Assembly (NCBI RefSeq): GCF_000253115.1
Contig: NC_014145.1
Coordinates: 868,001-932,000 of the forward strand
Length of the DNA: 64,000 nucleotides
Direction of reading: 5' to 3'
Source: Thiomonas arsenitoxydans
Lineage (GTDB): Bacteria > Pseudomonadota > Gammaproteobacteria > Burkholderiales > Burkholderiaceae_C
Shown here: positions 1 to 64,000 of the stretch, piece after piece
Layout: every line of letters begins with the position of its first letter
Numbering within the stretch: the first letter of the stretch is position 1
Notes under the pieces: model-generated
What the model saw: only the letters and a program-made list of their open reading frames with translations
Database searches by the model: none
Told to the model about the DNA's origin: nothing
Translations under genes and position numbers: made by a program

Positions 1-2
1 GC

Positions 3-875
3 CAGGAAGCCATCGGGCTGAATTTCATCGACGTGTATCACCGCACCGGCCTGTATCCGCAGCCGCTGCCGGGCAGTCTGGGTGGCGAGGCCGCCGGGGT
101 GATCGAGGCGGTGGGGCCGGGGGTGGAGGGCTTTGCGGTGGGCGACCGCGTGGGCTACTGCACCGGCGCGCCCGGCGCGTATGCGCAGCGCCGGGTGGTG
201 CCGGTGGCGCCGCTGATCAAACTGCCCGACGACATCGCTTTTGAGGTGGCTGCGGCCAGTCTGCTCAAAGGCCTGACGGCGTATTACCTGCTGCATCGCA
301 CCCGCGCGCTCAAGGCCGGGGATGTGGCGCTGTTTCACGCCGCCGCCGGCGGGGTGGGGCTGATTGCCGGGCAGATGGCGCGCTCGCTCGGTGCCACGCT
401 CATCGGCACAGCGGGCTCGGCGGCGAAATGCGCGCTGGCGCTGGAAAACGGCTACGCCCACGCCATCGACTATGTGCAGGACGATTTCGTCACCCGGGTC
501 AAAGACCTCACCGCAGGACGCGGCGTGCCGGTGGTCTATGACTCGATTGGCCGCGACACCTGGGAGCGTTCGCTCGCCTGCCTGCAGCCCTTCGGCCTGA
601 TGGTGAGTTTCGGCAATGCTTCGGGAGCCGTGCCGCCGATCAAGCTCACCGACCTGGCGGCAGCCGGTTCGCTCTATGTCACCCGCCCCACGCTGGGCAC
701 GCATATGGCCGATCCGGTGGTGAAGCAGCAAATGGCCGATGCGCTGTTCGCCCTGATTCGCAGCGGGCAGGTGAAGATTCACATCAACCAGCGCTACCCG
801 CTGGCCGAGGCGGCGCAGGCGCATCGCGATCTCGAAGCCCGCAAGACCATCGGCTCGACGGTGCTGCTGCCGTAA
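3..875 (+). CDS. Quinone oxidoreductase (NADPH), 5' truncated by window edge
   Basis: This is a zinc-independent quinone oxidoreductase of the medium-chain dehydrogenase/reductase superfamily, predicted to reduce quinones with NADPH in the cytoplasm. The frame is already open at the window edge, and the codons before the first possible start read NFIDVYHRTGLYP, the typical N-terminal signature of the family, so the real start lies upstream. The substrate-side GroES-like part is followed by a Rossmann nucleotide-binding motif (AAAGGVGLIAGQMA). No zinc-ligand cysteine cluster is seen. It ends 82 bases before regB, in the same direction. Family assignment is firm; the physiological substrate is unknown. 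Confidence 0.9.
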   Translation, partial: QEAIGLNFIDVYHRTGLYPQPLPGSLGGEAAGVIEAVGPGVEGFAVGDRVGYCTGAPGAYAQRRVVPVAPLIKLPDDIAFEVAAASLLKGLTAYYLLHRTRALKAGDVALFHAAAGGVGLIAGQMARSLGATLIGTAGSAAKCALALENGYAHAIDYVQDDFVTRVKDLTAGRGVPVVYDSIGRDTWERSLACLQPFGLMVSFGNASGAVPPIKLTDLAAAGSLYVTRPTLGTHMADPVVKQQMADALFALIRSGQVKIHINQRYPLAEAAQAHRDLEARKTIGSTVLLP

Positions 876-957
876 CAGGCTCGGGTTCTCCCTGCGGCAG
901 TGCGTCGCAGGGAGAACCGCGTACTGGCGTGCCGCAAGGGCTTCCTAAAATGGCGGC

Positions 958-2286
958 ATGCCGCTGTCCTCCCGTATTCCGCGTTTGCCCCTTACCGATC
1001 AGGGAGCGCAAGCTTCTTTGTCGGCTTCGCCACATCTGCCTGCTGTCACCCTGACCCGACTGCTCGCGGCGCGCGTGGCCATGCTGCTGGCCGAGTTGGC
1101 GGTGCTGCCCTGGGCGCATCACTTCCTCGACATCACCTGGCCGGTCTACAAAGTGCTGGGGCTGATCGGCCTTCAGGCCGCCCTCGGCGTCTTGCTGTGG
1201 TGGCAGATTCGCAGCCGCCGCGGCTTGGGTGCCTTCGGCGGTTTCGTCCACCTGCTGGCCGATGCCCTCATTCTTGCCCTGCTGGTGTATTGGAGCGGCG
1301 GCGAGGTCAACCCCATCATCTCCCTGCTGCTGATACCGCTCGTCCTGAGTGCGGTGGCTTTGCCCTGGTTCTATGTCTGGGCCATGACGGCGGTGGTCAT
1401 CACGCTTTATTCGTTGGTGTCATTCTTCCCCACCCCGTTGACCGAGGCCTGCGGGGTCGCGACCGGCATGCTTGGCGAGCATCTGACGGGCATGTGGGGC
1501 AACTTTCTCATCACGGCGCTGCTGGTGGCGGCGGTGGTGGCGCGTCTGGCTTCAGCCTTGCGCGAGCGCGAAATCGAACTGGCCCGCAGCCGTGAAGTCG
1601 GTCTGCGCGACCAGCATCTGTTCGCGCTGGGCATGCAGGCCGCCGCCGCCGCGCATGAACTCGCCACGCCCGTGTCCACCCTGGCGATGACGGTGGACGA
1701 TCTGCAGGCCGACTACGCGGGCGATGACGAACTCGGGCCCCAACTGCAGCGCATGCAGGCGCAGGTGGCGCAGATCCGCACCGTGCTTGGTCACATCACC
1801 GCGGCAGCCGGCGCCGCGCGCAGCCGCAGCGACCAGACCGAAACGCTGGCGCACTGGCTGGAGCAAACGCTGGAGCACTGGCACCTCATGCGACCGCAGT
1901 CGCAGGCGGGGCTCACACTGCGCAGCGCAGGTTCGCCCCCGGTGCTGCGGGTGGATGCGGGTCTGAACGCCGCACTGGTGAGTCTGCTCAACAACGCCGC
2001 CGACGCCAGCCCCGACGCGGTGGAAGTCGAGGCCGACTGGGATGCGACCAGTCTGCGCGTGCATGTGCTCGACCGCGGCCCCGGTCTGTCGGATGATCGG
2101 CTGGCGCGGGCAGGCTACGATTTCGTCAGCACCAAGGGCGAGACGCGCGGCCTCGGGCTGGCCTTGGCCCGCGCTGGGATCGAGCGCCTCGGTGGCACGC
2201 TCACCGTGGCACGACGCGCGGGCGGCGGGCTGAGCGCCACGCTGCAATGGCCGCGCCTAGGAGTGTGGGCGGCAGAAGGTTGTTGA
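958..2286 (+). CDS. regB: RegB/PrrB-type redox sensor histidine kinase, C-terminus altered by an insertion
   Basis: Membrane histidine kinase of the RegB/PrrB/ActS family, which senses redox state (quinone pool) and phosphorylates RegA. The N-terminal half has several hydrophobic segments. A GGEVNP motif lies in the membrane part, where RegB proteins carry their conserved quinone-site GGxxNP(F). The kinase core shows the H-box HELATPVSTL, the N-box LLNNAADASP, and glycine boxes DRGPGLSDD and GLGLALARAG. The last codons are not native: the frame runs into an IS end at the CTAG starting at 2257 and picks up GVWAAEGC. Removing both insertions restores ...PRLAQ-stop, overlapping the regA start. 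The core is intact, so activity is probably kept. The partner is the regA gene at 4078. Confidence 0.9.
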   Translation: MPLSSRIPRLPLTDQGAQASLSASPHLPAVTLTRLLAARVAMLLAELAVLPWAHHFLDITWPVYKVLGLIGLQAALGVLLWWQIRSRRGLGAFGGFVHLLADALILALLVYWSGGEVNPIISLLLIPLVLSAVALPWFYVWAMTAVVITLYSLVSFFPTPLTEACGVATGMLGEHLTGMWGNFLITALLVAAVVARLASALREREIELARSREVGLRDQHLFALGMQAAAAAHELATPVSTLAMTVDDLQADYAGDDELGPQLQRMQAQVAQIRTVLGHITAAAGAARSRSDQTETLAHWLEQTLEHWHLMRPQSQAGLTLRSAGSPPVLRVDAGLNAALVSLLNNAADASPDAVEVEADWDATSLRVHVLDRGPGLSDDRLARAGYDFVSTKGETRGLGLALARAGIERLGGTLTVARRAGGGLSATLQWPRLGVWAAEGC

Positions 2287-3803
2287 GGTCGACGTAGGAC
2301 GGTGGGCGTGCGTTAATACGGCATGCCCACTAGTTACCGCCCCTATGAGCCGGACCAGGTGATGCTGCTGCCGGCGGCGCCGCAGGACTGGCTGCCGCCG
2401 GGCCACCTGGCTTACTTCATCCACGACACGATTGACACGCTGGACCTGAGCGCGTTCTACGCGCGCTATGAGGGTGGCGGAGCGCGCAACCAGCCCTTCC
2501 ATCCGGCGATGATGGTCAAGGTTCTGGTGTACGGCTACGCCACCGGGGTGTTCAGCTCGCGCAAGATCGAGCGCCGGCTGCACGAGGACCTGGCGTTCCG
2601 GATGCTGGCAGCAGGGAACTTCCCCAAGCACCGCACGATCCGGGATTTCCGTGCGCTGCACCTCCAGGAATTCTCGGACCTGTTCGTGCAGGTCGTGCGC
2701 CTGGCGCGCGAGATGGGTCTGGTCAAGCTGGGCACGGTGGCCATCGACGGCACCAAGGTCAAGGCCAACGCGAGCCGCCACAAGGCCATGAGCTATGCGC
2801 GCATGCAGCACACCGAGGTCGAACTGAAAAAGCAGATCGACGCGCTGCTGGCGCGCGCCAAGGCCACCGACGAGGCCGAGGCGCAGGAGCCCGAACTCGA
2901 CATCCCGGCCGAGATCGAGCGGCGCGAGGCGCGACTCGATGCGATCCGGCAGGCGCGCCAGCGGCTGGAACAGCGTCAGCGTGAAGCCGACGCGCAGCGT
3001 GGTCGCAGTGACGATGATGATCGCCGTCCCCGGGGGCCGGATGGGAAGCCGCGGCGCGGTGCGCGGTTCAAGCGCGACTTCGGCGTGCCCGAAGACAAGG
3101 CGCAGGAGAACTTCACCGACCCGGACAGCCGCATCATGAAGCGCGCCGGCGGCGGCTTCGACCCCAGCTACAACGCGCAGACGGCGGTGGACGAGGCTGC
3201 GCACATCATCGTGGCTGCGGAACTGGACAACACGGCACCCGATGCCAACTGGCTGCTGCCGATGATCGATGCGATCCAGGAGAACCTGGGCGCGCTGCCC
3301 GCGCTGGGTCTGGCCGACGCGGGCTATCGCAGCGAGGACAACCTGCGCGATGCGCCGATCGATCTGGTTGTGGCCTTGGGGCGCGAAGGCAAGCAGCACG
3401 CGGCCATCGATGCCGCGCGGCTGCCGCACACCGCGGCCATGGCCGCGAAGATGCAGACCGCCGCGGGACGCGCCGCCTATCGCAAGCGCAAGTGGATCGC
3501 CGAGCCGCCCAACGGCTGGATCAAGAGCGTGCTGGGGTTCCGCCAGTTCAGCCTGCGCGGCCTTGAGCGTGTACGCGCCGAGTGGAAACTCGTCTGCGCA
3601 GCACTGAACCTCCGGCGGATGGCCTCGTTGGTTCCCGCCTGAACAGAAATGGGGGCACAGGCCGCCCCGCACAACACGCCCGCTGCTGCCCTCTCGGGGG
3701 CGTGAGACGACCGGCCATGCCGACCGTGCCCGAAAAACAGTCCGCTCGCCCAGCATCGGCGCTCCGGCACAGGTTCACGGAATTCTGCCGCCCAGACTCC
3801 TAG
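2257..3803 (+). mobile_element. IS element of the IS1182 type, inserted at CTAG in the 3' end of regB
   Basis: The element is bounded by 21-bp inverted repeats at 2257-2277 and 3783-3803 that differ at one position. Each includes CTAG at its outer end (2257-2260 and 3800-3803), which is either a palindromic 4-bp target duplication or part of the ends. Inside lies one complete transposase gene on the + strand. About 140 bases between the transposase stop and the right inverted repeat carry no gene. The insertion sits in the last codons of regB and directly abuts a second, non-autonomous element. Confidence 0.85.
2323..3642 (+). CDS. IS1182-family DDE transposase
   Basis: A 439-aa transposase of the IS1182 type (IS4/IS5-like DDE group). 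The N-terminal DUF772-like region begins near YEPDQVMLLP and is followed by the conserved GYATGVFSSRKIERR stretch. Candidate catalytic residues are the Asp in VAIDGTKVKANAS (about residue 142), the Asp in LADAGYRSEDN (about residue 330) and the Glu in WIAEPPNGWIK (about residue 393). A charged, coiled-coil-like insertion with many Arg, Glu and Gln residues lies between the first two, around residues 165-250, as is common in this family. Length is normal and no frameshift is seen, so the element may still be active. Confidence 0.9.
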   Translation: MPTSYRPYEPDQVMLLPAAPQDWLPPGHLAYFIHDTIDTLDLSAFYARYEGGGARNQPFHPAMMVKVLVYGYATGVFSSRKIERRLHEDLAFRMLAAGNFPKHRTIRDFRALHLQEFSDLFVQVVRLAREMGLVKLGTVAIDGTKVKANASRHKAMSYARMQHTEVELKKQIDALLARAKATDEAEAQEPELDIPAEIERREARLDAIRQARQRLEQRQREADAQRGRSDDDDRRPRGPDGKPRRGARFKRDFGVPEDKAQENFTDPDSRIMKRAGGGFDPSYNAQTAVDEAAHIIVAAELDNTAPDANWLLPMIDAIQENLGALPALGLADAGYRSEDNLRDAPIDLVVALGREGKQHAAIDAARLPHTAAMAAKMQTAAGRAAYRKRKWIAEPPNGWIKSVLGFRQFSLRGLERVRAEWKLVCAALNLRRMASLVPA

Positions 3804-4073
3804 GGCCTGTTAACGCTATTTATGCCCCCGCGTTGCCCCCAGACGGGGAGGGATGCAAGGCGGAGGTGCGAGGCAAGGCTGGTCGCCTTGCCTCGCACTG
3901 ACAACGCAGCAGACGCCCCGCCTGGGGGCAACCCTTCGGGCCGGGGGTCTGGGCGGCGCACTGCCACGTTGCAGTCCGCTTGTGGTGCAATACACCACGG
4001 CGCGGCCTGCGCCTCGCATTGCCTCCGCCCAGACCCCCGGCGCGGGGGCATAAATAGCGTTAACAGGCCCTAG
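3800..4073. mobile_element. MITE-like non-autonomous element with 33-bp perfect terminal inverted repeats
   Basis: A 274-bp element whose ends, 3800-3832 and 4041-4073, are perfect inverted repeats of 33 bp including an outer CTAG at each side. The inner terminal sequence begins GGGCCTGTTAACGC, different from the neighbouring IS ends, so another transposase must have moved it. The CTAG fits the YTAR target preference known for IS5-group elements; that link is inference. Inside, a 17-bp inverted repeat (about 3948-3964 with 4025-4041) could fold into a large hairpin. There is no credible gene. It shares its left CTAG with the right end of the IS and lies between regB and regA. Confidence 0.75.
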
Positions 4074-4077
4074 CTCA

Positions 4078-4641
4078 ATGAATGGCAAACCGATGAATCT
4101 GTTGCTGGTCGAAGATGACGCCGCGCTGGCTGCCGCCACGCGCAATTCCATGGAACGGCGCGGTATTTCCGTGTGGCATGCCGATTCTGCGCCCGCCGCG
4201 CGCGCGCTCATCGGCACGGCGGCGTTCGACGCTGCGGTGCTCGATCTGCGCCTGCCCGGCGATAGTGGTCTGACGCTGATTGCGCCGCTGCGCGCGGTCT
4301 ATCCCGACCTGCGCATCCTGCTGCTGACCGGCTACGCCAGCATCGCCACCGCGGTCGATGCCATCAAGCTCGGCGCGACCAACTATCTGCCCAAGCCGGC
4401 GACGGTGAGCGACATCCTCGCCGCGCTGGAACAAGACGAACCCGAGGCCGACCGGGCCGTGGCCGCCCAGCCGCTGCCGGTCGATCGGCTGGAGTGGGAG
4501 CACATTCAGAAAGTGCTGGCCGAGCACGACGGCAATATCTCCGCCACCGCCCGCGCGCTGCAGATGCACCGCCGCACCCTGCAGCGCAAGCTGCTCAAGC
4601 ATCCGGTGCGCGAAGCGCCGACCGACGCAGAGCCGCGCTGA
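4078..4641 (+). CDS. regA: RegA/PrrA-type response regulator
   Basis: Two-domain response regulator of the RegA/PrrA/ActR family, partner of the RegB kinase, controlling redox-dependent transcription. The receiver domain shows LLLVEDDAAL, the phospho-acceptor Asp in AVLDLRLPG, the Thr of LLTGYA and the Lys of LPKPA. The C-terminal Fis-type helix-turn-helix (GNISATARALQMHRRTLQRK) is characteristic of RegA. The ATG at 4078 would overlap the ancestral regB stop as ATGA if the two mobile elements were absent, supporting this start; the ATG at 4093 is an alternative. The insertions put about 1.8 kb between the genes, so translational coupling is lost and regA may depend on a new promoter. Confidence 0.93.
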   Translation: MNGKPMNLLLVEDDAALAAATRNSMERRGISVWHADSAPAARALIGTAAFDAAVLDLRLPGDSGLTLIAPLRAVYPDLRILLLTGYASIATAVDAIKLGATNYLPKPATVSDILAALEQDEPEADRAVAAQPLPVDRLEWEHIQKVLAEHDGNISATARALQMHRRTLQRKLLKHPVREAPTDAEPR

Positions 4642-4668
4642 CGCGGTGGGCCATTCAGGCGAATCGCC

Positions 4669-5646
4669 TCACCGCTGCAGCCAGTGCAGCGCAACATCCG
4701 TATCGGCGGCGAGCCAGTGTTTCTGCGGCGTCCACCCCGCCGATTGCGCCAGGCGCTGAAACATCGCCAGCGGGTATTTGTAGGAATTTTCGGTGTGCAG
4801 AGTCTCGCCTTCTGCAAAGGTGAAGCTCTGCCCGAGCAGGCGCACGGTCTGCGGCCTGGGGCTGAGCAGATGCATCTCGATGCGGCTGTGCGCGGGGTCG
4901 AAGCGGGCCACATGCCGGAACGCCTGCGCATTGAAATCGGCGCCGAGTTCGCGGTTGATGCGGGTGAGCAGATTGCGGTTAAACGCCGCCGTTACGCCGC
5001 GGGCGTCGTCATACGCGGGAATGAGTTTGGCCTTGTCCTGCGTGCCGTCCACGCCGACGAGCAAATGCGCGCCGGGGCCGAGAAATTGCGCCGCGCCATG
5101 CAGAAAGCGCACCGCCTGCTCCGGGGTGAAGTTGCCGATGGTCGAGCCGGGAAAAAAGCCGATGCGGGGCTGTTGCCGCACGTCGGCCTCCAGCGCGGCG
5201 GGCCAGTGCAGCGGGGCGGTGAAATCGGCTTCCAGCGCGTGCACATCCAGCTGGGGAAAACGCAGTTGCAGCCCGCGCACCGACTGGCGCAGAAAGTCGC
5301 CGCTGATATCGATGGCGGTGTAGCTCGCGGGGGCGTTCAGGGCGCCTAGCAGCAGGGGGGTTTTACGGCTGGAACCACTGCCGAATTCGATGACGGCCGA
5401 GCCAGCGGGCAGTTGGGCAAACTCGTCATGCAGGCTGCGCAGCAGCGCGGTTTCGCTGCGGGTGAGGTAGTACTCGTTCAGCTCGGTGATCTGCTCGAAC
5501 AGCTCCGAGCCGCGGTGGTCGTAGAACCAGGTGGAGGGAATGCGTTTGGGATGAGCGCTCAGGCCTTCGAGCACTTGCGTGGCGAACTCGGGGTTGAGGT
5601 CGGGCAAGTCGGGCGGGTGCAGGACGGTGGCGGTCTGCGGAGGCAT
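4669..5646 (-). CDS. egtD: L-histidine N-alpha-methyltransferase EgtD
   Basis: SAM-dependent enzyme that trimethylates histidine to hercynine, an early step in ergothioneine synthesis. The protein is 325 aa, the usual EgtD length. It shows the family N-terminus (PKRIPSTWFYDHRGSELF), ELNEYYLTRSE, and the SAM-binding stretch VIEFGSGSSRKTP. The start at 5646 was chosen because MPPQTATVL is preceded by an AGAAAGGATC ribosome-binding region; the longer open frame upstream belongs to shadow sequence of egtB. It lies 17 bases downstream of egtB in the same direction, so the pair is an operon. No egtA, egtC or egtE is nearby. Confidence 0.93.
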   Translation of the reverse strand: MPPQTATVLHPPDLPDLNPEFATQVLEGLSAHPKRIPSTWFYDHRGSELFEQITELNEYYLTRSETALLRSLHDEFAQLPAGSAVIEFGSGSSRKTPLLLGALNAPASYTAIDISGDFLRQSVRGLQLRFPQLDVHALEADFTAPLHWPAALEADVRQQPRIGFFPGSTIGNFTPEQAVRFLHGAAQFLGPGAHLLVGVDGTQDKAKLIPAYDDARGVTAAFNRNLLTRINRELGADFNAQAFRHVARFDPAHSRIEMHLLSPRPQTVRLLGQSFTFAEGETLHTENSYKYPLAMFQRLAQSAGWTPQKHWLAADTDVALHWLQR

Positions 5647-5663
5647 CGGCGATCCTTTCTGTA

Positions 5664-6986
5664 TCAGGCCCGCGCCAGCCGCAGACCGGTGAATTGCCAG
5701 CGCTGGTGGGGGTAAAAAAAGTTGCGATAGGTCGGGCGGATATGGCCGGGCGGTGTCGCGCAGGAGCCGCCGCGCAGCACCATCTGGCCGCTCATGAATT
5801 TGCCGTTGTATTCGCCCACGGCGCCGGGCGCCGGGTGAAAGCCGGGGTAGGGCAGGTAGGCGCTGGCCGTCCATTCCCACACGCCGCCCCAGAAGGTCTG
5901 CAGACCGTCAGTGGCCGCGTCATCAGCGGGCAGGGGAAGCCGCCACGGGTGATCGGCGAATTGCGCTGGCGTCGCGCTCGACAGGGGCTGGCGGCGCGAG
6001 GCGGCCTCCCACTCGAACTCGGTCGGCAAACGCGCACCTGCCCAGCGGGCGTAGGCATCGGCTTCGTAAAAACTGATGTGAGTCACGGGCGCCTGCGGCA
6101 GCAGGGGCTGCAGGCCGTGCAGGGACATGGTCTGGGTGTGAAAGCCATCGCCGTGCGTCTGCCAGTAGGCGGGTGCGCGAATGTTCTGCTCCTGCACCCA
6201 GCGCCAGCCGTCGGCCAGCCAGAGAGCGGGTGTGGCGTAGCCGTCGTCGGCGATGAAGTCGAGCCAGTCGGCGTTGCACACCGGGCGTTGGGCCAGGGCG
6301 TAGTCGTCCAGCCAGACGCGGTGGCGCGGGCTTTCGTTGTCGAAGGCGAAGCGTTCGTCGGCATGGCCGATGTCGGTCAGACCTCCGGAAAAACTCACCC
6401 AGCGCACCGGCTCCGGGTTCTGCGCTGCGGGCATGGGGCCGGGCGCGGCGCCGGGCATGGCGCAATACGCGGGGTGCAGCGGGTTTTGCGCAAACAGATG
6501 CAGCAGATCGGTGAGCAGCAGTTCCTGATGCTGCTGCTCGTGGTGCAGCCCAAGTTCGAGCAAAGAAGCTGGAGCGGCCTCGCGCGTCAGACGTTGCAGC
6601 GCCGCATCGACATGAGCGCGAAAGGCCAGAATCTGTTCGAGCGGCGGCCGGGTGAGCAGGCCGCGCTGCGGGCGCGGGTGGCGCGGGCCGACGGTTTCGT
6701 AATACGAGTTGAAGAGATAGCGGAAGGCCGGATCGAACACGCGGTAGCCCGGCAGATGCGGCGCGAGGATGAACTCCTCGAAAAACCAGGTGGTGTGCGC
6801 CAGATGCCATTTGGCCGGACTGGCGTCGGGCATGGACTGCACGGTGCAGTCGGCATCGCTCAGCCCCTGCACCAGCGCCACGCTGCGCGCGCGAGTGTGC
6901 AGCACCGCTTGCAATAGATGGTCATGCGGGTGTTCATGCGAGTGGTCATGCGCGTGCAGCGGCAAGGCCAGATCGAGTGTCGGCAT
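5664..6986 (-). CDS. egtB: Ergothioneine biosynthesis sulfoxide synthase EgtB
   Basis: Non-haem iron enzyme that joins a thiol donor to hercynine with oxygen. The protein is 440 aa. A DinB-like N-terminal domain contains the metal-binding pattern seen as HLAHTTWFFEEF and HHEQQHQELLL; the C-terminal part is a formylglycine-generating-enzyme-like sulfatase-modifying domain (WEWTASAYLPYPGF, GGSCATPPGHIRPTYRNF). The N-terminus carries a His-rich stretch (HAHDHSHEHPHDH), possibly an extra metal-binding tail. The start at 6986 was chosen over an upstream extension rich in Arg that looks non-coding. It is the first gene of the egtB-egtD operon. The thiol donor (cysteine or gamma-glutamylcysteine) cannot be told from sequence alone. 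Confidence 0.93.
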   Translation of the reverse strand: MPTLDLALPLHAHDHSHEHPHDHLLQAVLHTRARSVALVQGLSDADCTVQSMPDASPAKWHLAHTTWFFEEFILAPHLPGYRVFDPAFRYLFNSYYETVGPRHPRPQRGLLTRPPLEQILAFRAHVDAALQRLTREAAPASLLELGLHHEQQHQELLLTDLLHLFAQNPLHPAYCAMPGAAPGPMPAAQNPEPVRWVSFSGGLTDIGHADERFAFDNESPRHRVWLDDYALAQRPVCNADWLDFIADDGYATPALWLADGWRWVQEQNIRAPAYWQTHGDGFHTQTMSLHGLQPLLPQAPVTHISFYEADAYARWAGARLPTEFEWEAASRRQPLSSATPAQFADHPWRLPLPADDAATDGLQTFWGGVWEWTASAYLPYPGFHPAPGAVGEYNGKFMSGQMVLRGGSCATPPGHIRPTYRNFFYPHQRWQFTGLRLARA

Positions 6987-7083
6987 GGCAACGCCCTCCA
7001 GGGTGAAGCTCAAGAATAGCCGCAGGGGATGAACTTCGCCGCGCAGGTCTCTGCGCAGGTCACCACGCGGGCTGCGGCGCCGA

Positions 7084-7935
7084 TCACAGCGGACGCTGTG
7101 GAGCGGGGCGGATCTCCTGCCGCTGCGTGCCGAGTTGTGGGCTGCCGAGCGTGACCACATCGCCGGGCTGCAGATAACGCGGGGGCTTGCGGCCCATGCC
7201 CACGCCGGGCGGCGTGCCGGTGGCGATGAGGTCGCCGGGCAGCAGGGTCATGTAGTGGCTGAGATAGGCGATGAGGTAGGCCACGCCGAAAATCATGTCG
7301 CGCGTGTTGCCGGTCTGCATGCGCTCACCGTTCACGTCGAGCCAGAGGTCGATGTTCTGCGGGTCGGCGATCTCGTCGCGGCTGACCAGCCACGGGCCGA
7401 TCGGGCCGAAGGTGTCGCAGCCTTTGCCCAGATTCCACTGGCTGCCCTGTTCGAGCTGATAGGCGCGCTCGGACACGTCGTTGACCAGGCAATACCCGGC
7501 CACGTGTTTGAGCGCATCGGCCTCGCGCACAAAGCGCGTCTCGCGCCCGATGACCACGCCGAGTTCGACTTCCCAATCGAGCTTGTGCGCGCCGGGCGGG
7601 CGCAGCACCGCATCGTTCGGGCCGCTGATGCAGGTCGTCCACTTGTTGAACACAATGGGCGAGGTCGGGATGGCCATGCGCGCCTCGTTGGCATGGTCGC
7701 GGTAGTTCAGGCCGATGGCGATGAACTTGCTGATGCCGACGAAGGGCACGCCCAGCCGAGGCTTGCCGCCCACCAGCGGCAGACTTTCAGCGTCGATGCC
7801 GCGCAGCGCCTGAGGTCGGCCGAACACGCTGGCGTCGATCTCGTCGACGATGCCGCCGAGGCTGCGCAGGCGGCCCTGCGCGTCGATCAGGCCGGGCTGC
7901 TCTTGGCCGTTGCGGCCGTAGCGGACGAACTTCAT
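7084..7935 (-). CDS. Fumarylacetoacetate hydrolase family protein
   Basis: A 283-aa FAH-superfamily enzyme, cytoplasmic and metal dependent, acting on 2-keto-type acids. The C-terminal catalytic domain has GLNYRDHANEA, the acidic metal-ligand pattern in LDWEVELGVVIG, and GDLIATGTPPGVGMG near the end. It resembles the ureidoglycolate lyase / 2,4-diketo-3-deoxy-L-fuconate hydrolase branch, but the substrate cannot be assigned. AAGGAGCTC directly before ATG at 7935 supports the start. It follows the GST gene after 11 bases, so they are likely co-transcribed; FAH and GST proteins occur together in aromatic catabolism, but no other enzymes of such a pathway are visible here. Confidence 0.88.
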   Translation of the reverse strand: MKFVRYGRNGQEQPGLIDAQGRLRSLGGIVDEIDASVFGRPQALRGIDAESLPLVGGKPRLGVPFVGISKFIAIGLNYRDHANEARMAIPTSPIVFNKWTTCISGPNDAVLRPPGAHKLDWEVELGVVIGRETRFVREADALKHVAGYCLVNDVSERAYQLEQGSQWNLGKGCDTFGPIGPWLVSRDEIADPQNIDLWLDVNGERMQTGNTRDMIFGVAYLIAYLSHYMTLLPGDLIATGTPPGVGMGRKPPRYLQPGDVVTLGSPQLGTQRQEIRPAPQRPL

Positions 7936-7946
7936 AACGAGCTCCT

Positions 7947-8639
7947 TCAGCGGCGCTGGTATTGGGTGCTGCCGAACAACTGTTCGCGCGCGGTGGCGTC
8001 CATCTCGGCCGGGCGCACGTCGGTCAGCACTTGCACCCCGCGCTGCACCGCGGGCCGCGCGGCGATGGTGTCGAACCAGCGCTTGGCATGCGCAAACTCG
8101 GCCCAGTCTATGCCCTGATTGGCGGCGCTGCGACACCACGGAAAGACGGCGATGTCGGCGATGGTGTAGTCGTCACCGGCCAGATAGGGCTGCGACGCCA
8201 GCCGCCGGTCGAGCACGCCATAGAGCCGGTGCGCCTCGTTGGTATAGCGGGCGATGGCGTAGTCGATTTTCTCGGGGGCGTACTGGCGGAAGTGGTGCGC
8301 CTGGCCGAGCATGGGGCCGATGCTGCCCATCTGCCACATCAACCATTCGAGCGTGGCGATGCGCGCCCGCGGCCCTGTGCCCAGAAAGCGGCCGGTCTTC
8401 TCGGCCAGATAGAGGAGGATGGCGCCCGACTCGAACACGCTGATGGGCTGACCATCCGGGCCGTCGCTATCGATCAGGGCGGGAATCTTGTTGTTCGGGC
8501 TGATGGCGAGAAAGTCGGGCGCGAACTGTTCGCCGCGGCCGATGTTCACGCCGTGCACCCGGTAGGGCAGGCCGAGTTCTTCGAGCAGGATGTGGATTTT
8601 GTGGCCGTTGGGGGTGGCCCAGGAGTAGAGGTCGATCAT
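7947..8639 (-). CDS. Glutathione S-transferase family protein (YfcG/YghU-like)
   Basis: A 230-aa protein with an N-terminal thioredoxin-like GST domain and a C-terminal helical domain. The opening MIDLYSWATPNGHKIHILLEE matches the Nu-class disulfide-bond reductases YfcG/YghU, in which the TPNG loop contacts glutathione; SPNNKIPALID and SVFESGAILLYLAEKTG are further GST signatures. The start at 8639 gives the standard family N-terminus; an in-frame ATG 45 bases upstream (8684) adds an atypical extension. It is followed closely by the FAH-family gene. Probable role: glutathione-dependent disulfide reduction. Confidence 0.88.
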   Translation of the reverse strand: MIDLYSWATPNGHKIHILLEELGLPYRVHGVNIGRGEQFAPDFLAISPNNKIPALIDSDGPDGQPISVFESGAILLYLAEKTGRFLGTGPRARIATLEWLMWQMGSIGPMLGQAHHFRQYAPEKIDYAIARYTNEAHRLYGVLDRRLASQPYLAGDDYTIADIAVFPWCRSAANQGIDWAEFAHAKRWFDTIAARPAVQRGVQVLTDVRPAEMDATAREQLFGSTQYQRR

Positions 8640-8719
8640 GGCGGGAGGCGCCGTCTGTGCGGCGAGGTGAACGGTGCGCCTCATTGTGCGACGTTTGCCG
8701 CCTTGCTGCAGGCGCTCGT

Positions 8720-9949
8720 TCAGCGCAGCAGTTCGCCCTGGGCGATCTGGGCGTGGAGCACCTCGATGGGCGGGGTGAGTTGTTGCATCAGCCGCAATTG
8801 CGCAGACAGACCGGCCAGGGGCAGGCTGTCGTCGAGCGCGTCGGCCTCGTGCGCGAGGATGCTCCATTGCACCGCATCCACCGCCAGCGGCAGGGCCAGG
8901 CTTTGCAGCATGGCGAGCTCCTGCGGGGGCAGGTGGCTGTCGTTCTGGTCCATCTGCCAGGCGCTGCGCCGCGCCAGCATGCGGGTGGTGTCCAGCCCGG
9001 TGCGGGTGCGGGCGATGCGCTGCTGCCAGACCGGGTGATGCACCGCGAGCTGTTCGCCGATGCGCCGGGTTTGCAGCCGCGCGATCAGCAGATCGAGGGC
9101 GCGCTCCGCCGCGCCCAGACACCACAGCGCATCGTGCAGGCCGACGATGCGCTGGCGGGCTTGCAAAATCTCCAGGCCCTGTCCCGGCTGGCCCAACACA
9201 TGATGGATGGGCACGCGCGCATCTTCGAATGACACTTCGGCCAAGGCCTTCTGCGCCGTACCCCAGCCCTGCAAGTGCCGACCGAGTTGCACGCCATCGG
9301 TCTTGAGCGGCACGAGCAGCATGCTGAACTGGCGATGCAGGGCCGCCTGCGCATCGGTGCGGCACAGCACCAGCAGGCTGGCGGTGCGTGGGTCCAGCAG
9401 GCCCTGCACCCAGGTTTTTTGACCGCTCAGGCGCCAGGAATTGCCGTCTTGCGTGGCGTGGCACTGCAGCGAGTCCGGGTTGTGCAGCTCGGCGTCGGGC
9501 TCGGCGGCGGCCCAGGCGCTGCGGGTCTCGGCGCGCAGCAGCGGGTCGAGCCAGGCATCTTTCAGCGCTTCGCTGCCGTAGCTGTCGAGCAACTGCATGT
9601 TTCCCGCGTCCGGCTGGGCGCTGTTGAACACCTCGGCTGCCCAGGGGATGTGGCCCATGGCTTCGATCATCGGCGCGTATTCCCAATGGCTCAACCCCTG
9701 GCTGGCGCGGGGGGAGATGGGTAGAAACAGATTCCACAGCCCCGCCAGTTGGGCCTTCTGGCGGAGGGGGGCGAGTAGCGGGCCGACAGCGTCCTGCGGC
9801 CCGGTCGCGCTCAGGCGCAGGGCGACGTTGATGGTGCTTTCCTGCGGCAGCACCACGGTGTGCATAAAGCGGTGCAGCCGGGTTTGCAGGGTGCTGACGC
9901 GCGGCGAAGGCGCAGTTTCGACCGATCTGGGCGGCATGGGAGCGTTCAC
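8720..9949 (-). CDS. Acyl-CoA dehydrogenase family protein, divergent
   Basis: A 409-aa protein related to the ACAD10/ACAD11-like acyl-CoA dehydrogenases: a helical N-terminal domain, a middle beta domain with AAAEPDAELHNPDSL and WRLSGQKTWVQG aligning with the flavin-site TEPDVASSD and GxKxWxxG motifs, and a helical C-terminus with GAAERALDLLIARLQTR. Two normally conserved regions are degenerate: the LGPGRIHH-type stretch reads QRIVGLHDALW, and the final DGPDEVH motif reads TPPIEVLH. Flavin binding looks possible, but standard catalysis is uncertain. The GTG at 9949 lies six bases after the enoyl-CoA hydratase-like gene; an ATG at 9937 is an alternative start. The two genes form an operon. 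Confidence 0.8.
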   Translation of the reverse strand: MNAPMPPRSVETAPSPRVSTLQTRLHRFMHTVVLPQESTINVALRLSATGPQDAVGPLLAPLRQKAQLAGLWNLFLPISPRASQGLSHWEYAPMIEAMGHIPWAAEVFNSAQPDAGNMQLLDSYGSEALKDAWLDPLLRAETRSAWAAAEPDAELHNPDSLQCHATQDGNSWRLSGQKTWVQGLLDPRTASLLVLCRTDAQAALHRQFSMLLVPLKTDGVQLGRHLQGWGTAQKALAEVSFEDARVPIHHVLGQPGQGLEILQARQRIVGLHDALWCLGAAERALDLLIARLQTRRIGEQLAVHHPVWQQRIARTRTGLDTTRMLARRSAWQMDQNDSHLPPQELAMLQSLALPLAVDAVQWSILAHEADALDDSLPLAGLSAQLRLMQQLTPPIEVLHAQIAQGELLR

Positions 9950-9958
9950 ACCCTCTCA
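9934..9958. repeat. Possible terminus of the palindromic repeat found at 24,200 and 25,964
   Basis: Read on the minus strand this site begins TGAGAGGGTGTGAAC, identical over 15 bases to the end of the element at 24,200-24,364 and nearly so to that at 25,964-26,140, then CCATGCC follows after a small gap. The TGA supplies the stop codon of the hydratase-like gene and the rest spans the start of the acyl-CoA dehydrogenase gene. Only about 25 bases match, so it may be a remnant or chance. Confidence 0.35.
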
Positions 9959-10618
9959 GTCGCGAGGCGGCAGGATCTGGCTGGCCAGATGAACATGCAG
10001 GGCGCTGGCGTAGCTCGGCGCATTGGGCAGGACTTTGCGCGGCCCGCCCGAACCGCCGGGGATGGCCTCGACCAGTTGCAGCGCGGTCTGCAGCGCATCG
10101 GTAGGGCGACACAGGCGGTTGACCACGCCGAGCTGGTGCAGCCGGGCCGCGCCGAGCCCCAGACCGGGCAGCGCGGCCTCGTTGCACGCGGGCCGCGGCA
10201 GCAATTGGGCGGCCAGCCATTGCGCGCCGCCCACGTCGCTCTCGGGCAGCAGGGGGTCGATCAGCTGGAACTGGGCGTTGTCGGCCGCGACGAGCAGATC
10301 GCAGGCCAGCGCCAGCGCGGCTCCGGCGCCACGCGCCTGGCCTTCGACCGCGGCGACCACCAGCGGTTCGCAATCGCGCAGGGCGAGGATGCAATCGTGC
10401 AAGGCGTCAAGCGCGCTGGTATCGTTCAGGCCGCTGCAGAAGTGATGTTCGCTTCCGGTGAGCACTACGGCGCGGATCTCGCCATCACGTTGCGCCGTGG
10501 TGAGCGCCTCCAGCGCGGCCGAGCAGAGCGCGGCGCTCAGGGCGTTGCGGCTTTCGGGGTGGTGCAGGCGCAGCACGAGGCTGTCGCCCTGACGTTCGGC
10601 TCGGAGTTCGGCGCTCAT
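9956..10618 (-). CDS. Enoyl-CoA hydratase/isomerase (crotonase) family protein
   Basis: A 220-aa crotonase-fold protein, slightly short for the family (about 260 aa). It shows HHPESRNALSAAL (CoA-contact region), HHFCSGLN and the oxyanion-hole region ARGAGAALALACDLL. The second helix normally bearing a catalytic Glu reads QFQLIDPLLPESDVGG, so the exact reaction is open. The C-terminal trimerisation region is shortened. The start at 10618 (MSAELRAERQGD) was chosen over an upstream ATG giving MHLWPHPLC. It leads the leftward operon with the acyl-CoA dehydrogenase-like gene, suggesting a shared acyl-CoA substrate. Confidence 0.82.
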   Translation of the reverse strand: MSAELRAERQGDSLVLRLHHPESRNALSAALCSAALEALTTAQRDGEIRAVVLTGSEHHFCSGLNDTSALDALHDCILALRDCEPLVVAAVEGQARGAGAALALACDLLVAADNAQFQLIDPLLPESDVGGAQWLAAQLLPRPACNEAALPGLGLGAARLHQLGVVNRLCRPTDALQTALQLVEAIPGGSGGPRKVLPNAPSYASALHVHLASQILPPRD

Positions 10619-10810
10619 GCAGAGAGGGTGGGGCCAGAGGTGCAAGCATCATATTCAGCTCGCCATGCGCGGCCGGGGACTGTGGGGTGTTTCCCACAGA
10701 AAATCAGGCGATTGTTAATTTTTTCACACCCTTTTCATCCGGATTTTGTTGGCGCCAATTGGAATGAAAGCTGCGTGATACATTGCTTTCGAATTATTCG
10801 ACACATTTTG

Positions 10811-12865
10811 ATGTCGGCCCTTATTTGCGCTGCAATGCCCTCAGTTTTCCGCCGTTTCGCCTCTTTTTTCACGACTTGCAATGGCCTGCTCTTGTGCTTG
10901 CGGCCCTGGATGGTTGCGGTCGGGCTCGCGGCGCAGTTCGTGACTCCAGCGCAGGCGCTGATGATCGGCGCCCCGCAAACGCGCGCCGAACTCGGCCGCA
11001 CCCTGCAGATGACGATTCCGGTGCACCTCGATGCGCAGGAGTCCTTGCCGCTGTCGTGCGTGCAGGCCCAGGCGCAATCGGGCGAGTTTGGCGGCGGGGT
11101 GGGGGCGCTGGCGATCACTTCCAAGCCGTCGGCTGACGGTCTGACTTTGTTACTGCGCAGCCAGCAAGCGCTGCGCGAGCCGATTCTGATCGTGCGTCTG
11201 CACCTGGCCTGCCAGTACCAACGCACTCAGGTCTATACCTTGCTGGTCGATCCGCCGACGCCTGAGTTGCCGATGGTCGCGGGCAGTGCGGTTGGCAATC
11301 GTTCTGCGGGGCAGGCGCCGTCCAGCAAGGTCGCGGCGCCAGCGCAAACGCCGGGGTCACGTCAGTCGCCGTCTGAGGCGCCAGTCGTGAAAAAGACCGC
11401 ATCGAAAGCTGAACGCCCGAAGGCGCCCGTGTCAGCGCGGCAAGAGCTTGCGCGCCACGAAGGGCATGAACCCGCTAAAGCGAAGGTGCGCAGGACCGAG
11501 GTCATCGAGGCGCCGCTCGCGCCGGTTCATGCAGGCAACCGGCTCGTGCTTGATGATTTCAACGCGGCCGACCTCGCCTCTGTGCCGCAACTGCGTCTGG
11601 CGACCGCGCTTCCCGCGACCGTGCCCGCCCTCAGCACCGAGCAGCGCGGCCAGCTCAATCAACTGCGCCAGCTCATCATGGACGCGACCGCTGCCCCAGG
11701 CGAGGCCCAGCCGACCCTGCAGCAGATCAACGCTCTGCAGGACCGGGCGAATGTGCTGCAGCGGCAGTTCGAGCAAGCCTCACAGCAGTTGCAGCAGTCG
11801 CAGACCGAGCTGGCCCAGACGAGGGCGCAGCGCTATTCCGCCAGCTTGGTGTACGCCCTGGTCGCGGCGCTGATCGCGCTCGCGCTGCTGAGTTTCTGGC
11901 TGTGGCGGCGCGGTGCCGATCCGGGTCTATCGCGCAGCCCCTTCGAGTCAGCCCCTGTGAGCCACCGGGTTGCGGCGGAACCCGAGCGGGCCGCCTCTGC
12001 TCAGGCGCCCACCGTGGCCATGACCTCGATGTCGGTGCAGGCCAGCACCAGCGCGCCGGCCGTGCTGCCTTTTGGACTGGCCCCGCTGGTGGACGGCCGA
12101 CCTTTGCAGCCCGAAATCGACGCACCCTCTCTCCAATCCGCCAAAGCGGGTCAATGGGGAGACTCGGGAGACTCCGGAATCGACTGGGATTCGCGCTTCA
12201 TGCAGCCCATGAGCCAGGACAAGCAGGTGCATGTCGATGAGATGATGGACGCCGGGCATCTGGCCGAATACTTCATCGAAACCGGCGACGAAGACCGCGC
12301 CATGGCCCTGCTCGAAGAATCGCTCGACGACAGTGCCAGCGACAGCTTCGCGCTGCCCTATCTGCTGCTGTTCGACCTGTACCGCAAGCATGGGCGCAAG
12401 GCCGAGTTCGAGTCGCTCTACAGCCGCTTTCAGCGTCGCTTCAACGTGGCCGTGCCGCCTTGGGAGGCGGATGCCGATGCCTTGCGGCAATCGCAGGGCC
12501 GCGATCTGATGGATTACGACCGTGCGATGAAACTCATCACCATGACCTGGGGCGAACCGCAGATCGTGAACGTGCTCGAGCGCATGTTGCTCGACGACCC
12601 GCATCAACACCGCATGGGTTTCGAGCTGGCGGCCTACCGCGATCTGCTGATGCTGTACGCGGTTGCGCGTGACCGCTTTCCTGAAGGCATGCCCGCCACC
12701 GAGGTGGAGCATGTGGAACTGGCGACTCTCTCAGAACCGCCACATCTCGATCTGGACTTCGAGTTGCCGCTGGAGCCGCAGACTTCAAAGGCTGAGCCTG
12801 CCGAACCCGACTCGTCGCAATTCAAGCTTCTTCCCCGCGAGGGCGGCGAGCAGAAAGAGGCTTGA
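10811..12865 (+). CDS. FimV-like inner-membrane protein with periplasmic and cytoplasmic parts
   Basis: Resembles FimV/HubP-type polar proteins of betaproteobacteria. An N-terminal hydrophobic export signal (about residues 30-52, ending PAQA) is followed by a FimV-type N-terminal region, a Pro/Ala-rich linker, a coiled-coil stretch (LQDRANVLQRQFEQASQQLQ), one membrane helix (about residues 346-366) and an acidic cytoplasmic region. The C-terminal domain (HLAEYFIETGDEDRAMALLE) is the conserved FimV TPR-like end. The real start is uncertain: ATG at 10811 or 10835 both give an export signal, while the frame is open much further upstream through shadow sequence. At about 684 aa it is short for FimV. 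AT-rich DNA at 10700-10810 is the likely promoter. Confidence 0.75.
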   Translation: MSALICAAMPSVFRRFASFFTTCNGLLLCLRPWMVAVGLAAQFVTPAQALMIGAPQTRAELGRTLQMTIPVHLDAQESLPLSCVQAQAQSGEFGGGVGALAITSKPSADGLTLLLRSQQALREPILIVRLHLACQYQRTQVYTLLVDPPTPELPMVAGSAVGNRSAGQAPSSKVAAPAQTPGSRQSPSEAPVVKKTASKAERPKAPVSARQELARHEGHEPAKAKVRRTEVIEAPLAPVHAGNRLVLDDFNAADLASVPQLRLATALPATVPALSTEQRGQLNQLRQLIMDATAAPGEAQPTLQQINALQDRANVLQRQFEQASQQLQQSQTELAQTRAQRYSASLVYALVAALIALALLSFWLWRRGADPGLSRSPFESAPVSHRVAAEPERAASAQAPTVAMTSMSVQASTSAPAVLPFGLAPLVDGRPLQPEIDAPSLQSAKAGQWGDSGDSGIDWDSRFMQPMSQDKQVHVDEMMDAGHLAEYFIETGDEDRAMALLEESLDDSASDSFALPYLLLFDLYRKHGRKAEFESLYSRFQRRFNVAVPPWEADADALRQSQGRDLMDYDRAMKLITMTWGEPQIVNVLERMLLDDPHQHRMGFELAAYRDLLMLYAVARDRFPEGMPATEVEHVELATLSEPPHLDLDFELPLEPQTSKAEPAEPDSSQFKLLPREGGEQKEA

Positions 12866-12889
12866 CCTTCTTCGCTTAGCCGAATCGGC

Positions 12890-14356
<1,467 letters not shown>

Positions 14357-14646
14357 CCGTGCGGTGTGTGATGGCGGCGATGGAAAATTGAGCAGCCGGA
14401 CATCAGTTGAAACCGGCTCGGGCGTTGACGGCGTCAACGGGCGGGCACCCTGACCCGCGCAGAGTTCCGCCTGGGGATTTGCAGGACAAAGCCTGCCGCA
14501 GCGGATTCACTCTCTTCCATTCTAGGCGAGCAAGACGGTCGTGGTTGCGAGGCGCCGATGCGGTGGAAAATAGCGCTCAGCGTTTTGCAAATTCAGATTC
14601 CGTCCCCACTTCATCACCAGATTCATTTTCCGCACAGGAACGCACG

Positions 14647-15624
14647 ATGGACTACAAGGATTACTACAAGGTCATGGGCGTGGAGCGCAGCGCGACGCAA
14701 GACGAAATCAAGCGCGCCTACCGCAAGCTCGCCCGCAAATACCACCCGGACGTGAACAAGGAAGCCGGTTCCGAGGCCAAGTTCAAGGAATTGGGCGAGG
14801 CCTACGAAGTGCTCAAAGACCCGGAAAAGCGCGCGGCCTACGATCAGCTCGGCAGCAACTGGCGCGCCGGTCAAGACTTTCAGCCGCCGCCAGACTGGGG
14901 CGCGGGCTTCGAGCAGCGCGGCGGCATGCCGGGCAACGAGGCCGATTTCAGCGACTTTTTCGAGGCCCTGTTCGCGCGCAGCGCAGGCGGCGCGCGGCGC
15001 GCGGGGGCAGGCCAGGGCGGGCCGGGAGCCCAAGGTATGCACCTGCGCGGGCAGGATCACCATGCGCAAATCCTCATCGATCTGGAAGACGCCTACCGAG
15101 GCGCGACCCGAACGCTCAACCTTCGCATGCCCGAAGTCGATGCGCAGGGGCATGTGGTGACGCGCGAGCGCACTCTGCGGGTGCAGATTCCCAAAGGGGT
15201 GCGCGCCGGGCAGCACATCCGTCTGGCGGGGCAGGGTGCGCCGGGTCTGGGTGAGGGTGGCGCGGGCGATCTTTATCTGGAAATCGGTTTCAACCCCCAC
15301 GGGCTTTACCGCGTGGAAGGGCGCGACGTGTTCATCGACCTACCGCTGGCGCCGTGGGAAGCGGCGCTGGGCGCTGAAGTCAATGTGCCCACGCCCGACG
15401 GCAAGGTCGCGCTCAAAATTCCCCCGGCCACCGGCAGCGGGCGTCGCTTGCGGCTCAAGGGCCGCGGCATCCCTGGGGCCACGCCGGGCGATCTGTATGT
15501 GGTCGCGCAAGTGGCGCTGCCCCCGGCGGATACCGAGGCCGCCCGCTCGGCTTACCGTCGTCTGCAGGAAGATTTCTCCTCGTTCAACCCGCGCGCCGCG
15601 CTGTACCAAGGAGCTCAATCATGA
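14647..15624 (+). CDS. cbpA: Curved DNA-binding protein / DnaJ-like co-chaperone CbpA
   Basis: A 325-aa type II Hsp40. The N-terminal J domain ([20 protein letters not shown], with HPD in YHPDVNK) stimulates DnaK; a Gly/Phe-rich linker follows, then two beta-barrel C-terminal domains ([35 protein letters not shown]). There is no zinc-finger region, which separates it from DnaJ. The start at 14647 gives the standard [13 protein letters not shown]-terminus. Its stop overlaps the start of the cbpM-like gene as ATGA, so the two are translationally coupled. Confidence 0.92.
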
Positions 15625-15941
15625 ACGCCCCCTCGAACGCGAATGCCGCGCCCTTGGTCGGCGTGGTGCTGGAAGAACAGATCGACATCACGGTCGACCA
15701 GGTCTGTGCCCTTTGCCGGGTGGAGCGTACGCAGATCGTGCATCTGGTCGAAGAGGGCGTGATCGATCCGATGCAGCCCGCAAGCGCCGTGGCGCAATGG
15801 CGCTTCAGTGGCGAGGCGCTGGCACGGGCTCGCCGCGCGGTGCGGCTGCAGCGCGAGCTGGAACTCAATCCCGCCGCCGCTGCCCTGGTGCTCGATTTGC
15901 TCGACGAAATCGCTGCCTTGCGCGAGGCGCTGCGCCGCTGA
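15621..15941 (+). CDS. cbpM: CbpM-like chaperone modulator
   Basis: A 106-aa MerR-fold-like small protein of the CbpM family, which binds the J domain of CbpA and inhibits it. Visible features are an N-terminal helix-turn-helix-like part ([20 protein letters not shown]) with VEEGVIDP, the WRF motif ([15 protein letters not shown]), and a C-terminal amphipathic helix ([17 protein letters not shown]). It starts in a 4-base ATGA overlap with cbpA, and its TGA overlaps the ATG of the next gene as TGATG, giving a fully coupled three-gene operon. Confidence 0.85.
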
Positions 15942-16672
15942 TGGCGCGGCAAGCTCGCTTTTGCCGCCCCGGACGGGCGCATCTGGTGCGATTGCAGGCC
16001 GCGCCCGGCGCTTCGCCTCTGGCGACGTCGGCCCAGCGCGATCAGTTTGTGTTGTGGATGGCGCAGGGGCTGGGTCTGGCTTCGGTGCGGCTGCATGGCT
16101 ATGCCGTGTTGCCCGAAGCGGTGCTGCTGCTGCTCACGCCGCAGAGCGCTGCCGACCTTTCGCGCTATGTCCAGGGTCTGGCGCGGCGTGCGAGTCGCGC
16201 GCGGGCCACAGCTCCGGCGGAGTCGGCCGGGGCGTCGCCGCCCATTCAGCGCGCACCGGCCTGGGCCGGACGGTTTCAGAGCGCGCTGGTGCAACCCGGC
16301 GATTGGGAGCTGGCCGCGATGGTGTGGATCGACCGCGCGGCAGACCGCGCCGACTTGGCCGGTGCCGCCGCCTGGCCCTGGAGCAGCCAGGCGGCGCATT
16401 GCGGCGAAGTGCCGTCAGGTGGTGCACGACCTCCGCTGCTTTCGGCGCCAGACGCTTACTGGCAACTGGGCAACACGCCCTTTGCCCGCGAGGCTACCTA
16501 CCGCGAGCGGTTGGCGCACGGCGTCGCTCCGCCGCAATGCCAGGCGCTGGAGGCCGCGTTGCGCAGCGGCCTCGCAGTGGGTGATGCGGCGTTCCTGACG
16601 GAGTTGGAGTCTGAGAGTGGGCGACGGCTGGCTCCTGCCCGTCGGGGGCGCCCGCGCATGAAAGTTGCTTGA
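15941..16672 (+). CDS. RAYT (Y1 transposase)-derived protein lacking catalytic residues
   Basis: A 243-aa protein that follows the layout of REP-associated tyrosine transposases from end to end: basic N-terminus ([18 protein letters not shown]), the segment that normally reads HAYVxMPNHVHLLL, WAGRFQSALVQ, AAAWPWSS and a C-terminal RRGRPR tail. Here the metal-binding His-x-His is replaced (YAVLPEAVLLLLT), and the tyrosine-bearing helix reads LARRASRARA with no Tyr. It should therefore be unable to cut DNA. It is translationally coupled to cbpM. A domesticated DNA- or RNA-binding role is possible; the chaperone operon context is unusual. Confidence 0.75.
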   Translation: MARQARFCRPGRAHLVRLQAAPGASPLATSAQRDQFVLWMAQGLGLASVRLHGYAVLPEAVLLLLTPQSAADLSRYVQGLARRASRARATAPAESAGASPPIQRAPAWAGRFQSALVQPGDWELAAMVWIDRAADRADLAGAAAWPWSSQAAHCGEVPSGGARPPLLSAPDAYWQLGNTPFAREATYRERLAHGVAPPQCQALEAALRSGLAVGDAAFLTELESESGRRLAPARRGRPRMKVA

Positions 16673-16754
16673 GAGACTCCCAGACCTGCCGCTGCGCGCC
16701 AGGGGGGTGAGAAACCCATGGGGCGACCCGGCGTGCTTCTCAGGACCGATCAGC

Positions 16755-16899
16755 CAGAACGAGAATAATCTGTCCCTTTTTAATTTTGTCGATTTCAGGT
16801 TCTCCTATTTAATAGGGACATAATAGTGAATTTTTGTTGCGTCGCGTGCTGCGATGCAGTAAATTCGCACACTCTTGTTGACTCACTGCGGAGCCTGCC
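16755..16899 (+). promoter_or_regulatory. AT-rich upstream region of gltB
   Basis: This stretch is clearly more AT-rich than its surroundings and lies directly before gltB. It contains TGTCCCT (from 16771) and AGGGACA (ending near 16821) as outer arms, with CCTATTTAATAGG inside the second half, so it can form nested hairpins or hold a dyad operator. No specific regulator can be named. Confidence 0.4.
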
Positions 16900-19800
16900 A
16901 TGTCCACGCCCCTAAATTCCGCCCCTGGCGCCGAAATCGCCGCCCTGTCCCGCGACGGGCTTTATTGCCCGCAAAACGAGCACGACGCCTGCGGCGTGGG
17001 TTTCGTGGCGCACATCAAAGGGGTGAAGTCGCACGACATCGTGCAAAACGGTCTGCTCATTCTCAAAAACCTCGACCATCGCGGCGCGGTGGGGGCCGAC
17101 AAGCTCATGGGCGACGGCGCGGGCATCCTGATCCAGCTTCCAGACGCTTTTTTCCGCGAAGAAATGGCGGCGCAGGGCGTGGAACTGCCGCCGCCGGGCG
17201 AGTATGGCGTGGGCATGATCTTCCTGCCGCGCGAGCAGGCTTCGCGTCTGGCCTGCGAGCAGGAAATCGAGCGCGCCATCCGCGCCGAAGGCCAGGTACT
17301 GCTCGGCTGGCGTGATGTGGCCGTCGATGCCGAAATGCCGATGTCGCCCACGGTGCGGGCCAAGGAGCCGGTGATCCGCCAGGTGTTCATCGGCCGCGGC
17401 CCGGATGTGATGGTGACCGACGCGCTGGAGCGCAAGCTGTTCGTCATCCGCAAGACCGCCAGCCACGCCATCCAGAAGCTCGATCTGCGTCACGGCAAAG
17501 AGTATTTCGTGCCGTCGATGTCAGCGCGCACCATTGTGTACAAGGGCCTGCTGCTGGCCGATCAGGTGGGCGAGTATTACAAAGACCTCAAAGACCCGCG
17601 CGTGGTGTCGGCGCTGGCGCTGGTGCACCAGCGGTTTTCCACCAACACCTTCCCCGAGTGGCCGCTGGCGCACCCCTACCGGCTGGTGGCGCACAACGGC
17701 GAGATCAACACCGTCAAGGGCAACTACAACTGGATGCGCGCGCGCGAAGGCGCCGTGTCTTCGCCGGTGCTCGGCGCCGATCTGCAAAAGCTCTGGCCGC
17801 TGATCTACCCCGGACAGAGCGATACCGCCAGCTTCGACAACTGCCTTGAGCTGCTGCTGATGGCGGGCTACCCGCTGTCGCACGCCATGATGATGATGAT
17901 CCCCGAGGCCTGGGAACAGCACACGCTCATGGACCCGCGCCGCCGCGCCTTCTACGAGTACCACGCCGCGATGATGGAGCCGTGGGACGGCCCGGCCGCG
18001 ATCGCCTTTACCGATGGACGCCAGATCGGCGCCACGCTCGATCGCAACGGCCTGCGCCCGGCGCGTTACATCGTGACCGACGACGATCTGGTCATTATGG
18101 CGTCCGAGTCGGGCGTGCTGCCCATATCCGAGAGCCATATCGTCAAGAAGTGGCGTCTGCAGCCGGGAAAAATGTTCCTCATCGACATGGAGGCCGGCCG
18201 CATCATCGACGACAAGGAAATCAAGAGCCAGCTCGCCAGTGCGCGTCCCTACGGTCAGTGGATCGAAAACCTGCGTATCCGCATTGACGACCTCGATCAT
18301 CTGGGCCACGCCGAGCCCTCGTCCATCCCCCTGCTCGACCGCCAGCAGGCCTTCGGCTACACGCAGGAAGACCTCAAGTTCCTGATGGCGCCGATGGCCG
18401 AAAAGGGCGACGAGGCTGTGGGTTCAATGGGCAACGACGCCGCGCTGGCGGTGTTGTCCAACCGCGCCAAACCGCTTTACAACTACTTCAAGCAGCTATT
18501 CGCGCAGGTGACCAATCCGCCGATCGATTCGATCCGCGAGAACATGGTGATGTCGCTGGTGTCCTTCATCGGCCCTCGGCCCAATCTGCTCGACATCAAT
18601 CAGGTCAATCCGCCCATGCGGCTGGAAGTCAGCCAGCCGGTGCTCGACTACGACGACATGGCGCGGCTGCGCTCCATTGCCCAGCACACCGGCGGCAAGT
18701 TCCGCAGCTTCGAACTCGACATCTGTTATCCGGTGGCCTGGGGGCATGAAGGCATCGAGGCGCGCATTGCGTCCATTTGCGCCGAAGCGGTGGATGCGCT
18801 CAAGAGCGGCCACAACATTCTCATCATCACCGACCGCCACATGAGCGCGCAGCGCGTGGCCATTCCCGCGCTGCTTGCCTTGAGCGCGGTGCATCAGCAC
18901 CTCACCGCCCACGGTCTGCGCACGCAGACCGGGCTGGTGGTGGAAACCGGCAGCGCGCGCGAAACGCATCATTTCGCCGTGCTCGCAGGCTATGGCGCCG
19001 AGGCGGTGCACCCGTATCTGGCGCTCGACACCATTGCGGCAATGGCCAAAGACCTGCCGGGCGATCTCAGTGTCGAGAAGGCCATCACCAACTACGTCAA
19101 GGCCATCGGCAAGGGCATGCAGAAGGTGATGTCCAAAATGGGCATCTCCACTTATATGAGCTATTGCGGCGCGCAAATCTTCGAGGCCGTGGGCCTGTCG
19201 CGCGCGCTGGTGGACAAATACTTCACCGGCACTTCCACGCAGGTCGAAGGCATCGGCGTGTTCGAGGTGGGCGAAGAAGCGCTGCGCATGCACCGCGATG
19301 CCTTCGGCGATTCGCCCGTGCTCGCCAATATGCTCGATGCAGGCGGCGACTATGCCTGGCGCACCCGCGGCGAAGAACACATGTGGACGCCCGACGCCAT
19401 CGCCAAGCTGCAGCATTCGGCGCGCTCCAACAACTACAACACCTACAAGGAATACGCGCAGATCATCAACGACCAGTCGCGCCGCATGCTCACCCTGCGC
19501 GGCCTGTTCGAGTTCAAGATCGACCCCAGCAAGGCCATTGCCATCGATGAGGTGGAACCGGCCGCTGAGATCGTCAAGCGCTTTGCCACCGGCGCCATGT
19601 CGCTGGGCTCCATTTCCACGGAAGCGCACTCGACCCTGGCGGTGGCGATGAACCGCATCGGCGGCAAGAGCAATACCGGCGAGGGCGGCGAAGACCCGCT
19701 GCGCTACCGGCCTGAAATGCGCACGGGTTCAAGCGGCATCCAGGACGGCGACACCCTCGGCAGCGTGCTCGGTGCCGAGCGCGTCGTCAGCGACATTCCG

Positions 19801-21651
19801 CTGAAAAAAGGCGATTCGCTGCGTTCCAAGATCAAGCAGGTCGCTTCCGGCCGCTTCGGCGTCACCGCCGAATACCTGGCCAGCGCCGACCAGATCCAGA
19901 TCAAGATGGCGCAGGGTGCCAAGCCCGGCGAGGGCGGGCAGTTGCCCGGCGGCAAGGTGTCCGAGTACATCGGCATGCTGCGCTACTCGGTGCCGGGCGT
20001 GGGCCTTATCTCGCCGCCGCCGCACCACGACATCTATTCCATCGAAGACCTGGCCCAGCTCATCCACGATCTGAAAAACGCCAATTCCCGCGCGTCCATC
20101 AGCGTCAAGCTGGTGGCTGAAAGCGGCGTGGGCACGGTGGCCGCCGGGGTGGCCAAGGCCAAGGCTGATCATGTGGTCATCGCCGGGCATGACGGCGGCA
20201 CGGGCGCCTCGCCGCTGTCCTCCATCAAGCATGCTGGATCTTCATGGGAAATCGGTCTTGCCGAAACCCAGCAAACCCTGGTGCTCAACCGCTTGCGCAG
20301 CCGCATCCGCGTGCAGGTGGACGGCCAGATCAAGACCGGCCGCGACGTGGTCATCGGCGCGCTGCTGGGCGCCGACGAATTCGGCTTCGCCACCGCGCCG
20401 CTGGTGGTCGAGGGCTGCATCATGATGCGCAAATGCCACCTCAACACCTGCCCGGTGGGCGTGGCCACGCAAGACCCGGCGCTGCGCAAAAAGTTTTCGG
20501 GCAAGCCCGAGCATGTGGTGAATTTCTTTTTCTTCATCGCCGAGGAAGTGCGCGCCATCATGGCCCAGCTCGGCGTGCGCAAGTTCGACGATCTGGTCGG
20601 CCGCACCGAGCTGCTCGACGCGCGCAAGGGCGTCGAGCACTGGAAGGCGCGCGGGCTCGATTTCAGCCGCGTGTTCCATCAGCCCGATGTGCCTGCCGAC
20701 GTGCCGCGCCGTCAGACCGAAGAGCAGGATCATGGCCTCGCCAAGGCGCTCGATCATGTGCTGATTGAACGCGCCCGTCCCGCGCTGGAGCGCGGCGAGA
20801 AAGTGCAGTTCATCCAGAACGCGCGCAACGTCAACCGCACCGTGGGCGCCATGCTTTCCGGCGAAGTGGCGCGGCGCTATGGCCATGACGGCCTGCCCGA
20901 CGACACCATCCACATCCAGATGGAAGGCACGGGCGGCCAGAGCTTCGGCGCTTTCCTCGCCCGCGGCATCACGCTCTACCTCATCGGTGAAGCCAACGAC
21001 TACACCGGCAAGGGGCTGTCGGGCGGCCGCGTGGTGGTGCGCCCCAGTCTCGATTTCCGTGGCGACGCGCCGAGCAACATCATCGTCGGCAATACCGTGC
21101 TCTACGGCGCGATCGAAGGCGAAGCCTTTTTCCGCGGGGTGGCGGGCGAGCGCTTCGCCGTGCGCAATTCCGGTGCGACCACCGTGGTCGAAGGCACGGG
21201 CGACCACGGCTGCGAATACATGACCGGCGGCACGGTGCTGGTGCTGGGCGAAACCGGCCGCAACTTCGCTGCCGGCATGAGCGGCGGCATGGCTTACGTC
21301 TACGACGTGGACGGCCAGTTCGCCAAGCGCTGCAATACCTCCATGGTGGCGCTCGACAAGGTGCTTCCGGCTGCCGAGCAGAAAGCGCAGCAGGCCGAAG
21401 CGCTATGGCACCGCGGCCAGACCGACGAAGCCCAGTTGCGCAAGCTGCTGCAAGACCATCTGCGCTGGACCGGCTCGCAGCGCGCGCGTGAATTGCTCGA
21501 CACCTGGGAAGAGGCGCGCGGCCGCTTTGTCAAAGTATTCCCGCACGAGTACAAGCGGGCGCTGGGTGAAATGGCTGCCAAGCGCGAGGCGCAGGCCGCC
21601 ACGGATAAAGCCAAAGCGCCCGTCGGCCACGCCAGCGTGCCCGCCAAATAA
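16900..21651 (+). CDS. gltB: Glutamate synthase (NADPH) large subunit
   Basis: A 1583-aa GltB alpha subunit. With GltD it makes two glutamates from glutamine and 2-oxoglutarate. A short propeptide is followed by the N-terminal nucleophile Cys31 ([14 protein letters not shown]) of the class II glutaminase domain. The central and FMN-binding domains follow; the 3Fe-4S cysteines are in [15 protein letters not shown], and the C-terminal GXGXG beta-helix domain includes [14 protein letters not shown] and [14 protein letters not shown]. Length is typical and no break is seen. The ATG at 16900 follows an AT-rich upstream region. gltD begins 40 bases downstream in the same operon. Confidence 0.97.
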
Positions 21652-21691
21652 CTGAAGTGCATCGTTCAAGCACCACGAACAAGGATCGACC

Positions 21692-23179
21692 ATGGGAAAA
21701 ATCACCGGATTCATGGAATTCGAGCGGCAGGAAGAACAGTACGAAGCCCCCGCCGTGCGGCTCAAGCACTGGAAGGAATTCGTCCACGAACTGCCGGAAG
21801 ACAAGGCCAAGACGCAGGCTGGGCGCTGCATGGACTGCGGCATTCCGTTCTGCAACAACGGTTGCCCGGTCAACAACATCATTCCCGACTTCAACGACCT
21901 CGTGTGGCAGGGCGATTGGAAGCGCGCGCTCGACGTGCTGCACTCGACCAACAACTTCCCCGAGTTCACCGGGCGCATCTGTCCCGCGCCGTGCGAGGCG
22001 GCCTGCACCCTGGGCATCAATGAAGCGCCGGTGGGCATCAAGTCCATCGAGCACGCCATCATCGACCGGGGCTGGAACGAAGGCTGGGTGACGCCGCAGC
22101 TGCCAGCGCACAAAACCGGCAAGACCGTGGCCGTGGTCGGCTCCGGCCCGGCTGGGCTGGCGGCGGCGCAGCAACTTGCCCGTGCGGGGCACGCTGTCAC
22201 CGTGTTCGAGAAGAACGACCGCGCTGGCGGCCTGCTGCGCTACGGTATTCCCGATTTCAAAATGGAAAAGAGCCACATCGACCGTCGCATTGCGCAGATG
22301 CAGGCCGAGGGCGTGACCTTCCGCACCGGCGTGCTGGTGGCCGAACTGCCCAAGGACGGCCCCGGCGCCACTGTGGCCAACTGGGCCAAGGAGACCCTCA
22401 CTCCCGCTCAGTTGCAGGCCGACTTCGACGCGGTGCTGCTGACCGGCGGCGCCGAGTTTCCCCGCGATCTGCCGGTGCCGGGGCGCGAACTCGATGGCAT
22501 TCACTTCGCCATGGAGTTTCTGCCGCTGCAGAACAAGGTCAACGCCGGAGACAAGCTGAAAAACCAGATCACAGCCACGGGCAAGCATGTGGTGGTGATC
22601 GGCGGCGGCGACACCGGCTCGGACTGCGTGGGCACCAGCAACCGCCACGGCGCGGCCAGCGTCACCCAGTTCGAGGTCATGCCGCAGCCGCCTGAGGCAG
22701 AGAACAAGCCGCTGGTCTGGCCGTACTGGCCGATCAAGCTGCGCACCTCCAGCAGCCACGAAGAAGGCTGCTCGCGCGACTGGGCGGTGGCCACCAAGGA
22801 GTTCATCCCCGGAACCGGCAAGGACAAGAACAAGGTCAAGCAGCTCAAGGCCTGCCGCGTCGAATGGAAAGACGGCCGTATGCAGGAAGTGCCCGGCAGC
22901 GAGTTCACCCTGCCTGCCGATCTGGTGCTGCTGGCCATGGGCTTCGTGCATCCGGTGGGCAGTGTGCTCGACGCCTTCGGCATCGACAAGGACGCGCGCG
23001 GCAATGCCAAGGCGGGCACCGAAGACGAAACTGGCTATGCCACCAATGTGCCCAAGGTGTTCGCCGCGGGCGATATGCGCCGTGGTCAGAGCCTGGTGGT
23101 GTGGGCGATCCGCGAAGGCCGCCAGGCTGCGCGCGAGATCGACCGGTTTTTGATGGGCAGCACCGTGTTGCCACGTTGA
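21692..23179 (+). CDS. gltD: Glutamate synthase (NADPH) small subunit
   Basis: A 495-aa beta subunit that takes electrons from NADPH and passes them through FAD and 4Fe-4S clusters to GltB. The N-terminus holds the Fe-S cysteines ([17 protein letters not shown] and [13 protein letters not shown]). The FAD motif is [19 protein letters not shown], the NADPH motif [15 protein letters not shown], and the C-terminal FAD-contact motif [17 protein letters not shown]. It directly follows gltB. Confidence 0.96.
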
Positions 23180-23272
23180 TGCAGCGTCCGACCACGACAG
23201 ATCGACCGTTTGCTGATCTGTTTTCTGATCTATATAGGGTCGGTGCAGCCGGGTTTCTCGGACAATGCCGGG

Positions 23273-23905
23273 ATGATGCGCGAAGCCGATGACGATCACG
23301 GCCTGCCCCAGTTTCCGGGGCGGGATCCGCAAGACATGCTGGAGTCCACGCTGGCCAGCCGCCCTGATGGCGACCTCTGGGTGTTCGGCTACGGCTCGCT
23401 GATCTGGAACCCGGAAGTCGTGCATGACGAAGTGCGTCCAGCGCGGGTGTGGGGCTGGCGGCGCACCTTGCGCATGTGGTCGCGCATCAACCGGGGCACG
23501 GAAGAAGCGCCCGGCCTGGTGTTCGCGCTGATGTCCGGCGGTTCCTGCAGCGGCATTGCCCTGCGCGTGCCCCAAAGTCGGGCCGAGCGCGAACTGCGCC
23601 AGTTGTGGAAGCGCGAAATGCCTCGCGCCGTCTATGACCCGCGCTGGATTGCCTGCCGCACTCCGCAGGGCGTGGTGCAGGCGCTCGCGTTCACCCTGCA
23701 GCCCAGCAGCCCGAGCTATACAGGTGAACTAGACGACGCGCAGTTGCTCGACATTCTGCGCACCTGCCGTGGCCGCTACGGCACCACTTTCGATTACGTC
23801 GCGCGCACTGCGCAGGCGCTGCGCGACATCGGCATTCGTGATGCCGAGTTGGAGCGCATCATGGAACTGGCCGCGCAGCACCGTCTCGACGCGAAGAGTG
23901 CTTGA
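23273..23905 (+). CDS. chaC: Gamma-glutamylcyclotransferase, ChaC family
   Basis: A 210-aa ChaC-type enzyme that cleaves glutathione to 5-oxoproline and Cys-Gly. The signature WVFGYGSLIWNP begins the domain, and the catalytic Glu lies in KREMPRAVYDPRWI as in the family; GRYGTTFDYVARTAQAL is the usual C-terminal helix. The start at 23273 (or the adjacent ATG at 23276) is preferred to an upstream hydrophobic extension (MLICFLIYIGSV). It lies 93 bases after gltD in the same direction and may be co-transcribed, linking glutamate supply and glutathione turnover; that is inference. Confidence 0.88.
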   Translation: MMREADDDHGLPQFPGRDPQDMLESTLASRPDGDLWVFGYGSLIWNPEVVHDEVRPARVWGWRRTLRMWSRINRGTEEAPGLVFALMSGGSCSGIALRVPQSRAERELRQLWKREMPRAVYDPRWIACRTPQGVVQALAFTLQPSSPSYTGELDDAQLLDILRTCRGRYGTTFDYVARTAQALRDIGIRDAELERIMELAAQHRLDAKSA

Positions 23906-24013
23906 CGCGGCGAGTCCGGGCCGCGACCTTCGATAGCATGTGACATTCCCGCTTCGCGCCCCAAAGTCTTCAGTGGCTGCAAGGCCTCTTTCACCATTCA
24001 CCAGGACACCCCA

Positions 24014-24202
24014 TTGGTCAAGCCAAATTACTCCTACGAAAAGCGTCAGAAAGAACTCGCCAAAGAGCGCAAAAAGCAGGAAAAACTGCAGCGCAAGGCC
24101 AATAAACCCGACAGTGCCGATGCGCCGGGCGAAGATCACGGTAGCGCTGTGCCGCCGAACTCCGTCCCCTCCGGCAACGCCAAGCCAAACACCGAGAGTT
24201 GA
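24014..24202 (+). CDS. Small charged conserved protein
   Basis: A 62-aa protein beginning VKPNYSYEKRQKELAKERKK from a TTG start. This highly basic, helical opening resembles a small conserved protein seen in many betaproteobacteria; no function is known. The C-terminal half is Pro/Ser/Asn-rich and disordered. The stop TGA is the first three bases of the palindromic repeat at 24,200, so the repeat may have replaced the original end. Upstream CACCAGGACACC gives a modest ribosome-binding site. Confidence 0.65.
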   Translation: MVKPNYSYEKRQKELAKERKKQEKLQRKANKPDSADAPGEDHGSAVPPNSVPSGNAKPNTES

Positions 24203-24364
24203 GAGGGTGTGAACAAATCCGCCATGTCCGCTCCTCGCGCCCAAACACCCCCGTTCGGCGTTGCAAATGCGCGCCGTGCCGACGGGCACGGCTGTGCTTT
24301 GCGCCTTGACCGGGGGCGTTTGGGCGCGCTGCTCGGCCACGCCGGGTTCATTCACATCCTCTGA
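24200..24364. repeat. Palindromic repeat element, copy A (about 165 bp)
   Basis: Inverted relative to copy B at 25,964-26,140 and similar along its whole length. The ends (TGAGAGGGTGTGAAC... and, read inward from the right, TCAGAGGATGTGAATGAA) are imperfect terminal inverted repeats of about 28 bp. The centre holds a perfect hairpin GCCGTGCC-GACG-GGCACGGC. It lies between the small ORF at 24,014 and ycaO, about 60 bases before the ycaO start. No transposase is encoded, so it is a MITE- or RPE-like repeat. Confidence 0.8.
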
Positions 24365-24424
24365 CCTCCGCGGGGCGGCGGGCGCAGGCTCTATGCTGAG
24401 CGCCCTTTTCCACCGGCCCCGCCC

Positions 24425-26311
24425 ATGACCTCCCCCGAACATTTCATTCCCGGCAAGGACGCTTCGCTCGAACAGTCCATCGCCATGCTGCGCGGCAGGC
24501 TCCGGCAGTTGGGCTTTCACCTCGAAGAGCGCTCCTGGCTCAACCCGGTGGAAGGTGTGTGGTCGGTGCATGTGCGCGATCACGACTGCGCACTGCTGTT
24601 CTCCAACGGCAAGGGCGCCTCGGAGCTGGCGGCGCGGGCTAGCGCGCTGGGCGAGTTTGCCGAGCGTCTGTCCACCCATTATTTCTGGACGCATTTCTAC
24701 CTGGGCGAGGCAATAGCCCACCGTGCGCATGTGCATGCGCCGGGTGAGCGCTGGTTCCCGCTGAACGGCGACGCCTGGCCCGAGGGGCTGCTCAACCCCG
24801 AGCTGCGCGCCTTCTACAACCCGCACGAAGCGGTGCCTGCCGCGCAGCTCGTCGACCTCAACTCCGGCAACGAGGCACGCGGCATTTGCGCGCTGCCCTA
24901 TCAGCGCCTGTCCGACGGCGCGACCGCCTACTTTCCGGTCAACCTCATCGGCAATCTGTATGTGAGCAACGGCATGTCGGCCGGTAACACGCTGATGGAA
25001 GCGCGCACCCAGGCGTTGTCGGAAATTTTCGAGCGCCATGTGAAGTTCCGCATCATCCGCGAAGCGCTGTGCCTGCCGGACGTGCCCGAGGACGTGATCG
25101 CGCGCTACCCGCACATTGCCGTCGGCATCCGCGGCCTGCGCGAGGCGGGTTTCGGCATCTTGGTGAAAGACGCTTCGCTCGGCGGGCGCTACCCGGTGAT
25201 GAACGTCACCCTGCTGCACCCCGGCGATCAGGGCTGCTTCGCCAGCTTTGGCGCGCACCCGCATTTCGAGATCGCGCTGGAACGCGCCCTCACCGAATTG
25301 CTGCAGGGCCGCGCGCTCGACGCGCTGGCCGGATTTCCCGCTCCCGGCTTCGACCGTGACGAGATCGCCGATCCGCAAAACCTGGAAATCCACTTCGTCG
25401 ATTCCAGCGGCGTGTTGTCGTGGGAGTTTTTGCGCAGTACGCCCGACTTCGACTTTGCCGACTGGAACTTCGGCGCCTCCACCGAACAGGATTACCACTG
25501 GTCGGTGGCCGCGCTGCACGCCGAGGGCCATCAGATCTATGTTGCCGACTTCACCCAGCTCGGCGTTTACGCCTGCCGCATCCTCGTGCCCGGGGTGAGC
25601 GAAATCTATCCGGTGGACGAACTCGAATACGAGAACAACAGTGTGGGCATTGCGCTGCGCTCCGACATCGCCCGCTTGCCGGAATTGTCCGGGGACGAAT
25701 GCGTTGCGCTCTACGACCAAATCGTCGAACTGGAACTGGCCGACGAGCGCCCGGTGAGCGTGCTCATTGGTCTCGCCCCCGACCCCGACACCGCCTGGGC
25801 CGGGCTCAAGATCGGCGAACTCAAGCTGCTGCTGGCGCTGGCCAGCGGCGATGACGACGCCATTCTCGAAGGCTGCGCCTGGCTCGCCCAGTATGGCCAG
25901 CGCAGCCCGGAACGGCTCAAGGTGTTTCGCTGCATCGCCGATCTGCTCAAGCTGCAGGACACCTCAGAGGGTGTGAATGAATCCGGCGTGGCCGAGCAGC
26001 GTGCCCAAAGGGTTCCAATCAAGGCGCAAAGCACAGCCGTGCCCGTCGGCACGGCGCGCGCTTACAACACCGAACGCAACGCCGAGTGGGACGATTTGGG
26101 TGTGACGAGCAGGCATGGCGGATTCGTTGACACCCTCTCACTCTACGCCCCTGCGCTGCGCCTGCTCTTCGGCAGCCATACGCTCGACCTTGCGCTTGCG
26201 CTGCTCAATCAGGAACAACGCTTCTGGGGCCTGACCACCCTTGGCCCCAACTTCGAAGCCAGTATCAGCCACAGCGCCTTGCTGGCGGCGTATCGCAAAG
26301 TGAGTGGCTGA
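24425..26311 (+). CDS. ycaO: YcaO-type ATP-dependent cyclodehydratase-family protein with an in-frame repeat insertion
   Basis: A 628-aa protein homologous to E. coli YcaO (586 aa), the accessory factor for beta-methylthiolation of ribosomal protein S12. The YcaO ATP-grasp-like core is evident: LLFSNGKGASELAARASALGE, EALSEIFERHVKFR-type motif near residue 200 (here ALSEIFERH), and VDELEYENNSVGIALR. Residues about 514-572 are encoded by a copy of the palindromic repeat also present upstream of the gene, inserted in frame without a stop. Without it the protein would be about 569 aa, close to normal. The insertion lies in the C-terminal helical extension rather than the catalytic core, so function may be kept. 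Confidence 0.88.
   Translation: MTSPEHFIPGKDASLEQSIAMLRGRLRQLGFHLEERSWLNPVEGVWSVHVRDHDCALLFSNGKGASELAARASALGEFAERLSTHYFWTHFYLGEAIAHRAHVHAPGERWFPLNGDAWPEGLLNPELRAFYNPHEAVPAAQLVDLNSGNEARGICALPYQRLSDGATAYFPVNLIGNLYVSNGMSAGNTLMEARTQALSEIFERHVKFRIIREALCLPDVPEDVIARYPHIAVGIRGLREAGFGILVKDASLGGRYPVMNVTLLHPGDQGCFASFGAHPHFEIALERALTELLQGRALDALAGFPAPGFDRDEIADPQNLEIHFVDSSGVLSWEFLRSTPDFDFADWNFGASTEQDYHWSVAALHAEGHQIYVADFTQLGVYACRILVPGVSEIYPVDELEYENNSVGIALRSDIARLPELSGDECVALYDQIVELELADERPVSVLIGLAPDPDTAWAGLKIGELKLLLALASGDDDAILEGCAWLAQYGQRSPERLKVFRCIADLLKLQDTSEGVNESGVAEQRAQRVPIKAQSTAVPVGTARAYNTERNAEWDDLGVTSRHGGFVDTLSLYAPALRLLFGSHTLDLALALLNQEQRFWGLTTLGPNFEASISHSALLAAYRKVSG
25964..26140. repeat. Palindromic repeat element, copy B, inside the ycaO coding sequence
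   Basis: This 177-bp copy is the reverse complement counterpart of copy A. It starts TCAGAGGGTGTGAATGAA and ends ...TTGACACCCTCTCA, giving imperfect terminal inverted repeats, and has the same central hairpin (GCCGTGCC-CGTC-GGCACGGC). It is read through in frame by ycaO, adding about 59 residues (from SEGVNESGVAEQRAQ to GGFVDTLS). Differences between copies are scattered, so both have been in place for some time. Confidence 0.82.
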
Positions 26312-26346
26312 TCAGGATGACTTCCTGAGTTGCGAAAGGCGACGCC

Positions 26347-26973
26347 ATGGTCCGATCACGTTTTTGTTCTCGACTTCTTTGCCTCTGTGGTGCCGCCTTT
26401 TGTCTGGGCGCTCTACCCGTTCAGGCCCAGCAGCAGGCGGCTTCGCCCGCGGTGCAGACCGGGGTTGTGCCCGACATCCGGGCCGCGGCGCAGGTGCTCG
26501 CGCAGTTGCACAAGACCACGCGCATTCGTGAAGGGCAGGGCCCGCGCGTGCTCACCGTGTTTTTCGACCCCAATTGCCCCTATTGCCGACAGCTTTACAG
26601 CGCGCTGCGCCCCTACGTTGGCAAAGACGGTTTGCAGGTCGATTGGGTGCCCGTGGCCATTCTTGCGCCGAGCAGCGCGGCCAAGGCGGCCACCATCCTG
26701 CAGGCCAAAGACCGGCTGCAGGCGTTTCGCGCGACCGAAGAACATGGGCTCGACCCCAACCGCCCTGCACCGGCGCTACCGGGCGCGGGGCAAATCACGG
26801 CAGCCACCGGCCGCATCCTCGCCGCCAATGTCGGCGTGCTCAAACAGGCCGGGGTGTATGAAAGCGTGCCGCTGGCGGTCTATCGCGACCGCAACGGACT
26901 AGCACAACTCGCGATGGGCGCCCCACGCGATCAGGCTGCCCTGCGGGCGTGGCTGCAGTCGATCGGGCCCTGA
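26347..26973 (+). CDS. DsbG-like periplasmic thiol:disulfide interchange protein, paralogue 1 (CPYC)
   Basis: A 208-aa exported thioredoxin-fold protein. The signal peptide (LLCLCGAAFCLGALPVQA) is followed by a short N-terminal region and the catalytic domain with LTVFFDPNCPYCRQLY, where CPYC is the active site. SVPLAVYR carries the expected cis-Pro. It is shorter than DsbC/DsbG (about 230-250 aa), with a reduced dimerisation part. It is one of four relatives within 9 kb (others at 30809, 31417 and 34425). It starts 35 bases after ycaO. Likely role: disulfide isomerisation or a dedicated redox partner. Confidence 0.82.
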   Translation: MVRSRFCSRLLCLCGAAFCLGALPVQAQQQAASPAVQTGVVPDIRAAAQVLAQLHKTTRIREGQGPRVLTVFFDPNCPYCRQLYSALRPYVGKDGLQVDWVPVAILAPSSAAKAATILQAKDRLQAFRATEEHGLDPNRPAPALPGAGQITAATGRILAANVGVLKQAGVYESVPLAVYRDRNGLAQLAMGAPRDQAALRAWLQSIGP

Positions 26974-27178
26974 GGTTTCTCGTCCCCCTCGGGGGGGCCT
27001 GACGCGAACGCGGCAGGTCTGGGGGCGCTCTCAGGCGCCATTCCTGGCTTCGCTTTGGCGAGCCTTAAGGCTCCGCACTTTTCTGGACGCAGCCGATCCA
27101 ACAACCATCGCCCATGATTGAGCGTGAAGCGAAACCCGCGGCGCCAGCAGGGCGAACGCGGCTTGGCGGGAGCCGGAC

Positions 27179-27663
27179 ATGGAATCTGCGCGCAGTGAGA
27201 ATGGCCAGGGGCCGCCGCCGAACAGCGCCGGCGCACACGTGGCAACGGTGGAGCTCGAACCGACGCAAACGCTGCCGCGCGACGGCTGGCTCGACAGCGG
27301 CGACCGGGCCTACCGCGTCGAGGGCGAGACCTACATCACCAGCAGGGTGAAAAACCTCATCATTCGCGGCGGGCGCAATATTTATCCGCGCCAAGTCGAA
27401 CTCGCCGTGGGCGAGCTGGCCGGGGTGCACAAAGACTGTGTGGTGATGTTCGGCGCGCCCGACCAGGGGGTGCTGGCCCCGCTGCAACGGTGCGCAAGAC
27501 CTCCAGCGGCAAGCTGCGCCGCGACCCCGGCCTGCTCGGCTTTCACCTCGGCCCGTTCGAGGCGGCGGTGCGGGCCGACATGCCGGTGGTTCCGGTGATT
27601 TTGCGCGGCACCCGCGCGCCGCGGCTGGCCTCGATGTTCCCTCACCACGCTCCCTACCCATGA
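27179..27663 (+). pseudogene. Remnant of an acyl-CoA/ACP synthetase fused to an acyltransferase
   Basis: The first part encodes an AMP-forming acyl ligase C-terminus: DGWLDSGDRAYRVEG, TSRVKNLIIRGGRNIYP and VELAVGEL match the hinge motif region of the family. A deletion or frameshift near 27,470-27,490 moves the reading into another frame, where VRKTSSGKLRRD (the catalytic-lysine motif of these enzymes) is followed at once by FEAAVRADMPVVPVILRGTR, a PlsC-type glycerolipid acyltransferase fragment, ending at a stop at 27661. The N-terminal 400 or more residues of the ligase and most of the acyltransferase are missing. It is a decayed fragment of a ligase-acyltransferase protein. The DNA between 26,974 and 27,178 shows no gene. 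Confidence 0.75.
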
Positions 27664-27670
27664 CCCACCC

Positions 27671-28090
27671 ATGAACGACACTCTGAATCCCACCGATCCC
27701 GGCGCGGACGACGCCAACCAGATCGATCTGCAAGCCGCCTGGGTCCGCCGCTCCAGCGCCGACATCCAGGCCTTTGTCGAGGGTCTGGCTGCGCGCCTCG
27801 AAGGCGATCTGCCGGGCCAGGTGGATGTGGTGCGCAAGCGCGACGGCCTGTTCGCCAAGACCAGCCATGTGCAGAGCATCACCGTGCGCACCGAGGAGTT
27901 TCATTACCTGCTCGAACGCCATCCTTCCGGGGTGCACACCCAGCGCGCCCGGGTGGTGGGCGGGGTCATCCTCAAGCGCGACGAACTGAGTCTGGCCGGG
28001 TGGATGCAGAGCCTGCTGGCGGCGCTGTTTTCGCAGTCCGGCGAACTGCAGCGCGCCAGCCAGTCGCTGCATGATTTTCTGATGCACTAG
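27671..28090 (+). CDS. Unknown protein, first gene of the YbjQ-PspA operon
   Basis: A 139-aa cytoplasmic-looking protein without signal peptide or membrane segment. I do not recognise the family. It is mixed alpha/beta with a Trp-containing segment (LAGWMQSLLAALFSQSGEL) near the end and a basic middle (VDVVRKRDGLFAKTSH). It begins 8 bases after the acyltransferase remnant and ends 10 bases before the first YbjQ-type gene, so it probably belongs to a four-gene operon ending with pspA. No strong ribosome-binding site precedes its ATG. Confidence 0.7.
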   Translation: MNDTLNPTDPGADDANQIDLQAAWVRRSSADIQAFVEGLAARLEGDLPGQVDVVRKRDGLFAKTSHVQSITVRTEEFHYLLERHPSGVHTQRARVVGGVILKRDELSLAGWMQSLLAALFSQSGELQRASQSLHDFLMH

Positions 28091-28099
28091 GAGCACGGC

Positions 28100-29110
28100 A
28101 TGTCACTCTGGAACACTTTGAAGCAGCGCGCCGAGAGCGTCGCGCAGGACGCGCGCCATGCGGTGGACGGGCTCACCGCGTCCGCCCACACCCTGGCCGC
28201 ACCGCGTGCACTCAGTGCCGATGAACTGGCGCGGCAGCAGGCTTGGGCCGAGGCGCTGCCCGGCAATGACCTGCCCGATTTCGTCAAGGCGCGCCTGGCC
28301 GCCACGGCACGGCGCGAGCTGCCTTGGGTGAGTACCGCCACCCCGGCGGAAATGCTGGCGCAGCGCATTCACGGCATCGAGCCGCTCGGCATGGTCAACG
28401 GCAATTGCTGGTACCACTTCGACTACTCCTGGTCGGACGGGCACTACGACGGCTGGCATCACGCCTTCGACCGCCTGCGGCTGGAGGCCGCGCTGCTGGG
28501 CGCCAACGCAGTGGTCGACGTGACCTTGCAGGCGCATGCCGGGCAGGGGCCGAACGATTTGGATTTCGCGCTCACCGGCACCGCGGTGCGCATTCGCGGT
28601 CTGCCGCCCTCCACCGACCCAGCGGTGGCCACGGTGTCGGCGCTGCACTTCGTGCGTCTGCTCGATGATGGGGCGGTGCCCGTGGGTATTGCCATCGGCG
28701 CGCACTTCGACTGGTACCTGCCGCGTGTCTCGGCCTACGGCGCGGGGTTCGGGATGATGAGCGGCGCGCCCTTCGGCGCTTCTGCGCAGACCGCGTATCA
28801 GGCCGGTGCGCTGTGGAGCAATGCTGAACTGAGTGAGCTCTCGGCCTTTCAGCAGCATGTGCGTCTGAGCGCCATTGAACATCTGCGCAGCGACGGCCAA
28901 AGGCTGAACGCCTCGGTGCTGGCGCATACCGAATACACCGAACTCACGCGCGAAGAGGGCGATGGCGGCGAGCCGCCGCGCTTTCAGTGCCGCTATATCG
29001 CCATCGGCACCGCCGTGGCCTACGAGCCCAACCGTCCGCTGCGCTCCCGCGTCTGCCCCACATTCAGCCTGGCGGACCGTCAGCTTGAAGCCCCTCGCTC
29101 CCAACCCTAG
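28100..29110 (+). CDS. YbjQ/heavy-metal-binding-domain-like protein, tandem domain (first copy)
   Basis: A 336-aa protein containing two diverged repeats of the YbjQ (UPF0145) fold: HGIEPLGMVNGNCWYHFDYSW and a second unit near VPVGIAIGAHFDWYLPRVSA. Each repeat is followed by the helical run typical of the domain (FDRLRLEAALLGANAVVDVTLQ; LSAIEHLRSDGQRLNASVL). There is no signal peptide. TAGGAGCACGGC before ATG gives a clear ribosome-binding site. It lies between the unknown 139-aa gene and a second tandem-YbjQ gene, nine bases apart. The heavy-metal label comes from the domain name only; the related fold is a pentameric ring and its function is uncertain. Confidence 0.75.
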   Translation: MSLWNTLKQRAESVAQDARHAVDGLTASAHTLAAPRALSADELARQQAWAEALPGNDLPDFVKARLAATARRELPWVSTATPAEMLAQRIHGIEPLGMVNGNCWYHFDYSWSDGHYDGWHHAFDRLRLEAALLGANAVVDVTLQAHAGQGPNDLDFALTGTAVRIRGLPPSTDPAVATVSALHFVRLLDDGAVPVGIAIGAHFDWYLPRVSAYGAGFGMMSGAPFGASAQTAYQAGALWSNAELSELSAFQQHVRLSAIEHLRSDGQRLNASVLAHTEYTELTREEGDGGEPPRFQCRYIAIGTAVAYEPNRPLRSRVCPTFSLADRQLEAPRSQP

Positions 29111-29119
29111 GAAACCATC

Positions 29120-29983
29120 ATGAACGATAGAACCGCATTGCCTCAGACCGAAACTCCCGCAGCTTCCGCTGCCGAGCAACTCGCGCCCCACGCGGTGGAG
29201 CGGCTCAAGGGCCTGCGCGCTCAGGGTAGCCATGAGGGCATCTTCACCTCCGACCTGTCGGTGAATGAATTCGTCATGGTGCGCCAGGCCGGGTTCGAGC
29301 CGCTGGGCCTGGTGGTCGGCTCCTGCGTCTACCACCTCGGCATTCAGTACGGCCAGTGGTCCACCAGCATGGAAATGGACGTGTTGTCGCAAGCCATGTA
29401 TCAGGCGCGCGAACTCGCCATGAGCCGCATGGAGCAGGAGGCCATTCTGCTGCGCGCCGACGGCGTGGTCGGCCTGCGGCTGGAGGTCAAGCGCATGGAA
29501 TGGGACAAGGACATTCTGGAGTTCATGGCCATCGGCACCGCCATTGCGCACCGCACCGGCGACCCCGGCTTCAAAGGCGTGGGCGGCAAGCCCTTCACCT
29601 CCGACCTGTCGGGGCAGGACTTCTGGATGCTGCTCAAGTCGGGCTACCGGCCGATGGAAATGGTCATGGGCTCGTGCGTCTATCACGTCGCCCACCAGGG
29701 TGCGCTGCGCTCGCTCGGCAATCTGGGCAACAACGTGGAGCTGGCGCAGTTCACCCAGGCCATGTACGACGCCCGAGAACTGGCGATGGAGCGCATGCAG
29801 CACGAAGCCGCCGCCGCGCAGGCCGACGGCATCACCGGCGTGCAGTTGCACGAAGGCTCGCACAACTGGCAGCCGCATGTCATCGAGTTCTTCGCCGTGG
29901 GCACCGCGGTCAAGGCGATGGAGCAGGCCGACGCGCTGGTGGATGCGCTCAACCCGCAACTCGTCATTCCAGTGAACGACTGA
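29120..29983 (+). CDS. YbjQ/heavy-metal-binding-domain-like protein, tandem domain (second copy)
   Basis: A 287-aa protein with two well-aligned YbjQ-type repeats: TSDLSVNEFVMVRQAGFEPL ... GSCVYHLG and TSDLSGQDFWMLLKSGYRPM ... GSCVYHVA, each with a following helix (YQARELAMSRMEQEA; YDARELAMERMQHEA) and a closing FMAIGTAI / FFAVGTAV strand. The internal duplication is visible by eye. No signal peptide or membrane segment. It lies 28 bases before pspA and is part of the same operon. Confidence 0.8.
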   Translation: MNDRTALPQTETPAASAAEQLAPHAVERLKGLRAQGSHEGIFTSDLSVNEFVMVRQAGFEPLGLVVGSCVYHLGIQYGQWSTSMEMDVLSQAMYQARELAMSRMEQEAILLRADGVVGLRLEVKRMEWDKDILEFMAIGTAIAHRTGDPGFKGVGGKPFTSDLSGQDFWMLLKSGYRPMEMVMGSCVYHVAHQGALRSLGNLGNNVELAQFTQAMYDARELAMERMQHEAAAAQADGITGVQLHEGSHNWQPHVIEFFAVGTAVKAMEQADALVDALNPQLVIPVND

Positions 29984-30011
29984 ACCATCTTTGACCTGAA
30001 GGAGAACTCTC

Positions 30012-30716
30012 ATGACCCTGTTCAAACACGCCGCCGAAATTCTCGAAGCCCGCGTCAACACCTTTCTCAACCACGCCGACGACCCGGCGCAGACGCTGGA
30101 TCTGTCTTACGAAAAAATGATCACCACGCTGCAGGACACCAAGCGGCACCTGGCCGATGTGATCACCGAACGCATCTCGCTGGAAAACCAGATGACCGCT
30201 GCCAAGCACGATGCCGACAAGGCCGAAGCCGACGCCCGCATGGCGCTGCAGGCGCAGCGCGAAGACCTGGCGCGCGCCGCCTTGGGCGAAAAGCAGGCCG
30301 CGCAGCAAAAGATCGATTCGCTGCAACAGGCGCACGACAACGTGGCCGCGCAGGCCGAGAAGCTCACCGCCTACGAGAGCAAGCTGCAGGACCGCATCGA
30401 ACAGTTCCGCACGCAGAAAGAGGTGATGAAAACCCAGATGGCGGCCGCCAGCGCCGAGGTCGGCGTGTCCGAGTCGCTCACCGGCCTGGGCACGGGCCTG
30501 GCCGATGCCGGTGACGCCATGCGCCGCGCGCAGGACAAGACGTTCCAGATGCAGGCCAAGGCCGAAGCCCTGGAAGGCATGACCGAAGCCGGCATCCTCA
30601 GCGATCCGCTGGACCAGCGCGACAGCACCGAGAAAGCGCTCGACAAGCTGCGCACCTCCACCGGGGTGGACGCCGATCTGGCCCGGCTCAAAGCGGAGAT
30701 GGCGTCGGCCAAGTAA
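30012..30716 (+). CDS. pspA: PspA/IM30 family membrane-stress protein
   Basis: A 234-aa PspA/IM30 homologue: long, almost entirely helical, with coiled-coil heptads from about residue 25 to 165 (LEDxxxxxLDLSYEKMITTLQDTKR type opening, then many Lys/Glu/Gln repeats). It opens FKHAAEILEARVNTFLNHADDP, the membrane-binding amphipathic helix position in the family. These proteins form ESCRT-III-like scaffolds on the inner membrane under envelope stress. GAAGGAGAAC precedes the ATG. No pspF, pspB or pspC is near; instead it follows two YbjQ-type genes. Confidence 0.85.
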   Translation: MTLFKHAAEILEARVNTFLNHADDPAQTLDLSYEKMITTLQDTKRHLADVITERISLENQMTAAKHDADKAEADARMALQAQREDLARAALGEKQAAQQKIDSLQQAHDNVAAQAEKLTAYESKLQDRIEQFRTQKEVMKTQMAAASAEVGVSESLTGLGTGLADAGDAMRRAQDKTFQMQAKAEALEGMTEAGILSDPLDQRDSTEKALDKLRTSTGVDADLARLKAEMASAK

Positions 30717-30808
30717 GCGCCAACGATCGACCTCCGGGTCTTCTGCGTGCGCGCTGTGTTTGCGGCATACTGCGCCGACAAACATCCCACAAGACGAGGA
30801 GACCGCGC

Positions 30809-31402
30809 ATGACTCTCAACCGCCGCGCTGCGTTGCGCACTGCCTTTGCCGCCGTCGTCGCGGCCAGCGTCATGGGTCTGGCGCCTTTTGCCAGCGCCCA
30901 GCAGACCCAGAACCCCGCCGCCGTCAAAGTGCTCGGCGAGATGGGCAAGGCCACGATCATCACCGAAGGTCGTGGGCCGCGCGTGATCTACATCTTTTTC
31001 GACGCCAACTGCCCCTACTGCCACGAGCTCTACACCAACCTGCGCCCGAAAGTGGGCAAGGACGGACTGGAGATTCGCTGGGTGCCCGTGGCCGTGCTCA
31101 CCCCCACCAGCGTGACCAAAGGCGCCGCCATTCTTCAGGCGCCAGACCGTCTCAAAGCGTTTCACGAAAACGAGAACACCTACGGCAAAGGGCCGACAGG
31201 GCAGGGCGGCGGCATCGCCCCGGCCAGCAAGGTACTGCCCGCCACAAGCGCCATCCTCAACGCCAACAACGCCTTGCTCGAAGCCACCAAATCGCCGGGC
31301 GTTCCGACCCTGCTCTACCGCGACAAACAGGGCGACGCCCTGCTCGTCGTCGGCCCGCCTGATGCGCAGCAGCTCAAGGACATCCTCGCGAGCGTGAAGT
31401 AG
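30809..31402 (+). CDS. DsbG-like periplasmic thiol:disulfide interchange protein, paralogue 2 (CPYC)
   Basis: A 197-aa exported thioredoxin-fold protein. The N-terminus (NRRAALRTAFAAVVAASVMG...PFASA) is an export signal with a twin Arg that may be Tat-type. The active site is FFDANCPYCHELYTNLRP and the cis-Pro lies in GVPTLLYR. The KxLGEMGKATIITEGRGPRVI opening matches the paralogue at 34425. It follows pspA by 92 bases with its own GAGGAG ribosome-binding site, and converges on paralogue 3. Confidence 0.85.
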   Translation: MTLNRRAALRTAFAAVVAASVMGLAPFASAQQTQNPAAVKVLGEMGKATIITEGRGPRVIYIFFDANCPYCHELYTNLRPKVGKDGLEIRWVPVAVLTPTSVTKGAAILQAPDRLKAFHENENTYGKGPTGQGGGIAPASKVLPATSAILNANNALLEATKSPGVPTLLYRDKQGDALLVVGPPDAQQLKDILASVK

Positions 31403-31416
31403 CTCAGGACCGCGCG

Positions 31417-32082
31417 TCAACTGGCGCTGCGCAGCACGGTTGCGATGGCATCTTCCGGCAGCAGGCCGACGATCAGGTGGGCACGGCCGTTGGCGGTGCG
31501 ATAGAGCATCACCGGAAAGGTGTGCAAATTCGCCTGACGCATGAGCGCGGCGTTGGTCTGAAGCTGGTGCAGCACCCGGGCGCTGGGGTGGGCCAGGGGG
31601 CGGATGCCGCCTGCCGGGCTGTCGCCGAAGTTCCAGTCGTCCTCATTTTTGTGGAAGGCTTTGAGCGGATCGGGCGCGGCGAGAATGGCTGCAGCCTTGC
31701 CCGGGCTGCTGGCTTCGAGTTGCCCCACCGGAATCCAACGCAACTGCAATCCGCCTTTGCCGACTTCCGCCCGTGTGGCCAGGTAGAGCTTGTGCGAAAA
31801 CGGGCAATTCGGATCGAAAAAGATGTAAACGATGCGCGGCCCGGCACCCTCCTGAATCCAATACGCCGAGCCGATCTCCTTGAGCAGCTTGGCCGCCCGG
31901 GCCGCCTCGGGGTCGGCCGACCATTCGGTGCCGGAATTCGCCGCCTCTGCCGCAGGGGACTGCCAAAACAGTGGCAGGGTCGCGGCAGGCCACGCTAAGG
32001 CCAGCCGCAACAGACGCCGCCTTGACGCCGAGGACGGCCGTGCACAAGGCGCATGAGGAACGACGGCGTTCTGTTCAGACAC
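31417..32082 (-). CDS. DsbG-like protein, paralogue 3, with CPFS instead of CxxC
   Basis: A 221-aa relative of the neighbouring DsbG-like proteins, starting at a GTG after AAGGAGGCCGCC. The export signal includes RRRLLRLALAWPAATLPLF. The active-site segment reads YIFFDPNCPFSHKLYL: the first Cys is kept, but the second is Ser. The cis-Pro position is TFPVMLYR. A lone active-site Cys cannot form an internal disulfide, so it is unlikely to be a normal isomerase; it might trap substrates, act with another thiol or bind a ligand. It is transcribed toward paralogue 2, 14 bases from its stop. Confidence 0.82.
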   Translation of the reverse strand: MSEQNAVVPHAPCARPSSASRRRLLRLALAWPAATLPLFWQSPAAEAANSGTEWSADPEAARAAKLLKEIGSAYWIQEGAGPRIVYIFFDPNCPFSHKLYLATRAEVGKGGLQLRWIPVGQLEASSPGKAAAILAAPDPLKAFHKNEDDWNFGDSPAGGIRPLAHPSARVLHQLQTNAALMRQANLHTFPVMLYRTANGRAHLIVGLLPEDAIATVLRSAS

Positions 32083-32189
32083 GGCGGCCTCCTTGGGGCG
32101 GCGGCTTCAAAGTCACGGCTTCACATTAAGCAGCGTCACGCCGCCTGTAAAGCACAGTTACCCTGAGTCGCGCCCCAGCAAGTCCGCCC

Positions 32190-33185
32190 TCATTCCGGGA
32201 TGAACACCTTGCCGTCCCCGATAGCCTTGAGGGTGAGCACCACGAGCAGGGCGATGAGCGCGGAGGTCAGCGCCAGCAGCGCCCCGCCCAAGCCTATTAG
32301 AAAGCTGCTGCCAATCTTGCTGCCCATGGTCAGCGAAGCGATGGTGATGGCGGCCAGCGGGAAGGAATAGGCCCACCACGACATGAAGAACGGCACTTTG
32401 CGGAACTGCGGAATTTGATAGAACAGCAGCAGGGTGGTGAACAGCGCCACATAGAACAGCACGCGGGCGAAGTTGTCGATCACGCCGCCGTCCAGCGCCA
32501 GATACGACAGGAAGCCGACCGCCGGAGGTGCGATGAGGATGAACAGCGTGGGCAGCAGCTTGGCGGGCACCGGCGGGTGGAAGAAGAAGCGGTTCATCAT
32601 CACTGTGAGCAGCACGATCCAGAACACCAGCCCGACGCTGAAAAAGAACCAAGAGATTTCGGGCGAGCCGTGCGTCATGCCGGCAATGGGCACCAGTATG
32701 TTGCCTACCACCGGAATGAACCAGGCCGGTGTGGAGTGCTGGATTTGGTAGTGCGTATGGTGAATCCACGACGACATGATGACCACGGTGAACACCAGAT
32801 GCAGCGTAATGCCGCCCCACCACATGGCCTGCGACCAGACGGGCTGCACATGCAAAAAGGCGATGGACAGCAGCAGCGCGCTGATGGAGATGGCCGGGAA
32901 GAAGCTGATGCGCACCGGGTGGTTGAACTCGGCCCTGAGTTCGCCGGGGTAGCGCAGGGCCTTGGCGCCATAGCCCAGCAGCAGCAAGACAAACAGCGCC
33001 AGCGCGACTTAGCTCAGGCCGATGCCCACGCCGTGCGGCATGGCGAGCACCTGCGCCGATTTGTGCCAGGCGATGGCCAGGCCGGTCGTTCCCATGACGG
33101 TGGCGAACAGGGTGATGGGGAAGTGGGCCAGCCAACTGCTGGCGTGCGCCGGTTCGGCGGATTGCGGTGCGGAAGTAGTGGACAT
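32190..33185 (-). pseudogene. SLAC1/TehA-family anion channel or transporter, interrupted by an in-frame stop
   Basis: The reading frame starts at ATG 33185 (MSTTSAPQSAEPAHASSWL) and shows the first membrane helix (HFPITLFATVMGTTGLAIAW), then meets TAA at 33009-33011, and resumes in the same frame with no indel (VALALFVLLLLGYGAKALRY) through eight or nine more helices to 32190. The family includes TehA and the sulfite/C4-dicarboxylate exporters (PFFPAISI, WWGGITLHLVFTVV and FFFHPPVPAKLLPT regions). A single base change explains the break. It could be a true nonsense mutation or a sequencing error; restart inside a helix at a TTG is unlikely to give a working protein. Confidence 0.82.
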
Positions 33186-33344
33186 GGTGTGGGTAATAGT
33201 TGAGAAAAATGGTACGGAATTGTGGGCGCGCGGTCGCTGATTGATATTGATCGAACGCAATATTGAAAAATTTTGATACATGATTGTGACTTCAGTCACA
33301 TCCTCCGCAAGGAGCCTGCCGGGCTCCATTTCTATACTCCCTGC

Positions 33345-33983
33345 ATGAAATCACTTTCCGATTTGCGCAAAGACTACAGCCGGGCCGAACTGGACGAGGC
33401 TCACGCCAAGGCCGATCCGCTCAAACAGTTCGAGCATTGGCTGCAGCAGGCCATGGACGCACAGGTGCCCGAGCCCAATGCCATGACCCTGGCCACCGTG
33501 GGCGAAAACGGCCGCCCCTCCACCCGCGTCGTGCTGATCAAACACGTCGATGCGCGCGGCATTGTCTGGTACACCAACTATCACAGCCGCAAGGGCCGTG
33601 AGCTGGCGGCGCACGCCTTTGCCGCGCTGCAGTTCCACTGGGTGGAGCTCGAGCGCGTGGTGCGCATCGAGGGGCGGGTGGAGCAGGTCAGTGCCGAAGA
33701 GTCGGACGCTTATTTCGCCAGCCGACCGCTGACCTCGCGCATCGGCGCCTGGGCCTCGCCGCAGAGCGAGCCCATCGACGGGCGCGCCGTCCTGCTCAAA
33801 CGCGCCGCGGAATTCGGTCTGCGCTACGGCATCAGCCCGCCGCGTCCGCCGCACTGGGGCGGCTATCGTCTGATTCCCGATGCCTGGGAGTTCTGGCAGG
33901 GGCGACCCTCCCGTCTGCACGACCGACTGGCGTATGCGCTGCAGGCCGATGGCCGTTGGAAGCGCCAACGCCTGGCGCCTTGA
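33345..33983 (+). CDS. pdxH: Pyridoxamine 5'-phosphate oxidase
   Basis: A 212-aa FMN-dependent PNPOx that makes pyridoxal 5'-phosphate. Family motifs are present: [13 protein letters not shown] at the N-terminus, [63 protein letters not shown], and the C-terminal signature [17 protein letters not shown] with RLHDRLAY. The start at 33345 gives the usual length and follows a GCAAGGAG-type sequence further upstream. It is divergent from the broken SLAC1 gene. Confidence 0.95.
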
Positions 33984-33999
33984 ATCTTGAACAGTTGCG

Positions 34000-34347
34000 T
34001 CAGTCGTCGAGCAGTTCCAGCGTGGCCGCGCTATCAGTGCGGCGGATGGCGACGCGCAGTTCCACATACTCGGGCAGCTCGCTCATCGGCGTTGGGTCGG
34101 CTTCGCAGGCGCAGCCCGGAATGATGCTGAAGTAGCTCAGCCCCGCCTTCACCCGCAGATCATCGTCGCCTTCACTGCGCTGCAGCACCATCAGGCTGAC
34201 GTCGTCGGTCAGGGCGTGGCTGCCGCGGCATATGCCTTGCTGCAACGGGCCGATCAGCGCCCCGGTCTGTTGCAACTCGGCCAGCAATACCGCGCCGAAA
34301 TTGGGCTGGGTCCAGGCGCTATGCGCGGCGGGTAGGGTGAGCATCAT
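34000..34347 (-). CDS. Unknown conserved small protein
   Basis: About 115 aa if read from the tandem Met at 34347 (MMLTLPAAHSAWTQPNFG); an ATG at 34383 or 34407 would extend it, but that overlaps the promoter side of the divergent DsbG-like gene. It has a soluble alpha/beta look with GDDDLRVKAGLSYFSIIPGCACEADPTP, including a CxC pair, and a C-terminal strand VELRVAIRRTDSAATLELLDD. I recognise it only as a hypothetical-protein type seen in related bacteria. It ends 16 bases from the pdxH stop (convergent). Confidence 0.6.
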   Translation of the reverse strand: MMLTLPAAHSAWTQPNFGAVLLAELQQTGALIGPLQQGICRGSHALTDDVSLMVLQRSEGDDDLRVKAGLSYFSIIPGCACEADPTPMSELPEYVELRVAIRRTDSAATLELLDD

Positions 34348-34424
34348 GGTGGACTGTGTGCTGAGGGTGAAATTCTGCGGCATTATTGACGCTGTTGATC
34401 CATCCATACAACAGGGAGACCCAC

Positions 34425-35015
34425 ATGCCTTCGCCTCAATTCATTCATCGCCGTCATTTGTTGCGGGCTTTGGCGGCCGCCCCGTTGATGGCCGCTTGGC
34501 CCGCCGCCCGGGCGCAAAGCGCCCGGCAGGCCGAGGGCATTCTGGCGAATATCAGCAAGGCCACGTTCATCGCCGAGGGGACGGGGCAGCGCGCGCTCTA
34601 CATTTTTTTCGATCCGAACTGCCCGTTTTGCCATGAGCTGTTCAAGAAGCTGCGTGCCTTCGTGGGCAAGGACGGGGTGCAGTTCCGCTGGATTCCGCTG
34701 GGCATGCTCACCCCCAGCAGCCTGCCCAAGGCGGCGGCCATTCTGCAGTCGCCCGATCCGCTGACGGCCTTTCACAAAAACGAGAACGACTACGACTTCG
34801 CCGCCAACGGCCAACCCGGTGGCGGCATCGAGCCGGCGGAGTCCATCACTCCCAAGGTACGCGCCGAGCTGGCGGCCAATCTCGCGCTTTACAACAGCGA
34901 AAAGCTGTTTGGCGTGCCGGTGGTGATCTGGCGCAAGGCCGATGGTCGCGCCGACATGATGATCGGCGTGCCCTCGGATGCGCAGATTCAGATCATGCTC
35001 AAGCAGGCGCGCTGA
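34425..35015 (+). CDS. DsbG-like periplasmic thiol:disulfide interchange protein, paralogue 4 (CPFC)
   Basis: A 196-aa exported thioredoxin-fold protein. The signal contains HRRHLLRALAAAPLMAAWPAARA (twin Arg, possibly Tat) and follows AGGGAGAC. The catalytic segment is YIFFDPNCPFCHELFKKL, and the cis-Pro is in GVPVVIWR. Phrases such as GILANISKATFIAEGTGQ and AFHKNENDYDFAANGQPGGGI show it is closest to paralogue 2 at 30809. It is followed by the convergent TonB receptor gene after 9 bases. Confidence 0.85.
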   Translation: MPSPQFIHRRHLLRALAAAPLMAAWPAARAQSARQAEGILANISKATFIAEGTGQRALYIFFDPNCPFCHELFKKLRAFVGKDGVQFRWIPLGMLTPSSLPKAAAILQSPDPLTAFHKNENDYDFAANGQPGGGIEPAESITPKVRAELAANLALYNSEKLFGVPVVIWRKADGRADMMIGVPSDAQIQIMLKQAR

Positions 35016-35024
35016 ACGCGCCGC

Positions 35025-37073
35025 TCACAGGCTAATCTGCACCCCGGCGGCGATGCCGCGTCCGGGCAGCGGCGCGAGTTGGCGCAGGGTGTCGATCGCG
35101 CTGGCGCTGTAAGCCGTCTGGTCGAGGAGGTTGCTCAGTTTCACGAACCACAGCCCGGTGCGGCCACTTGCCGTGAAGCGCTGCGTCAGGCTGGCGTTGA
35201 CGCGCACAGACCCAGGAGTCGGGCCGAGCAGATCGCTGCTGGGCATGCGGTTTTGCCGTGCGGCCATTTGCACTTCGACGCGCGCGCTCCAGTTGCCGCG
35301 GGTGTAGTTCAGCGCCGGGGTGAAGTGCAGCGGGGCGATGCGCGGCAGCGGCTGGCCGTTGGTCAGGTCGTCGGCGCGCACCCAGTCGAGCCGTGCGGCG
35401 AAATCCAGTCGCTGCCCGCCCTGGTCGAGCAGGGGCTGCAACAGGCTGGCCTCGATGCCGGAAAAGCGCGCCTGCACGCCGACGTAGAGAAATTCCGGCA
35501 GCGAATCTGGCGTGTCTGGCGGCACCGGATTTCCATCGCCATCAACGGTTTGGCCCCCGCGAACCAGCCCGATGTAATTGCTGTAGCGGGTGAGAAAGGC
35601 GGTGGCTGAATAGCGCGCTCTGGCGTTTTCCACCTTCACGCCCAGCTCCACGCTGTTGCTGCGCTCCTTGCGCAGCGCGGGGTTGCCCCGCTCGTAGGCG
35701 CCGGTGGCGTCGTGCGGGCCGTTGGCGTAGAGCTCGTCGTAGCTGGGCGCGCGCTCGTTGTGCGCAAGCGTGCTGGTGAGCGCCACCTGCGGCGTGAGCG
35801 CGTATTGCGCCTGCACCGCCACGCTCATCGGCGTGAAGCGCTGCGCGCTGGCGGCGCCAAAGCGGGCGATTCCCGTGGCGCCTTCACCGTCTGAATTCAC
35901 CCGCGCGCTTTCCAGCCGCGTCCCGGCCGACCAGGCCCAGCGCCCGCTGGCGCCGCTGGCCAGGCCGAAAACCGCGGTATTGCGGGTGTGGGTCTGCGGC
36001 AGGAAGGCCTCGTCCCCCAGCGCGGAAAAGGCCAATCGCAGCGCCTGCAAACCCAGTTGCAAGTCGATGCCGGCCAAGCGGCGGCGCAGCGACAGCCGCA
36101 GCGTGTCGCCCTGGTTGACGAACCGGGTCGCGGGCTGGCCGGAGTCGAGTTCGGTATGGCGGTAATGGGTATGGGTGTAAGCCAGGGCGAGCGCCTCGGC
36201 GCCGAGTACATGCCGCAGTTCCCCGCGCAAGCTGGTGCGTTCGGAGCGCATGTCGATTTCCACGTTGGGATCGACGATGGTGCCATAGCGGTTGGCATCG
36301 CTGCGCACCGAAAGGCCGACAAATCCCCAGCGGCCGGTCACCCCGCCGCCCAGACCGCCGCCGTAGCCGTCGGCGGCGGAGTTGCGCACCCGGCCATCGA
36401 CGATCGACTCTGCCTGCGCACCGTTTGGGGCGACATAGTCGCTGGCTCGACGCTTGTAGCCGTCGGCGTGCAGGCCGAGCGCGCCGTTGCCGCCGTCGAG
36501 CGAAAACGCCGCCGATCCGCCAGGAAACGCGCTGTCGCCGCGGAGCTGAGCGAGACCTTCGACGCCGCGCAAGGGCGCGGTGGGAATGGCGTCGTCGATC
36601 ACGTCCACCACCCCGCCGACCGCGCCGCCGCTGTAGGGCAGGGCTTGCGGACCGCGCAACAGCTCGATGGCGCGTGCCGCCAGCGGGCTGAGCGGGGCGT
36701 TGTGGTCATAGCTCGCGGCGGAGGCGTCGAGCAGCGGCGAACCGTTGGACAGGATGTCCACCCGGTTGCCATCGAGCCCGCGCACGACAGGTCGGTCGGC
36801 GTTCGGCGCGTACCAGGTCGAGGTCAGTCCCGGCAGACCGGAAAGCGCGGCGCCGAGGGTGCTCGACTCGCCTTGGCGCAGCAGGAGCTGCGGCCCGGTC
36901 AGATCGACCGTCGGGGCGCCTGGTGCGCCGATGACAGGGGCAGCGATGACATCGATCGCAGGCAAGGAGGGGGTCTCGCCAGCGGCCTGCGCCTGCGCGA
37001 GCACGGTCTGCGCGAGCAATAACGCCAGCGCCAGAGGCCGCAATTGCGGCAAGGGGTTGAGGGTTTTCGGCAT
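35025..37073 (-). CDS. TonB-dependent outer-membrane receptor, ZnuD-like
   Basis: A 682-aa TonB-dependent receptor. A signal peptide (LRPLALALLLAQTVLAQAQA) is followed by the plug domain (GAALSGLPGLTSTWYAPNAD, RPVVRGLDGNRVDIL, ELLRGPQALPYSGGAVGGVV) and a 22-strand barrel ending in the typical aromatic-poor but terminal hydrophobic VQISL. The layout, size and a Zur-like palindrome just upstream suggest zinc uptake, as in ZnuD receptors; substrate is otherwise not proven. It is transcribed alone, leftward, and converges with the paralogue 4 DsbG-like gene. Confidence 0.88.
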   Translation of the reverse strand: MPKTLNPLPQLRPLALALLLAQTVLAQAQAAGETPSLPAIDVIAAPVIGAPGAPTVDLTGPQLLLRQGESSTLGAALSGLPGLTSTWYAPNADRPVVRGLDGNRVDILSNGSPLLDASAASYDHNAPLSPLAARAIELLRGPQALPYSGGAVGGVVDVIDDAIPTAPLRGVEGLAQLRGDSAFPGGSAAFSLDGGNGALGLHADGYKRRASDYVAPNGAQAESIVDGRVRNSAADGYGGGLGGGVTGRWGFVGLSVRSDANRYGTIVDPNVEIDMRSERTSLRGELRHVLGAEALALAYTHTHYRHTELDSGQPATRFVNQGDTLRLSLRRRLAGIDLQLGLQALRLAFSALGDEAFLPQTHTRNTAVFGLASGASGRWAWSAGTRLESARVNSDGEGATGIARFGAASAQRFTPMSVAVQAQYALTPQVALTSTLAHNERAPSYDELYANGPHDATGAYERGNPALRKERSNSVELGVKVENARARYSATAFLTRYSNYIGLVRGGQTVDGDGNPVPPDTPDSLPEFLYVGVQARFSGIEASLLQPLLDQGGQRLDFAARLDWVRADDLTNGQPLPRIAPLHFTPALNYTRGNWSARVEVQMAARQNRMPSSDLLGPTPGSVRVNASLTQRFTASGRTGLWFVKLSNLLDQTAYSASAIDTLRQLAPLPGRGIAAGVQISL

Positions 37074-37111
37074 GGAGGACAGGGCAGAAGAAACGTCTGA
37101 GAACGATTCGA

Positions 37112-37138
37112 GTGTTACGTTATCTTATAACGTAACAC
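37112..37138 (-). promoter_or_regulatory. Perfect palindromic operator, Zur-box-like
   Basis: GTGTTACGTTAT and ATAACGTAACAC form 12-bp perfect arms around CTT, 38 bases upstream of the TonB receptor start. The pattern resembles known proteobacterial Zur sites (GTTATnnnATAAC-type cores). No other gene lies close on the other side, so it should control the receptor. Confidence 0.7.
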
Positions 37139-37246
37139 TGCGATGTGAAGGGCCTGTGTCGCGTCCATGTCTTATGAGAAACCCCAGGTCTGCCCCAAGT
37201 TTTCTTGTCCACCTCGCGGCTTGCAAGCCGCTCGGATTCGGCTCCG

Positions 37247-37272
37247 TCCAAGCTGCCGCAGGGCAGCTTGGA
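37247..37272. other. Hairpin between the HPP/CBS gene and the TonB receptor promoter
   Basis: CCAAGCTGCC and GGCAGCTTGG form a perfect 10-bp stem with a 4-base loop, extended by one T-A pair. A second short hairpin (GCGGCTTGCAAGCCGC) lies at about 37,216-37,231. No U-run follows on either strand, so it is a candidate factor-assisted transcript end for the leftward msrA-HPP operon rather than a classical terminator. Confidence 0.4.
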
Positions 37273-37328
37273 GCCGCGGGCCTCATCCCCTTGTGGTCTG
37301 ACGTCAACGGGGGCGGACTGGGGCGGTT

Positions 37329-38411
37329 TTACCCTGTGGTGTCCGGGTGTCCTTGCTGCGCGGGCCGGTGCAGGGCGCGCATGACGTCGCTTTGCGTGAT
37401 CATGCCAACCAAGCGTGCGGCGTCATCGACCACCGGAATGTGATGGTGGCCGCTGCCCGCGAAGAGCGGAATCAGCTCCGACAGATGCCGTGCTGCAGAT
37501 ACCACCTGCACCCGCCGCGTCATGCGCGCGGCAACGGGCGTGGCCGACTCACGCATGGCGCTGGGCGCTGCATCCGGGTCGGTGCGCAGATCGGCCGCGG
37601 TGACGATGCCGATGACCTGCCGCTGTGCGTCGATCACGGGAAGCGCCTTGATGCCATGCTCTTCCAGGCGATGCAGGGCGTCGGCCACGCTGTCATCGGG
37701 GCGGGCGGTCTGCACGTCACGCTGCATGATGTCGCTGCAGCGCACGCTGTCCAGCCGCTGTTGGTAGGCCTGCGTCTGGGCGTCTTCGAGCAGGCCACGC
37801 AGGGTGGCGCGGTCGATGTCGAGCACTTCGCCGTAGCGGGCCACCGCGGCGTCGATGGCGCTGGAGAGTTCGTCCGCATTGGGCAACACGGCGTCAGCCG
37901 CGGGCTGCGGGGCGGGGTGCGGTCTGCGCGTGGCCGCATGCCACAACAGGGCACAGAGCACGAGCAGCGCGGAGTTCAAGGCAACTGGCATGAAGGCAAA
38001 ACGCCAGTCCGTGGTGTGGGTCAACACCGCCAGCAAGGCCGCCGCGCCGCCTGGCGGGTGCAGGCATCGCGCCTGAAGCATCAGCGCAATCGCTCCGCCG
38101 ACGGCCATGCCGGCTGCCAGCCAAGGCGGGCCGATCCAGAGGGCGCAGGTAATTCCCGCTAGCGTGCCGAGGGTGTTGCCGCCAATCACCGACCAGGGCC
38201 GTCCCAGCGGGCTGCTGGGCAGCGCAAACACTATGACGGCGCTGGCGCCGATGGGTGCGACCAACCACGCAAGCTGTGTCCAGCCGCTTGCGCCTTCGAC
38301 CCACTGGCTGATCGCGCCCACGGCGGCCACGCCCAGCACTGCGCCCAGCGAAACACGAAACCATTCGGCGATGCCTACGCGCGGGCTGCCCGCGGCCTGT
38401 ACCGCGCTCAT
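37329..38411 (-). CDS. HPP-family membrane protein with two CBS domains
   Basis: A 360-aa protein: an N-terminal HPP integral-membrane domain with about four or five helices, including the naming motif LHPPGGAAALLAVL, then a linker and a CBS pair (DIMQRDVQTARPDDSVADAL ... ALPVIDAQRQVIGIVTAADL and MTRRVQVVSAARHLSEL ... HIPVVDDAARLVGMITQSDV). HPP proteins with CBS domains are thought to transport nitrite or related ions in plastids and cyanobacteria; here that is only analogy. The ATG overlaps the msrA stop by 4 bases (ATGA), so expression is coupled to msrA. Confidence 0.88.
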   Translation of the reverse strand: MSAVQAAGSPRVGIAEWFRVSLGAVLGVAAVGAISQWVEGASGWTQLAWLVAPIGASAVIVFALPSSPLGRPWSVIGGNTLGTLAGITCALWIGPPWLAAGMAVGGAIALMLQARCLHPPGGAAALLAVLTHTTDWRFAFMPVALNSALLVLCALLWHAATRRPHPAPQPAADAVLPNADELSSAIDAAVARYGEVLDIDRATLRGLLEDAQTQAYQQRLDSVRCSDIMQRDVQTARPDDSVADALHRLEEHGIKALPVIDAQRQVIGIVTAADLRTDPDAAPSAMRESATPVAARMTRRVQVVSAARHLSELIPLFAGSGHHHIPVVDDAARLVGMITQSDVMRALHRPAQQGHPDTTG

Positions 38412-38971
38412 GCATCCTTACGCAGCAAGGCGGCGTATTGGCGGCGCAGCTTATCGACCTTCGGCGCAATCACCGCGGCGCAGTAGCCCTGATAGGGATG
38501 GTGCGTGAAATAGTCTTGATGTTCGGACTCGGCGGGGCTGTAGTTCGCTTCCGGTGCGATCTCGGTCACGATGGGATCGGTGAAAAGCGCTTGATCGCGC
38601 AGGCCTTGCACATAGGCGCGCACGGCGGCGAGCTGGGCTGCGTCATGGGTGTAGATGCCCGAGCGGTATTGCGTGCCGACATCGTTGCCCTGCCGGTTCA
38701 AAGTGGTGGGGTCGTGCATGGCGAAAAATACCTCGAGCACCGTGTCCAGACTCAGCACATCGGGGTCGAAATCCAGCCGGACCACTTCGGCATGGCCGGT
38801 CTGCCCCGTGCAGACCTCACGGTAACTGGGGCGCAGCGTCGTGCCATTGCTGTAGCCGCACTCCACGCGCAGCACACCGCGCAGCGGGCGGTAGGCGGCG
38901 TCGAGGCACCAAAAACAACCGCCAGCGAGGGTGATGCGCTGGGGCAATGCGGGCAAATTGAAGTCGGACAT
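38408..38971 (-). CDS. msrA: Peptide methionine (S)-S-oxide reductase MsrA
   Basis: A 187-aa MsrA that repairs oxidised methionine. The catalytic motif is GGCFWCLDAAYR, with ECGYSNG, YREVCTGQTGHAEVVRLDFDP and the substrate-binding segment HDPTTLNRQGNDVGTQYRS all present. A resolving Cys is seen in HPYQGYCAAVIAPK. The start at 38971 gives the standard length, about 28 residues before the GCFWC motif. It leads a two-gene operon with the HPP/CBS protein. Confidence 0.94.
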   Translation of the reverse strand: MSDFNLPALPQRITLAGGCFWCLDAAYRPLRGVLRVECGYSNGTTLRPSYREVCTGQTGHAEVVRLDFDPDVLSLDTVLEVFFAMHDPTTLNRQGNDVGTQYRSGIYTHDAAQLAAVRAYVQGLRDQALFTDPIVTEIAPEANYSPAESEHQDYFTHHPYQGYCAAVIAPKVDKLRRQYAALLRKDA

Positions 38972-39110
38972 GGGGCGAGAGTCGTGAGTGCGGCAATTTG
39001 CCGCGGTCTGGGGATTGTCGAAGGCTGACAAAATGCACGCCTTTTCTATGGCGATTTTCGCTGACTATCCGCGGAGACGTTGTGCGGTTGTAAATATGGG
39101 GAGTGACTTG

Positions 39111-39629
39111 ATGAAGCGTCTCAATTTGAGCCGTCGCCAGACACTGGTGATGACTTCTGCCCTGCTGATGTGGGCCGCCGCCCCGGCCGCACTGGCGCAA
39201 CGCACAGGGGATATCGAAGTGACACGGGCGCAGGCGCTGCCGTCGATTCCCGGTGCGCGCAATGGCGGCGGATTTCTGACTCTCGTCAACCACGGTCAGC
39301 AAGACGACAAGATCGTGGCCGCCGCCTCACCCGTCTGCGGCCATGTCGAGCTGCACACCATGAGCATGGAAAACAACATCATGCGTATGCGCGAGGTCGG
39401 CGACATTCCGGTGCCCGCAGGCAAGACCCTGCGCATGCAGCCGGGTAGCGGCTATCACCTGATGTTCATGGACTTGAAAGCCCCTCTGAAAGAGGGCGAG
39501 AGGGTGCCGGTGACGGTGAAATTCGCCCACGGCGGGCAGATGGAGCTGCAACTCAAGGTCGAGCCGCGCGACAAGATTGCGGGCGATGTGCCCATGCCGG
39601 GCAAGGCAATGCACGGCGGCATGCACTGA
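39111..39629 (+). CDS. PCu(A)C-type periplasmic copper chaperone
   Basis: A 172-aa exported protein. The signal peptide contains SRRQTLVMTSALLMWAAAPAALA. The Cu(I) site matches the family pattern H(M)X10MX21HXM: HTMSMENNIMRMREV followed by GYHLMFMDLKAPLKEGE. Such chaperones deliver copper to the CuA or CuB site of cytochrome oxidases. The ATG at 39111 follows GGGGAGTGACTTG; an earlier in-frame ATG at 39096 lacks a good ribosome-binding site. The tail (PMPGKAMHGGMH) is Met/His-rich and may also bind copper. Confidence 0.9.
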   Translation: MKRLNLSRRQTLVMTSALLMWAAAPAALAQRTGDIEVTRAQALPSIPGARNGGGFLTLVNHGQQDDKIVAAASPVCGHVELHTMSMENNIMRMREVGDIPVPAGKTLRMQPGSGYHLMFMDLKAPLKEGERVPVTVKFAHGGQMELQLKVEPRDKIAGDVPMPGKAMHGGMH

Positions 39630-39657
39630 GAAGCCCGCAGACCCCTGAAATTGAGAC

Positions 39658-39685
39658 GGGCCGCAAACCTGGAGGTATGCGGCCC
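39658..39685 (+). terminator. Hairpin downstream of the copper chaperone gene
   Basis: GGGCCGCA and TGCGGCCC form an 8-bp GC-rich stem with a 12-base loop 28 bases after the stop. No clear U-run follows, so it is only a weak terminator candidate. The remaining DNA up to the ubiD stop at 39922 holds no convincing gene. Confidence 0.35.
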
Positions 39686-39921
39686 GGGGTTCCGACAGTC
39701 GGGTTTGCTGCCGCCTGTCAAGCTCATGCAGGGATGCATGATGGGGGTCTAACAACAGTCCGGGTTCCACCCGATCTGTTTGCCGTAGCAGCTGCACTGC
39801 AACGACGAACCAAAGGTACGCCTCCTGCGTTGTCTGCGTCAAGATGAAACATGACTGCGGGCAAGGGGTATGGTTGAGCCTTCCGAACAGCCTCTGCGCA
39901 ATACCTTGAATTCATTGCGTT

Positions 39922-41475
39922 TTATGTCGCAATCGGGCACGCCAGCAGGGCGTCGATCAAGCCTTGCATGCGAGCCTGCGCCTGGGCATCCGGCACGATG
40001 GCTCGGCCCCATTCGCGCTGAGTCTCGCCCGGCCACTTGTGGGTGGCGTCCAGCCCCATTTTTCCGCCCAGGCCCGACTGCGGCGAGGCGAAGTCCAGAT
40101 AGTCGATCGGCGTGTTGTCCACCAGCAGCGTGTCTCGCACCGGGTCCATGCGGGTGGTGATGGCCCAGATCACGTCGTTCCAGTCGCGGATGTTCACATC
40201 GTCGTCGGTGACGATGATGAATTTGGTGTAGAGAAACTGCCGCAGAAAGCCCCAGATGCCGAACATCACCCGCTTGGCGTGACCGGCGTAGGCCTTGCGG
40301 ATGGACACCACGGCGAGCCGGTAGCTGCAGCCCTCGGGCGGCAGATAGAAGTCCACGATCTCGGGGTATTGTTTCTGCAGGATGGGCACGAACACCTCGT
40401 TGAGCGCCACGCCCAGCACGGCGGGCTCGTCCGGCGGCTTGCCGGTGTAGGTGGAGTGGTAGATCGGCTGCTCGCGATGGGTGATGCGCTCGACCTCGAA
40501 CACCGGAAACCAGTCTTGTTCGTTGTAATAGCCGGTGTGATCGCCGAACGGGCCTTCGAGCGCGTGGAGATAGCCGTTTTTTTCCATCAGCGGCACGCCG
40601 GTTTCGCTCTCACCCTTCCACCCGGCTGGAGCGGGCGGCAGATGGCCTTCGAGCACGATTTCCGCCGAGGCGGGAACCTGTAGATCGAGCCCCACGCAGC
40701 GAGCCACTTCGGTGCGCGCCCCGCGCAGCAGGCCTGCGAACTGGTATTCGCTCAAGGTGTCGGGTACGGGCGTGACCGCGCCCAGCGTGGTGGCCGGATC
40801 GGCGCCCAGCGCAACGGCCACAGGGAAGGGTCGCCCAGGATTGGCCAGGGCGAATTCCCTGAAATCGAGGGCGCCGCCCCGGTGGGCGAGCCAGCGCATG
40901 ATGAGCTGGCGGCGGCCGATGCGCTGCTGGCGGTAGATGCCCAGATTTTGCCGCTTGCGGGGTTGCGGCACGTTTTGCGGGCCTCGCGTGATGACCAGTC
41001 CCCAAGTGAGCAGCGGCGCCACGTCGCCCGGCCAGCAGGTCTGCATCGGCAGGCGGTTCAGGTCGACGTCGCCGCCCTCCAGCACGACCTGCTGGCAGGC
41101 GGGGCGCGAAACGGTACTCGGGCGCATGTCCCACACCGCTTTGACCAGATGCATCAACTCGCCCGCATCTTTCAAGCCTTTCGGCGCTTCAGGCTCCTTC
41201 AGGCGGGCGAGCACTTCGCCGATGCGGCGCAGCTCGCTCACGTCTTGCGCCCCCATCCCCAGCGCCACGCGCTGCGGCGTGCCAAACAGATTGCCTAGAA
41301 CCGGCATGGCGTAGCCCGTCGGCCTTTCAAACAACACCGCTGGCCCACCCCTGCGAAGCAGGGCGTCGCAAACCACCGTCATGTCGAGATGCGGCGAAAC
41401 GGGCTCGGCCGTGCGCCGCAGCAGGGAAAGAGTCTCCAGTTGGGAGAGAAAGTCGCGCAGATCCCGATATTTCAT
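39922..41475 (-). CDS. ubiD: UbiD-family 4-hydroxy-3-polyprenylbenzoate decarboxylase
   Basis: A 517-aa prenylated-FMN-dependent decarboxylase of ubiquinone synthesis. UbiD hallmarks are [14 protein letters not shown] at the start, [66 protein letters not shown], and [20 protein letters not shown]. The start at 41475 gives the standard N-terminus. The partner UbiX, which makes the cofactor, is not in the window. It is transcribed divergently from the lytic transglycosylase gene. Confidence 0.94.
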
Positions 41476-41780
41476 ATAACCAATAAAAGTGAAAGACAAG
41501 ACCTTGTGCGTTGACTGGGAATAACGACGTTCCTAAAATTCGATCCGTGTTTGCCCTAGGTGCCTGAACTCAGGCGGGCAACACACTCGCCCCGAAGCAC
41601 GCCTTGCCGCGAACGACACAAAGATCGAACGCTGCAATCGATGCAGGCCTTTCTCGAAGGCCGCATCTTAGGCTGCCGGGCTCCCTTGGTGAGCCTGTGC
41701 TGTCGGATCTGTGCCCTTGGGAACTGGCGCTGGCTGTCTTGCGACACCGCGGCAATTCCATTCAGACACAGGAGTGTTCC
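41476..41780. other. Intergenic region between ubiD and the lytic transglycosylase gene
   Basis: About 300 bases that should carry the divergent promoters. An ACAGGAGTG ribosome-binding site for the rightward gene lies at its right end. I see no gene; short open frames here (for example at 41560-41787) lack recognisable content. Confidence 0.5.
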
Positions 41781-42644
41781 ATGTTGAACGCCATGCAATC
41801 TTCCCTGCCGCGCGCACGTCGGCTGGCAGGTGGATTTTGGGAATTGACCCACCAGACTTTGATGATGGTGGGCTTGTTTGTGGTGGCCGGAGGTGCGTAT
41901 CTGTACTTCCAGCCTCAAGCGATGACGACCCTGGACCGCGGCCTCACGCAGTGGGTCATGGCGCGCAAGACAGCGGCTGACGAACTTCAGGCGCTGGCGC
42001 AAAAGCCGGCCGATGCCCTGCTGCCCATGGTGCAGGCGGAGCCCGCGCCAGGCAATGGCTTGCCGGTGCTCACGCCGCAACAGCGCACGGTCTCCAACTG
42101 GCTGGCGCGGCGCTACAGCATTGCGCCCAATGCCATGGCGCAGCTCGTCAGCGCCGCCTGGACGGTCGGTCGCCAGCAAAAACTCGATCCTCTGCTCATT
42201 CTGGCGGTGATGGCGGTCGAGTCTTCGTTCAATCCTTATGCAGCCAGCGGCGTGGGCGCCACCGGCCTCATGCAAGTGATGGCCAATGTGCACCGCGACA
42301 AGTTCGCTCCCTTTGGCGGGCCGCAAGCCAGTATCGATCCGCTGGCCAATATGCGCGTGGGCGCGCTGGTGCTCAAGGATGCCATCCAGCGCGGCGGTTC
42401 GGTGCGCGCGGGCTTGCGCTACTACGTCGGCGCCACGAATGACGCGAGCGAGGGCGGTTATGCCGACAAAGTGCTGGCCGAACAGGCGCAGCTCGAACGA
42501 GTGGCCGGCGTAGCGCCCAAGCCGGTCGCAACGCCGATGACGGCCAGCACGGCGGGCCACATCGTCGCGCCGCATGCGGCGCCTGCCACGGCCAAATCGA
42601 CGGTGGCCGCAGAGCCTGAACAAAAACACGCCTCACTCACCTGA
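41781..42644 (+). CDS. Membrane-anchored SLT-type lytic transglycosylase
   Basis: A 287-aa protein with one N-terminal membrane helix (LMMVGLFVVAGGAYLYF, about residues 27-43) and a periplasmic SLT domain. The catalytic Glu is in AVMAVESSFNPYAAS, followed by GVGATGLMQVM, RVGALVLKDAI and GLRYYVGATND. It should cleave peptidoglycan glycan strands to 1,6-anhydromuropeptides. The Ala/Pro-rich tail is low complexity. The ATG at 41781 follows ACAGGAGTGTTCC; the open frame upstream of it looks non-coding. Confidence 0.88.
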   Translation: MLNAMQSSLPRARRLAGGFWELTHQTLMMVGLFVVAGGAYLYFQPQAMTTLDRGLTQWVMARKTAADELQALAQKPADALLPMVQAEPAPGNGLPVLTPQQRTVSNWLARRYSIAPNAMAQLVSAAWTVGRQQKLDPLLILAVMAVESSFNPYAASGVGATGLMQVMANVHRDKFAPFGGPQASIDPLANMRVGALVLKDAIQRGGSVRAGLRYYVGATNDASEGGYADKVLAEQAQLERVAGVAPKPVATPMTASTAGHIVAPHAAPATAKSTVAAEPEQKHASLT

Positions 42645-42673
42645 CGCCACGCGACGCGTTAACATCTTCATCT

Positions 42674-42802
42674 GCACGACTGGCGATAGAAACCGGCAAC
42701 ATCCGCGGTTTCGAGGTGGGACGAACCACCGGGGAGTGCTGGACTTTAAGCCGTTCGCCTGGGCCAGCGCCATCGCTGTCAATGATCTTCATCAGCCCAG
42801 GC
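42674..42802 (+). promoter_or_regulatory. ZTP (pfl) riboswitch upstream of glyA
   Basis: The aptamer core runs from GCACGACTGGCGA (42674) through a variable hairpin, GGTGGGACGAACCACCGGGGAGTGC, to CCGTTCGCCTGGGC ending at 42764. GACTGGCGA, ACCGGGGAG and CCGNNCGCCTGGGC are the conserved ZTP/pfl segments. GCCTGGGC (42757-42764) can pair with GCCCAGGC at 42795-42802, a good candidate for the alternative stem of the expression platform. ZTP/ZMP signals low 10-formyl-THF, and glyA supplies one-carbon units, so the target fits. Confidence 0.88.
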
Positions 42803-42860
42803 TTGCGCACCTCCACATCTTGAAGGAAGCTGGCGCGGGCCGTTCAGACGGAAATTCGCC

Positions 42861-44108
42861 ATGTTCGACCGCCGCATCACCATCGCCCAGACCGACCCCG
42901 AGCTCTGGGCCGCCATCCAGTCCGAGAACCAGCGCCAGCAAGACCACATCGAGCTGATCGCCTCGGAAAACTACACCTCGCCCGCCGTCATGCAGGCGCA
43001 GGGCTCGCAACTCACCAACAAGTACGCCGAGGGTTATCCCGGCAAGCGTTATTACGGCGGCTGCGAGTTCGTCGACATTGCCGAGCAACTGGCGATCGAC
43101 CGCGTCAAGCAGCTCTTCGGGGCCGAGGCGGCCAATGTGCAGCCCAACTCGGGCTCGCAGGCCAATCAGGGCGTGTTCTTCGCCTTGCTGCAACCTGGCG
43201 ACACCATCATGGGCATGAGCCTGGCCGAAGGCGGGCACCTGACCCACGGCATGCCGCTGAACATGAGCGGCAAGTGGTTCAAGGTAGTGAGCTACGGCCT
43301 GAACGCGCAGGAAGAGATCGATTACGACGCCATGGAGCGTCTGGCGCACGAGCACAAACCCAAGCTGATCATCGCCGGGGCTAGCGCCTACAGCCTGCGT
43401 ATCGATTTCGAGCGTTTCGCCAAGGTGGCCAAGGCCGTGGGCGCCTACTTCATGGTGGACATGGCGCATCACGCCGGGCTGATTGCCGCTGGCGTCTATC
43501 CCAACCCCGTGCCCCACGCCGACGTGGTGACCACCACCACGCACAAGAGCCTGCGCGGACCGCGCGGCGGCGTGATTCTGATGAAAGAGCAGCATGCCAA
43601 GGCCATCAACAGCGCGATCTTCCCCGGCATTCAGGGCGGCCCGCTGATGCATGTGATCGCGGGCAAGGCGGTGGCGTTCAAGGAGGCGCTCGCACCTGAC
43701 TTCAAGGTCTATCAGCAGCAGGTGCTGACCAATGCCCGCGTGCTGGCCGAAACGCTGACGCGGCGCGGCCTGCGCATCGTCAGTGGACGCACCGAATCGC
43801 ACGTCATGCTGGTGGATCTGCGTTCCAAGAGCATTACCGGCAAGGAAGCCGAGAAGGTGCTGGGCGAGGCGCATCTCACGGTCAACAAAAACGCCATCCC
43901 GAACGATCCCGAAAAGCCCTTTGTGACTTCGGGCATCCGCGTGGGCTCGCCAGCCATGACCACTCGCGGCTTCAAGGAGGCCGAGGCCGAGAAGACCGCC
44001 AACCTCATTGCCGATGTGCTCGACAACCCGCACGACGCGGCCACGCTGGAGCGGGTGCGCGCCGAGGTGAAGAAGCTGACCGACGCGTTCCCGGTTTATT
44101 CCGCCTGA
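42861..44108 (+). CDS. glyA: Serine hydroxymethyltransferase
   Basis: A 415-aa PLP enzyme interconverting serine and glycine with transfer of a one-carbon unit to THF. Family landmarks are [47 protein letters not shown], and the PLP-lysine site [16 protein letters not shown]. Length is normal. It sits 59 bases after the end of the ZTP riboswitch region. Its 3' end overlaps the convergent GNAT gene by 13 bases. Confidence 0.97.
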
Positions 44109-44851
44109 TCGTCGGCTGTGCCCCTCAGGGCGGCGGCGGTGAGTGCCGAGAGGCGCTCGCGCTGTCGCCCTTTTTCATCGAAGTTTTCCGCGGCCAGCCA
44201 GCGCGTGAAAGCCGCGCGCAGTGCGGGCCATTCCCCGTCGATGATGCTGAACCAGGCGGTGTCGCGGTTGCGGCCTTTGACCACGGCGGCCTGGCGGAAT
44301 ACCCCCTCGAAGCTGAATCCGAGCCGCCGTGCCGCCTCACGCGAGGCGGCGTTGAGCGCATCGCATTTCCATTCCAGTCGGCGATAGCCCAGTGCAAATG
44401 CCTGGTCCATCAGCAGGTACAGGGCTTCGGTCGCCGTGCGCCGACGTTGCAGCAAGGGCGAGAAGTAGAGGTGGCCGATCTCGATGCTGCCAGCCGCCGG
44501 GGTGATGCGCAAATAGCTGGCTAGCCCGGTGGCGCGGCCAGTGCCTGAATCGACGATGGCAAAGAACAGCGGATCCGGGCCCAGGCAAGTGGCCTGCAAC
44601 CAGGCCTGGTAGTCGAGTGCCGAGGCGAACGGACCGTAGGGCAGATAGTTCCAGCCGTCGCCGCGGGCATCCAGGGTTTGCGCGGCGTAGAGGTCGGCGG
44701 CGTGGCGCTGCGGGTCGGCGGGTTCCAACGTGCAGGTCGCGCCGATCAACGCGGTTCTCGCGGGTGGATGAGGGGCGATAAATCCGGGGACGGGCTGGCC
44801 GAGCGCGGCGGTGCATTGCGGGTCGGTTGGCATGGTGGCTTTTGGCGGCAT
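44096..44851 (-). CDS. GNAT family acetyltransferase (RimJ/RimL-like)
   Basis: About 251 aa (ATG 44851) or 245 aa from the Met at 44833; neither has a strong ribosome-binding site. The GNAT fold is seen in [38 protein letters not shown], the CoA-binding pyrophosphate loop [20 protein letters not shown], and [26 protein letters not shown] followed by [22 protein letters not shown], typical of the N-terminal-amino-acid or small-molecule acetyltransferases of the RimJ/L type. It is downstream of nothing obvious and converges on glyA; its promoter lies just before putA's end. Confidence 0.85.
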
Positions 44852-44861
44852 GTGAGACGAG

Positions 44862-47800
44862 TCAGCCCAGGGTCATGAGTTGTGCGTTGCCGCCCGCCGC
44901 AGCGGTGTTGACGCTCAGGCTTTGTTCATGCACCAGGGCGGTGAGATCCATCATCGCACCGTCTGCAAGCTGGGCTGGGCGCAGGCTTTCGATGCGCAGA
45001 ATCAGGCCGTCGCGCTGCGCCAGCTGGTCTTGCAAGCGGGCCAGGGCGTCGGCGTCGCCCTCAAACAAGACCACGCTCAGTTCGGGCAGGGCGTCGCGCT
45101 GGGTTGGAGGGCAGGAGCGCACATATGCCTTCACCGCGGGTGGCAGCGCGTCCAAAAAGGTGGCGAGCGGGCTGTCGGGGCTAGGCGCTTCGATGAGGGC
45201 GAGGTTGCCCGTGGCGAGCGTGGCGGCGATGTGATGCACCAGACCCAGCACCGTTTGCGGTATGCACCAAACTCCGCCACTGCGGGGCAGAAGCCGGTAG
45301 CGGTTGGATTCTCCCGTCGGCCCAGGCAGGGTGTAAACCGAGCTGATCGGGCTGTGGGCGAGATAGTGTTCGCACGCAGCCTGCGCGCGCGTCGTGTCCT
45401 CGTCATCCAGATTCATGGTGTGATTCTGCACGGCGGCCAGCAGATCGCGCAGCGCGGCGAGGCTTGCAGGTTCTGGGGTGATCTTGCTGCACTCGGCGGC
45501 TGCTGCCGCGAGGTTGGCGGGCAGCGCGCTGTTGGCCTGCGGCAGAGGCTGCACCAGCCGGTGCAGATAGAGCGGGCCGCCGGCCTTGGGGCCGGTGCCC
45601 GAGCGGCCCATGCCGCCGAAGGGTTGCACGCCGACCACGGCGCCGATGAGGTTGCGGTTGACGTACACATTGCCGGCGTGAATGCGCTCGCTCAACTCGG
45701 CAACGGTTTCGTCGATGCGACTGTGTACGCCGAAGGTCAGGCCGTAGCCGGTGGCGTTGATGGCGTCGAGCACCGCGCCGAGTTGCTCGCGCCGGTAGCG
45801 CAGCACATGCAGCACCGGGCCGAACACCTCGCGTTGCAGGCGGTCGATGGTGTCGAGCTCGATCAGCGTGGGACGAACAAAGGTGCCCAGCCCGCCGCTT
45901 TCATCGCGCCCCAGCCGGGTGACGCAAAGGCCAGCGGCCTGCATGCGGGCGATATGGGCTTCCAGGTTGTCGCGGGCCTCGGCATCGATGACGGGGCCGA
46001 GGTCGGTGTGCATGCGGTCGGGGTTGCCCAGGCTCCAGTCGTCCATCGCGTCTCGGATCATGCCGATCACCCGGTCGGCCACATCTTCCTGAATGCACAG
46101 CAGACGCAGGGCCGAGCAGCGCTGACCGGCCGAATCGAAGGCCGAGGTCAGCACGTCGGCGACCAACTGCTCGGCCAGTGCGGACGAGTCGGCAATGAGC
46201 GCGTTCTGCCCGCCGGTCTCGGCGATCAGCACAATGCTGCGGCCCTGCGGGCTGAGGCGCTTCGACACGGTGCGCGAAATCAGTTGCGCCACTTCGGTGG
46301 AGCCGGTGAACATCACCCCGGCCACCGCCGGATGCGCCACCAGCGCCGCGCCCACCGTGCCGCCGTCTCCGGGAACGAGTTGCACCGCATCGGTCGGCAC
46401 GCCGGCCGCGTGCAGCGCGTGCACTAAGGCTGCGGCGATGAGGGCGGTCTGTTCGGCGGGCTTGGCCAGCACCGCATTGCCTGCCGCCAGCGCGGCAGCC
46501 ACCTGACCGCAGAAGATGGACAGCGGAAAATTCCAGGGACTGATGCACAGCACCACGCCCAGCGGACGATGAGTCGCGTTGTCAAACTGCGCCGCCGTCT
46601 GCGCGGCGTAGTAGCGCAGGAAGTCCACCGCTTCGCGCACCTCGCCGATGGCGTCGGGCAGGGTTTTGCCCGCTTCGCGCACGATCAGCCCGAGCAAGTT
46701 CTGCATCTGCTGTTCGAGCGCGTCGGCTGCGCGCTGCAGGCAGGCGGCGCGCTCGCCGGGCGGGGTGACTTGCCAGATCGGCGCGGCGCTCTGGGCGCGG
46801 CGCGTGGCTTCGTCCACTTCTGTTCGGGTCGTTTGGCGCACCCAGCCCACCTGATCGCGCGGATCGGCGGGGTTGAGCACGGGCACCCAACCTACGGCTG
46901 CGGCCTGCGCGTTATCGGCGGGCGGGGGTTGTTCTGCGACGGTAGGCGACGCGTAGGCCATGTGCTGCGCACTGCGCAGCAGCGCGGCGCTGAGCGAGGC
47001 CAGCTGTTGCTCGTTCGCCAGATTCAGCCCGGCGGAATTCAAACGCGCCTGCGCGCCCAGCCCGGAAAACAGTTGCCGCGGCAGGGGAATACGCGGATGC
47101 GGCGCGCCGAGCACGCTGGTCTCGACGGCAATCGCGCGGGCCTCGTCCACGGGGTCGGTCACCAGTTCGGACACGGGAACGGCGTCGTCGCCGATGCGGT
47201 TGACGAACGAGGTATTGGCGCCGTTTTCAAGCAGGCGTCGCACCAGATAGGCCAGCAGGGTGTCGTGCGTTCCCACCGGGGCGTAGATGCGGCAGGGGCG
47301 GGCCAGCTTGCCCGCGCTGACCGGGCCGACGACCTGGTCGTACAGCGGCTCGCCCATGCCGTGCAGACACTGAAACTCGTATTGCCCCGCGTAGTAATTC
47401 TCCCCGGCCATCTGCATGATGGACGCCACTGTCTGCGCGTTGTGCGTGGCGAATTGCGGATAGGCCGCGTCTGGCGCGGCCAGCAGTTTGTGGGCGCAGG
47501 CTAGGTAAGACACATCGGTATGCACCTTGCGGGTGTAGACCGGATAGCCGTCGAGCCCGTCGATCTGCGCACGCTTGATCTCGCTATCCCAATACGCGCC
47601 CTTCACCAGCCGCACCATCAGCCGGTGCCCACTGCGCCGGGCGAGGTCGATGAGATAGTCGATGACGAACGGACAGCGCTTCTGGTAAGCCTGTACCACG
47701 AAGCCGATGCCGTTCCAGCCCTTGAGAGCCGGGTTGAAGCACAGGGTTTCGAGCAGGTCGAGCGAGAGCTCCAGCCGGTCGGCTTCTTCGGCGTCGATAT

Positions 47801-48920
47801 TGATGCCCACGTCGTAGCGCCGCGCCAATTCGACCAGGGCGGTCAGGCGGGGCAGCAGTTCATCCATCACCCGTGCGTACTGGGCCCGGGTGTAGCGGGG
47901 ATGCAGCGCGGAGAGTTTGACCGAAAGCCCTGGCCCTTCGAAGATGCCGCGGCCGTGCGAGGCCTTGCCGATGGCATGCAGGGCCTGTTCATAAGCGGTG
48001 AAGTAACGCTGCGCGTCGGCCTCGGTGATCGCCGCCTCGCCCAGCATGTCGTAGGAGTAGCGAAAGCCCTTTTTCTCCTGCGGACGGCTGTTGGCCAGCG
48101 CTTCCGCAATGGTCTGCCCGGTGACGAACTGCTCGCCCATCAGCCGCATGGCGCGCTGCACGCCTTGGCGGATCAGCGGTTCGCCCCCCTTGCCGATGAG
48201 CCGCGACAGCGCGCTGGCCAGCCCTTTTTCACTGGTGGTTGCCGTCAGTCTGCCGGTCAACATCAGCCCCCAAACGGCCGCGTTGACGAATACCGACGGC
48301 GAGTGACCGAGATGCGCCTGCCAGTCGCCCCGACTGATCTTGTCGCGTATCAAGGCATCGCGGGTGGCGTTGTCGGGGATGCGCAGCAGCGCCTCGGCCA
48401 GACACATCAGCGCCACGCCTTCCTGGCTGGAGAGCGAAAACTCCTGCACCAAGGCCTCCACGCCGCCCATTTCGCGCCTCGCCCGCACGCCTTCGACCAG
48501 CCGCTCGGCCATTTGCCGGACGGCCGCGCGCTGGGTGGCGTCTGGAATCTGCGCCAGCTCGATCAGCATGGGCAGACATTCCGGCTCCGGCCGATGCCAG
48601 GCTGCGGTGATGGCCGCGCGCAGATCGGTCTGCGGCAGCACGTTCTGCGCCCAGTCGAGAAAGGGAGTGGGAAAGGGGGTGGAAAAGGGGGTGGGATAGG
48701 TTGCACCTTCCGGCTCGTCGTGCGGGGTGCCGGGTTGCGACGGTTTTTCGGTCGAACTCAACGTGTCAAGAGAAAACTCGCCACGCTCGATGTGTTCCAC
48801 CATGTTCAGCGTGGCCTGCTTGATCAGCCAGTGCGGTGTACGCCCCAGCCGATCTGCGGCGAGCCGCACCCGTTGGCGCAGGGCTTCGTCCATTTTGATA
48901 CCGGTTGTGGTTGCGCCCAT
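44862..48920 (-). CDS. putA: Trifunctional proline utilisation protein PutA
   Basis: A 1352-aa PutA. The N-terminal ribbon-helix-helix (IKMDEALRQRVRLAADRLGRTP) makes it also an autorepressor. A low-complexity linker with repeated TPF units (PTPFSTPFPTPF) follows. The FAD proline dehydrogenase barrel shows GPGLSVKLSALHPRYTRAQ, VGINIDAEEADRLELSLD and LVKGAYWDSEIKRAQ. The ALDH domain for glutamate semialdehyde oxidation has VLCISPWNFPLSIFCGQVAA, FTGSTEVAQLI and the catalytic Cys in DSAGQRCSALRL, ending with PFGGMGRSGTGPKAGGP and a C-terminal extension. AGGAATAAAA before the ATG fixes the start. Proline is converted to glutamate. Confidence 0.95.
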   Translation of the reverse strand: MGATTTGIKMDEALRQRVRLAADRLGRTPHWLIKQATLNMVEHIERGEFSLDTLSSTEKPSQPGTPHDEPEGATYPTPFSTPFPTPFLDWAQNVLPQTDLRAAITAAWHRPEPECLPMLIELAQIPDATQRAAVRQMAERLVEGVRARREMGGVEALVQEFSLSSQEGVALMCLAEALLRIPDNATRDALIRDKISRGDWQAHLGHSPSVFVNAAVWGLMLTGRLTATTSEKGLASALSRLIGKGGEPLIRQGVQRAMRLMGEQFVTGQTIAEALANSRPQEKKGFRYSYDMLGEAAITEADAQRYFTAYEQALHAIGKASHGRGIFEGPGLSVKLSALHPRYTRAQYARVMDELLPRLTALVELARRYDVGINIDAEEADRLELSLDLLETLCFNPALKGWNGIGFVVQAYQKRCPFVIDYLIDLARRSGHRLMVRLVKGAYWDSEIKRAQIDGLDGYPVYTRKVHTDVSYLACAHKLLAAPDAAYPQFATHNAQTVASIMQMAGENYYAGQYEFQCLHGMGEPLYDQVVGPVSAGKLARPCRIYAPVGTHDTLLAYLVRRLLENGANTSFVNRIGDDAVPVSELVTDPVDEARAIAVETSVLGAPHPRIPLPRQLFSGLGAQARLNSAGLNLANEQQLASLSAALLRSAQHMAYASPTVAEQPPPADNAQAAAVGWVPVLNPADPRDQVGWVRQTTRTEVDEATRRAQSAAPIWQVTPPGERAACLQRAADALEQQMQNLLGLIVREAGKTLPDAIGEVREAVDFLRYYAAQTAAQFDNATHRPLGVVLCISPWNFPLSIFCGQVAAALAAGNAVLAKPAEQTALIAAALVHALHAAGVPTDAVQLVPGDGGTVGAALVAHPAVAGVMFTGSTEVAQLISRTVSKRLSPQGRSIVLIAETGGQNALIADSSALAEQLVADVLTSAFDSAGQRCSALRLLCIQEDVADRVIGMIRDAMDDWSLGNPDRMHTDLGPVIDAEARDNLEAHIARMQAAGLCVTRLGRDESGGLGTFVRPTLIELDTIDRLQREVFGPVLHVLRYRREQLGAVLDAINATGYGLTFGVHSRIDETVAELSERIHAGNVYVNRNLIGAVVGVQPFGGMGRSGTGPKAGGPLYLHRLVQPLPQANSALPANLAAAAAECSKITPEPASLAALRDLLAAVQNHTMNLDDEDTTRAQAACEHYLAHSPISSVYTLPGPTGESNRYRLLPRSGGVWCIPQTVLGLVHHIAATLATGNLALIEAPSPDSPLATFLDALPPAVKAYVRSCPPTQRDALPELSVVLFEGDADALARLQDQLAQRDGLILRIESLRPAQLADGAMMDLTALVHEQSLSVNTAAAGGNAQLMTLG

Positions 48921-49075
48921 TTTTATTCCTTTCGCGTGATGGGTTGCAATTATTGGTCTTAGGTGCAACCAACGTATCAGGGATAACGCTTATTTCGATA
49001 CATTGAGGTGAGTCAACACGCCTTCTTGAGGAAGGCATGCAATGGTCAAGTTGACGCAACCTTAGGAGTCCTGCG

Positions 49076-49549
49076 ATGCCATTCGCCTCTACCCTGCGCG
49101 ATCTACAGACCCGCACCATTTTGTCGGCCCTGCAGCCCGAACAACTGGAACGACTGCTCTCCCATGCCACCGAAGAGCACATCGCGGCAGAGGGTGTGAT
49201 CTTTCTGCAAGACAAAGAGGCCGACGCCTTCTACATCGTGCGCGAGGGCAAGGTGCAGATTCAGGTGCCGGCCATCAACGGCCCGGGCGTTGAAGTACAG
49301 GCGCTAGGCGAATGGGATGTGATCGGCTGGTCCTGGCTCATCCCCCCTTATCGCTGGGCGTTTGAAGCCAAGGCGCTCACGCCGGTCACGCTGCTGCGCT
49401 TCGATGGCAAGGCTATTCTGCAGGAATGCGAGAGCGACTCCGCCCTCGGTTATGCCCTGATGAAAATTTTCGCCGGACTCATGTCCGAGCGCCTGCGCGC
49501 CGCCCGGCTGCGCATGATGGAAAGCTGGGCGCCGCCTGGCTGGGCTTGA
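49076..49549 (+). CDS. Stand-alone cyclic-nucleotide-binding-domain protein
   Basis: A 157-aa protein consisting almost entirely of a Crp-type cyclic-nucleotide-binding beta-barrel (EEHIAAEGVIFLQDKEADAFYIVREGKVQIQV ... ALGEWDVIGWSWLIPPYRWAFEAKAL) plus a C-terminal helix (ALMKIFAGLMSERLRAARLRMM). There is no helix-turn-helix after it, so it is not a normal Crp regulator; the typical phosphate-binding RxA motif is not obvious. It is divergent from putA, with about 155 bases between. Function is unknown. Confidence 0.82.
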   Translation: MPFASTLRDLQTRTILSALQPEQLERLLSHATEEHIAAEGVIFLQDKEADAFYIVREGKVQIQVPAINGPGVEVQALGEWDVIGWSWLIPPYRWAFEAKALTPVTLLRFDGKAILQECESDSALGYALMKIFAGLMSERLRAARLRMMESWAPPGWA

Positions 49550-49598
49550 GGCGGGGTTTGATGGTCGGACTGTATGTAAAAGCTCGGCACTGGCGGCG

Positions 49599-50243
49599 TC
49601 AAGGCCGGGATAGCCGCAGCAGACTCAGACCGAACGCACAGAACACCGAGCCCGACACCCGCTGCGGCCAGCCCGAAGCGAACCAGATGCTCAAGCGTTT
49701 GCGCGCCAGTACGGCCAGCCCCGCATAGGTGCTCAGCGCCAACAGCGAAATCGCCATGAACGTCAGCGTGAGCGCCAGATATTGCGGACCGAGCGGGCGC
49801 GAAGCGGTGAGAAACTGGGGAAACAGGGCCGCGATGAACACGATCGCTTTCGGGTTGCTCAACGCCACCATCAAACCCTTGACGTACAACTTATGCGGTT
49901 TGTGCGCAACGTCAGCAGTTTGAACCGTCTTCGCTTGCGCCCCATCGGGGCGCCGAGCCGCATGACGCCACTGCTGCACGCCCAGCCAGATCAGATAGGC
50001 GGCGCCTGCGAACTTCACCACGGTGAAAGCCAGTTCGGAGGTCTGGAGTATGGCGTTGAGCCCCAAGGCGCTGAGTGTCGCCAGCACCAGCAACCCGGTG
50101 ATATTGCCTAGCGAAGACAAAATGGCGTGCCTCCAACCGTGGTGCATGGCGTTATGGATGGACAGCATGACCGCAGGCCCCGGTGTGAACGAGGCGGCCA
50201 GCGCAAAGCTGATGAACAGCAGGTAAGTCGTCCAGCTTGGCAT
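49599..50243 (-). CDS. LysE/RhtB family amino-acid exporter
   Basis: A 214-aa inner-membrane exporter with about six helices. The signature SFTPGPAVMLSIHNAMHHGWR follows the first helix, with GAAYLIWLGVQQWR after the third and LSNPKAIVFIAALFPQF in the middle, all typical of RhtB-type threonine/homoserine/leucine exporters. The start at 50243 gives MPSWTTYLLFISFALAASFTP, the standard N-terminus. It is the last chromosomal gene before the tRNA remnant. Substrate is unknown. Confidence 0.9.
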   Translation of the reverse strand: MPSWTTYLLFISFALAASFTPGPAVMLSIHNAMHHGWRHAILSSLGNITGLLVLATLSALGLNAILQTSELAFTVVKFAGAAYLIWLGVQQWRHAARRPDGAQAKTVQTADVAHKPHKLYVKGLMVALSNPKAIVFIAALFPQFLTASRPLGPQYLALTLTFMAISLLALSTYAGLAVLARKRLSIWFASGWPQRVSGSVFCAFGLSLLRLSRP

Positions 50244-50283
50244 CGCGAGGGTGGAGCGCAATCGGCTGCGTGTGAGTGAAGTT

Positions 50284-50331
50284 TGGTAGGCCGTGCTGGG
50301 CTCGAACCAGCGACCAAAGGATTATGAGTCC
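50284..50331 (-). other. 3' half of a tRNA gene (anticodon CAU), likely attachment-site scar of a genomic island
   Basis: Read on the minus strand: an anticodon stem-loop AGGA-CTCATAA-TCCT (CAU), a variable region, a full T-arm (GCTGG TTCGAGC CCAGC) and an acceptor 3' strand ending CACGGCCTACCA with encoded CCA. The 5' half (acceptor 5' strand and D-arm) is absent; the DNA beyond 50,332 is AT-rich and unrelated. A tRNA 3' end left beside the chromosome is what site-specific integration into a tRNA gene produces, with the element lying to the right. tRNA-Met is most likely; CAU also occurs in tRNA-Ile2. Confidence 0.78.
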
Positions 50332-50986
50332 TCAATAAGAGGTGTTGTGAGCAAATATTCTAATCATAAGTCATTGAAAAATAACACATTGACATCCTTT
50401 TGTTGGGTTAAAAATTTGCTCACGTTTGCTCACGCCGCTCCAGGGGTACTCGGCTTGACGTCTTCCCAGTGGCGGGCCAGGAAAATCGTCCAGACGCATC
50501 AAACAGAGAGCCTCAAGTCGAAGTCGCAGACCTTGAACGACAGTTGGTGGTCATTTTGATGACGACGAGCCCGATTATCCTATCCGAGCTCCCTTGCTCT
50601 CGAGTCAAGCGCTGGATGTGTCTTTTCATGGAAGCATCGTCCACAGAGAGCTGGCTAGCCCGTTGCCTCGGGGCTTGACCGATTTGTTAGTGACCATGGT
50701 GAAGTCTTTGGCGACCACATGGTCAATGACTTTCCAGTCCCTAGTGCCCGCCAATCCACGGTCTTACACATAGGTGTGACCTGGCATGACCAGAGTCTCT
50801 CCCATGGCTTCCAAGTCGTTTGTCACCCGCGCGGCCAAGTGGACACTTCCCTTAGTATGGGTACGCAGCGGATGAGCCGTGCGCCGAAACAAGCCCCTTA
50901 CCGTCAGAACCTAGGCGTTGGCTTAAAGCGTTAACGCTCTGAACGAGCTTGATGACGCCGCCCCCTAAAGGCTAAATTCGTCGGTC
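50332..50986. other. Non-coding edge of the genomic island
   Basis: About 650 bases with no convincing intact gene. The first 100 bases are strongly AT-rich, fitting the end of an integrated element. A possible decayed coding remnant at 50,627-50,857 is listed separately. AGCGTTAACGCT near 50,927 is a perfect 12-bp palindrome. Confidence 0.5.
50627..50857 (-). pseudogene. Possible remnant of a PIN-like (DUF5615-type) toxin
   Basis: Read leftwards one frame gives HLAARVTNDLEAMGETLVMP, then HTYV, an in-frame stop, DRGLAGTRDWKVIDHVVAKD and FTMVTNKSVKPRGNG. The HV..xGLAGxxDWKxx...DFTxVTxNS pattern resembles small DUF5615/PIN-like toxins. The stop and lack of a good start make it a pseudogene at best. 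The assignment rests on a remembered motif only. Confidence 0.3.
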
Positions 50987-52261
50987 TTACAAGCCCGATA
51001 ATTTCTTGGCTTCTACCAAGCTTGAATGCTCGAACGCCGACGCAAATTCATTGAGTTCTTGCGTCGTCATGCCGATGTCCGCGGACTGCCCCACCGCGCG
51101 CCACTGCAAAACGGCCTCCACCACTTCGCGCACGATTGCGAGAGCATGCTCGCGGGTCAACGCGAACTGCGAGGCTTGCCCTAGCAATTGGGACATGCTG
51201 GTGACGGGGCCCGTATCTTCACTCAGCCAGGTTTTGGACTCGCGGTCTTTGTCTGGCATCGGATTGATGTCGAACGCAGGCGAGAGCTGCCATTGATTGC
51301 CGCCCATGTAGAGGAAGCCAATGTTTTGAAGGTGGTCGTCGACGTTGGTGATGAGGTGGTTGAACACCTGACGTCGCCACAATTCTTGGGCATCGACGAC
51401 GTAATTTGCGCAGACCCCCTTCATCACCGCAAGAACCTCGGTGTAAGCGTGTTCCTCTTGTCGATTCGCCTGAAGTAACGTGGCGCCTGAGATGTACGGA
51501 ATCCGTGCGTCCTGGGGGGTGCGGTCAAATCGCCGGATGACGGCCACTGCAGTGCCTTGCACCACCGCTACATGGGCCTTCGCGGCGGTTATACCCGCCA
51601 AGGCTGCCAGCTTGAGCGCAAGTACCTCCGCACGAGTCACATTGCGTTCGTCGTTGATGCTCGGGAACTTGCCCAGTGCCAGGTAGCCTTCTTCGTCCAG
51701 GATGCTGCATTTCGGGCGCATCCCTCCAAGAGAGGTGGCCTTGCCTCGCAGATAGGCCAAATCCTGGGCGGATTCCTTGCCGAGTTCGACTGCTCGAGAA
51801 GAGGCGAGCATCTTCTCGAGCTCGAGGAGTGGAGGCGTCGCTCGCCTGCCCGCAGGTACGGACTCGAGGTAGGCGCCATAAGCATTACGCAAACGCAGCG
51901 CACCCATTCGGCTGAAATCATCGACCGCGCAAAGGTAGTCGAGCTCGCTCAATGCGCCCAGCTTTGAGTCTTCCTCTCGGCGCTTGGCATGCGCGCGGGC
52001 GATGACACGACGACCCCACGCATCTGGCTCGGTGTCTGCGAGGGCAAGGAAGAAAAGCGAGTCTTCCTTGGTCGCCGGCTTGCGGGTCTGGTAGCCCGGC
52101 GTGGCCGTGAGGTCCGGCGATACGTTAAACGTGTCAGTATGGTCGAGCCAGTCTTGGAAGTAGGCGAACTGCGTGAATACGCGAGGACCGTTTCGTACAA
52201 ACACGAGTTTTCCCACGGGTATGCCGGATTTTCCCAGACACACATCCAGTTCTGTTTTCAT
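50987..52261 (-). CDS. hipA: HipA-family serine/threonine kinase toxin
   Basis: A 424-aa HipA-type toxin kinase. The N-terminal subdomain (DVCLGKSGIPVGKLVF) is followed by the P-loop-like autophosphorylation segment KATSLGGMRPKCSILDE, the nucleotide-binding strand VAVIRRFDRTPQ, the catalytic loop HLITNVDDHLQNIGFLY (Asp and Asn present), and the metal-binding LSPAFDINPMP. All catalytic parts are intact. The start at 52261 avoids an extra upstream tail. It lies 48 bases after hipB in the same direction. HipA proteins phosphorylate tRNA synthetases or other targets and are neutralised by HipB. Confidence 0.9.
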   Translation of the reverse strand: MKTELDVCLGKSGIPVGKLVFVRNGPRVFTQFAYFQDWLDHTDTFNVSPDLTATPGYQTRKPATKEDSLFFLALADTEPDAWGRRVIARAHAKRREEDSKLGALSELDYLCAVDDFSRMGALRLRNAYGAYLESVPAGRRATPPLLELEKMLASSRAVELGKESAQDLAYLRGKATSLGGMRPKCSILDEEGYLALGKFPSINDERNVTRAEVLALKLAALAGITAAKAHVAVVQGTAVAVIRRFDRTPQDARIPYISGATLLQANRQEEHAYTEVLAVMKGVCANYVVDAQELWRRQVFNHLITNVDDHLQNIGFLYMGGNQWQLSPAFDINPMPDKDRESKTWLSEDTGPVTSMSQLLGQASQFALTREHALAIVREVVEAVLQWRAVGQSADIGMTTQELNEFASAFEHSSLVEAKKLSGL

Positions 52262-52309
52262 GGTTTGTGCCCCGGCACTTGCTCTGGTCACCCTATCGCG
52301 AACAAGCCT

Positions 52310-52636
52310 TCAAAAGGCTTTAGGCGTCTTGCGACGCTTGCTGTAGACACGAGATGGAAGTTTTGCGTCCATCAGCGCAAGTCCCACGGAGTCAGCCTGC
52401 GTGTCCAAAAGAAGGCTCAGCTTTTCCAAATCACCAAAAACCTGCAACGCGCTGGCCAAGTAGGTGAGCGCTGTTCCAGGATGGCCGTCCTCCAGCCGAC
52501 GCACAGTGCTCACCGAGACGCTCATGCGAGACGCCAAATCGGCTTGGGATAGCCCGCGTCGCCGTCGCGCGAGCTCGATGTTCCGGCCCAATGCCGTGAG
52601 CGCCCGGGCTACAGCAAGATTAGGGGTGGCGACCAT
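52310..52636 (-). CDS. hipB: HipB-like antitoxin, XRE-family helix-turn-helix
   Basis: A 108-aa Cro/XRE-type regulator: GRNIELARRRRGLSQADLASRMSVSVSTVRRLEDG is the helix-turn-helix, followed by a dimerisation segment (ALTYLASALQVFGDLEKLSLLL). The C-terminal tail is basic (KRRKTPKAF). It precedes hipA in a normal antitoxin-first order and should repress the operon. Confidence 0.88.
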   Translation of the reverse strand: MVATPNLAVARALTALGRNIELARRRRGLSQADLASRMSVSVSTVRRLEDGHPGTALTYLASALQVFGDLEKLSLLLDTQADSVGLALMDAKLPSRVYSKRRKTPKAF

Positions 52637-53109
52637 TTAAGCATCCTTATACGAGCGGCTGTAAAGCACAAGCATTCCAATAAGAACAATTGTAGTATGC
52701 CAGCACGGATTCTTCAAAAAAGACTCCCATGAGAGCGTTTGTCATCCACAAGCGCTCTCTAAAGAGAGTTATCCGCAAACAGCGCCTCTGGAGTCAGGGC
52801 AATAGCTGAAAAAAGACTTGTTTGAGCAAAGCGCCCAGCCACTGAGGGCTCTGGATGCCTGGGCCACCGAAAGCATTCCCGGCAGAAAAAAGCCCCCTGA
52901 AACCTGAAGTCTCAGAGGGCGAATCAGGTGCCTAGTGAGTAGGCTCGAGACGTTAAGCCAACGCCTTGCCGTCAGCACGGGAAGGGCGCGTATTGGCCAA
53001 CCGGAAAGCTTTAAAGCTCTGGGGCAGGATTGCTATCGAACTCAGATGGGGTTGGCGTCTAGGCTCTCGCGAACTGTCATTCAATGCAGGGGCTGCGTTG
53101 CAGGGCCTC
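52637..53109. other. Non-coding region upstream of hipB
   Basis: About 470 bases without a credible gene. It holds the hipBA promoter at its left end and a leftward intrinsic terminator (listed separately). TTAAGCCAACGCCT at 52,953-52,966 recurs inverted at about 50,912-50,925, on the far side of hipA. Confidence 0.5.
52885..52921 (-). terminator. Intrinsic terminator, leftward
   Basis: On the minus strand GCCCTCTGA and TCAGGGGGC pair (one G-T or mismatch) around an 11-base loop, followed by TTTTTT. It would end transcripts coming from the gene at 53,110-53,733. Confidence 0.7.
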
Positions 53110-53733
53110 TTAGAAAATGCAGTCATAGTCCTCAGGGTTTTCTGGAGCCGTTGTAACTTGTCTCACCTCGCCTGGCCAGCAGACAAACACCCGTCGTTCA
53201 AATTTCTTGACCCCAGGAACGAGATTCGGCGCCACTTCCTCGATGCTCTTGGTCAATTCGTCGAGCATTTCCAGCTCTTCACCCGCGCCGGCATGCATGG
53301 ACCCCGACAGCAACTGTTCCTTGAATCTACGCCAGGTGGCACCCTGCAGGTCGGTGACGGGAAGGCGGCACGTTGACACGGAAAACAGCGGCCTGTCGCG
53401 GTGCTGCAGGATGAGTCTCATCAACCCATACCGCTCCACACCGTCAATCAGCCATGCCCGTGCATCTGTGCTCACTATCGGGATAGCGCAGACGATTTGC
53501 AGCTCCCGTTTTTGCAGCACCAAAACCACTGTGCGAAACGTGCGGTCGTCATGACCGCTAAACAGCGTCAACGCTGCCTTCAGCGTTGCATTCCGCAGAC
53601 GCCTGAGGTGGTGCCCAGGAAGTGGCACTAGCAGCGCTGCTCCAGTGAGCGGTGTGTCTGCTGCTTCAAACGCAGCCATCGCACCGGGCTCAAGAAACTT
53701 GCCCTCGTCAAAATACGTTTTAACCAACGCCAT
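53110..53733 (-). CDS. Unknown protein, family member 1 (paralogue of 54,907-55,548)
   Basis: A 207-aa protein with a strong ribosome-binding site (AAGGAGGACAAAC) at its ATG. No signal peptide or membrane segment. I do not recognise the family. It aligns by eye with the gene at 54,907: ALLVPLPGHHLRRL with ALLCELPEAVVQLL; ARAWLIDGVERYG with SRDWFIEAVESRHG; VSTCRLPVTDLQGATWRRFKEQL with LNSARLVDDINSEQWRDAKQQV; and a V(F)VCWPGE / VVVCIPDP end. Both are followed by a leftward terminator. Island location and unknown family suggest an accessory or plasmid-type function. Confidence 0.75.
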   Translation of the reverse strand: MALVKTYFDEGKFLEPGAMAAFEAADTPLTGAALLVPLPGHHLRRLRNATLKAALTLFSGHDDRTFRTVVLVLQKRELQIVCAIPIVSTDARAWLIDGVERYGLMRLILQHRDRPLFSVSTCRLPVTDLQGATWRRFKEQLLSGSMHAGAGEELEMLDELTKSIEEVAPNLVPGVKKFERRVFVCWPGEVRQVTTAPENPEDYDCIF

Positions 53734-54033
53734 GTTTGTCCTCCTTGGTTGAATGGCCTATTTCGTATAGGCATCAACTTCTCAACCGGGGATGACCGGG
53801 CTTGCACTCGTCGCTGGACGGCACTGCCAGGCCTGACGCCAAGGAGACACTAGACGCGGCTCGAGCTGAAACCGGCCCTTCTCGGACTCTCCATCCAGTG
53901 CCCGACGCGCCTCACCCCTGTGATGCTGCAACGCAACAATTTTTGTCCTTACGCTATTGCAGGGAAGGGAATCGGCCTAATATCAGGGTTATCCCTTATT
54001 ACCCTGAAAGGCTCCCCACAAGGGAGGCCCATC
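53734..54033. other. Divergent intergenic region
   Basis: Three hundred bases between two divergent genes. CTAATATCAGGGTTATCCCTTATTACCCTG near 53,979-54,007 is AT-rich with partial dyad character and may hold the rightward promoter or an operator. No gene is seen. Confidence 0.4.
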
Positions 54034-54240
54034 ATGAGCACCTTCAAACACTTCCTTGAAAATTTGTTTTCACCCCTTGATGCACAGCAGCAGGCCGAAC
54101 AGGCTTACCTCGCCAAGGCCGTTGATGCCTGCGACCTGGAGCGCCGGATGCATGAACTCGAGTACAGCGATGGAGCTGCGCTGAATTTTCCGGTGCACGC
54201 GGCTCACGCAGGAACACACGCCTGGCGGTCGCCGTGGTGA
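54034..54240 (+). CDS. DUF3563-like small protein
   Basis: A 68-aa protein beginning STFKHFLENLFSP, then AVDACDLERRMHELE, which matches the DUF3563 small-protein pattern (YLsqAvDxyDLErRMreLd) common in Burkholderiales. Family members end soon after this motif; here the tail (NFPVHAAHAGTHAWRSPW) is extra and may come from a shifted or altered 3' end. AAGGGAGGCCC before ATG is a good ribosome-binding site. Function of the family is unknown. Confidence 0.7.
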   Translation: MSTFKHFLENLFSPLDAQQQAEQAYLAKAVDACDLERRMHELEYSDGAALNFPVHAAHAGTHAWRSPW

Positions 54241-54485
54241 CATGCACCGCCGCCGCGGCGTCACCCATTGCGGAGAAACCAGCGTCGATAGAAGCGGCGG
54301 TGGCCTCGGCAGTCTCAGTTGGGAAGCACGCCCTGCAATGGCCATTCGACACCATGCGTGACCAGTATGCGAACGCTGTGCGCGCTGGGCTGGTTGAACG
54401 GTCGCTGATTGCATCAGCGCAGTTCGAGCGCAAAGTCGCCGTGCTGGAACAATCGCTGCTGGGCCCCTGCGCTCGGCACGTTTGA
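54234..54485 (+). CDS. Possible small protein overlapping the DUF3563-like gene
   Basis: An open frame of 83 codons from a GTG that overlaps the previous stop (GTGGTGA), so translation could be coupled. The sequence is Ala-rich at the start, then KHALQWPFDTMRDQYANAVRAGL and ASAQFERKVAVLEQSLL, which looks helical. No family is recognised, and the frame could be chance in GC-rich DNA. Confidence 0.35.
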   Translation: MVTCTAAAASPIAEKPASIEAAVASAVSVGKHALQWPFDTMRDQYANAVRAGLVERSLIASAQFERKVAVLEQSLLGPCARHV

Positions 54486-54906
54486 CGACGGCTTTCCTTG
54501 AGCGCGGTCGGGCGTCGGCCGGTCAGGTCATGCGTTACGTGCGGTCTGCGCACCGGCAGTTTGCACAAGCACCGCGCCTGCTCCAGGTCCGCTGAGTGGG
54601 TGATGTGTGCAGCCCGAGATTCGCCGTGTCTTCGTCACAAATCGCATTGGCCATTCCGCCTCCTACGCCAAAATACGGCTGAGCTGCCTACCGCAAGACC
54701 CTCTTAGGGCCAGGGCGGGTGCCATCTCGCTCTAGGCCGGGGTGCGTGCATTCGGACGACGCGTTCAAAATATTCGGTGGTTGCCCCTACAAGAAAAGGC
54801 GCCGAACCCAGAAAGGATTCGGCGCTGAATTGCGACGTGTAAACGACCGGCAAGCCGGTGGAGATACACGTTCTTGTTGTTGCCCTCTAATGCCGGCTGG
54901 GCGGCG
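54486..54906. other. Non-coding region
   Basis: About 420 bases with no gene that I can support. It includes a leftward terminator at 54,792-54,828 for the gene that ends at 54,907. Confidence 0.5.
54792..54828 (-). terminator. Intrinsic terminator, leftward
   Basis: On the minus strand AGCGCCGAA and TTCGGCGCC form a strong stem around a loop of about 10 bases, followed by TTTTC. It lies about 80 bases after the stop of the gene at 54,907-55,548. Confidence 0.72.
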
Positions 54907-55548
54907 TCAATGGACCACTGACGGTGTCGCACCGTCAGTGGCTGATAAGTCCTCCCGCCCAGGCGGCACATACTGTGGGTCCGGGATGCAAACGACCACG
55001 TGAAGTGTCTCGACTACAAAGCCTTGAATCACAGACCGCGGCGCTGCCTCGACTTCGAGCAGCAGCTTGTAGAAGTCCAGACCGCGGGCCTCTGCCTCCA
55101 GTTCATAGCGTGCCCGCATGACCTGTTGCTTCGCGTCACGCCACTGCTCGCTATTGATGTCATCGACAAGTCGCGCTGAGTTCAGCAGGGCCAGCTGCTG
55201 CGTCTCCGTAACAGACACCGCAAGTGTCACTCCATGGCGACTTTCGACAGCTTCGATAAACCAATCACGCGAGACCTTGTCGACAAGCGGCACGATGTAC
55301 ATCGCCTGCGTCGACGCAGCTTGCATATGAATAACCGCGCAGGGCATGCCGTTCTGCGTTGCTGCGACGCCCATCCCAACGCCGTGTGGGACCAGCGGGC
55401 TCTCCAAGAGCTGGACAACTGCCTCAGGAAGTTCGCACAGCAACGCATGCCCTTGGGAAGTGGGTTTTTTCTTGAGTGTTGTGAGTTCCTCCGCAAACTG
55501 AATGGGGTCGAGAACGATGCCGGCGGACCGGTGAATTTTGATGGTCAT
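54907..55548 (-). CDS. Unknown protein, family member 2 (paralogue of 53,110-53,733)
   Basis: A 213-aa soluble protein starting at 55548 after CCAGGAGAAATGACTCT. The frame is open further upstream, but that part overlaps the 43-aa ORF and looks non-coding. Segments SRDWFIEAVESRHGVTLAVS, LNSARLVDDINSEQWRDAKQ and VVETLHVVVCIPDPQY match the paralogue at 53,110. The protein is rich in alpha/beta content with no membrane part or known motif. It may be in one transcript with the 43-aa ORF at 55,647-55,778. Confidence 0.75.
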   Translation of the reverse strand: MTIKIHRSAGIVLDPIQFAEELTTLKKKPTSQGHALLCELPEAVVQLLESPLVPHGVGMGVAATQNGMPCAVIHMQAASTQAMYIVPLVDKVSRDWFIEAVESRHGVTLAVSVTETQQLALLNSARLVDDINSEQWRDAKQQVMRARYELEAEARGLDFYKLLLEVEAAPRSVIQGFVVETLHVVVCIPDPQYVPPGREDLSATDGATPSVVH

Positions 55549-55616
55549 AGAGTCATTTCTCCTGGGGTGGTAGTTGGCCTGCTTCGTGTAGCTACTGACC
55601 CCCAGAACCGCATCCG

Positions 55617-55643
55617 CCAACCTCGGAGATGCGCCGAGGTTGG
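55617..55643. repeat. Perfect 10-bp hairpin between the 43-aa ORF and the next gene
   Basis: CCAACCTCGG and CCGAGGTTGG surround a 7-base loop. No U-run follows on either strand. It lies four bases after the 43-aa ORF stop on the leftward transcript and could protect RNA or attenuate. Confidence 0.5.
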
Positions 55644-55646
55644 CTC

Positions 55647-55778
55647 TTACCTCCCTCGGCGCTTGACGTACCCACTTTCCTGTAACGCCCGTAACAGGCT
55701 GCCGTCGTTTTCGCCCTGGACCGCCTCCAGGAGCTGCGACCAGGTTTTGTAGGTCCGCGTTGTGCGGACAGAATACAT
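55647..55778 (-). CDS. Free-standing 43-aa copy of the C-terminal domain of the gene at 58,473
   Basis: An ATG-started frame of 43 codons: MYSVRTTRTYKTWSQLLEAV, then QGENDGSLLRALQESGYVKR and RGR. It matches the last about 40 residues of the 209-aa protein at 58,473-59,102 with only a few, mostly conservative, changes (for example TYKLW, LLDSVQGDTDG there). A 29-bp stretch is identical between the two. It may be a duplication remnant or a functional small protein; the intact frame and conservative changes favour selection. It lies upstream of the 213-aa gene on the same strand. Confidence 0.55.
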   Translation of the reverse strand: MYSVRTTRTYKTWSQLLEAVQGENDGSLLRALQESGYVKRRGR

Positions 55779-56108
55779 CGTCTGCGTATTTTTGATTTGC
55801 TATATTGGCCGACTGCGAAAAGCCACCATCACGCATGAAGTGCGACGGAAGCGACAACGGACGGTTTTGATAAGCTGGAGGGGGTTATGGCCACGCTGCA
55901 ACCAAATGCGCAGTCTGGCGCAGGACATTCAATGTCAACACCTGTAAACGAGAGATGAAAATTACTATCGTTCTGCCATTCAAAGGTGATTTAAGTAACG
56001 CAACGAAACAGTGATTGCATTAGCTGACGTTCGAAGAACTGCCGTGCCGCTCCAATTAAGCTTTGAGCTGACCGTTATCGTGCACTATCAAATTGAGGGG
56101 ATGACTAC
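55779..56108. other. Intergenic region upstream of the two-gene membrane cassette
   Basis: About 330 bases, becoming AT-rich toward the right, that should contain the promoter of the rightward pair. GAGGGGATGACTAC near its end is the likely ribosome-binding site of the first gene. No gene is seen. Confidence 0.5.
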
Positions 56109-56978
56109 ATGTTGAATATGGACGCTGCTGCTTCAGCACGAAATCGTCTAAAGACAGCAGTTGACTGCTACAACTCACATCAAGAGCAAACAAAAAAACT
56201 CGCAGAGCAGCTCTATGCGCTCCGTCGGTCGAGCAGCGAAGAGTTGATTGGACCTATAGAGTCCTTCGTAAATGGATTGGCGTCGATTCCAAAAGAATTT
56301 AATCGAGCATTTGCGGCGTATCACGTCGAACTTCAGACTTTTGACGGCGTGGTTGCAGAGACCGATACGCGCCTGAAAGACATCAAGGTTACAGGCTCCA
56401 CAGCAACCGGAGCGGGCGTCGCGGCCGGCGCAACCACTGCGATGCTGGCTCCAACCGCCGCAATGGCCATTGCGACTACCTTTGGGACCGCGTCTACAGG
56501 TACGGCCATTGCAACGTTGTCTGGTGCAGCAGCTTCGAATGCTGCTCTCGCATGGTTGGGTGGCGGTGCCATAGCCGCCGGTGGAGGGGGTATGAGCGGT
56601 GGTGGTGCATTGCTCGCTTTGGCTGGGCCGATTGGGTGGGGGTTCGCGGGAGCCGCGGCTGTAGCAGGAGCGGTCTATGTCGCAAATGCAAATAGCAATG
56701 TCGCGAAAGAAGCTGATGAGAAGCTGAAACCAATTGAAATCGGAATTTGTACGCTCAAACTGGCTATTCGGGAAATATTGCAGCTATTGGACCTTACACG
56801 AGAGCACGTTCAAGGCATGAATAAATTGTTCTCGGACCTCAGTGTCAATGCTCCGAAGTCATACGCAGAATTCGATGCCAAGCAAAAACAGACGCTAGCT
56901 GCGTTGATTAATCACGTGCAATCTTTGTCTGCTTTATTAAATAAAAAATTACAAGACGCTAGTAATGGAGCTTATTAG
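56109..56978 (+). CDS. Unknown coiled-coil / glycine-rich membrane protein, first gene of a coupled pair
   Basis: A 289-aa protein in three parts: an N-terminal helical domain (residues about 1-95), a long Gly/Ala-rich hydrophobic centre (about 97-195, for example TATGAGVAAGATTAMLAP, GGGAIAAGGGGMSGGG and LLALAGPIGWGFAGAAAVAG) able to make two or more membrane hairpins, and a C-terminal helical domain (about 200-285). This build resembles pore-forming or membrane-inserting proteins with glycine-zipper segments. I recall similar centres in unassigned bacterial proteins but know no function. GC content is visibly lower than in the chromosome part. Its TAG overlaps the GTG of the next gene. Confidence 0.8.
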   Translation: MLNMDAAASARNRLKTAVDCYNSHQEQTKKLAEQLYALRRSSSEELIGPIESFVNGLASIPKEFNRAFAAYHVELQTFDGVVAETDTRLKDIKVTGSTATGAGVAAGATTAMLAPTAAMAIATTFGTASTGTAIATLSGAAASNAALAWLGGGAIAAGGGGMSGGGALLALAGPIGWGFAGAAAVAGAVYVANANSNVAKEADEKLKPIEIGICTLKLAIREILQLLDLTREHVQGMNKLFSDLSVNAPKSYAEFDAKQKQTLAALINHVQSLSALLNKKLQDASNGAY

Positions 56979-58420
56979 TGAAACAAAAAATTAATATTCC
57001 AGATTCGTCTTCAGTTTCCGACCAGTTTGCCGGCATTTTCGTTGATGGAATTAATGCAACCAGGTTTCGAGACGCAAACGGGCAGTTAGCAGCCCAAGAT
57101 GCTTCTTTCTTGAAATCTATCGCGGAGATGGCCAAGGTCCGCGACTTCATTGGCGCCCCCGAACACATTTTAGGTCGAGATAACACCAAACACGGCGAGA
57201 TTGCCGAGCAAGTCGAGGTGGCCGTGAGGCGCGCTCGAGATGTTTTGGGGGGTATGGAACCCACGGCGACGTTCGATGGAGTTGGCAGAACGGCACCTAT
57301 GGATTACCGGGTTGGAGGCATTGACGTCCAGTCCAAATTCATTAATGGAAGCAATAACACCTTGAGCCATGTGATTGACCATATGGACCGTTATACGAAC
57401 TTCGGTCGAGATGGCTCCATCTATCAAATCCAGAAGGAACAAATTGACCAAATTAATTCGGTTCTAAATGGCAATACTGGCGACTTAAGTGCAAAAACAG
57501 TCCAAGCAATCCGCGATAAAGTGCAACACATCGAACAATTATCCGGTAAGTCGTTTGATGAAGTCGTTAGACCTTCGGTATCCGACTATTCGGAGGTGCA
57601 GGTCGGTAAAATAAATCAGACAATTGACCGACACGAGAGCGACCTTCGCGGGCAAAACGAAACACTGAAGAATCAGATTCAGGCTAGGCATCAACCATCA
57701 GTCGCCGAAGGCTTCAAGGCCGCAGGTAGCGCTGCTGCTGTAGGAGCAGCTGTAGGCTTTACAGCGAAGGCATGGGTCAAGTATCGGGAGGGAAAGAATA
57801 TCTTCAAGGGCGATTTTACTGCGGAAGACTGGGAAGAGGTCGGTGGCGCAGCGCTCAAAGGAGGCGTCGGTGGGGCTATCGCAGGTGGTGCTATTTATGT
57901 CTTGACGAATAGTGCGGAGCTGTCAGCTCCTTTCGCCGGCGCATTTGTGTCAGCAGCAAAGGGGGTCGCATCGCTGGTGTCCGATTACCATGCGGGCAAG
58001 ATTTCGATGGGAACGCTTATTGATAATGGCCTATTTGTTTGTAGCGATGCGGCTCTCGTCGGTATTTGCACGGCAGCGGGACAAACGTTAATCCCAATTC
58101 CTGTGATTGGGGCAGTAATAGGGTCGTTTGCTGGTAAGCTTTTATCGCTTTTTCTTGGAAGCAGAGTGCAAGCAGCTCAGAAGCGTCTGAATGTTGAGTT
58201 GCAGCAGTTTCGTAAGGCAGTCGGAACAAAGTATCAATCTCTGTTGGAAGAAATGGATGCCAAGTTCCAACAACTGGGCGATTTGACCAATGTTGCGTTC
58301 GATGTCCGGCTCAATGAAAACCTTCTGGCCAACAGCGTGGCGCTGGCACGCGCGTATGGGGTCCCAGACGAACGGCTTCTTCACTGCGAAGGTGAGCTGG
58401 ACAAATTCATGTGCGGTTAG
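56978..58420 (+). CDS. Unknown protein with membrane segments, second gene of a coupled pair
   Basis: A 480-aa protein starting at GTG 56978 inside TAGTG, so translation is coupled to the first gene. The N-terminal about 150 residues look like a soluble domain with FDGVGRTAPMDYRVGGIDVQ then SKFINGSNNTLSHVIDHMDR, a basic/polar pattern that might be enzymatic; no known catalytic motif is certain. A helical linker (residues about 150-240) leads to hydrophobic Gly/Ala segments (AAAVGAAVGFTAKAWV, GGVGGAIAGGAIYVL, IPIPVIGAVIGSFAGKLLS) and a helical C-terminus. Together with the first gene it looks like a membrane-targeted two-component module of unknown role. Confidence 0.78.
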   Translation: MKQKINIPDSSSVSDQFAGIFVDGINATRFRDANGQLAAQDASFLKSIAEMAKVRDFIGAPEHILGRDNTKHGEIAEQVEVAVRRARDVLGGMEPTATFDGVGRTAPMDYRVGGIDVQSKFINGSNNTLSHVIDHMDRYTNFGRDGSIYQIQKEQIDQINSVLNGNTGDLSAKTVQAIRDKVQHIEQLSGKSFDEVVRPSVSDYSEVQVGKINQTIDRHESDLRGQNETLKNQIQARHQPSVAEGFKAAGSAAAVGAAVGFTAKAWVKYREGKNIFKGDFTAEDWEEVGGAALKGGVGGAIAGGAIYVLTNSAELSAPFAGAFVSAAKGVASLVSDYHAGKISMGTLIDNGLFVCSDAALVGICTAAGQTLIPIPVIGAVIGSFAGKLLSLFLGSRVQAAQKRLNVELQQFRKAVGTKYQSLLEEMDAKFQQLGDLTNVAFDVRLNENLLANSVALARAYGVPDERLLHCEGELDKFMCG

Positions 58421-58472
58421 GTGCCAAGTGGGCAGGTGTTGGTGGGCTGCTTTGCCATCGGCTTGCTGCAAG

Positions 58473-59102
58473 CTAATGGCCCCGCCGCTTGACGTACCCA
58501 CTTTCCTGTAACGCGCGCAACAGCGAGCCGTCGGTGTCCCCCTGGACTGAATCCAAAAGCTGGGACCAAAGCTTGTATGTGCGGGTGGTGCGGACGCCTT
58601 CTGCGGGCGCTTTGCCGTAATGACCGGCGGCCACGGATTGGGCGGCAGTACGGATGCCGGTGAGTGCCTCCGCCAGCGGGTCGGCGGACTCGGTGGTTAC
58701 GGCGGTTACGGCCGAGCCCTTCGCATGCAGTCCCCCCACCACCTGCTGCAGCTGTTCAACAAGGGCGGCCGGGACGGGTTGCCCAGCACTGCGGTCAGCC
58801 GCTTCACCCAGCAACCGTAACGCCTCTTCAATCCGCCACGCAGGGTCCATCTCACGTTGCTCTGCCGCACGATTTTCCTCCGAGGCTCGCTGCCGGGCTG
58901 GGGTGCAGACTTTGGATTCAACAAAGGCGAGTTCGGCGGGCGAAAGCTTTGATTGCAGGTTGGGCGAGATGGCGGCGGCAGTGAGGGGGATGCTGCCCAC
59001 GTATCGCTGGTGCGTGTAGCCGTGGGTGTTGCCGGCGGTGCCCTTGGGGACCCAGGCTGAGCGGTAGAGCAGGGCACGGTTACGGCGGGTTTTGATGTGC
59101 AT
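58473..59102 (-). CDS. Unknown conserved island protein (209 aa)
   Basis: A 209-aa basic N-terminus (HIKTRRNRALLYRSAWVPKG) protein followed by KLSPAELAFVESKVCTPARQ, an Ala/Glu-rich middle and a C-terminal domain RTYKLWSQLLDSVQGDTDGS then LLRALQESGYVKRRG. The last domain recurs alone at 55,647-55,778. I have seen related proteins only as hypotheticals in mobile elements. It converges on the two-gene membrane cassette, 52 bases from its stop. No signal peptide. Confidence 0.72.
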   Translation of the reverse strand: MHIKTRRNRALLYRSAWVPKGTAGNTHGYTHQRYVGSIPLTAAAISPNLQSKLSPAELAFVESKVCTPARQRASEENRAAEQREMDPAWRIEEALRLLGEAADRSAGQPVPAALVEQLQQVVGGLHAKGSAVTAVTTESADPLAEALTGIRTAAQSVAAGHYGKAPAEGVRTTRTYKLWSQLLDSVQGDTDGSLLRALQESGYVKRRGH

Positions 59103-59241
59103 GTTGCTGACTCCGGTGCTGTTGTGTGCATCGTGTAGTCACCACTGTTGGAAAGGAAGCGTCACCCCACAAACGCGGCGCGCTTGAGCGAGCCGTCAAA
59201 GATGACCTGCTATCGGCTTCTGGCTAGTCGTTCAGGCTCAA

Positions 59242-60159
59242 CTAAACGCTGTCGGTGGCAATGCTCGCCTGTCCGTTGGCCTCTGGAGTAGCCGCAGGGA
59301 GATAGTCCCACGGGAGGTCTTCGTAGAAGCCTTGGACTCGCGCGTAGGCTTCTTCGAATGGCGGTAGCTCGCCTTCGACTTCTGGGGCAAGGTCTTCGTA
59401 TCCCTCACTGGCCATCCTCTTGATTTCAGGATTGGCAAACGAGCCTCTATTGGGCTCAATTCCGCGTTCGCGGCACGAGGTTGCCAGCAGTTCAAGTAGC
59501 CCCTTCTTATCTTCTGCCGTGAACGCGGCCCCGGAGGCTAGCAGGAGGTTTAGGTCGTAAACGTCTTGGCGCCTGTTTCTGTTTCGAATTGGTTGCTGCA
59601 GTAGAGAGCGCATTTTCTCTGCGAGCAGGTTCTCGAAGCTATAGACCTGAAGCCCGTCTACATCGCCAAGGCCCAAAAGCTCAACGTCGTAGACAGCCTC
59701 GTTGTAGCTGTAGTCAATCTGCACGACAGTGGTGGCCTGTCCGCTGTTGAGCCTCGCGACGGCTGCGATTTTGCTTCTCTGCGCGTATCCGATGCTCACC
59801 GAGAGTGTGGGGAACTTTGCATCAGGCCGACGCGGGTTGATTACGGCTCGCTGTCGCCTACACATGGTGTCATAGGGTAACTGGTCGTTCGCTAGCGCAA
59901 GCTGCTGGTCGAGTTCCTCTAACAACTCCTTTTCGGAGTTCTTGGCGTACTTTTCGCGTGTGGAGAAGTCCGCATCCTTTGTGAATCGGCTGCTGTCGTA
60001 TCTGATGGCCATCAGCATTCCCCCCTTCATGACCATCGTCGACCGAAGTGCGAGGGAGGTGCTAATTGCGTGGAGAACGATATGGACAGCTTCTCGGAAG
60101 CTGGCTTTCCCTAGGGGGGCCTTTTTGACCCATTCCGGGAGGTCGAGTTCTTCAAGCAT
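59242..60159 (-). CDS. abiEii: AbiEii-type nucleotidyltransferase toxin
   Basis: A 305-aa member of the AbiEii/AbiGii family (MenA/AbiEii nucleotidyltransferases). The nucleotide-binding motif appears as VMKGGMLMAIRYDSSRFTKDADFSTR, that is KGG...R.TKDxD, the family active site, and SFENLLAEKMRSLLQQP with RRQDVYDLNLLL is the downstream conserved region. Such toxins modify tRNA 3' ends or other acceptors with nucleotides and give phage resistance. It overlaps the abiEi gene by 8 bases. Confidence 0.88.
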   Translation of the reverse strand: MLEELDLPEWVKKAPLGKASFREAVHIVLHAISTSLALRSTMVMKGGMLMAIRYDSSRFTKDADFSTREKYAKNSEKELLEELDQQLALANDQLPYDTMCRRQRAVINPRRPDAKFPTLSVSIGYAQRSKIAAVARLNSGQATTVVQIDYSYNEAVYDVELLGLGDVDGLQVYSFENLLAEKMRSLLQQPIRNRNRRQDVYDLNLLLASGAAFTAEDKKGLLELLATSCRERGIEPNRGSFANPEIKRMASEGYEDLAPEVEGELPPFEEAYARVQGFYEDLPWDYLPAATPEANGQASIATDSV

Positions 60160-61081
60160 CGTCGAATTCCTGCTCTGGAGAGCTAAGTGACGGCACGTTT
60201 ATGGATAGCTTCCACGTCTCGGAGTAGTTCGAGACGTACTCGCCGTCGGGGTCCAGCTTTCGAGAGCCACCGCGCTGCGCATAGGTTTGCCACTCGCTTG
60301 CTGCGTCGAACTGCAGGTGACACACCTCCGTCAGCACGTAGCCAGCGCGAACCTTGTCGATGGACTGACCGTGGCGGCTCACTTCGTCCACGATGAGCTT
60401 TAGGTTGCGCTTTGCTTCGCGTCGATAAACGTCAATGACGTGTTGCATACCGCCGCACGACTTGGGTTCGCGCAGCATGTCGAGGAAGACGCGACCAATC
60501 GTTGCGACTCTTAGAGGCGAGCCAGCGACGTTCCGAAATGCTCCAAACTGGCTCCGCTCATGAACATGGATAGTTGTTCCTAAGAGGTTGCTCAGAGCCG
60601 GGAGCGTTAGTCGAGGGAGGCCAGACTGCTTATACGCCACCAAGTCCTCTGCAAGGTCTCTTGCCATGCGCGCCTTGGCTTGCTTGCGCCATTCGATTGC
60701 CGGAGGCCTGGTTAGATAGAGGATTTTTGGGAACCTGTCGGTGAGGCCGTGGTGCTCCATGGCGCTCAGATGCGACACATACGCGAACGGGTCGAGGCAG
60801 CATGCAATCTCCGCGGGACTTGCCGCGGAGTGACCGAAGAGCAGATAGGCGCTGCGGGCGCCGCTTATCTTGACCAACAGCCGGACGGCGAGGAGCGCAT
60901 CCATGACCCGCTCGTACTCCCTCTTAGACGCCTCGATTTCCAGAGACTTGCCCTTCAAATAGACCAGCTTGCCGAGTTCGTAAGCGGTAATGGCCGGTCC
61001 GGTGGACGCGCTTAGGCTTTCCGCGACGAGAGGGAGAAGGTCAGTGTGCGCTGGGACTGCTAGGTTTTTTGGATTCGTCAT
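60152..61081 (-). CDS. abiEi: AbiEi-like antitoxin with winged-helix regulator domain
   Basis: A 309-aa partner of the nucleotidyltransferase. It has an N-terminal part with AITAYELGKLVYLKGKS (winged-helix-like), a conserved middle (CCLDPFAYVSHLSAMEHHGLTD) found in AbiEi antitoxins, and the C-terminal antitoxin domain (GSPLRVATIGRVFLDMLREP). AbiEi proteins of the family bind inverted repeats in their own promoter. The ATG at 61079-61081 directly touches the first of three large palindromes, leaving no room for a normal ribosome-binding site, so translation is either leaderless or controlled by hairpin opening. Confidence 0.85.
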   Translation of the reverse strand: MTNPKNLAVPAHTDLLPLVAESLSASTGPAITAYELGKLVYLKGKSLEIEASKREYERVMDALLAVRLLVKISGARSAYLLFGHSAASPAEIACCLDPFAYVSHLSAMEHHGLTDRFPKILYLTRPPAIEWRKQAKARMARDLAEDLVAYKQSGLPRLTLPALSNLLGTTIHVHERSQFGAFRNVAGSPLRVATIGRVFLDMLREPKSCGGMQHVIDVYRREAKRNLKLIVDEVSRHGQSIDKVRAGYVLTEVCHLQFDAASEWQTYAQRGGSRKLDPDGEYVSNYSETWKLSINVPSLSSPEQEFDDA

Positions 61082-61123
61082 AGCGCCGTACGCTGTGTCC
61101 TGAGGACACAGCGTACGGCGCTA
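61081..61123. repeat. Long perfect palindrome P1 at the abiEi start
   Basis: Twenty-base arms, perfectly complementary, around a 3-base centre TGA. The core is TGTGTCC-TGA-GGACACA. The outermost base is the first base of the abiEi start codon on the minus strand. Confidence 0.92.
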
Positions 61124-61141
61124 TGCTTGAAAAATCAAGCA
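61124..61141. repeat. Short palindrome between P1 and P3
   Basis: TGCTTGA and TCAAGCA surround AAAA. It lies directly next to P1. On the minus strand the loop gives TTTT, so it may also act as part of a promoter or small terminator. Confidence 0.7.
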
Positions 61142-61163
61142 TCCGCGCAGCAGTTCTATACGT

Positions 61164-61208
61164 CCAGCTGCTACACTTGCGTCCTCAGGACGCAAGTGTA
61201 GCAGCTGG
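61164..61208. repeat. Long perfect palindrome P2
   Basis: Twenty-one-base arms around TCA. The core is TTGCGTCC-TCA-GGACGCAA. The outer arms are unrelated in sequence to those of the palindromes on either side, yet perfectly self-complementary. Confidence 0.92.
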
Positions 61209-61267
61209 AGCTACCGTAGCCTAGTCCTCCAGACGATTTGCATCGGAGACGGGCTTTGACTTCTTCG

Positions 61268-61316
61268 CAGTACGGCCTTACACTGCGTCCTTAGGACGCA
61301 GTGTAAGGCCGTACTG
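61268..61316. repeat. Long perfect palindrome P3
   Basis: Twenty-three-base arms around TTA. The core is CTGCGTCC-TTA-GGACGCAG. It is the most distal from abiEi. The three large palindromes are spaced about 84 and 106 bases centre to centre. Confidence 0.92.
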
Positions 61317-61593
61317 ATTGACTTCAATCTGCCCCTTCTAACCAACGCGGCCTAAGCGGTGGATGGGCTAGCTGTCGCAGCAGCTCACAGTGCGTCCGGG
61401 CATGCGACTCGCGCTTGCCTTCGCTCTGCTCTCACCTATCCAGTTGACTGCCGACCTGGATACACCTTAGTTTGCCTCGACTATCCTGCAGCGTGTTCCT
61501 GGTTGAGCCTTTCCAGCAGCCTAGTGACCGCGACACCAAGAGTTGTTGGGAACGTCGAAAGCGCTACGCGCAGATAGTCACCTAGTCTAGTCA

Positions 61594-62223
61594 TCAGACT
61601 TGATGGGCGTCTTCCGCGGCGACGGCATGCCAAGCGGCGCTGCTGAAGCCGGCACTCGGATGCAACATGCGAACCGCCAGCACGCGCCTCACGGGTTGAC
61701 TCATCCTCGGCTGCGGAGCCAAGTCGTACCAGCACGACAGTGCTCTTACGTTCTTTTGAATCGTCGGGCCAGCTGTTGCCTCTTCAGGCAACCAGTTCCA
61801 AAGCGTGTACCCGAGGACCCACACCACGTCGGGTCGAAGGACTTCAAGCGTTGCGAGGAAGGGTTCCTTGGCCGCTTCAATCATTTCAGATTTCGGTCCG
61901 ACACGGGGGCCGTGGCCAACCGATTCCTGAATGAAATTGGCGTACGCGACAGAGTCCCAGAAGCGTCGCTTTTCGTCCAGCGTCGGCGCGTGCCCGATGG
62001 CAACCATCGCAATCTTTGTCCAGTGCGCCACACTGTCTTCACCTGAACGCTGCTCCTCAATGCATTGCCGCGTGAGGTCAGCGGTCACGGGCACGTCCGA
62101 ATCCCACTGGTAGTGAGATTGCCCAAGGATGAGGGTGCGACGCCCCCAAAGACCCTCTTCAAAAGCCCCGCCAACCCATGGCTGAAAATACACGGACGCA
62201 GGGAATTCGGGATACGTTCCCAT
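61594..62223 (-). CDS. Uracil-DNA-glycosylase-fold-like protein of unknown role
   Basis: A 209-aa protein from the ATG at 62223, which follows TATGGAGGCGTCTCG. The frame is open upstream to 62469, but that part is Arg-rich and looks non-coding. RRTLILGQSHYQWD followed by QCIEEQRSG, HWTKIAMVAIG, a RPDVVWVLGYTLWNWLP strand and a C-terminal VRMLHPSAGFSSAAWH match a UDG-superfamily-like outline, in which an N-terminal GxS/GxD loop and a C-terminal H-P loop form the active site. Specificity is unclear. The 277 bases between P3 and this gene show nothing. Confidence 0.6.
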   Translation of the reverse strand: MGTYPEFPASVYFQPWVGGAFEEGLWGRRTLILGQSHYQWDSDVPVTADLTRQCIEEQRSGEDSVAHWTKIAMVAIGHAPTLDEKRRFWDSVAYANFIQESVGHGPRVGPKSEMIEAAKEPFLATLEVLRPDVVWVLGYTLWNWLPEEATAGPTIQKNVRALSCWYDLAPQPRMSQPVRRVLAVRMLHPSAGFSSAAWHAVAAEDAHQV

Positions 62224-62526
62224 CGAGACGCCTCCATAGTCAAACTCGCCGATTCCGCAGCGAGACGTCAGCTTAGCGTTCTGCAACTCTGACATGGAAT
62301 CCGTGTAGAGGTCGCACAGATGGTGCCCGTCGCAAGCCACCAGTTCCGCGTCGCGGATGCACGGGGTGCGACTGATTGAGGCCCTTCGAGGGTTGGTGCG
62401 GGCGCTATCGGCGACTGGTCCAGAGCCAGAACGTCCGGGCTGACGCGCTTCAAGCCATGCCCGCATCACGCGCCCTCTTCCCGGCGCCGTCTGGTGTGCC
62501 TACACTCAAAGCCACTGGAGCACGCA
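62224..62526. other. Upstream region of the UDG-like gene
   Basis: About 300 bases with no supported gene. An extension of the leftward frame through here is possible, but its composition does not favour it. Confidence 0.4.
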
Positions 62527-62709
62527 ATGACCTCGTATGACCGCAAGAACGACGTCATCGACCTGCTCGCAATGAAGTAGGCCAGCGTGGCACGCATGCT
62601 CGCGACGGCCAAGGCGCTCCACGACAGGAGCGAGCTGCGGCCTATGCCAATCCCTGCTCACGTCGCGCTACCTACTGCGGAACCTCTTCGAGTGAGGACT
62701 AAGAAGTGA
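62527..62709 (+). pseudogene. Small ORF broken by an in-frame TAG
   Basis: Starts MTSYDRKNDVIDLLAMK, hits TAG at 62,578-62,580, and continues in the same frame with ASVARMLATAKALHDRSELR and PMPIPAHVALPTAEPLRVRT, ending at TGA 62,707-62,709. The stop overlaps the GTG start of the next ORF (GTGA). The length without the stop would be 60 aa. It could be a decayed small gene or one read through. Confidence 0.45.
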
Positions 62710-62906
62710 GCGGATTGACCGAATGCGACCAGGATAGCCCCGGCGTCGCGGAGACCATTCGGGCGATGTCGGCAGACGAGGTGCGCAAGCTTCTCGAAGA
62801 AGCGCGTGCGTCGGAGCTGCGCCGAACGCTGGAGGATGTGCAGGCAGTTGTCGCCGCTTGGCACGAGTTCGGTAGCCATCCGACTCCTTCGAAGGCTACG
62901 GGGTAG
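62706..62906 (+). CDS. Small acidic-helical protein, coupled to the preceding ORF
   Basis: A 66-aa frame from GTG, overlapping the previous stop by GTGA. The protein (SGLTECDQDSPGVAETIRAM, then SADEVRKLLEEARASELRRT) has amphipathic helices typical of small regulatory proteins. No family is recognised. Confidence 0.45.
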   Translation: MSGLTECDQDSPGVAETIRAMSADEVRKLLEEARASELRRTLEDVQAVVAAWHEFGSHPTPSKATG

Positions 62907-63300
62907 CGCTCCCTGTGCATCGCTGAGATGCCGACGGTTACACCGCCGCGGGCACCACGGGAACACGTCCCCTGGCATCACCGTGACCACGGTGGCTGGC
63001 AACTGGCGGCACTCTCACCATCGACACGGACATCATCGAGTGCGCCTGGCCCGATGGCACCACAGGCCATCACCTCGACGGACCCGCGGGCGGACGGCGC
63101 TGCGTCCAGCAGCGTCCATCGATGAAACTGTTGCTGCGAGTAGGGGTCACGCTACACCCAGTCGGTACGTCAGTGAGGAGGCATCTGCCGCGACCGGGCA
63201 CGGCAAGGCGGTGCGAACCGCCGCCGGCCCAGCGCAGCATGCCCTCGTGCGAACAGCTCGGCGCGACCAGCGCCGAGACACTGCAGCGCGGGTCCCGCGA

Positions 63301-63314
63301 TTTCATCGATGAAA
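63301..63314. repeat. Palindromic site, copy 1
   Basis: TTTCATCGATGAAA, a perfect 14-bp palindrome, followed by CT. A partial form (CATCGATGAAA) lies at about 63,117-63,127. Confidence 0.7.
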
Positions 63315-63346
63315 CTCCGCGCCTGAGCCCGCCCTCGCCGGACGAA

Positions 63347-63360
63347 TTTCATCGATGAAA
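63347..63360. repeat. Palindromic site, copy 2
   Basis: A second exact TTTCATCGATGAAA, 46 bases after the first, again followed by CT. Identity over 16 bases and even spacing suggest binding sites for one protein. Confidence 0.7.
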
Positions 63361-63773
63361 CTGGGGCGACCAGGCGCTCGGCAGCACGGCTGCATGAAAC
63401 CGTGGGCAAGCTGCGACAGCACGGCTGCTGGCAGAACAGTTGGAGCCGACGTCGATAGCACAGTGGCCTTGCAAGTACATCCGGGACGGCGGCGGTTCGC
63501 ACCGGCGCAGCCGGGCGACGGAACAGCCGACCTTGAGAGACGTCGCGACGAAAACGTGAGCGACGCGCGCCCCTGGCGCGCGAGGTTGCCCGCTGGGGAA
63601 AAACCTCCTGCCCCCTGCCAGCGGGCGACCGCTCGGTCAGCCCCTTGAGTCACCCAGATTAAGAACGCGGCGGCGTGGTGCGCAGGACGCTGAGCCTCGG
63701 TTGCGCGGTCGTTGCTATACGCAATAAGCCCCGCCGCATCGCAGGAAGTCTGGTCGATGGGCGGCCCCGAAAA

Positions 63774-63789
63774 CTTTCAGCGCTGAAAG
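63774..63789. promoter_or_regulatory. Related palindrome before the last gene
   Basis: CTTTCAGCGCTGAAAG is a perfect 16-bp palindrome with the same TTTCA...TGAAA frame as the two sites upstream but with GCGC in the middle. It lies eight bases before the ATG at 63,797, where a repressor could block expression. Confidence 0.55.
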
Positions 63790-63796
63790 ACCGCCT

Positions 63797-64000
63797 ATGT
63801 CGAAACCCAACACCTCCGCAAAGACAGATGCCACAGCCGACTGTGCTCCCGTGTCATCGCCGCCGGTCACACGTCACACCACCGCCGACATCACTGCGGC
63901 AGATGGTGTCATCAACCCTGCGAGCACTCGTAACGGTGTCACTGTCGTGCCCTCCACGAGCGGCTCCGTAACACCCGCCACGGTTACCGGAGCCACCAAG
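63797..64000 (+). CDS. Partial gene running off the window, Thr/Ser/Ala-rich N-terminus
   Basis: Open from ATG 63797 to the last base, 68 codons: SKPNTSAKTDATADCAPVSS, then PPVTRHTTADITAADGV and a Thr/Val-rich stretch (NGVTVVPSTSGSVTPATVTG). No signal peptide or known domain is seen; this looks like a disordered N-terminal tail. The palindrome just upstream may be its operator. Function cannot be judged from this part. Confidence 0.5.
   Translation, partial: MSKPNTSAKTDATADCAPVSSPPVTRHTTADITAADGVINPASTRNGVTVVPSTSGSVTPATVTGATK

Follow-up and report, generated by a model that had tools for sequence, protein, structure and literature searches.

The window, which is the whole stretch of 64,000 nucleotides that was analysed, contains two adjacent genes on the minus strand:

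59242..60159, minus strand: abiEii, nucleotidyltransferase toxin, 305 aa, overlapping abiEi by 8 bp
60152..61081, minus strand: abiEi, antitoxin and regulator, 309 aa

The two genes are a type IV toxin-antitoxin pair (AbiE), which serves in phage defence. Their adjacency, common strand and 8-bp overlap agree with the AbiE definition, as do the fold of AbiEi with its N-terminal winged helix and the nucleotidyltransferase domain of AbiEii (PF08843, E 1.7e-30, 107 bits against a cut-off of 22.5). AbiEii also matches PADLOC PDLC02306, and AbiEi gave no match in sequence searches of NCBIfam and the PDB. Beside abiE, a 291-aa open reading frame (61594-62469, minus strand) had no match in Pfam, PADLOC or NCBIfam. 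The perfect 14-bp palindrome TTTCATCGATGAAA occurs at 63301-63314 and 63347-63360, 46 bp apart, and nowhere else in the genome, and its shorter relative CATCGATGAAAC lies near 63118. TTTCATCGATGAAA may be the site of a DNA-binding protein.

Three perfect palindromes, each with a conserved core, are located upstream of abiEi-abiEii:

61079..61125, no strand: P1, start-proximal perfect palindrome (inverted-repeat scan), arm of 23 bp plus one central base
61094..61110, no strand: core of P1, TGTGTCCTGAGGACACA, centre 61102, the predicted abiE transcription start
61163..61209, no strand: P2, middle perfect palindrome, arm of 23 bp plus one central base, with TACACT in the arm
61178..61194, no strand: core of P2, centre 61186
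61268..61316, no strand: P3, distal perfect palindrome (inverted-repeat scan), arm of 24 bp plus one central base
61284..61300, no strand: core of P3, centre 61292, the predicted start of a divergent transcript

The sequence-only reading had described three perfect palindromes here; they are real, and two of them are slightly longer than it noted (arms of 23, 23 and 24 bp). The next longest perfect inverted repeat in the 64-kb window (spacer ≤8) has an arm of 14. The outer arms, which had been called wholly different, are mostly so, except that TACACT, a -10-like box, is common to P2 and P3. The ATG of abiEi (61081-61079, minus strand) forms the last three bases of P1 and thus lies inside the palindrome. 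When the 3.79-Mb genome was searched, TGYGTCCTNAGGACRCA was found in three places, which are P1-P3 only, and TCCTNAGGA in eight, of which the five outside P1-P3 have palindromic arms of only 4-7 bp. A BLAST-type genome search with the palindrome region matched no second place. A genome-wide repeat was rejected because the core palindromes of this genome are confined to abiE, and a role of the arms as guides or targets was rejected because they have no further match within it.

The upstream regions of abiE homologues were then compared. An AbiEi alignment search of genome contigs gave 116 loci, of which the best 80 were kept, and the element was present in 78 of these 80; the exceptions are L053, which lacks it, and L092, whose upstream DNA is limited to 49 bp. 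Ten further plasmid loci all carry the element, and their AbiEi proteins are 27-34% identical to that of the window (one 39%, partial). The counts below refer to an 87-locus set (L004, L005, L007-L011 and L019-L098) or to a 97-locus set, in which L099-L108 are added. Omitted from the 87 were L006 (a near copy of L005), L012-L016 (apparent copies of included loci), L017 (palindrome present) and L018 (another clade). Over the 97 loci, core palindromes lie upstream of abiEi in 95, which according to the record titles belong to five phyla (Pseudomonadota, Desulfobacterota, Verrucomicrobiota, cyanobacteria and one Nitrospira). In the 87-locus set, 148 perfect sites have an arm that reaches 13 bp or more. 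Some rows are near-identical (for example L089-L091, L007/L066 and, among the added loci, L099/L103), so that the 133 distinct arms are the better measure. One site was found in 27 of these loci, two in 53 and three in 5. In all of L005-L017 (13 loci, some of them duplicates of one another), perfect palindromes centred on GTCCTNAGGAC precede abiEi, and L132-L134, outside the counts, also have core palindromes. An AbiEii-like tblastn match was present in 93/97 loci, and two of the other four (L033 and L071) extend for less than 1 kb after the start of the abiEi match. No viral contigs with such loci were found.

Several observations were made beside this comparison. The longest palindromes found (65-69 bp, core ATCCTNAGGAT) are those of the Pseudanabaena loci L050, L058 and L064. 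An Acinetobacter cumulans plasmid (L104, 979-2352) encodes an AbiEi relative within a 457-aa open reading frame with a palindrome upstream, and no AbiEii-like match lies within the 1.7 kb available. A gene for a PP2C-type phosphatase follows abiEii on an E. coli plasmid (L103, 2362-2697) and on a Providencia plasmid (L108, 2011-2320), where it is perhaps a third operon member. In other AbiEi clades (L018 and L126-L129), perfect palindromes of 24-44 bp have other, mostly even centres, and examples are AGTATATATACT and an outer TGCTRTG; the palindrome trait may thus be wider than this clade, with the same principle and another core. The AbiEi-like loci L136 and L138 have no perfect repeat with an arm of 11 or more; L130 and L137, with next to no upstream sequence, and the fragment L131 lie outside this comparison.

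The core TCCTNAGGA is invariant, and the arm sequences differ widely among loci. TCCT precedes the central base in 133/133 distinct arms, and the base next to it is G in 128 of them and A in the other 5. The central gap is 1 bp, and the arm is 18-25 bp long in 158/168 sites of the 97 loci. The pattern demanded [AG]TCCTNAGGA[CT]; only three other perfect or near-perfect repeats (arm ≥13) were found in the same stretches, two of which are the same element with a core mutation. As background, the remainder of these loci, 505 kb beyond the upstream stretches, contains 11 perfect inverted repeats with an arm of at least 14. Four long perfect inverted repeats outside the abiE upstream stretch were seen in L105, L058, L050 and L072 (arms of 24, 29, 23 and 21, respectively).

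Pairing of the arms is nearly complete. An internal mismatch, with pairing on both its sides, occurs in only 5/170 core sites (counted without L109-L116), namely in L027 and L061 (both in the core), in both L080 sites (one of them G:T) and in L082. When all TCCTNAGGA occurrences up to 450 bp upstream were taken in a census, 2346/2366 pairs at positions 5-18 were Watson-Crick. Of the 20 exceptions (5 G-T and 15 other), 11 come from L046, a lone core without arms, and the rest from L065, L068, L080 and L082. The second pair beyond the arm end is complementary in only 25/139 sites, so that the arm ends are sharp. Similar palindromes fall into 22 groups, in which no fewer than 71 alternative arm letters are matched by the partner letter on the other arm, and 53 are left when one loose group of 23, possibly non-homologous (18 letters), is removed. 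The claim that self-complementarity is kept while the sequence changes is supported by these matched letters, set against five mismatched sites, and fixed-core palindromes with changing arms are present in 95/97 loci. The proposed search for the core elsewhere in the genome likewise ended with full core palindromes at abiE only.

Two sites of one locus were compared with each other. The outer arms (positions 14-22) of distal and proximal sites show no detectable likeness (0.294 versus 0.269 expected, p=0.12, 57 loci), and arm positions 6-18 are slightly alike between the two sites (0.404 versus 0.341 expected, p=0.0005). One AbiEi should serve both sites, and it is therefore unlikely to read the outer arms base by base. 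The pattern suggests that the self-pairing ability of the DNA, and not its exact sequence, is the maintained trait, and the invariant core probably serves as a site for a protein. The sequence-only reading had proposed something more than a repressor site; this fits the arms but not the core.

The position of the palindromes relative to promoters was examined next. Non-redundant sites with arms of at least 13 bp were scored, and a -35 box was accepted with at least 4/6 agreement to TTGACA at a distance of 16-18 bp. Two promoters were predicted in the window:

61110..61138, minus strand: predicted abiE promoter, -35 TTGATT at 61138-61133, 17-bp spacer, -10 TACGCT at 61115-61110 in P1 (left side, 4/6)
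61256..61284, plus strand: predicted divergent promoter, -35 TTGACT at 61256-61261, 17-bp spacer, -10 TACACT at 61279-61284 in P3 (5/6)

The other side of P3 also scores 4/6 for a -35 box, and P2, despite TACACT in its arm, has no -35 box of 4/6 or better on either side. Among the homologues, TAnnnT ending 6-10 bp from the centre was found in 50/77 proximal, 42/58 distal and 5/5 middle sites, versus 16%, 12% and 9% in shuffled arms, respectively. When TAnnnT was present, the -35 box lay on the left in 29/50 proximal sites and on the right in 6; at distal sites it lay on the left in 9/42 and on the right in 29. Shuffled flanks gave 12-15%, and the mean scores agree with this layout. The five middle sites had a -35 box on the left of four and on the right of two. 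With the -10 box in the arm and the -35 box outside, the predicted start falls on the palindrome centre, and the predicted transcription from proximal and distal sites would point apart. The inverted repeats, present in 95/97 loci, overlap promoter-like boxes, as is expected of an AbiEi operator of the S. agalactiae type. Neighbouring centres have a median spacing of 96, and the spacings follow the helix with a best period of 10.25 bp (R 0.37, p=0.004 versus jittered spacings; 49 of 54 non-redundant spacings, the five of 140 bp or more being dropped).

The gene that might be served by the distal promoter was searched for. Of 58 leftward open reading frames, 6 exceeded the shuffled 95% limit, and the distal sites drive no recognised gene. 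The sequence left of the distal site showed no clear extra conservation, in a weak test where unrelated flanks already reach about 0.7 gapped identity. No Rfam match was found within 58000-64000 of the window. Open reading frames, flank conservation and Rfam thus gave no clear sign that the divergent promoter serves a conserved gene or RNA. The mean arm is 21.6 at distal and 21.8 at proximal sites; distal sites without a recognised gene thus have arms as long as proximal ones, and pairing is not tied to mRNA.

These results bear on two readings at the RNA level. In the first, which the sequence-only reading had put forward, the native transcript contains the palindrome and folds it into an RNA hairpin. 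The long perfect stems agree with this, as do the compensated changes and a very stable RNA fold. In contrast, the promoter layout places the predicted start at the centre, so that the native mRNA would carry one arm only. G-T pairs, which would be G-U in RNA, have no excess over other mismatches: they make up 5/20 of the census exceptions and 22/139 of the arm-ending pairs, where the chance level is 2 in 12, which the arm-ending pairs match. The missing Rfam match in 58000-64000 also speaks against it. An RNA hairpin as the main form is thus not supported and was set aside, and we consider this reading very improbable; of the proposed pair, RNA hairpins or cruciforms, the former is disfavoured and the latter is a possible form.

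In the second RNA reading, the palindrome guards against read-through: transcripts started at the centre would be translated, and incoming transcripts with two arms would fold and hide the abiEi start codon. Consistently, RNA of the full P1 region gives a fold of -44 kcal/mol in which the AUG is part of the stem, and in the fold of a transcript from the predicted central start the AUG is outside any full stem. The hairpin that guards the start codon of the IS10 transposase from read-through is a precedent, which the literature search did not return. The abiEi start is no more than 10 nt away from the end of the palindrome in 56/89 scorable proximal sites, but further off in 33/89, so that the described abutment of palindrome and start codon applies to P1, which even contains the ATG, and often but not always to relatives. 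Shine-Dalgarno enrichment was not found (24/89 loci versus 20% in shuffles). The distal sites are equally perfect yet stand before no recognised gene, and G-U pairs show no enrichment, although they would do no harm in RNA. A read-through guard is therefore rated improbable, third among the explanations.

Close relatives were used to follow how the arms change. In nine groups with identical arms, the central base differs, A/T in eight and A/G in one. The centre is A or T in 123/148 sites (83%), and the A/T flips may partly reflect this base preference. A 4.7-kb enterobacterial plasmid matches 52 PLSDB records, and its distal site is exact in the T form in 27 and in the A form in 8. Twenty records matched among E. 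coli genomes, 12 with the exact T form, 6 with the exact A form and one of each with one extra change. When ten copies were aligned, the distal centre was T in six and A in four, the proximal centre had flipped once, and two arm mutations (L109 and L111) lacked a partner change. The position altered in L111 is A-T in L099, A/C in L111 and G-C in L114; the three look like successive states, with L111 the apparent intermediate and L114 compensated. L088 and L093 have two mirrored differences in the distal arm, with an identical inter-site stretch and a 99% identical gene. In inverted repeats, template switching is described to homogenise the arms and invert the spacer (PMC8604942), and it has been argued to create and maintain perfect stems (PMC8794818), as far as the cited parts of these papers go. 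Both marks, joint arm changes and spacer inversion, were seen here between near relatives, with the base preference of the centre as a caveat. These comparisons point to concerted evolution of the arms, which is what template switching by the polymerase would produce. Since this process can preserve perfect arms even when the individual pairs are not under selection, covariation alone is no proof of a functional hairpin; the earlier step from covariation to such a hairpin is right about kept pairing and weakened in its inference.

The same observations support a duplex operator with homogenised arms. AbiEi dimers would bind the core as double-stranded DNA, the arms would be functionless and kept perfect through template-switch repair or copying, and deletion of the palindrome would cost the promoter. 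The A/T differences in 8/9 groups, the restriction to A and T in the 20 E. coli plasmid records, the series L099, L111 and L114, the mirrored changes of L088/L093 and the known homogenisation with spacer inversion (PMC8604942, cited part) all agree with this. So do the low complementarity past the arm end (25/139), as if longer matches had been absorbed, and the bound 23-bp half-site known for AbiEi from the cited parts of PMC3985639 and PMC7319586. On the other hand, such repeats are rare elsewhere in the same loci, so that homogenisation alone does not render them common, the arm length is narrow, and with a centre that is 83% A or T the flips may in part be due to base preference. We regard a duplex operator as a serious candidate of lesser probability, close behind the explanation favoured here.

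The favoured explanation, held tentatively and below even confidence, is an operator-promoter of the AbiE operon that acts at the DNA level and has cruciform potential. The palindrome would be centred on the transcription start, and the core TCCTNAGGA over the start would be read by AbiEi and RNA polymerase. The arms would be kept able to pair whatever their sequence, and the most likely use of this pairing would be cruciform extrusion under negative supercoiling, giving a pair of hairpins that carry the core at the tip. Extrusion would remove the -10 box and the start from duplex DNA and so shut the promoter, and AbiEi would favour one of the two states, duplex or cruciform. Two such sites, on about the same helix face, would flank divergent promoters, and template switching, by copying changes from arm to arm, would help to keep the arms perfect. 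Perfection, core, promoter-like layout and joint arm change are established by sequence comparison; AbiEi binding, the start sites, and cruciform formation and its effect are what we infer from it.

Folding and extrusion were also estimated. Single DNA strands fold over their full length, with a loop of three bases and an energy of about -29 kcal/mol, and by a rough estimate palindromes of 41-49 bp would extrude at sigma -0.024 to -0.044, a physiological range. The central 9 bp of the palindromes are G+C-rich, and a G+C-rich centre should slow cruciform extrusion. The DNA-level reading is favoured by L053, the sole locus with sufficient upstream DNA and no palindrome: its abiEi frame opens 13 nt after an upstream open reading frame, the abiEii similarity is apparently spread over two frames, and abiEii looks broken, as in a decaying copy. 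Against the cruciform, template switching could explain perfect arms with no cruciform function. The unpaired arm mutations in near-identical plasmids (L109, L111) also stand against it, as single mismatches are tolerated at least briefly, and the likeness at arm positions 6-18 fits some reading of sequence or common -10 letters.

A further step, which we consider unlikely, is that AbiE operons would sense DNA topology through a natural class of promoter switch, with DNA self-pairing conserved in place of sequence. The divergent promoters, one of them before no recognised gene, would pump negative supercoils into the DNA between them, both start-site palindromes would extrude with the AbiEi core at the tips, and the operon would be shut. 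Upon relaxation by a nick, a break or a phage nuclease, the duplex would return and the promoter would fire.

The element was compared with known AbiE operators, each as described in the cited part of its report. The abiE promoter of S. agalactiae is overlapped by two 23-bp repeats, 3 bp apart with 4 mismatches, which are bound by AbiEi (PMC3985639); its start was mapped 26 bp before the ATG, with a -10 box TAAAAT and the -35 box in IR1 (PMC3985639, PMC7319586). The two elements are alike in the AbiEi-AbiEii operon, in a palindrome of similar size (49 bp in S. agalactiae) that overlaps the promoter, here a predicted one, and in half-site size. As described there, the S. agalactiae halves are imperfect, with the outer 11 bp as the perfect part, whereas the present element is fully symmetric with a fixed centre. 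It also differs in its variable outer arms, its -35 box outside, its usual second divergent site and its position centred on the predicted start. The conserved outer half-sites with a 3-bp spacer of the S. agalactiae type were not found in the present element, which has an invariant centre and a 1-bp gap. Rv2827c of Mycobacterium tuberculosis binds four 23-bp repeats in its own promoter, arranged as two repeat pairs with 13-bp gaps and read by sequence with graded affinity (PMC7319586), and AbiEi of Streptococcus suis binds palindromic IR1/IR2 in its own promoter (PMC11062541). These AbiEi-family regulators likewise act on promoter repeats with several sites per promoter, but perfect variable arms are not described for either in the cited parts of these papers (PMC7319586, PMC11062541).

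Other likenesses lie outside AbiE, again within the cited parts of the sources. Template-switched inverted repeats (PMC8604942, PMC8794818) share the joint change of arms and the inversion of the spacer, but those cases are dispersed over yeast genes and RNA genes, whereas the present element is regulatory, has a fixed core and is kept near-perfect across phyla. An experimental case of a promoter regulated by a cruciform, in which palindrome extrusion would repress transcription, is that of Horwitz and Loeb 1988 (cited in PMC6060812); a palindrome at the promoter is common to both, and extrusion at AbiE is a prediction only. Among the literature matches listed, with most subscription journals and preprints outside the coverage, none describes this AbiE element. 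Searches with the core strings returned no bacterial AbiE paper by title or abstract start, and AbiEii together with cruciform gave no match.

If the favoured explanation is right, one rule, a fixed core with kept pairing and free arms, would cover AbiE promoters in several phyla. The loci would then offer a large natural set to test cruciform regulation of promoters in living cells, and also one to measure the concerted evolution of inverted repeats. If the arms are instead a mutational by-product, they would still be an unusually clear case of concerted evolution within a regulatory site.
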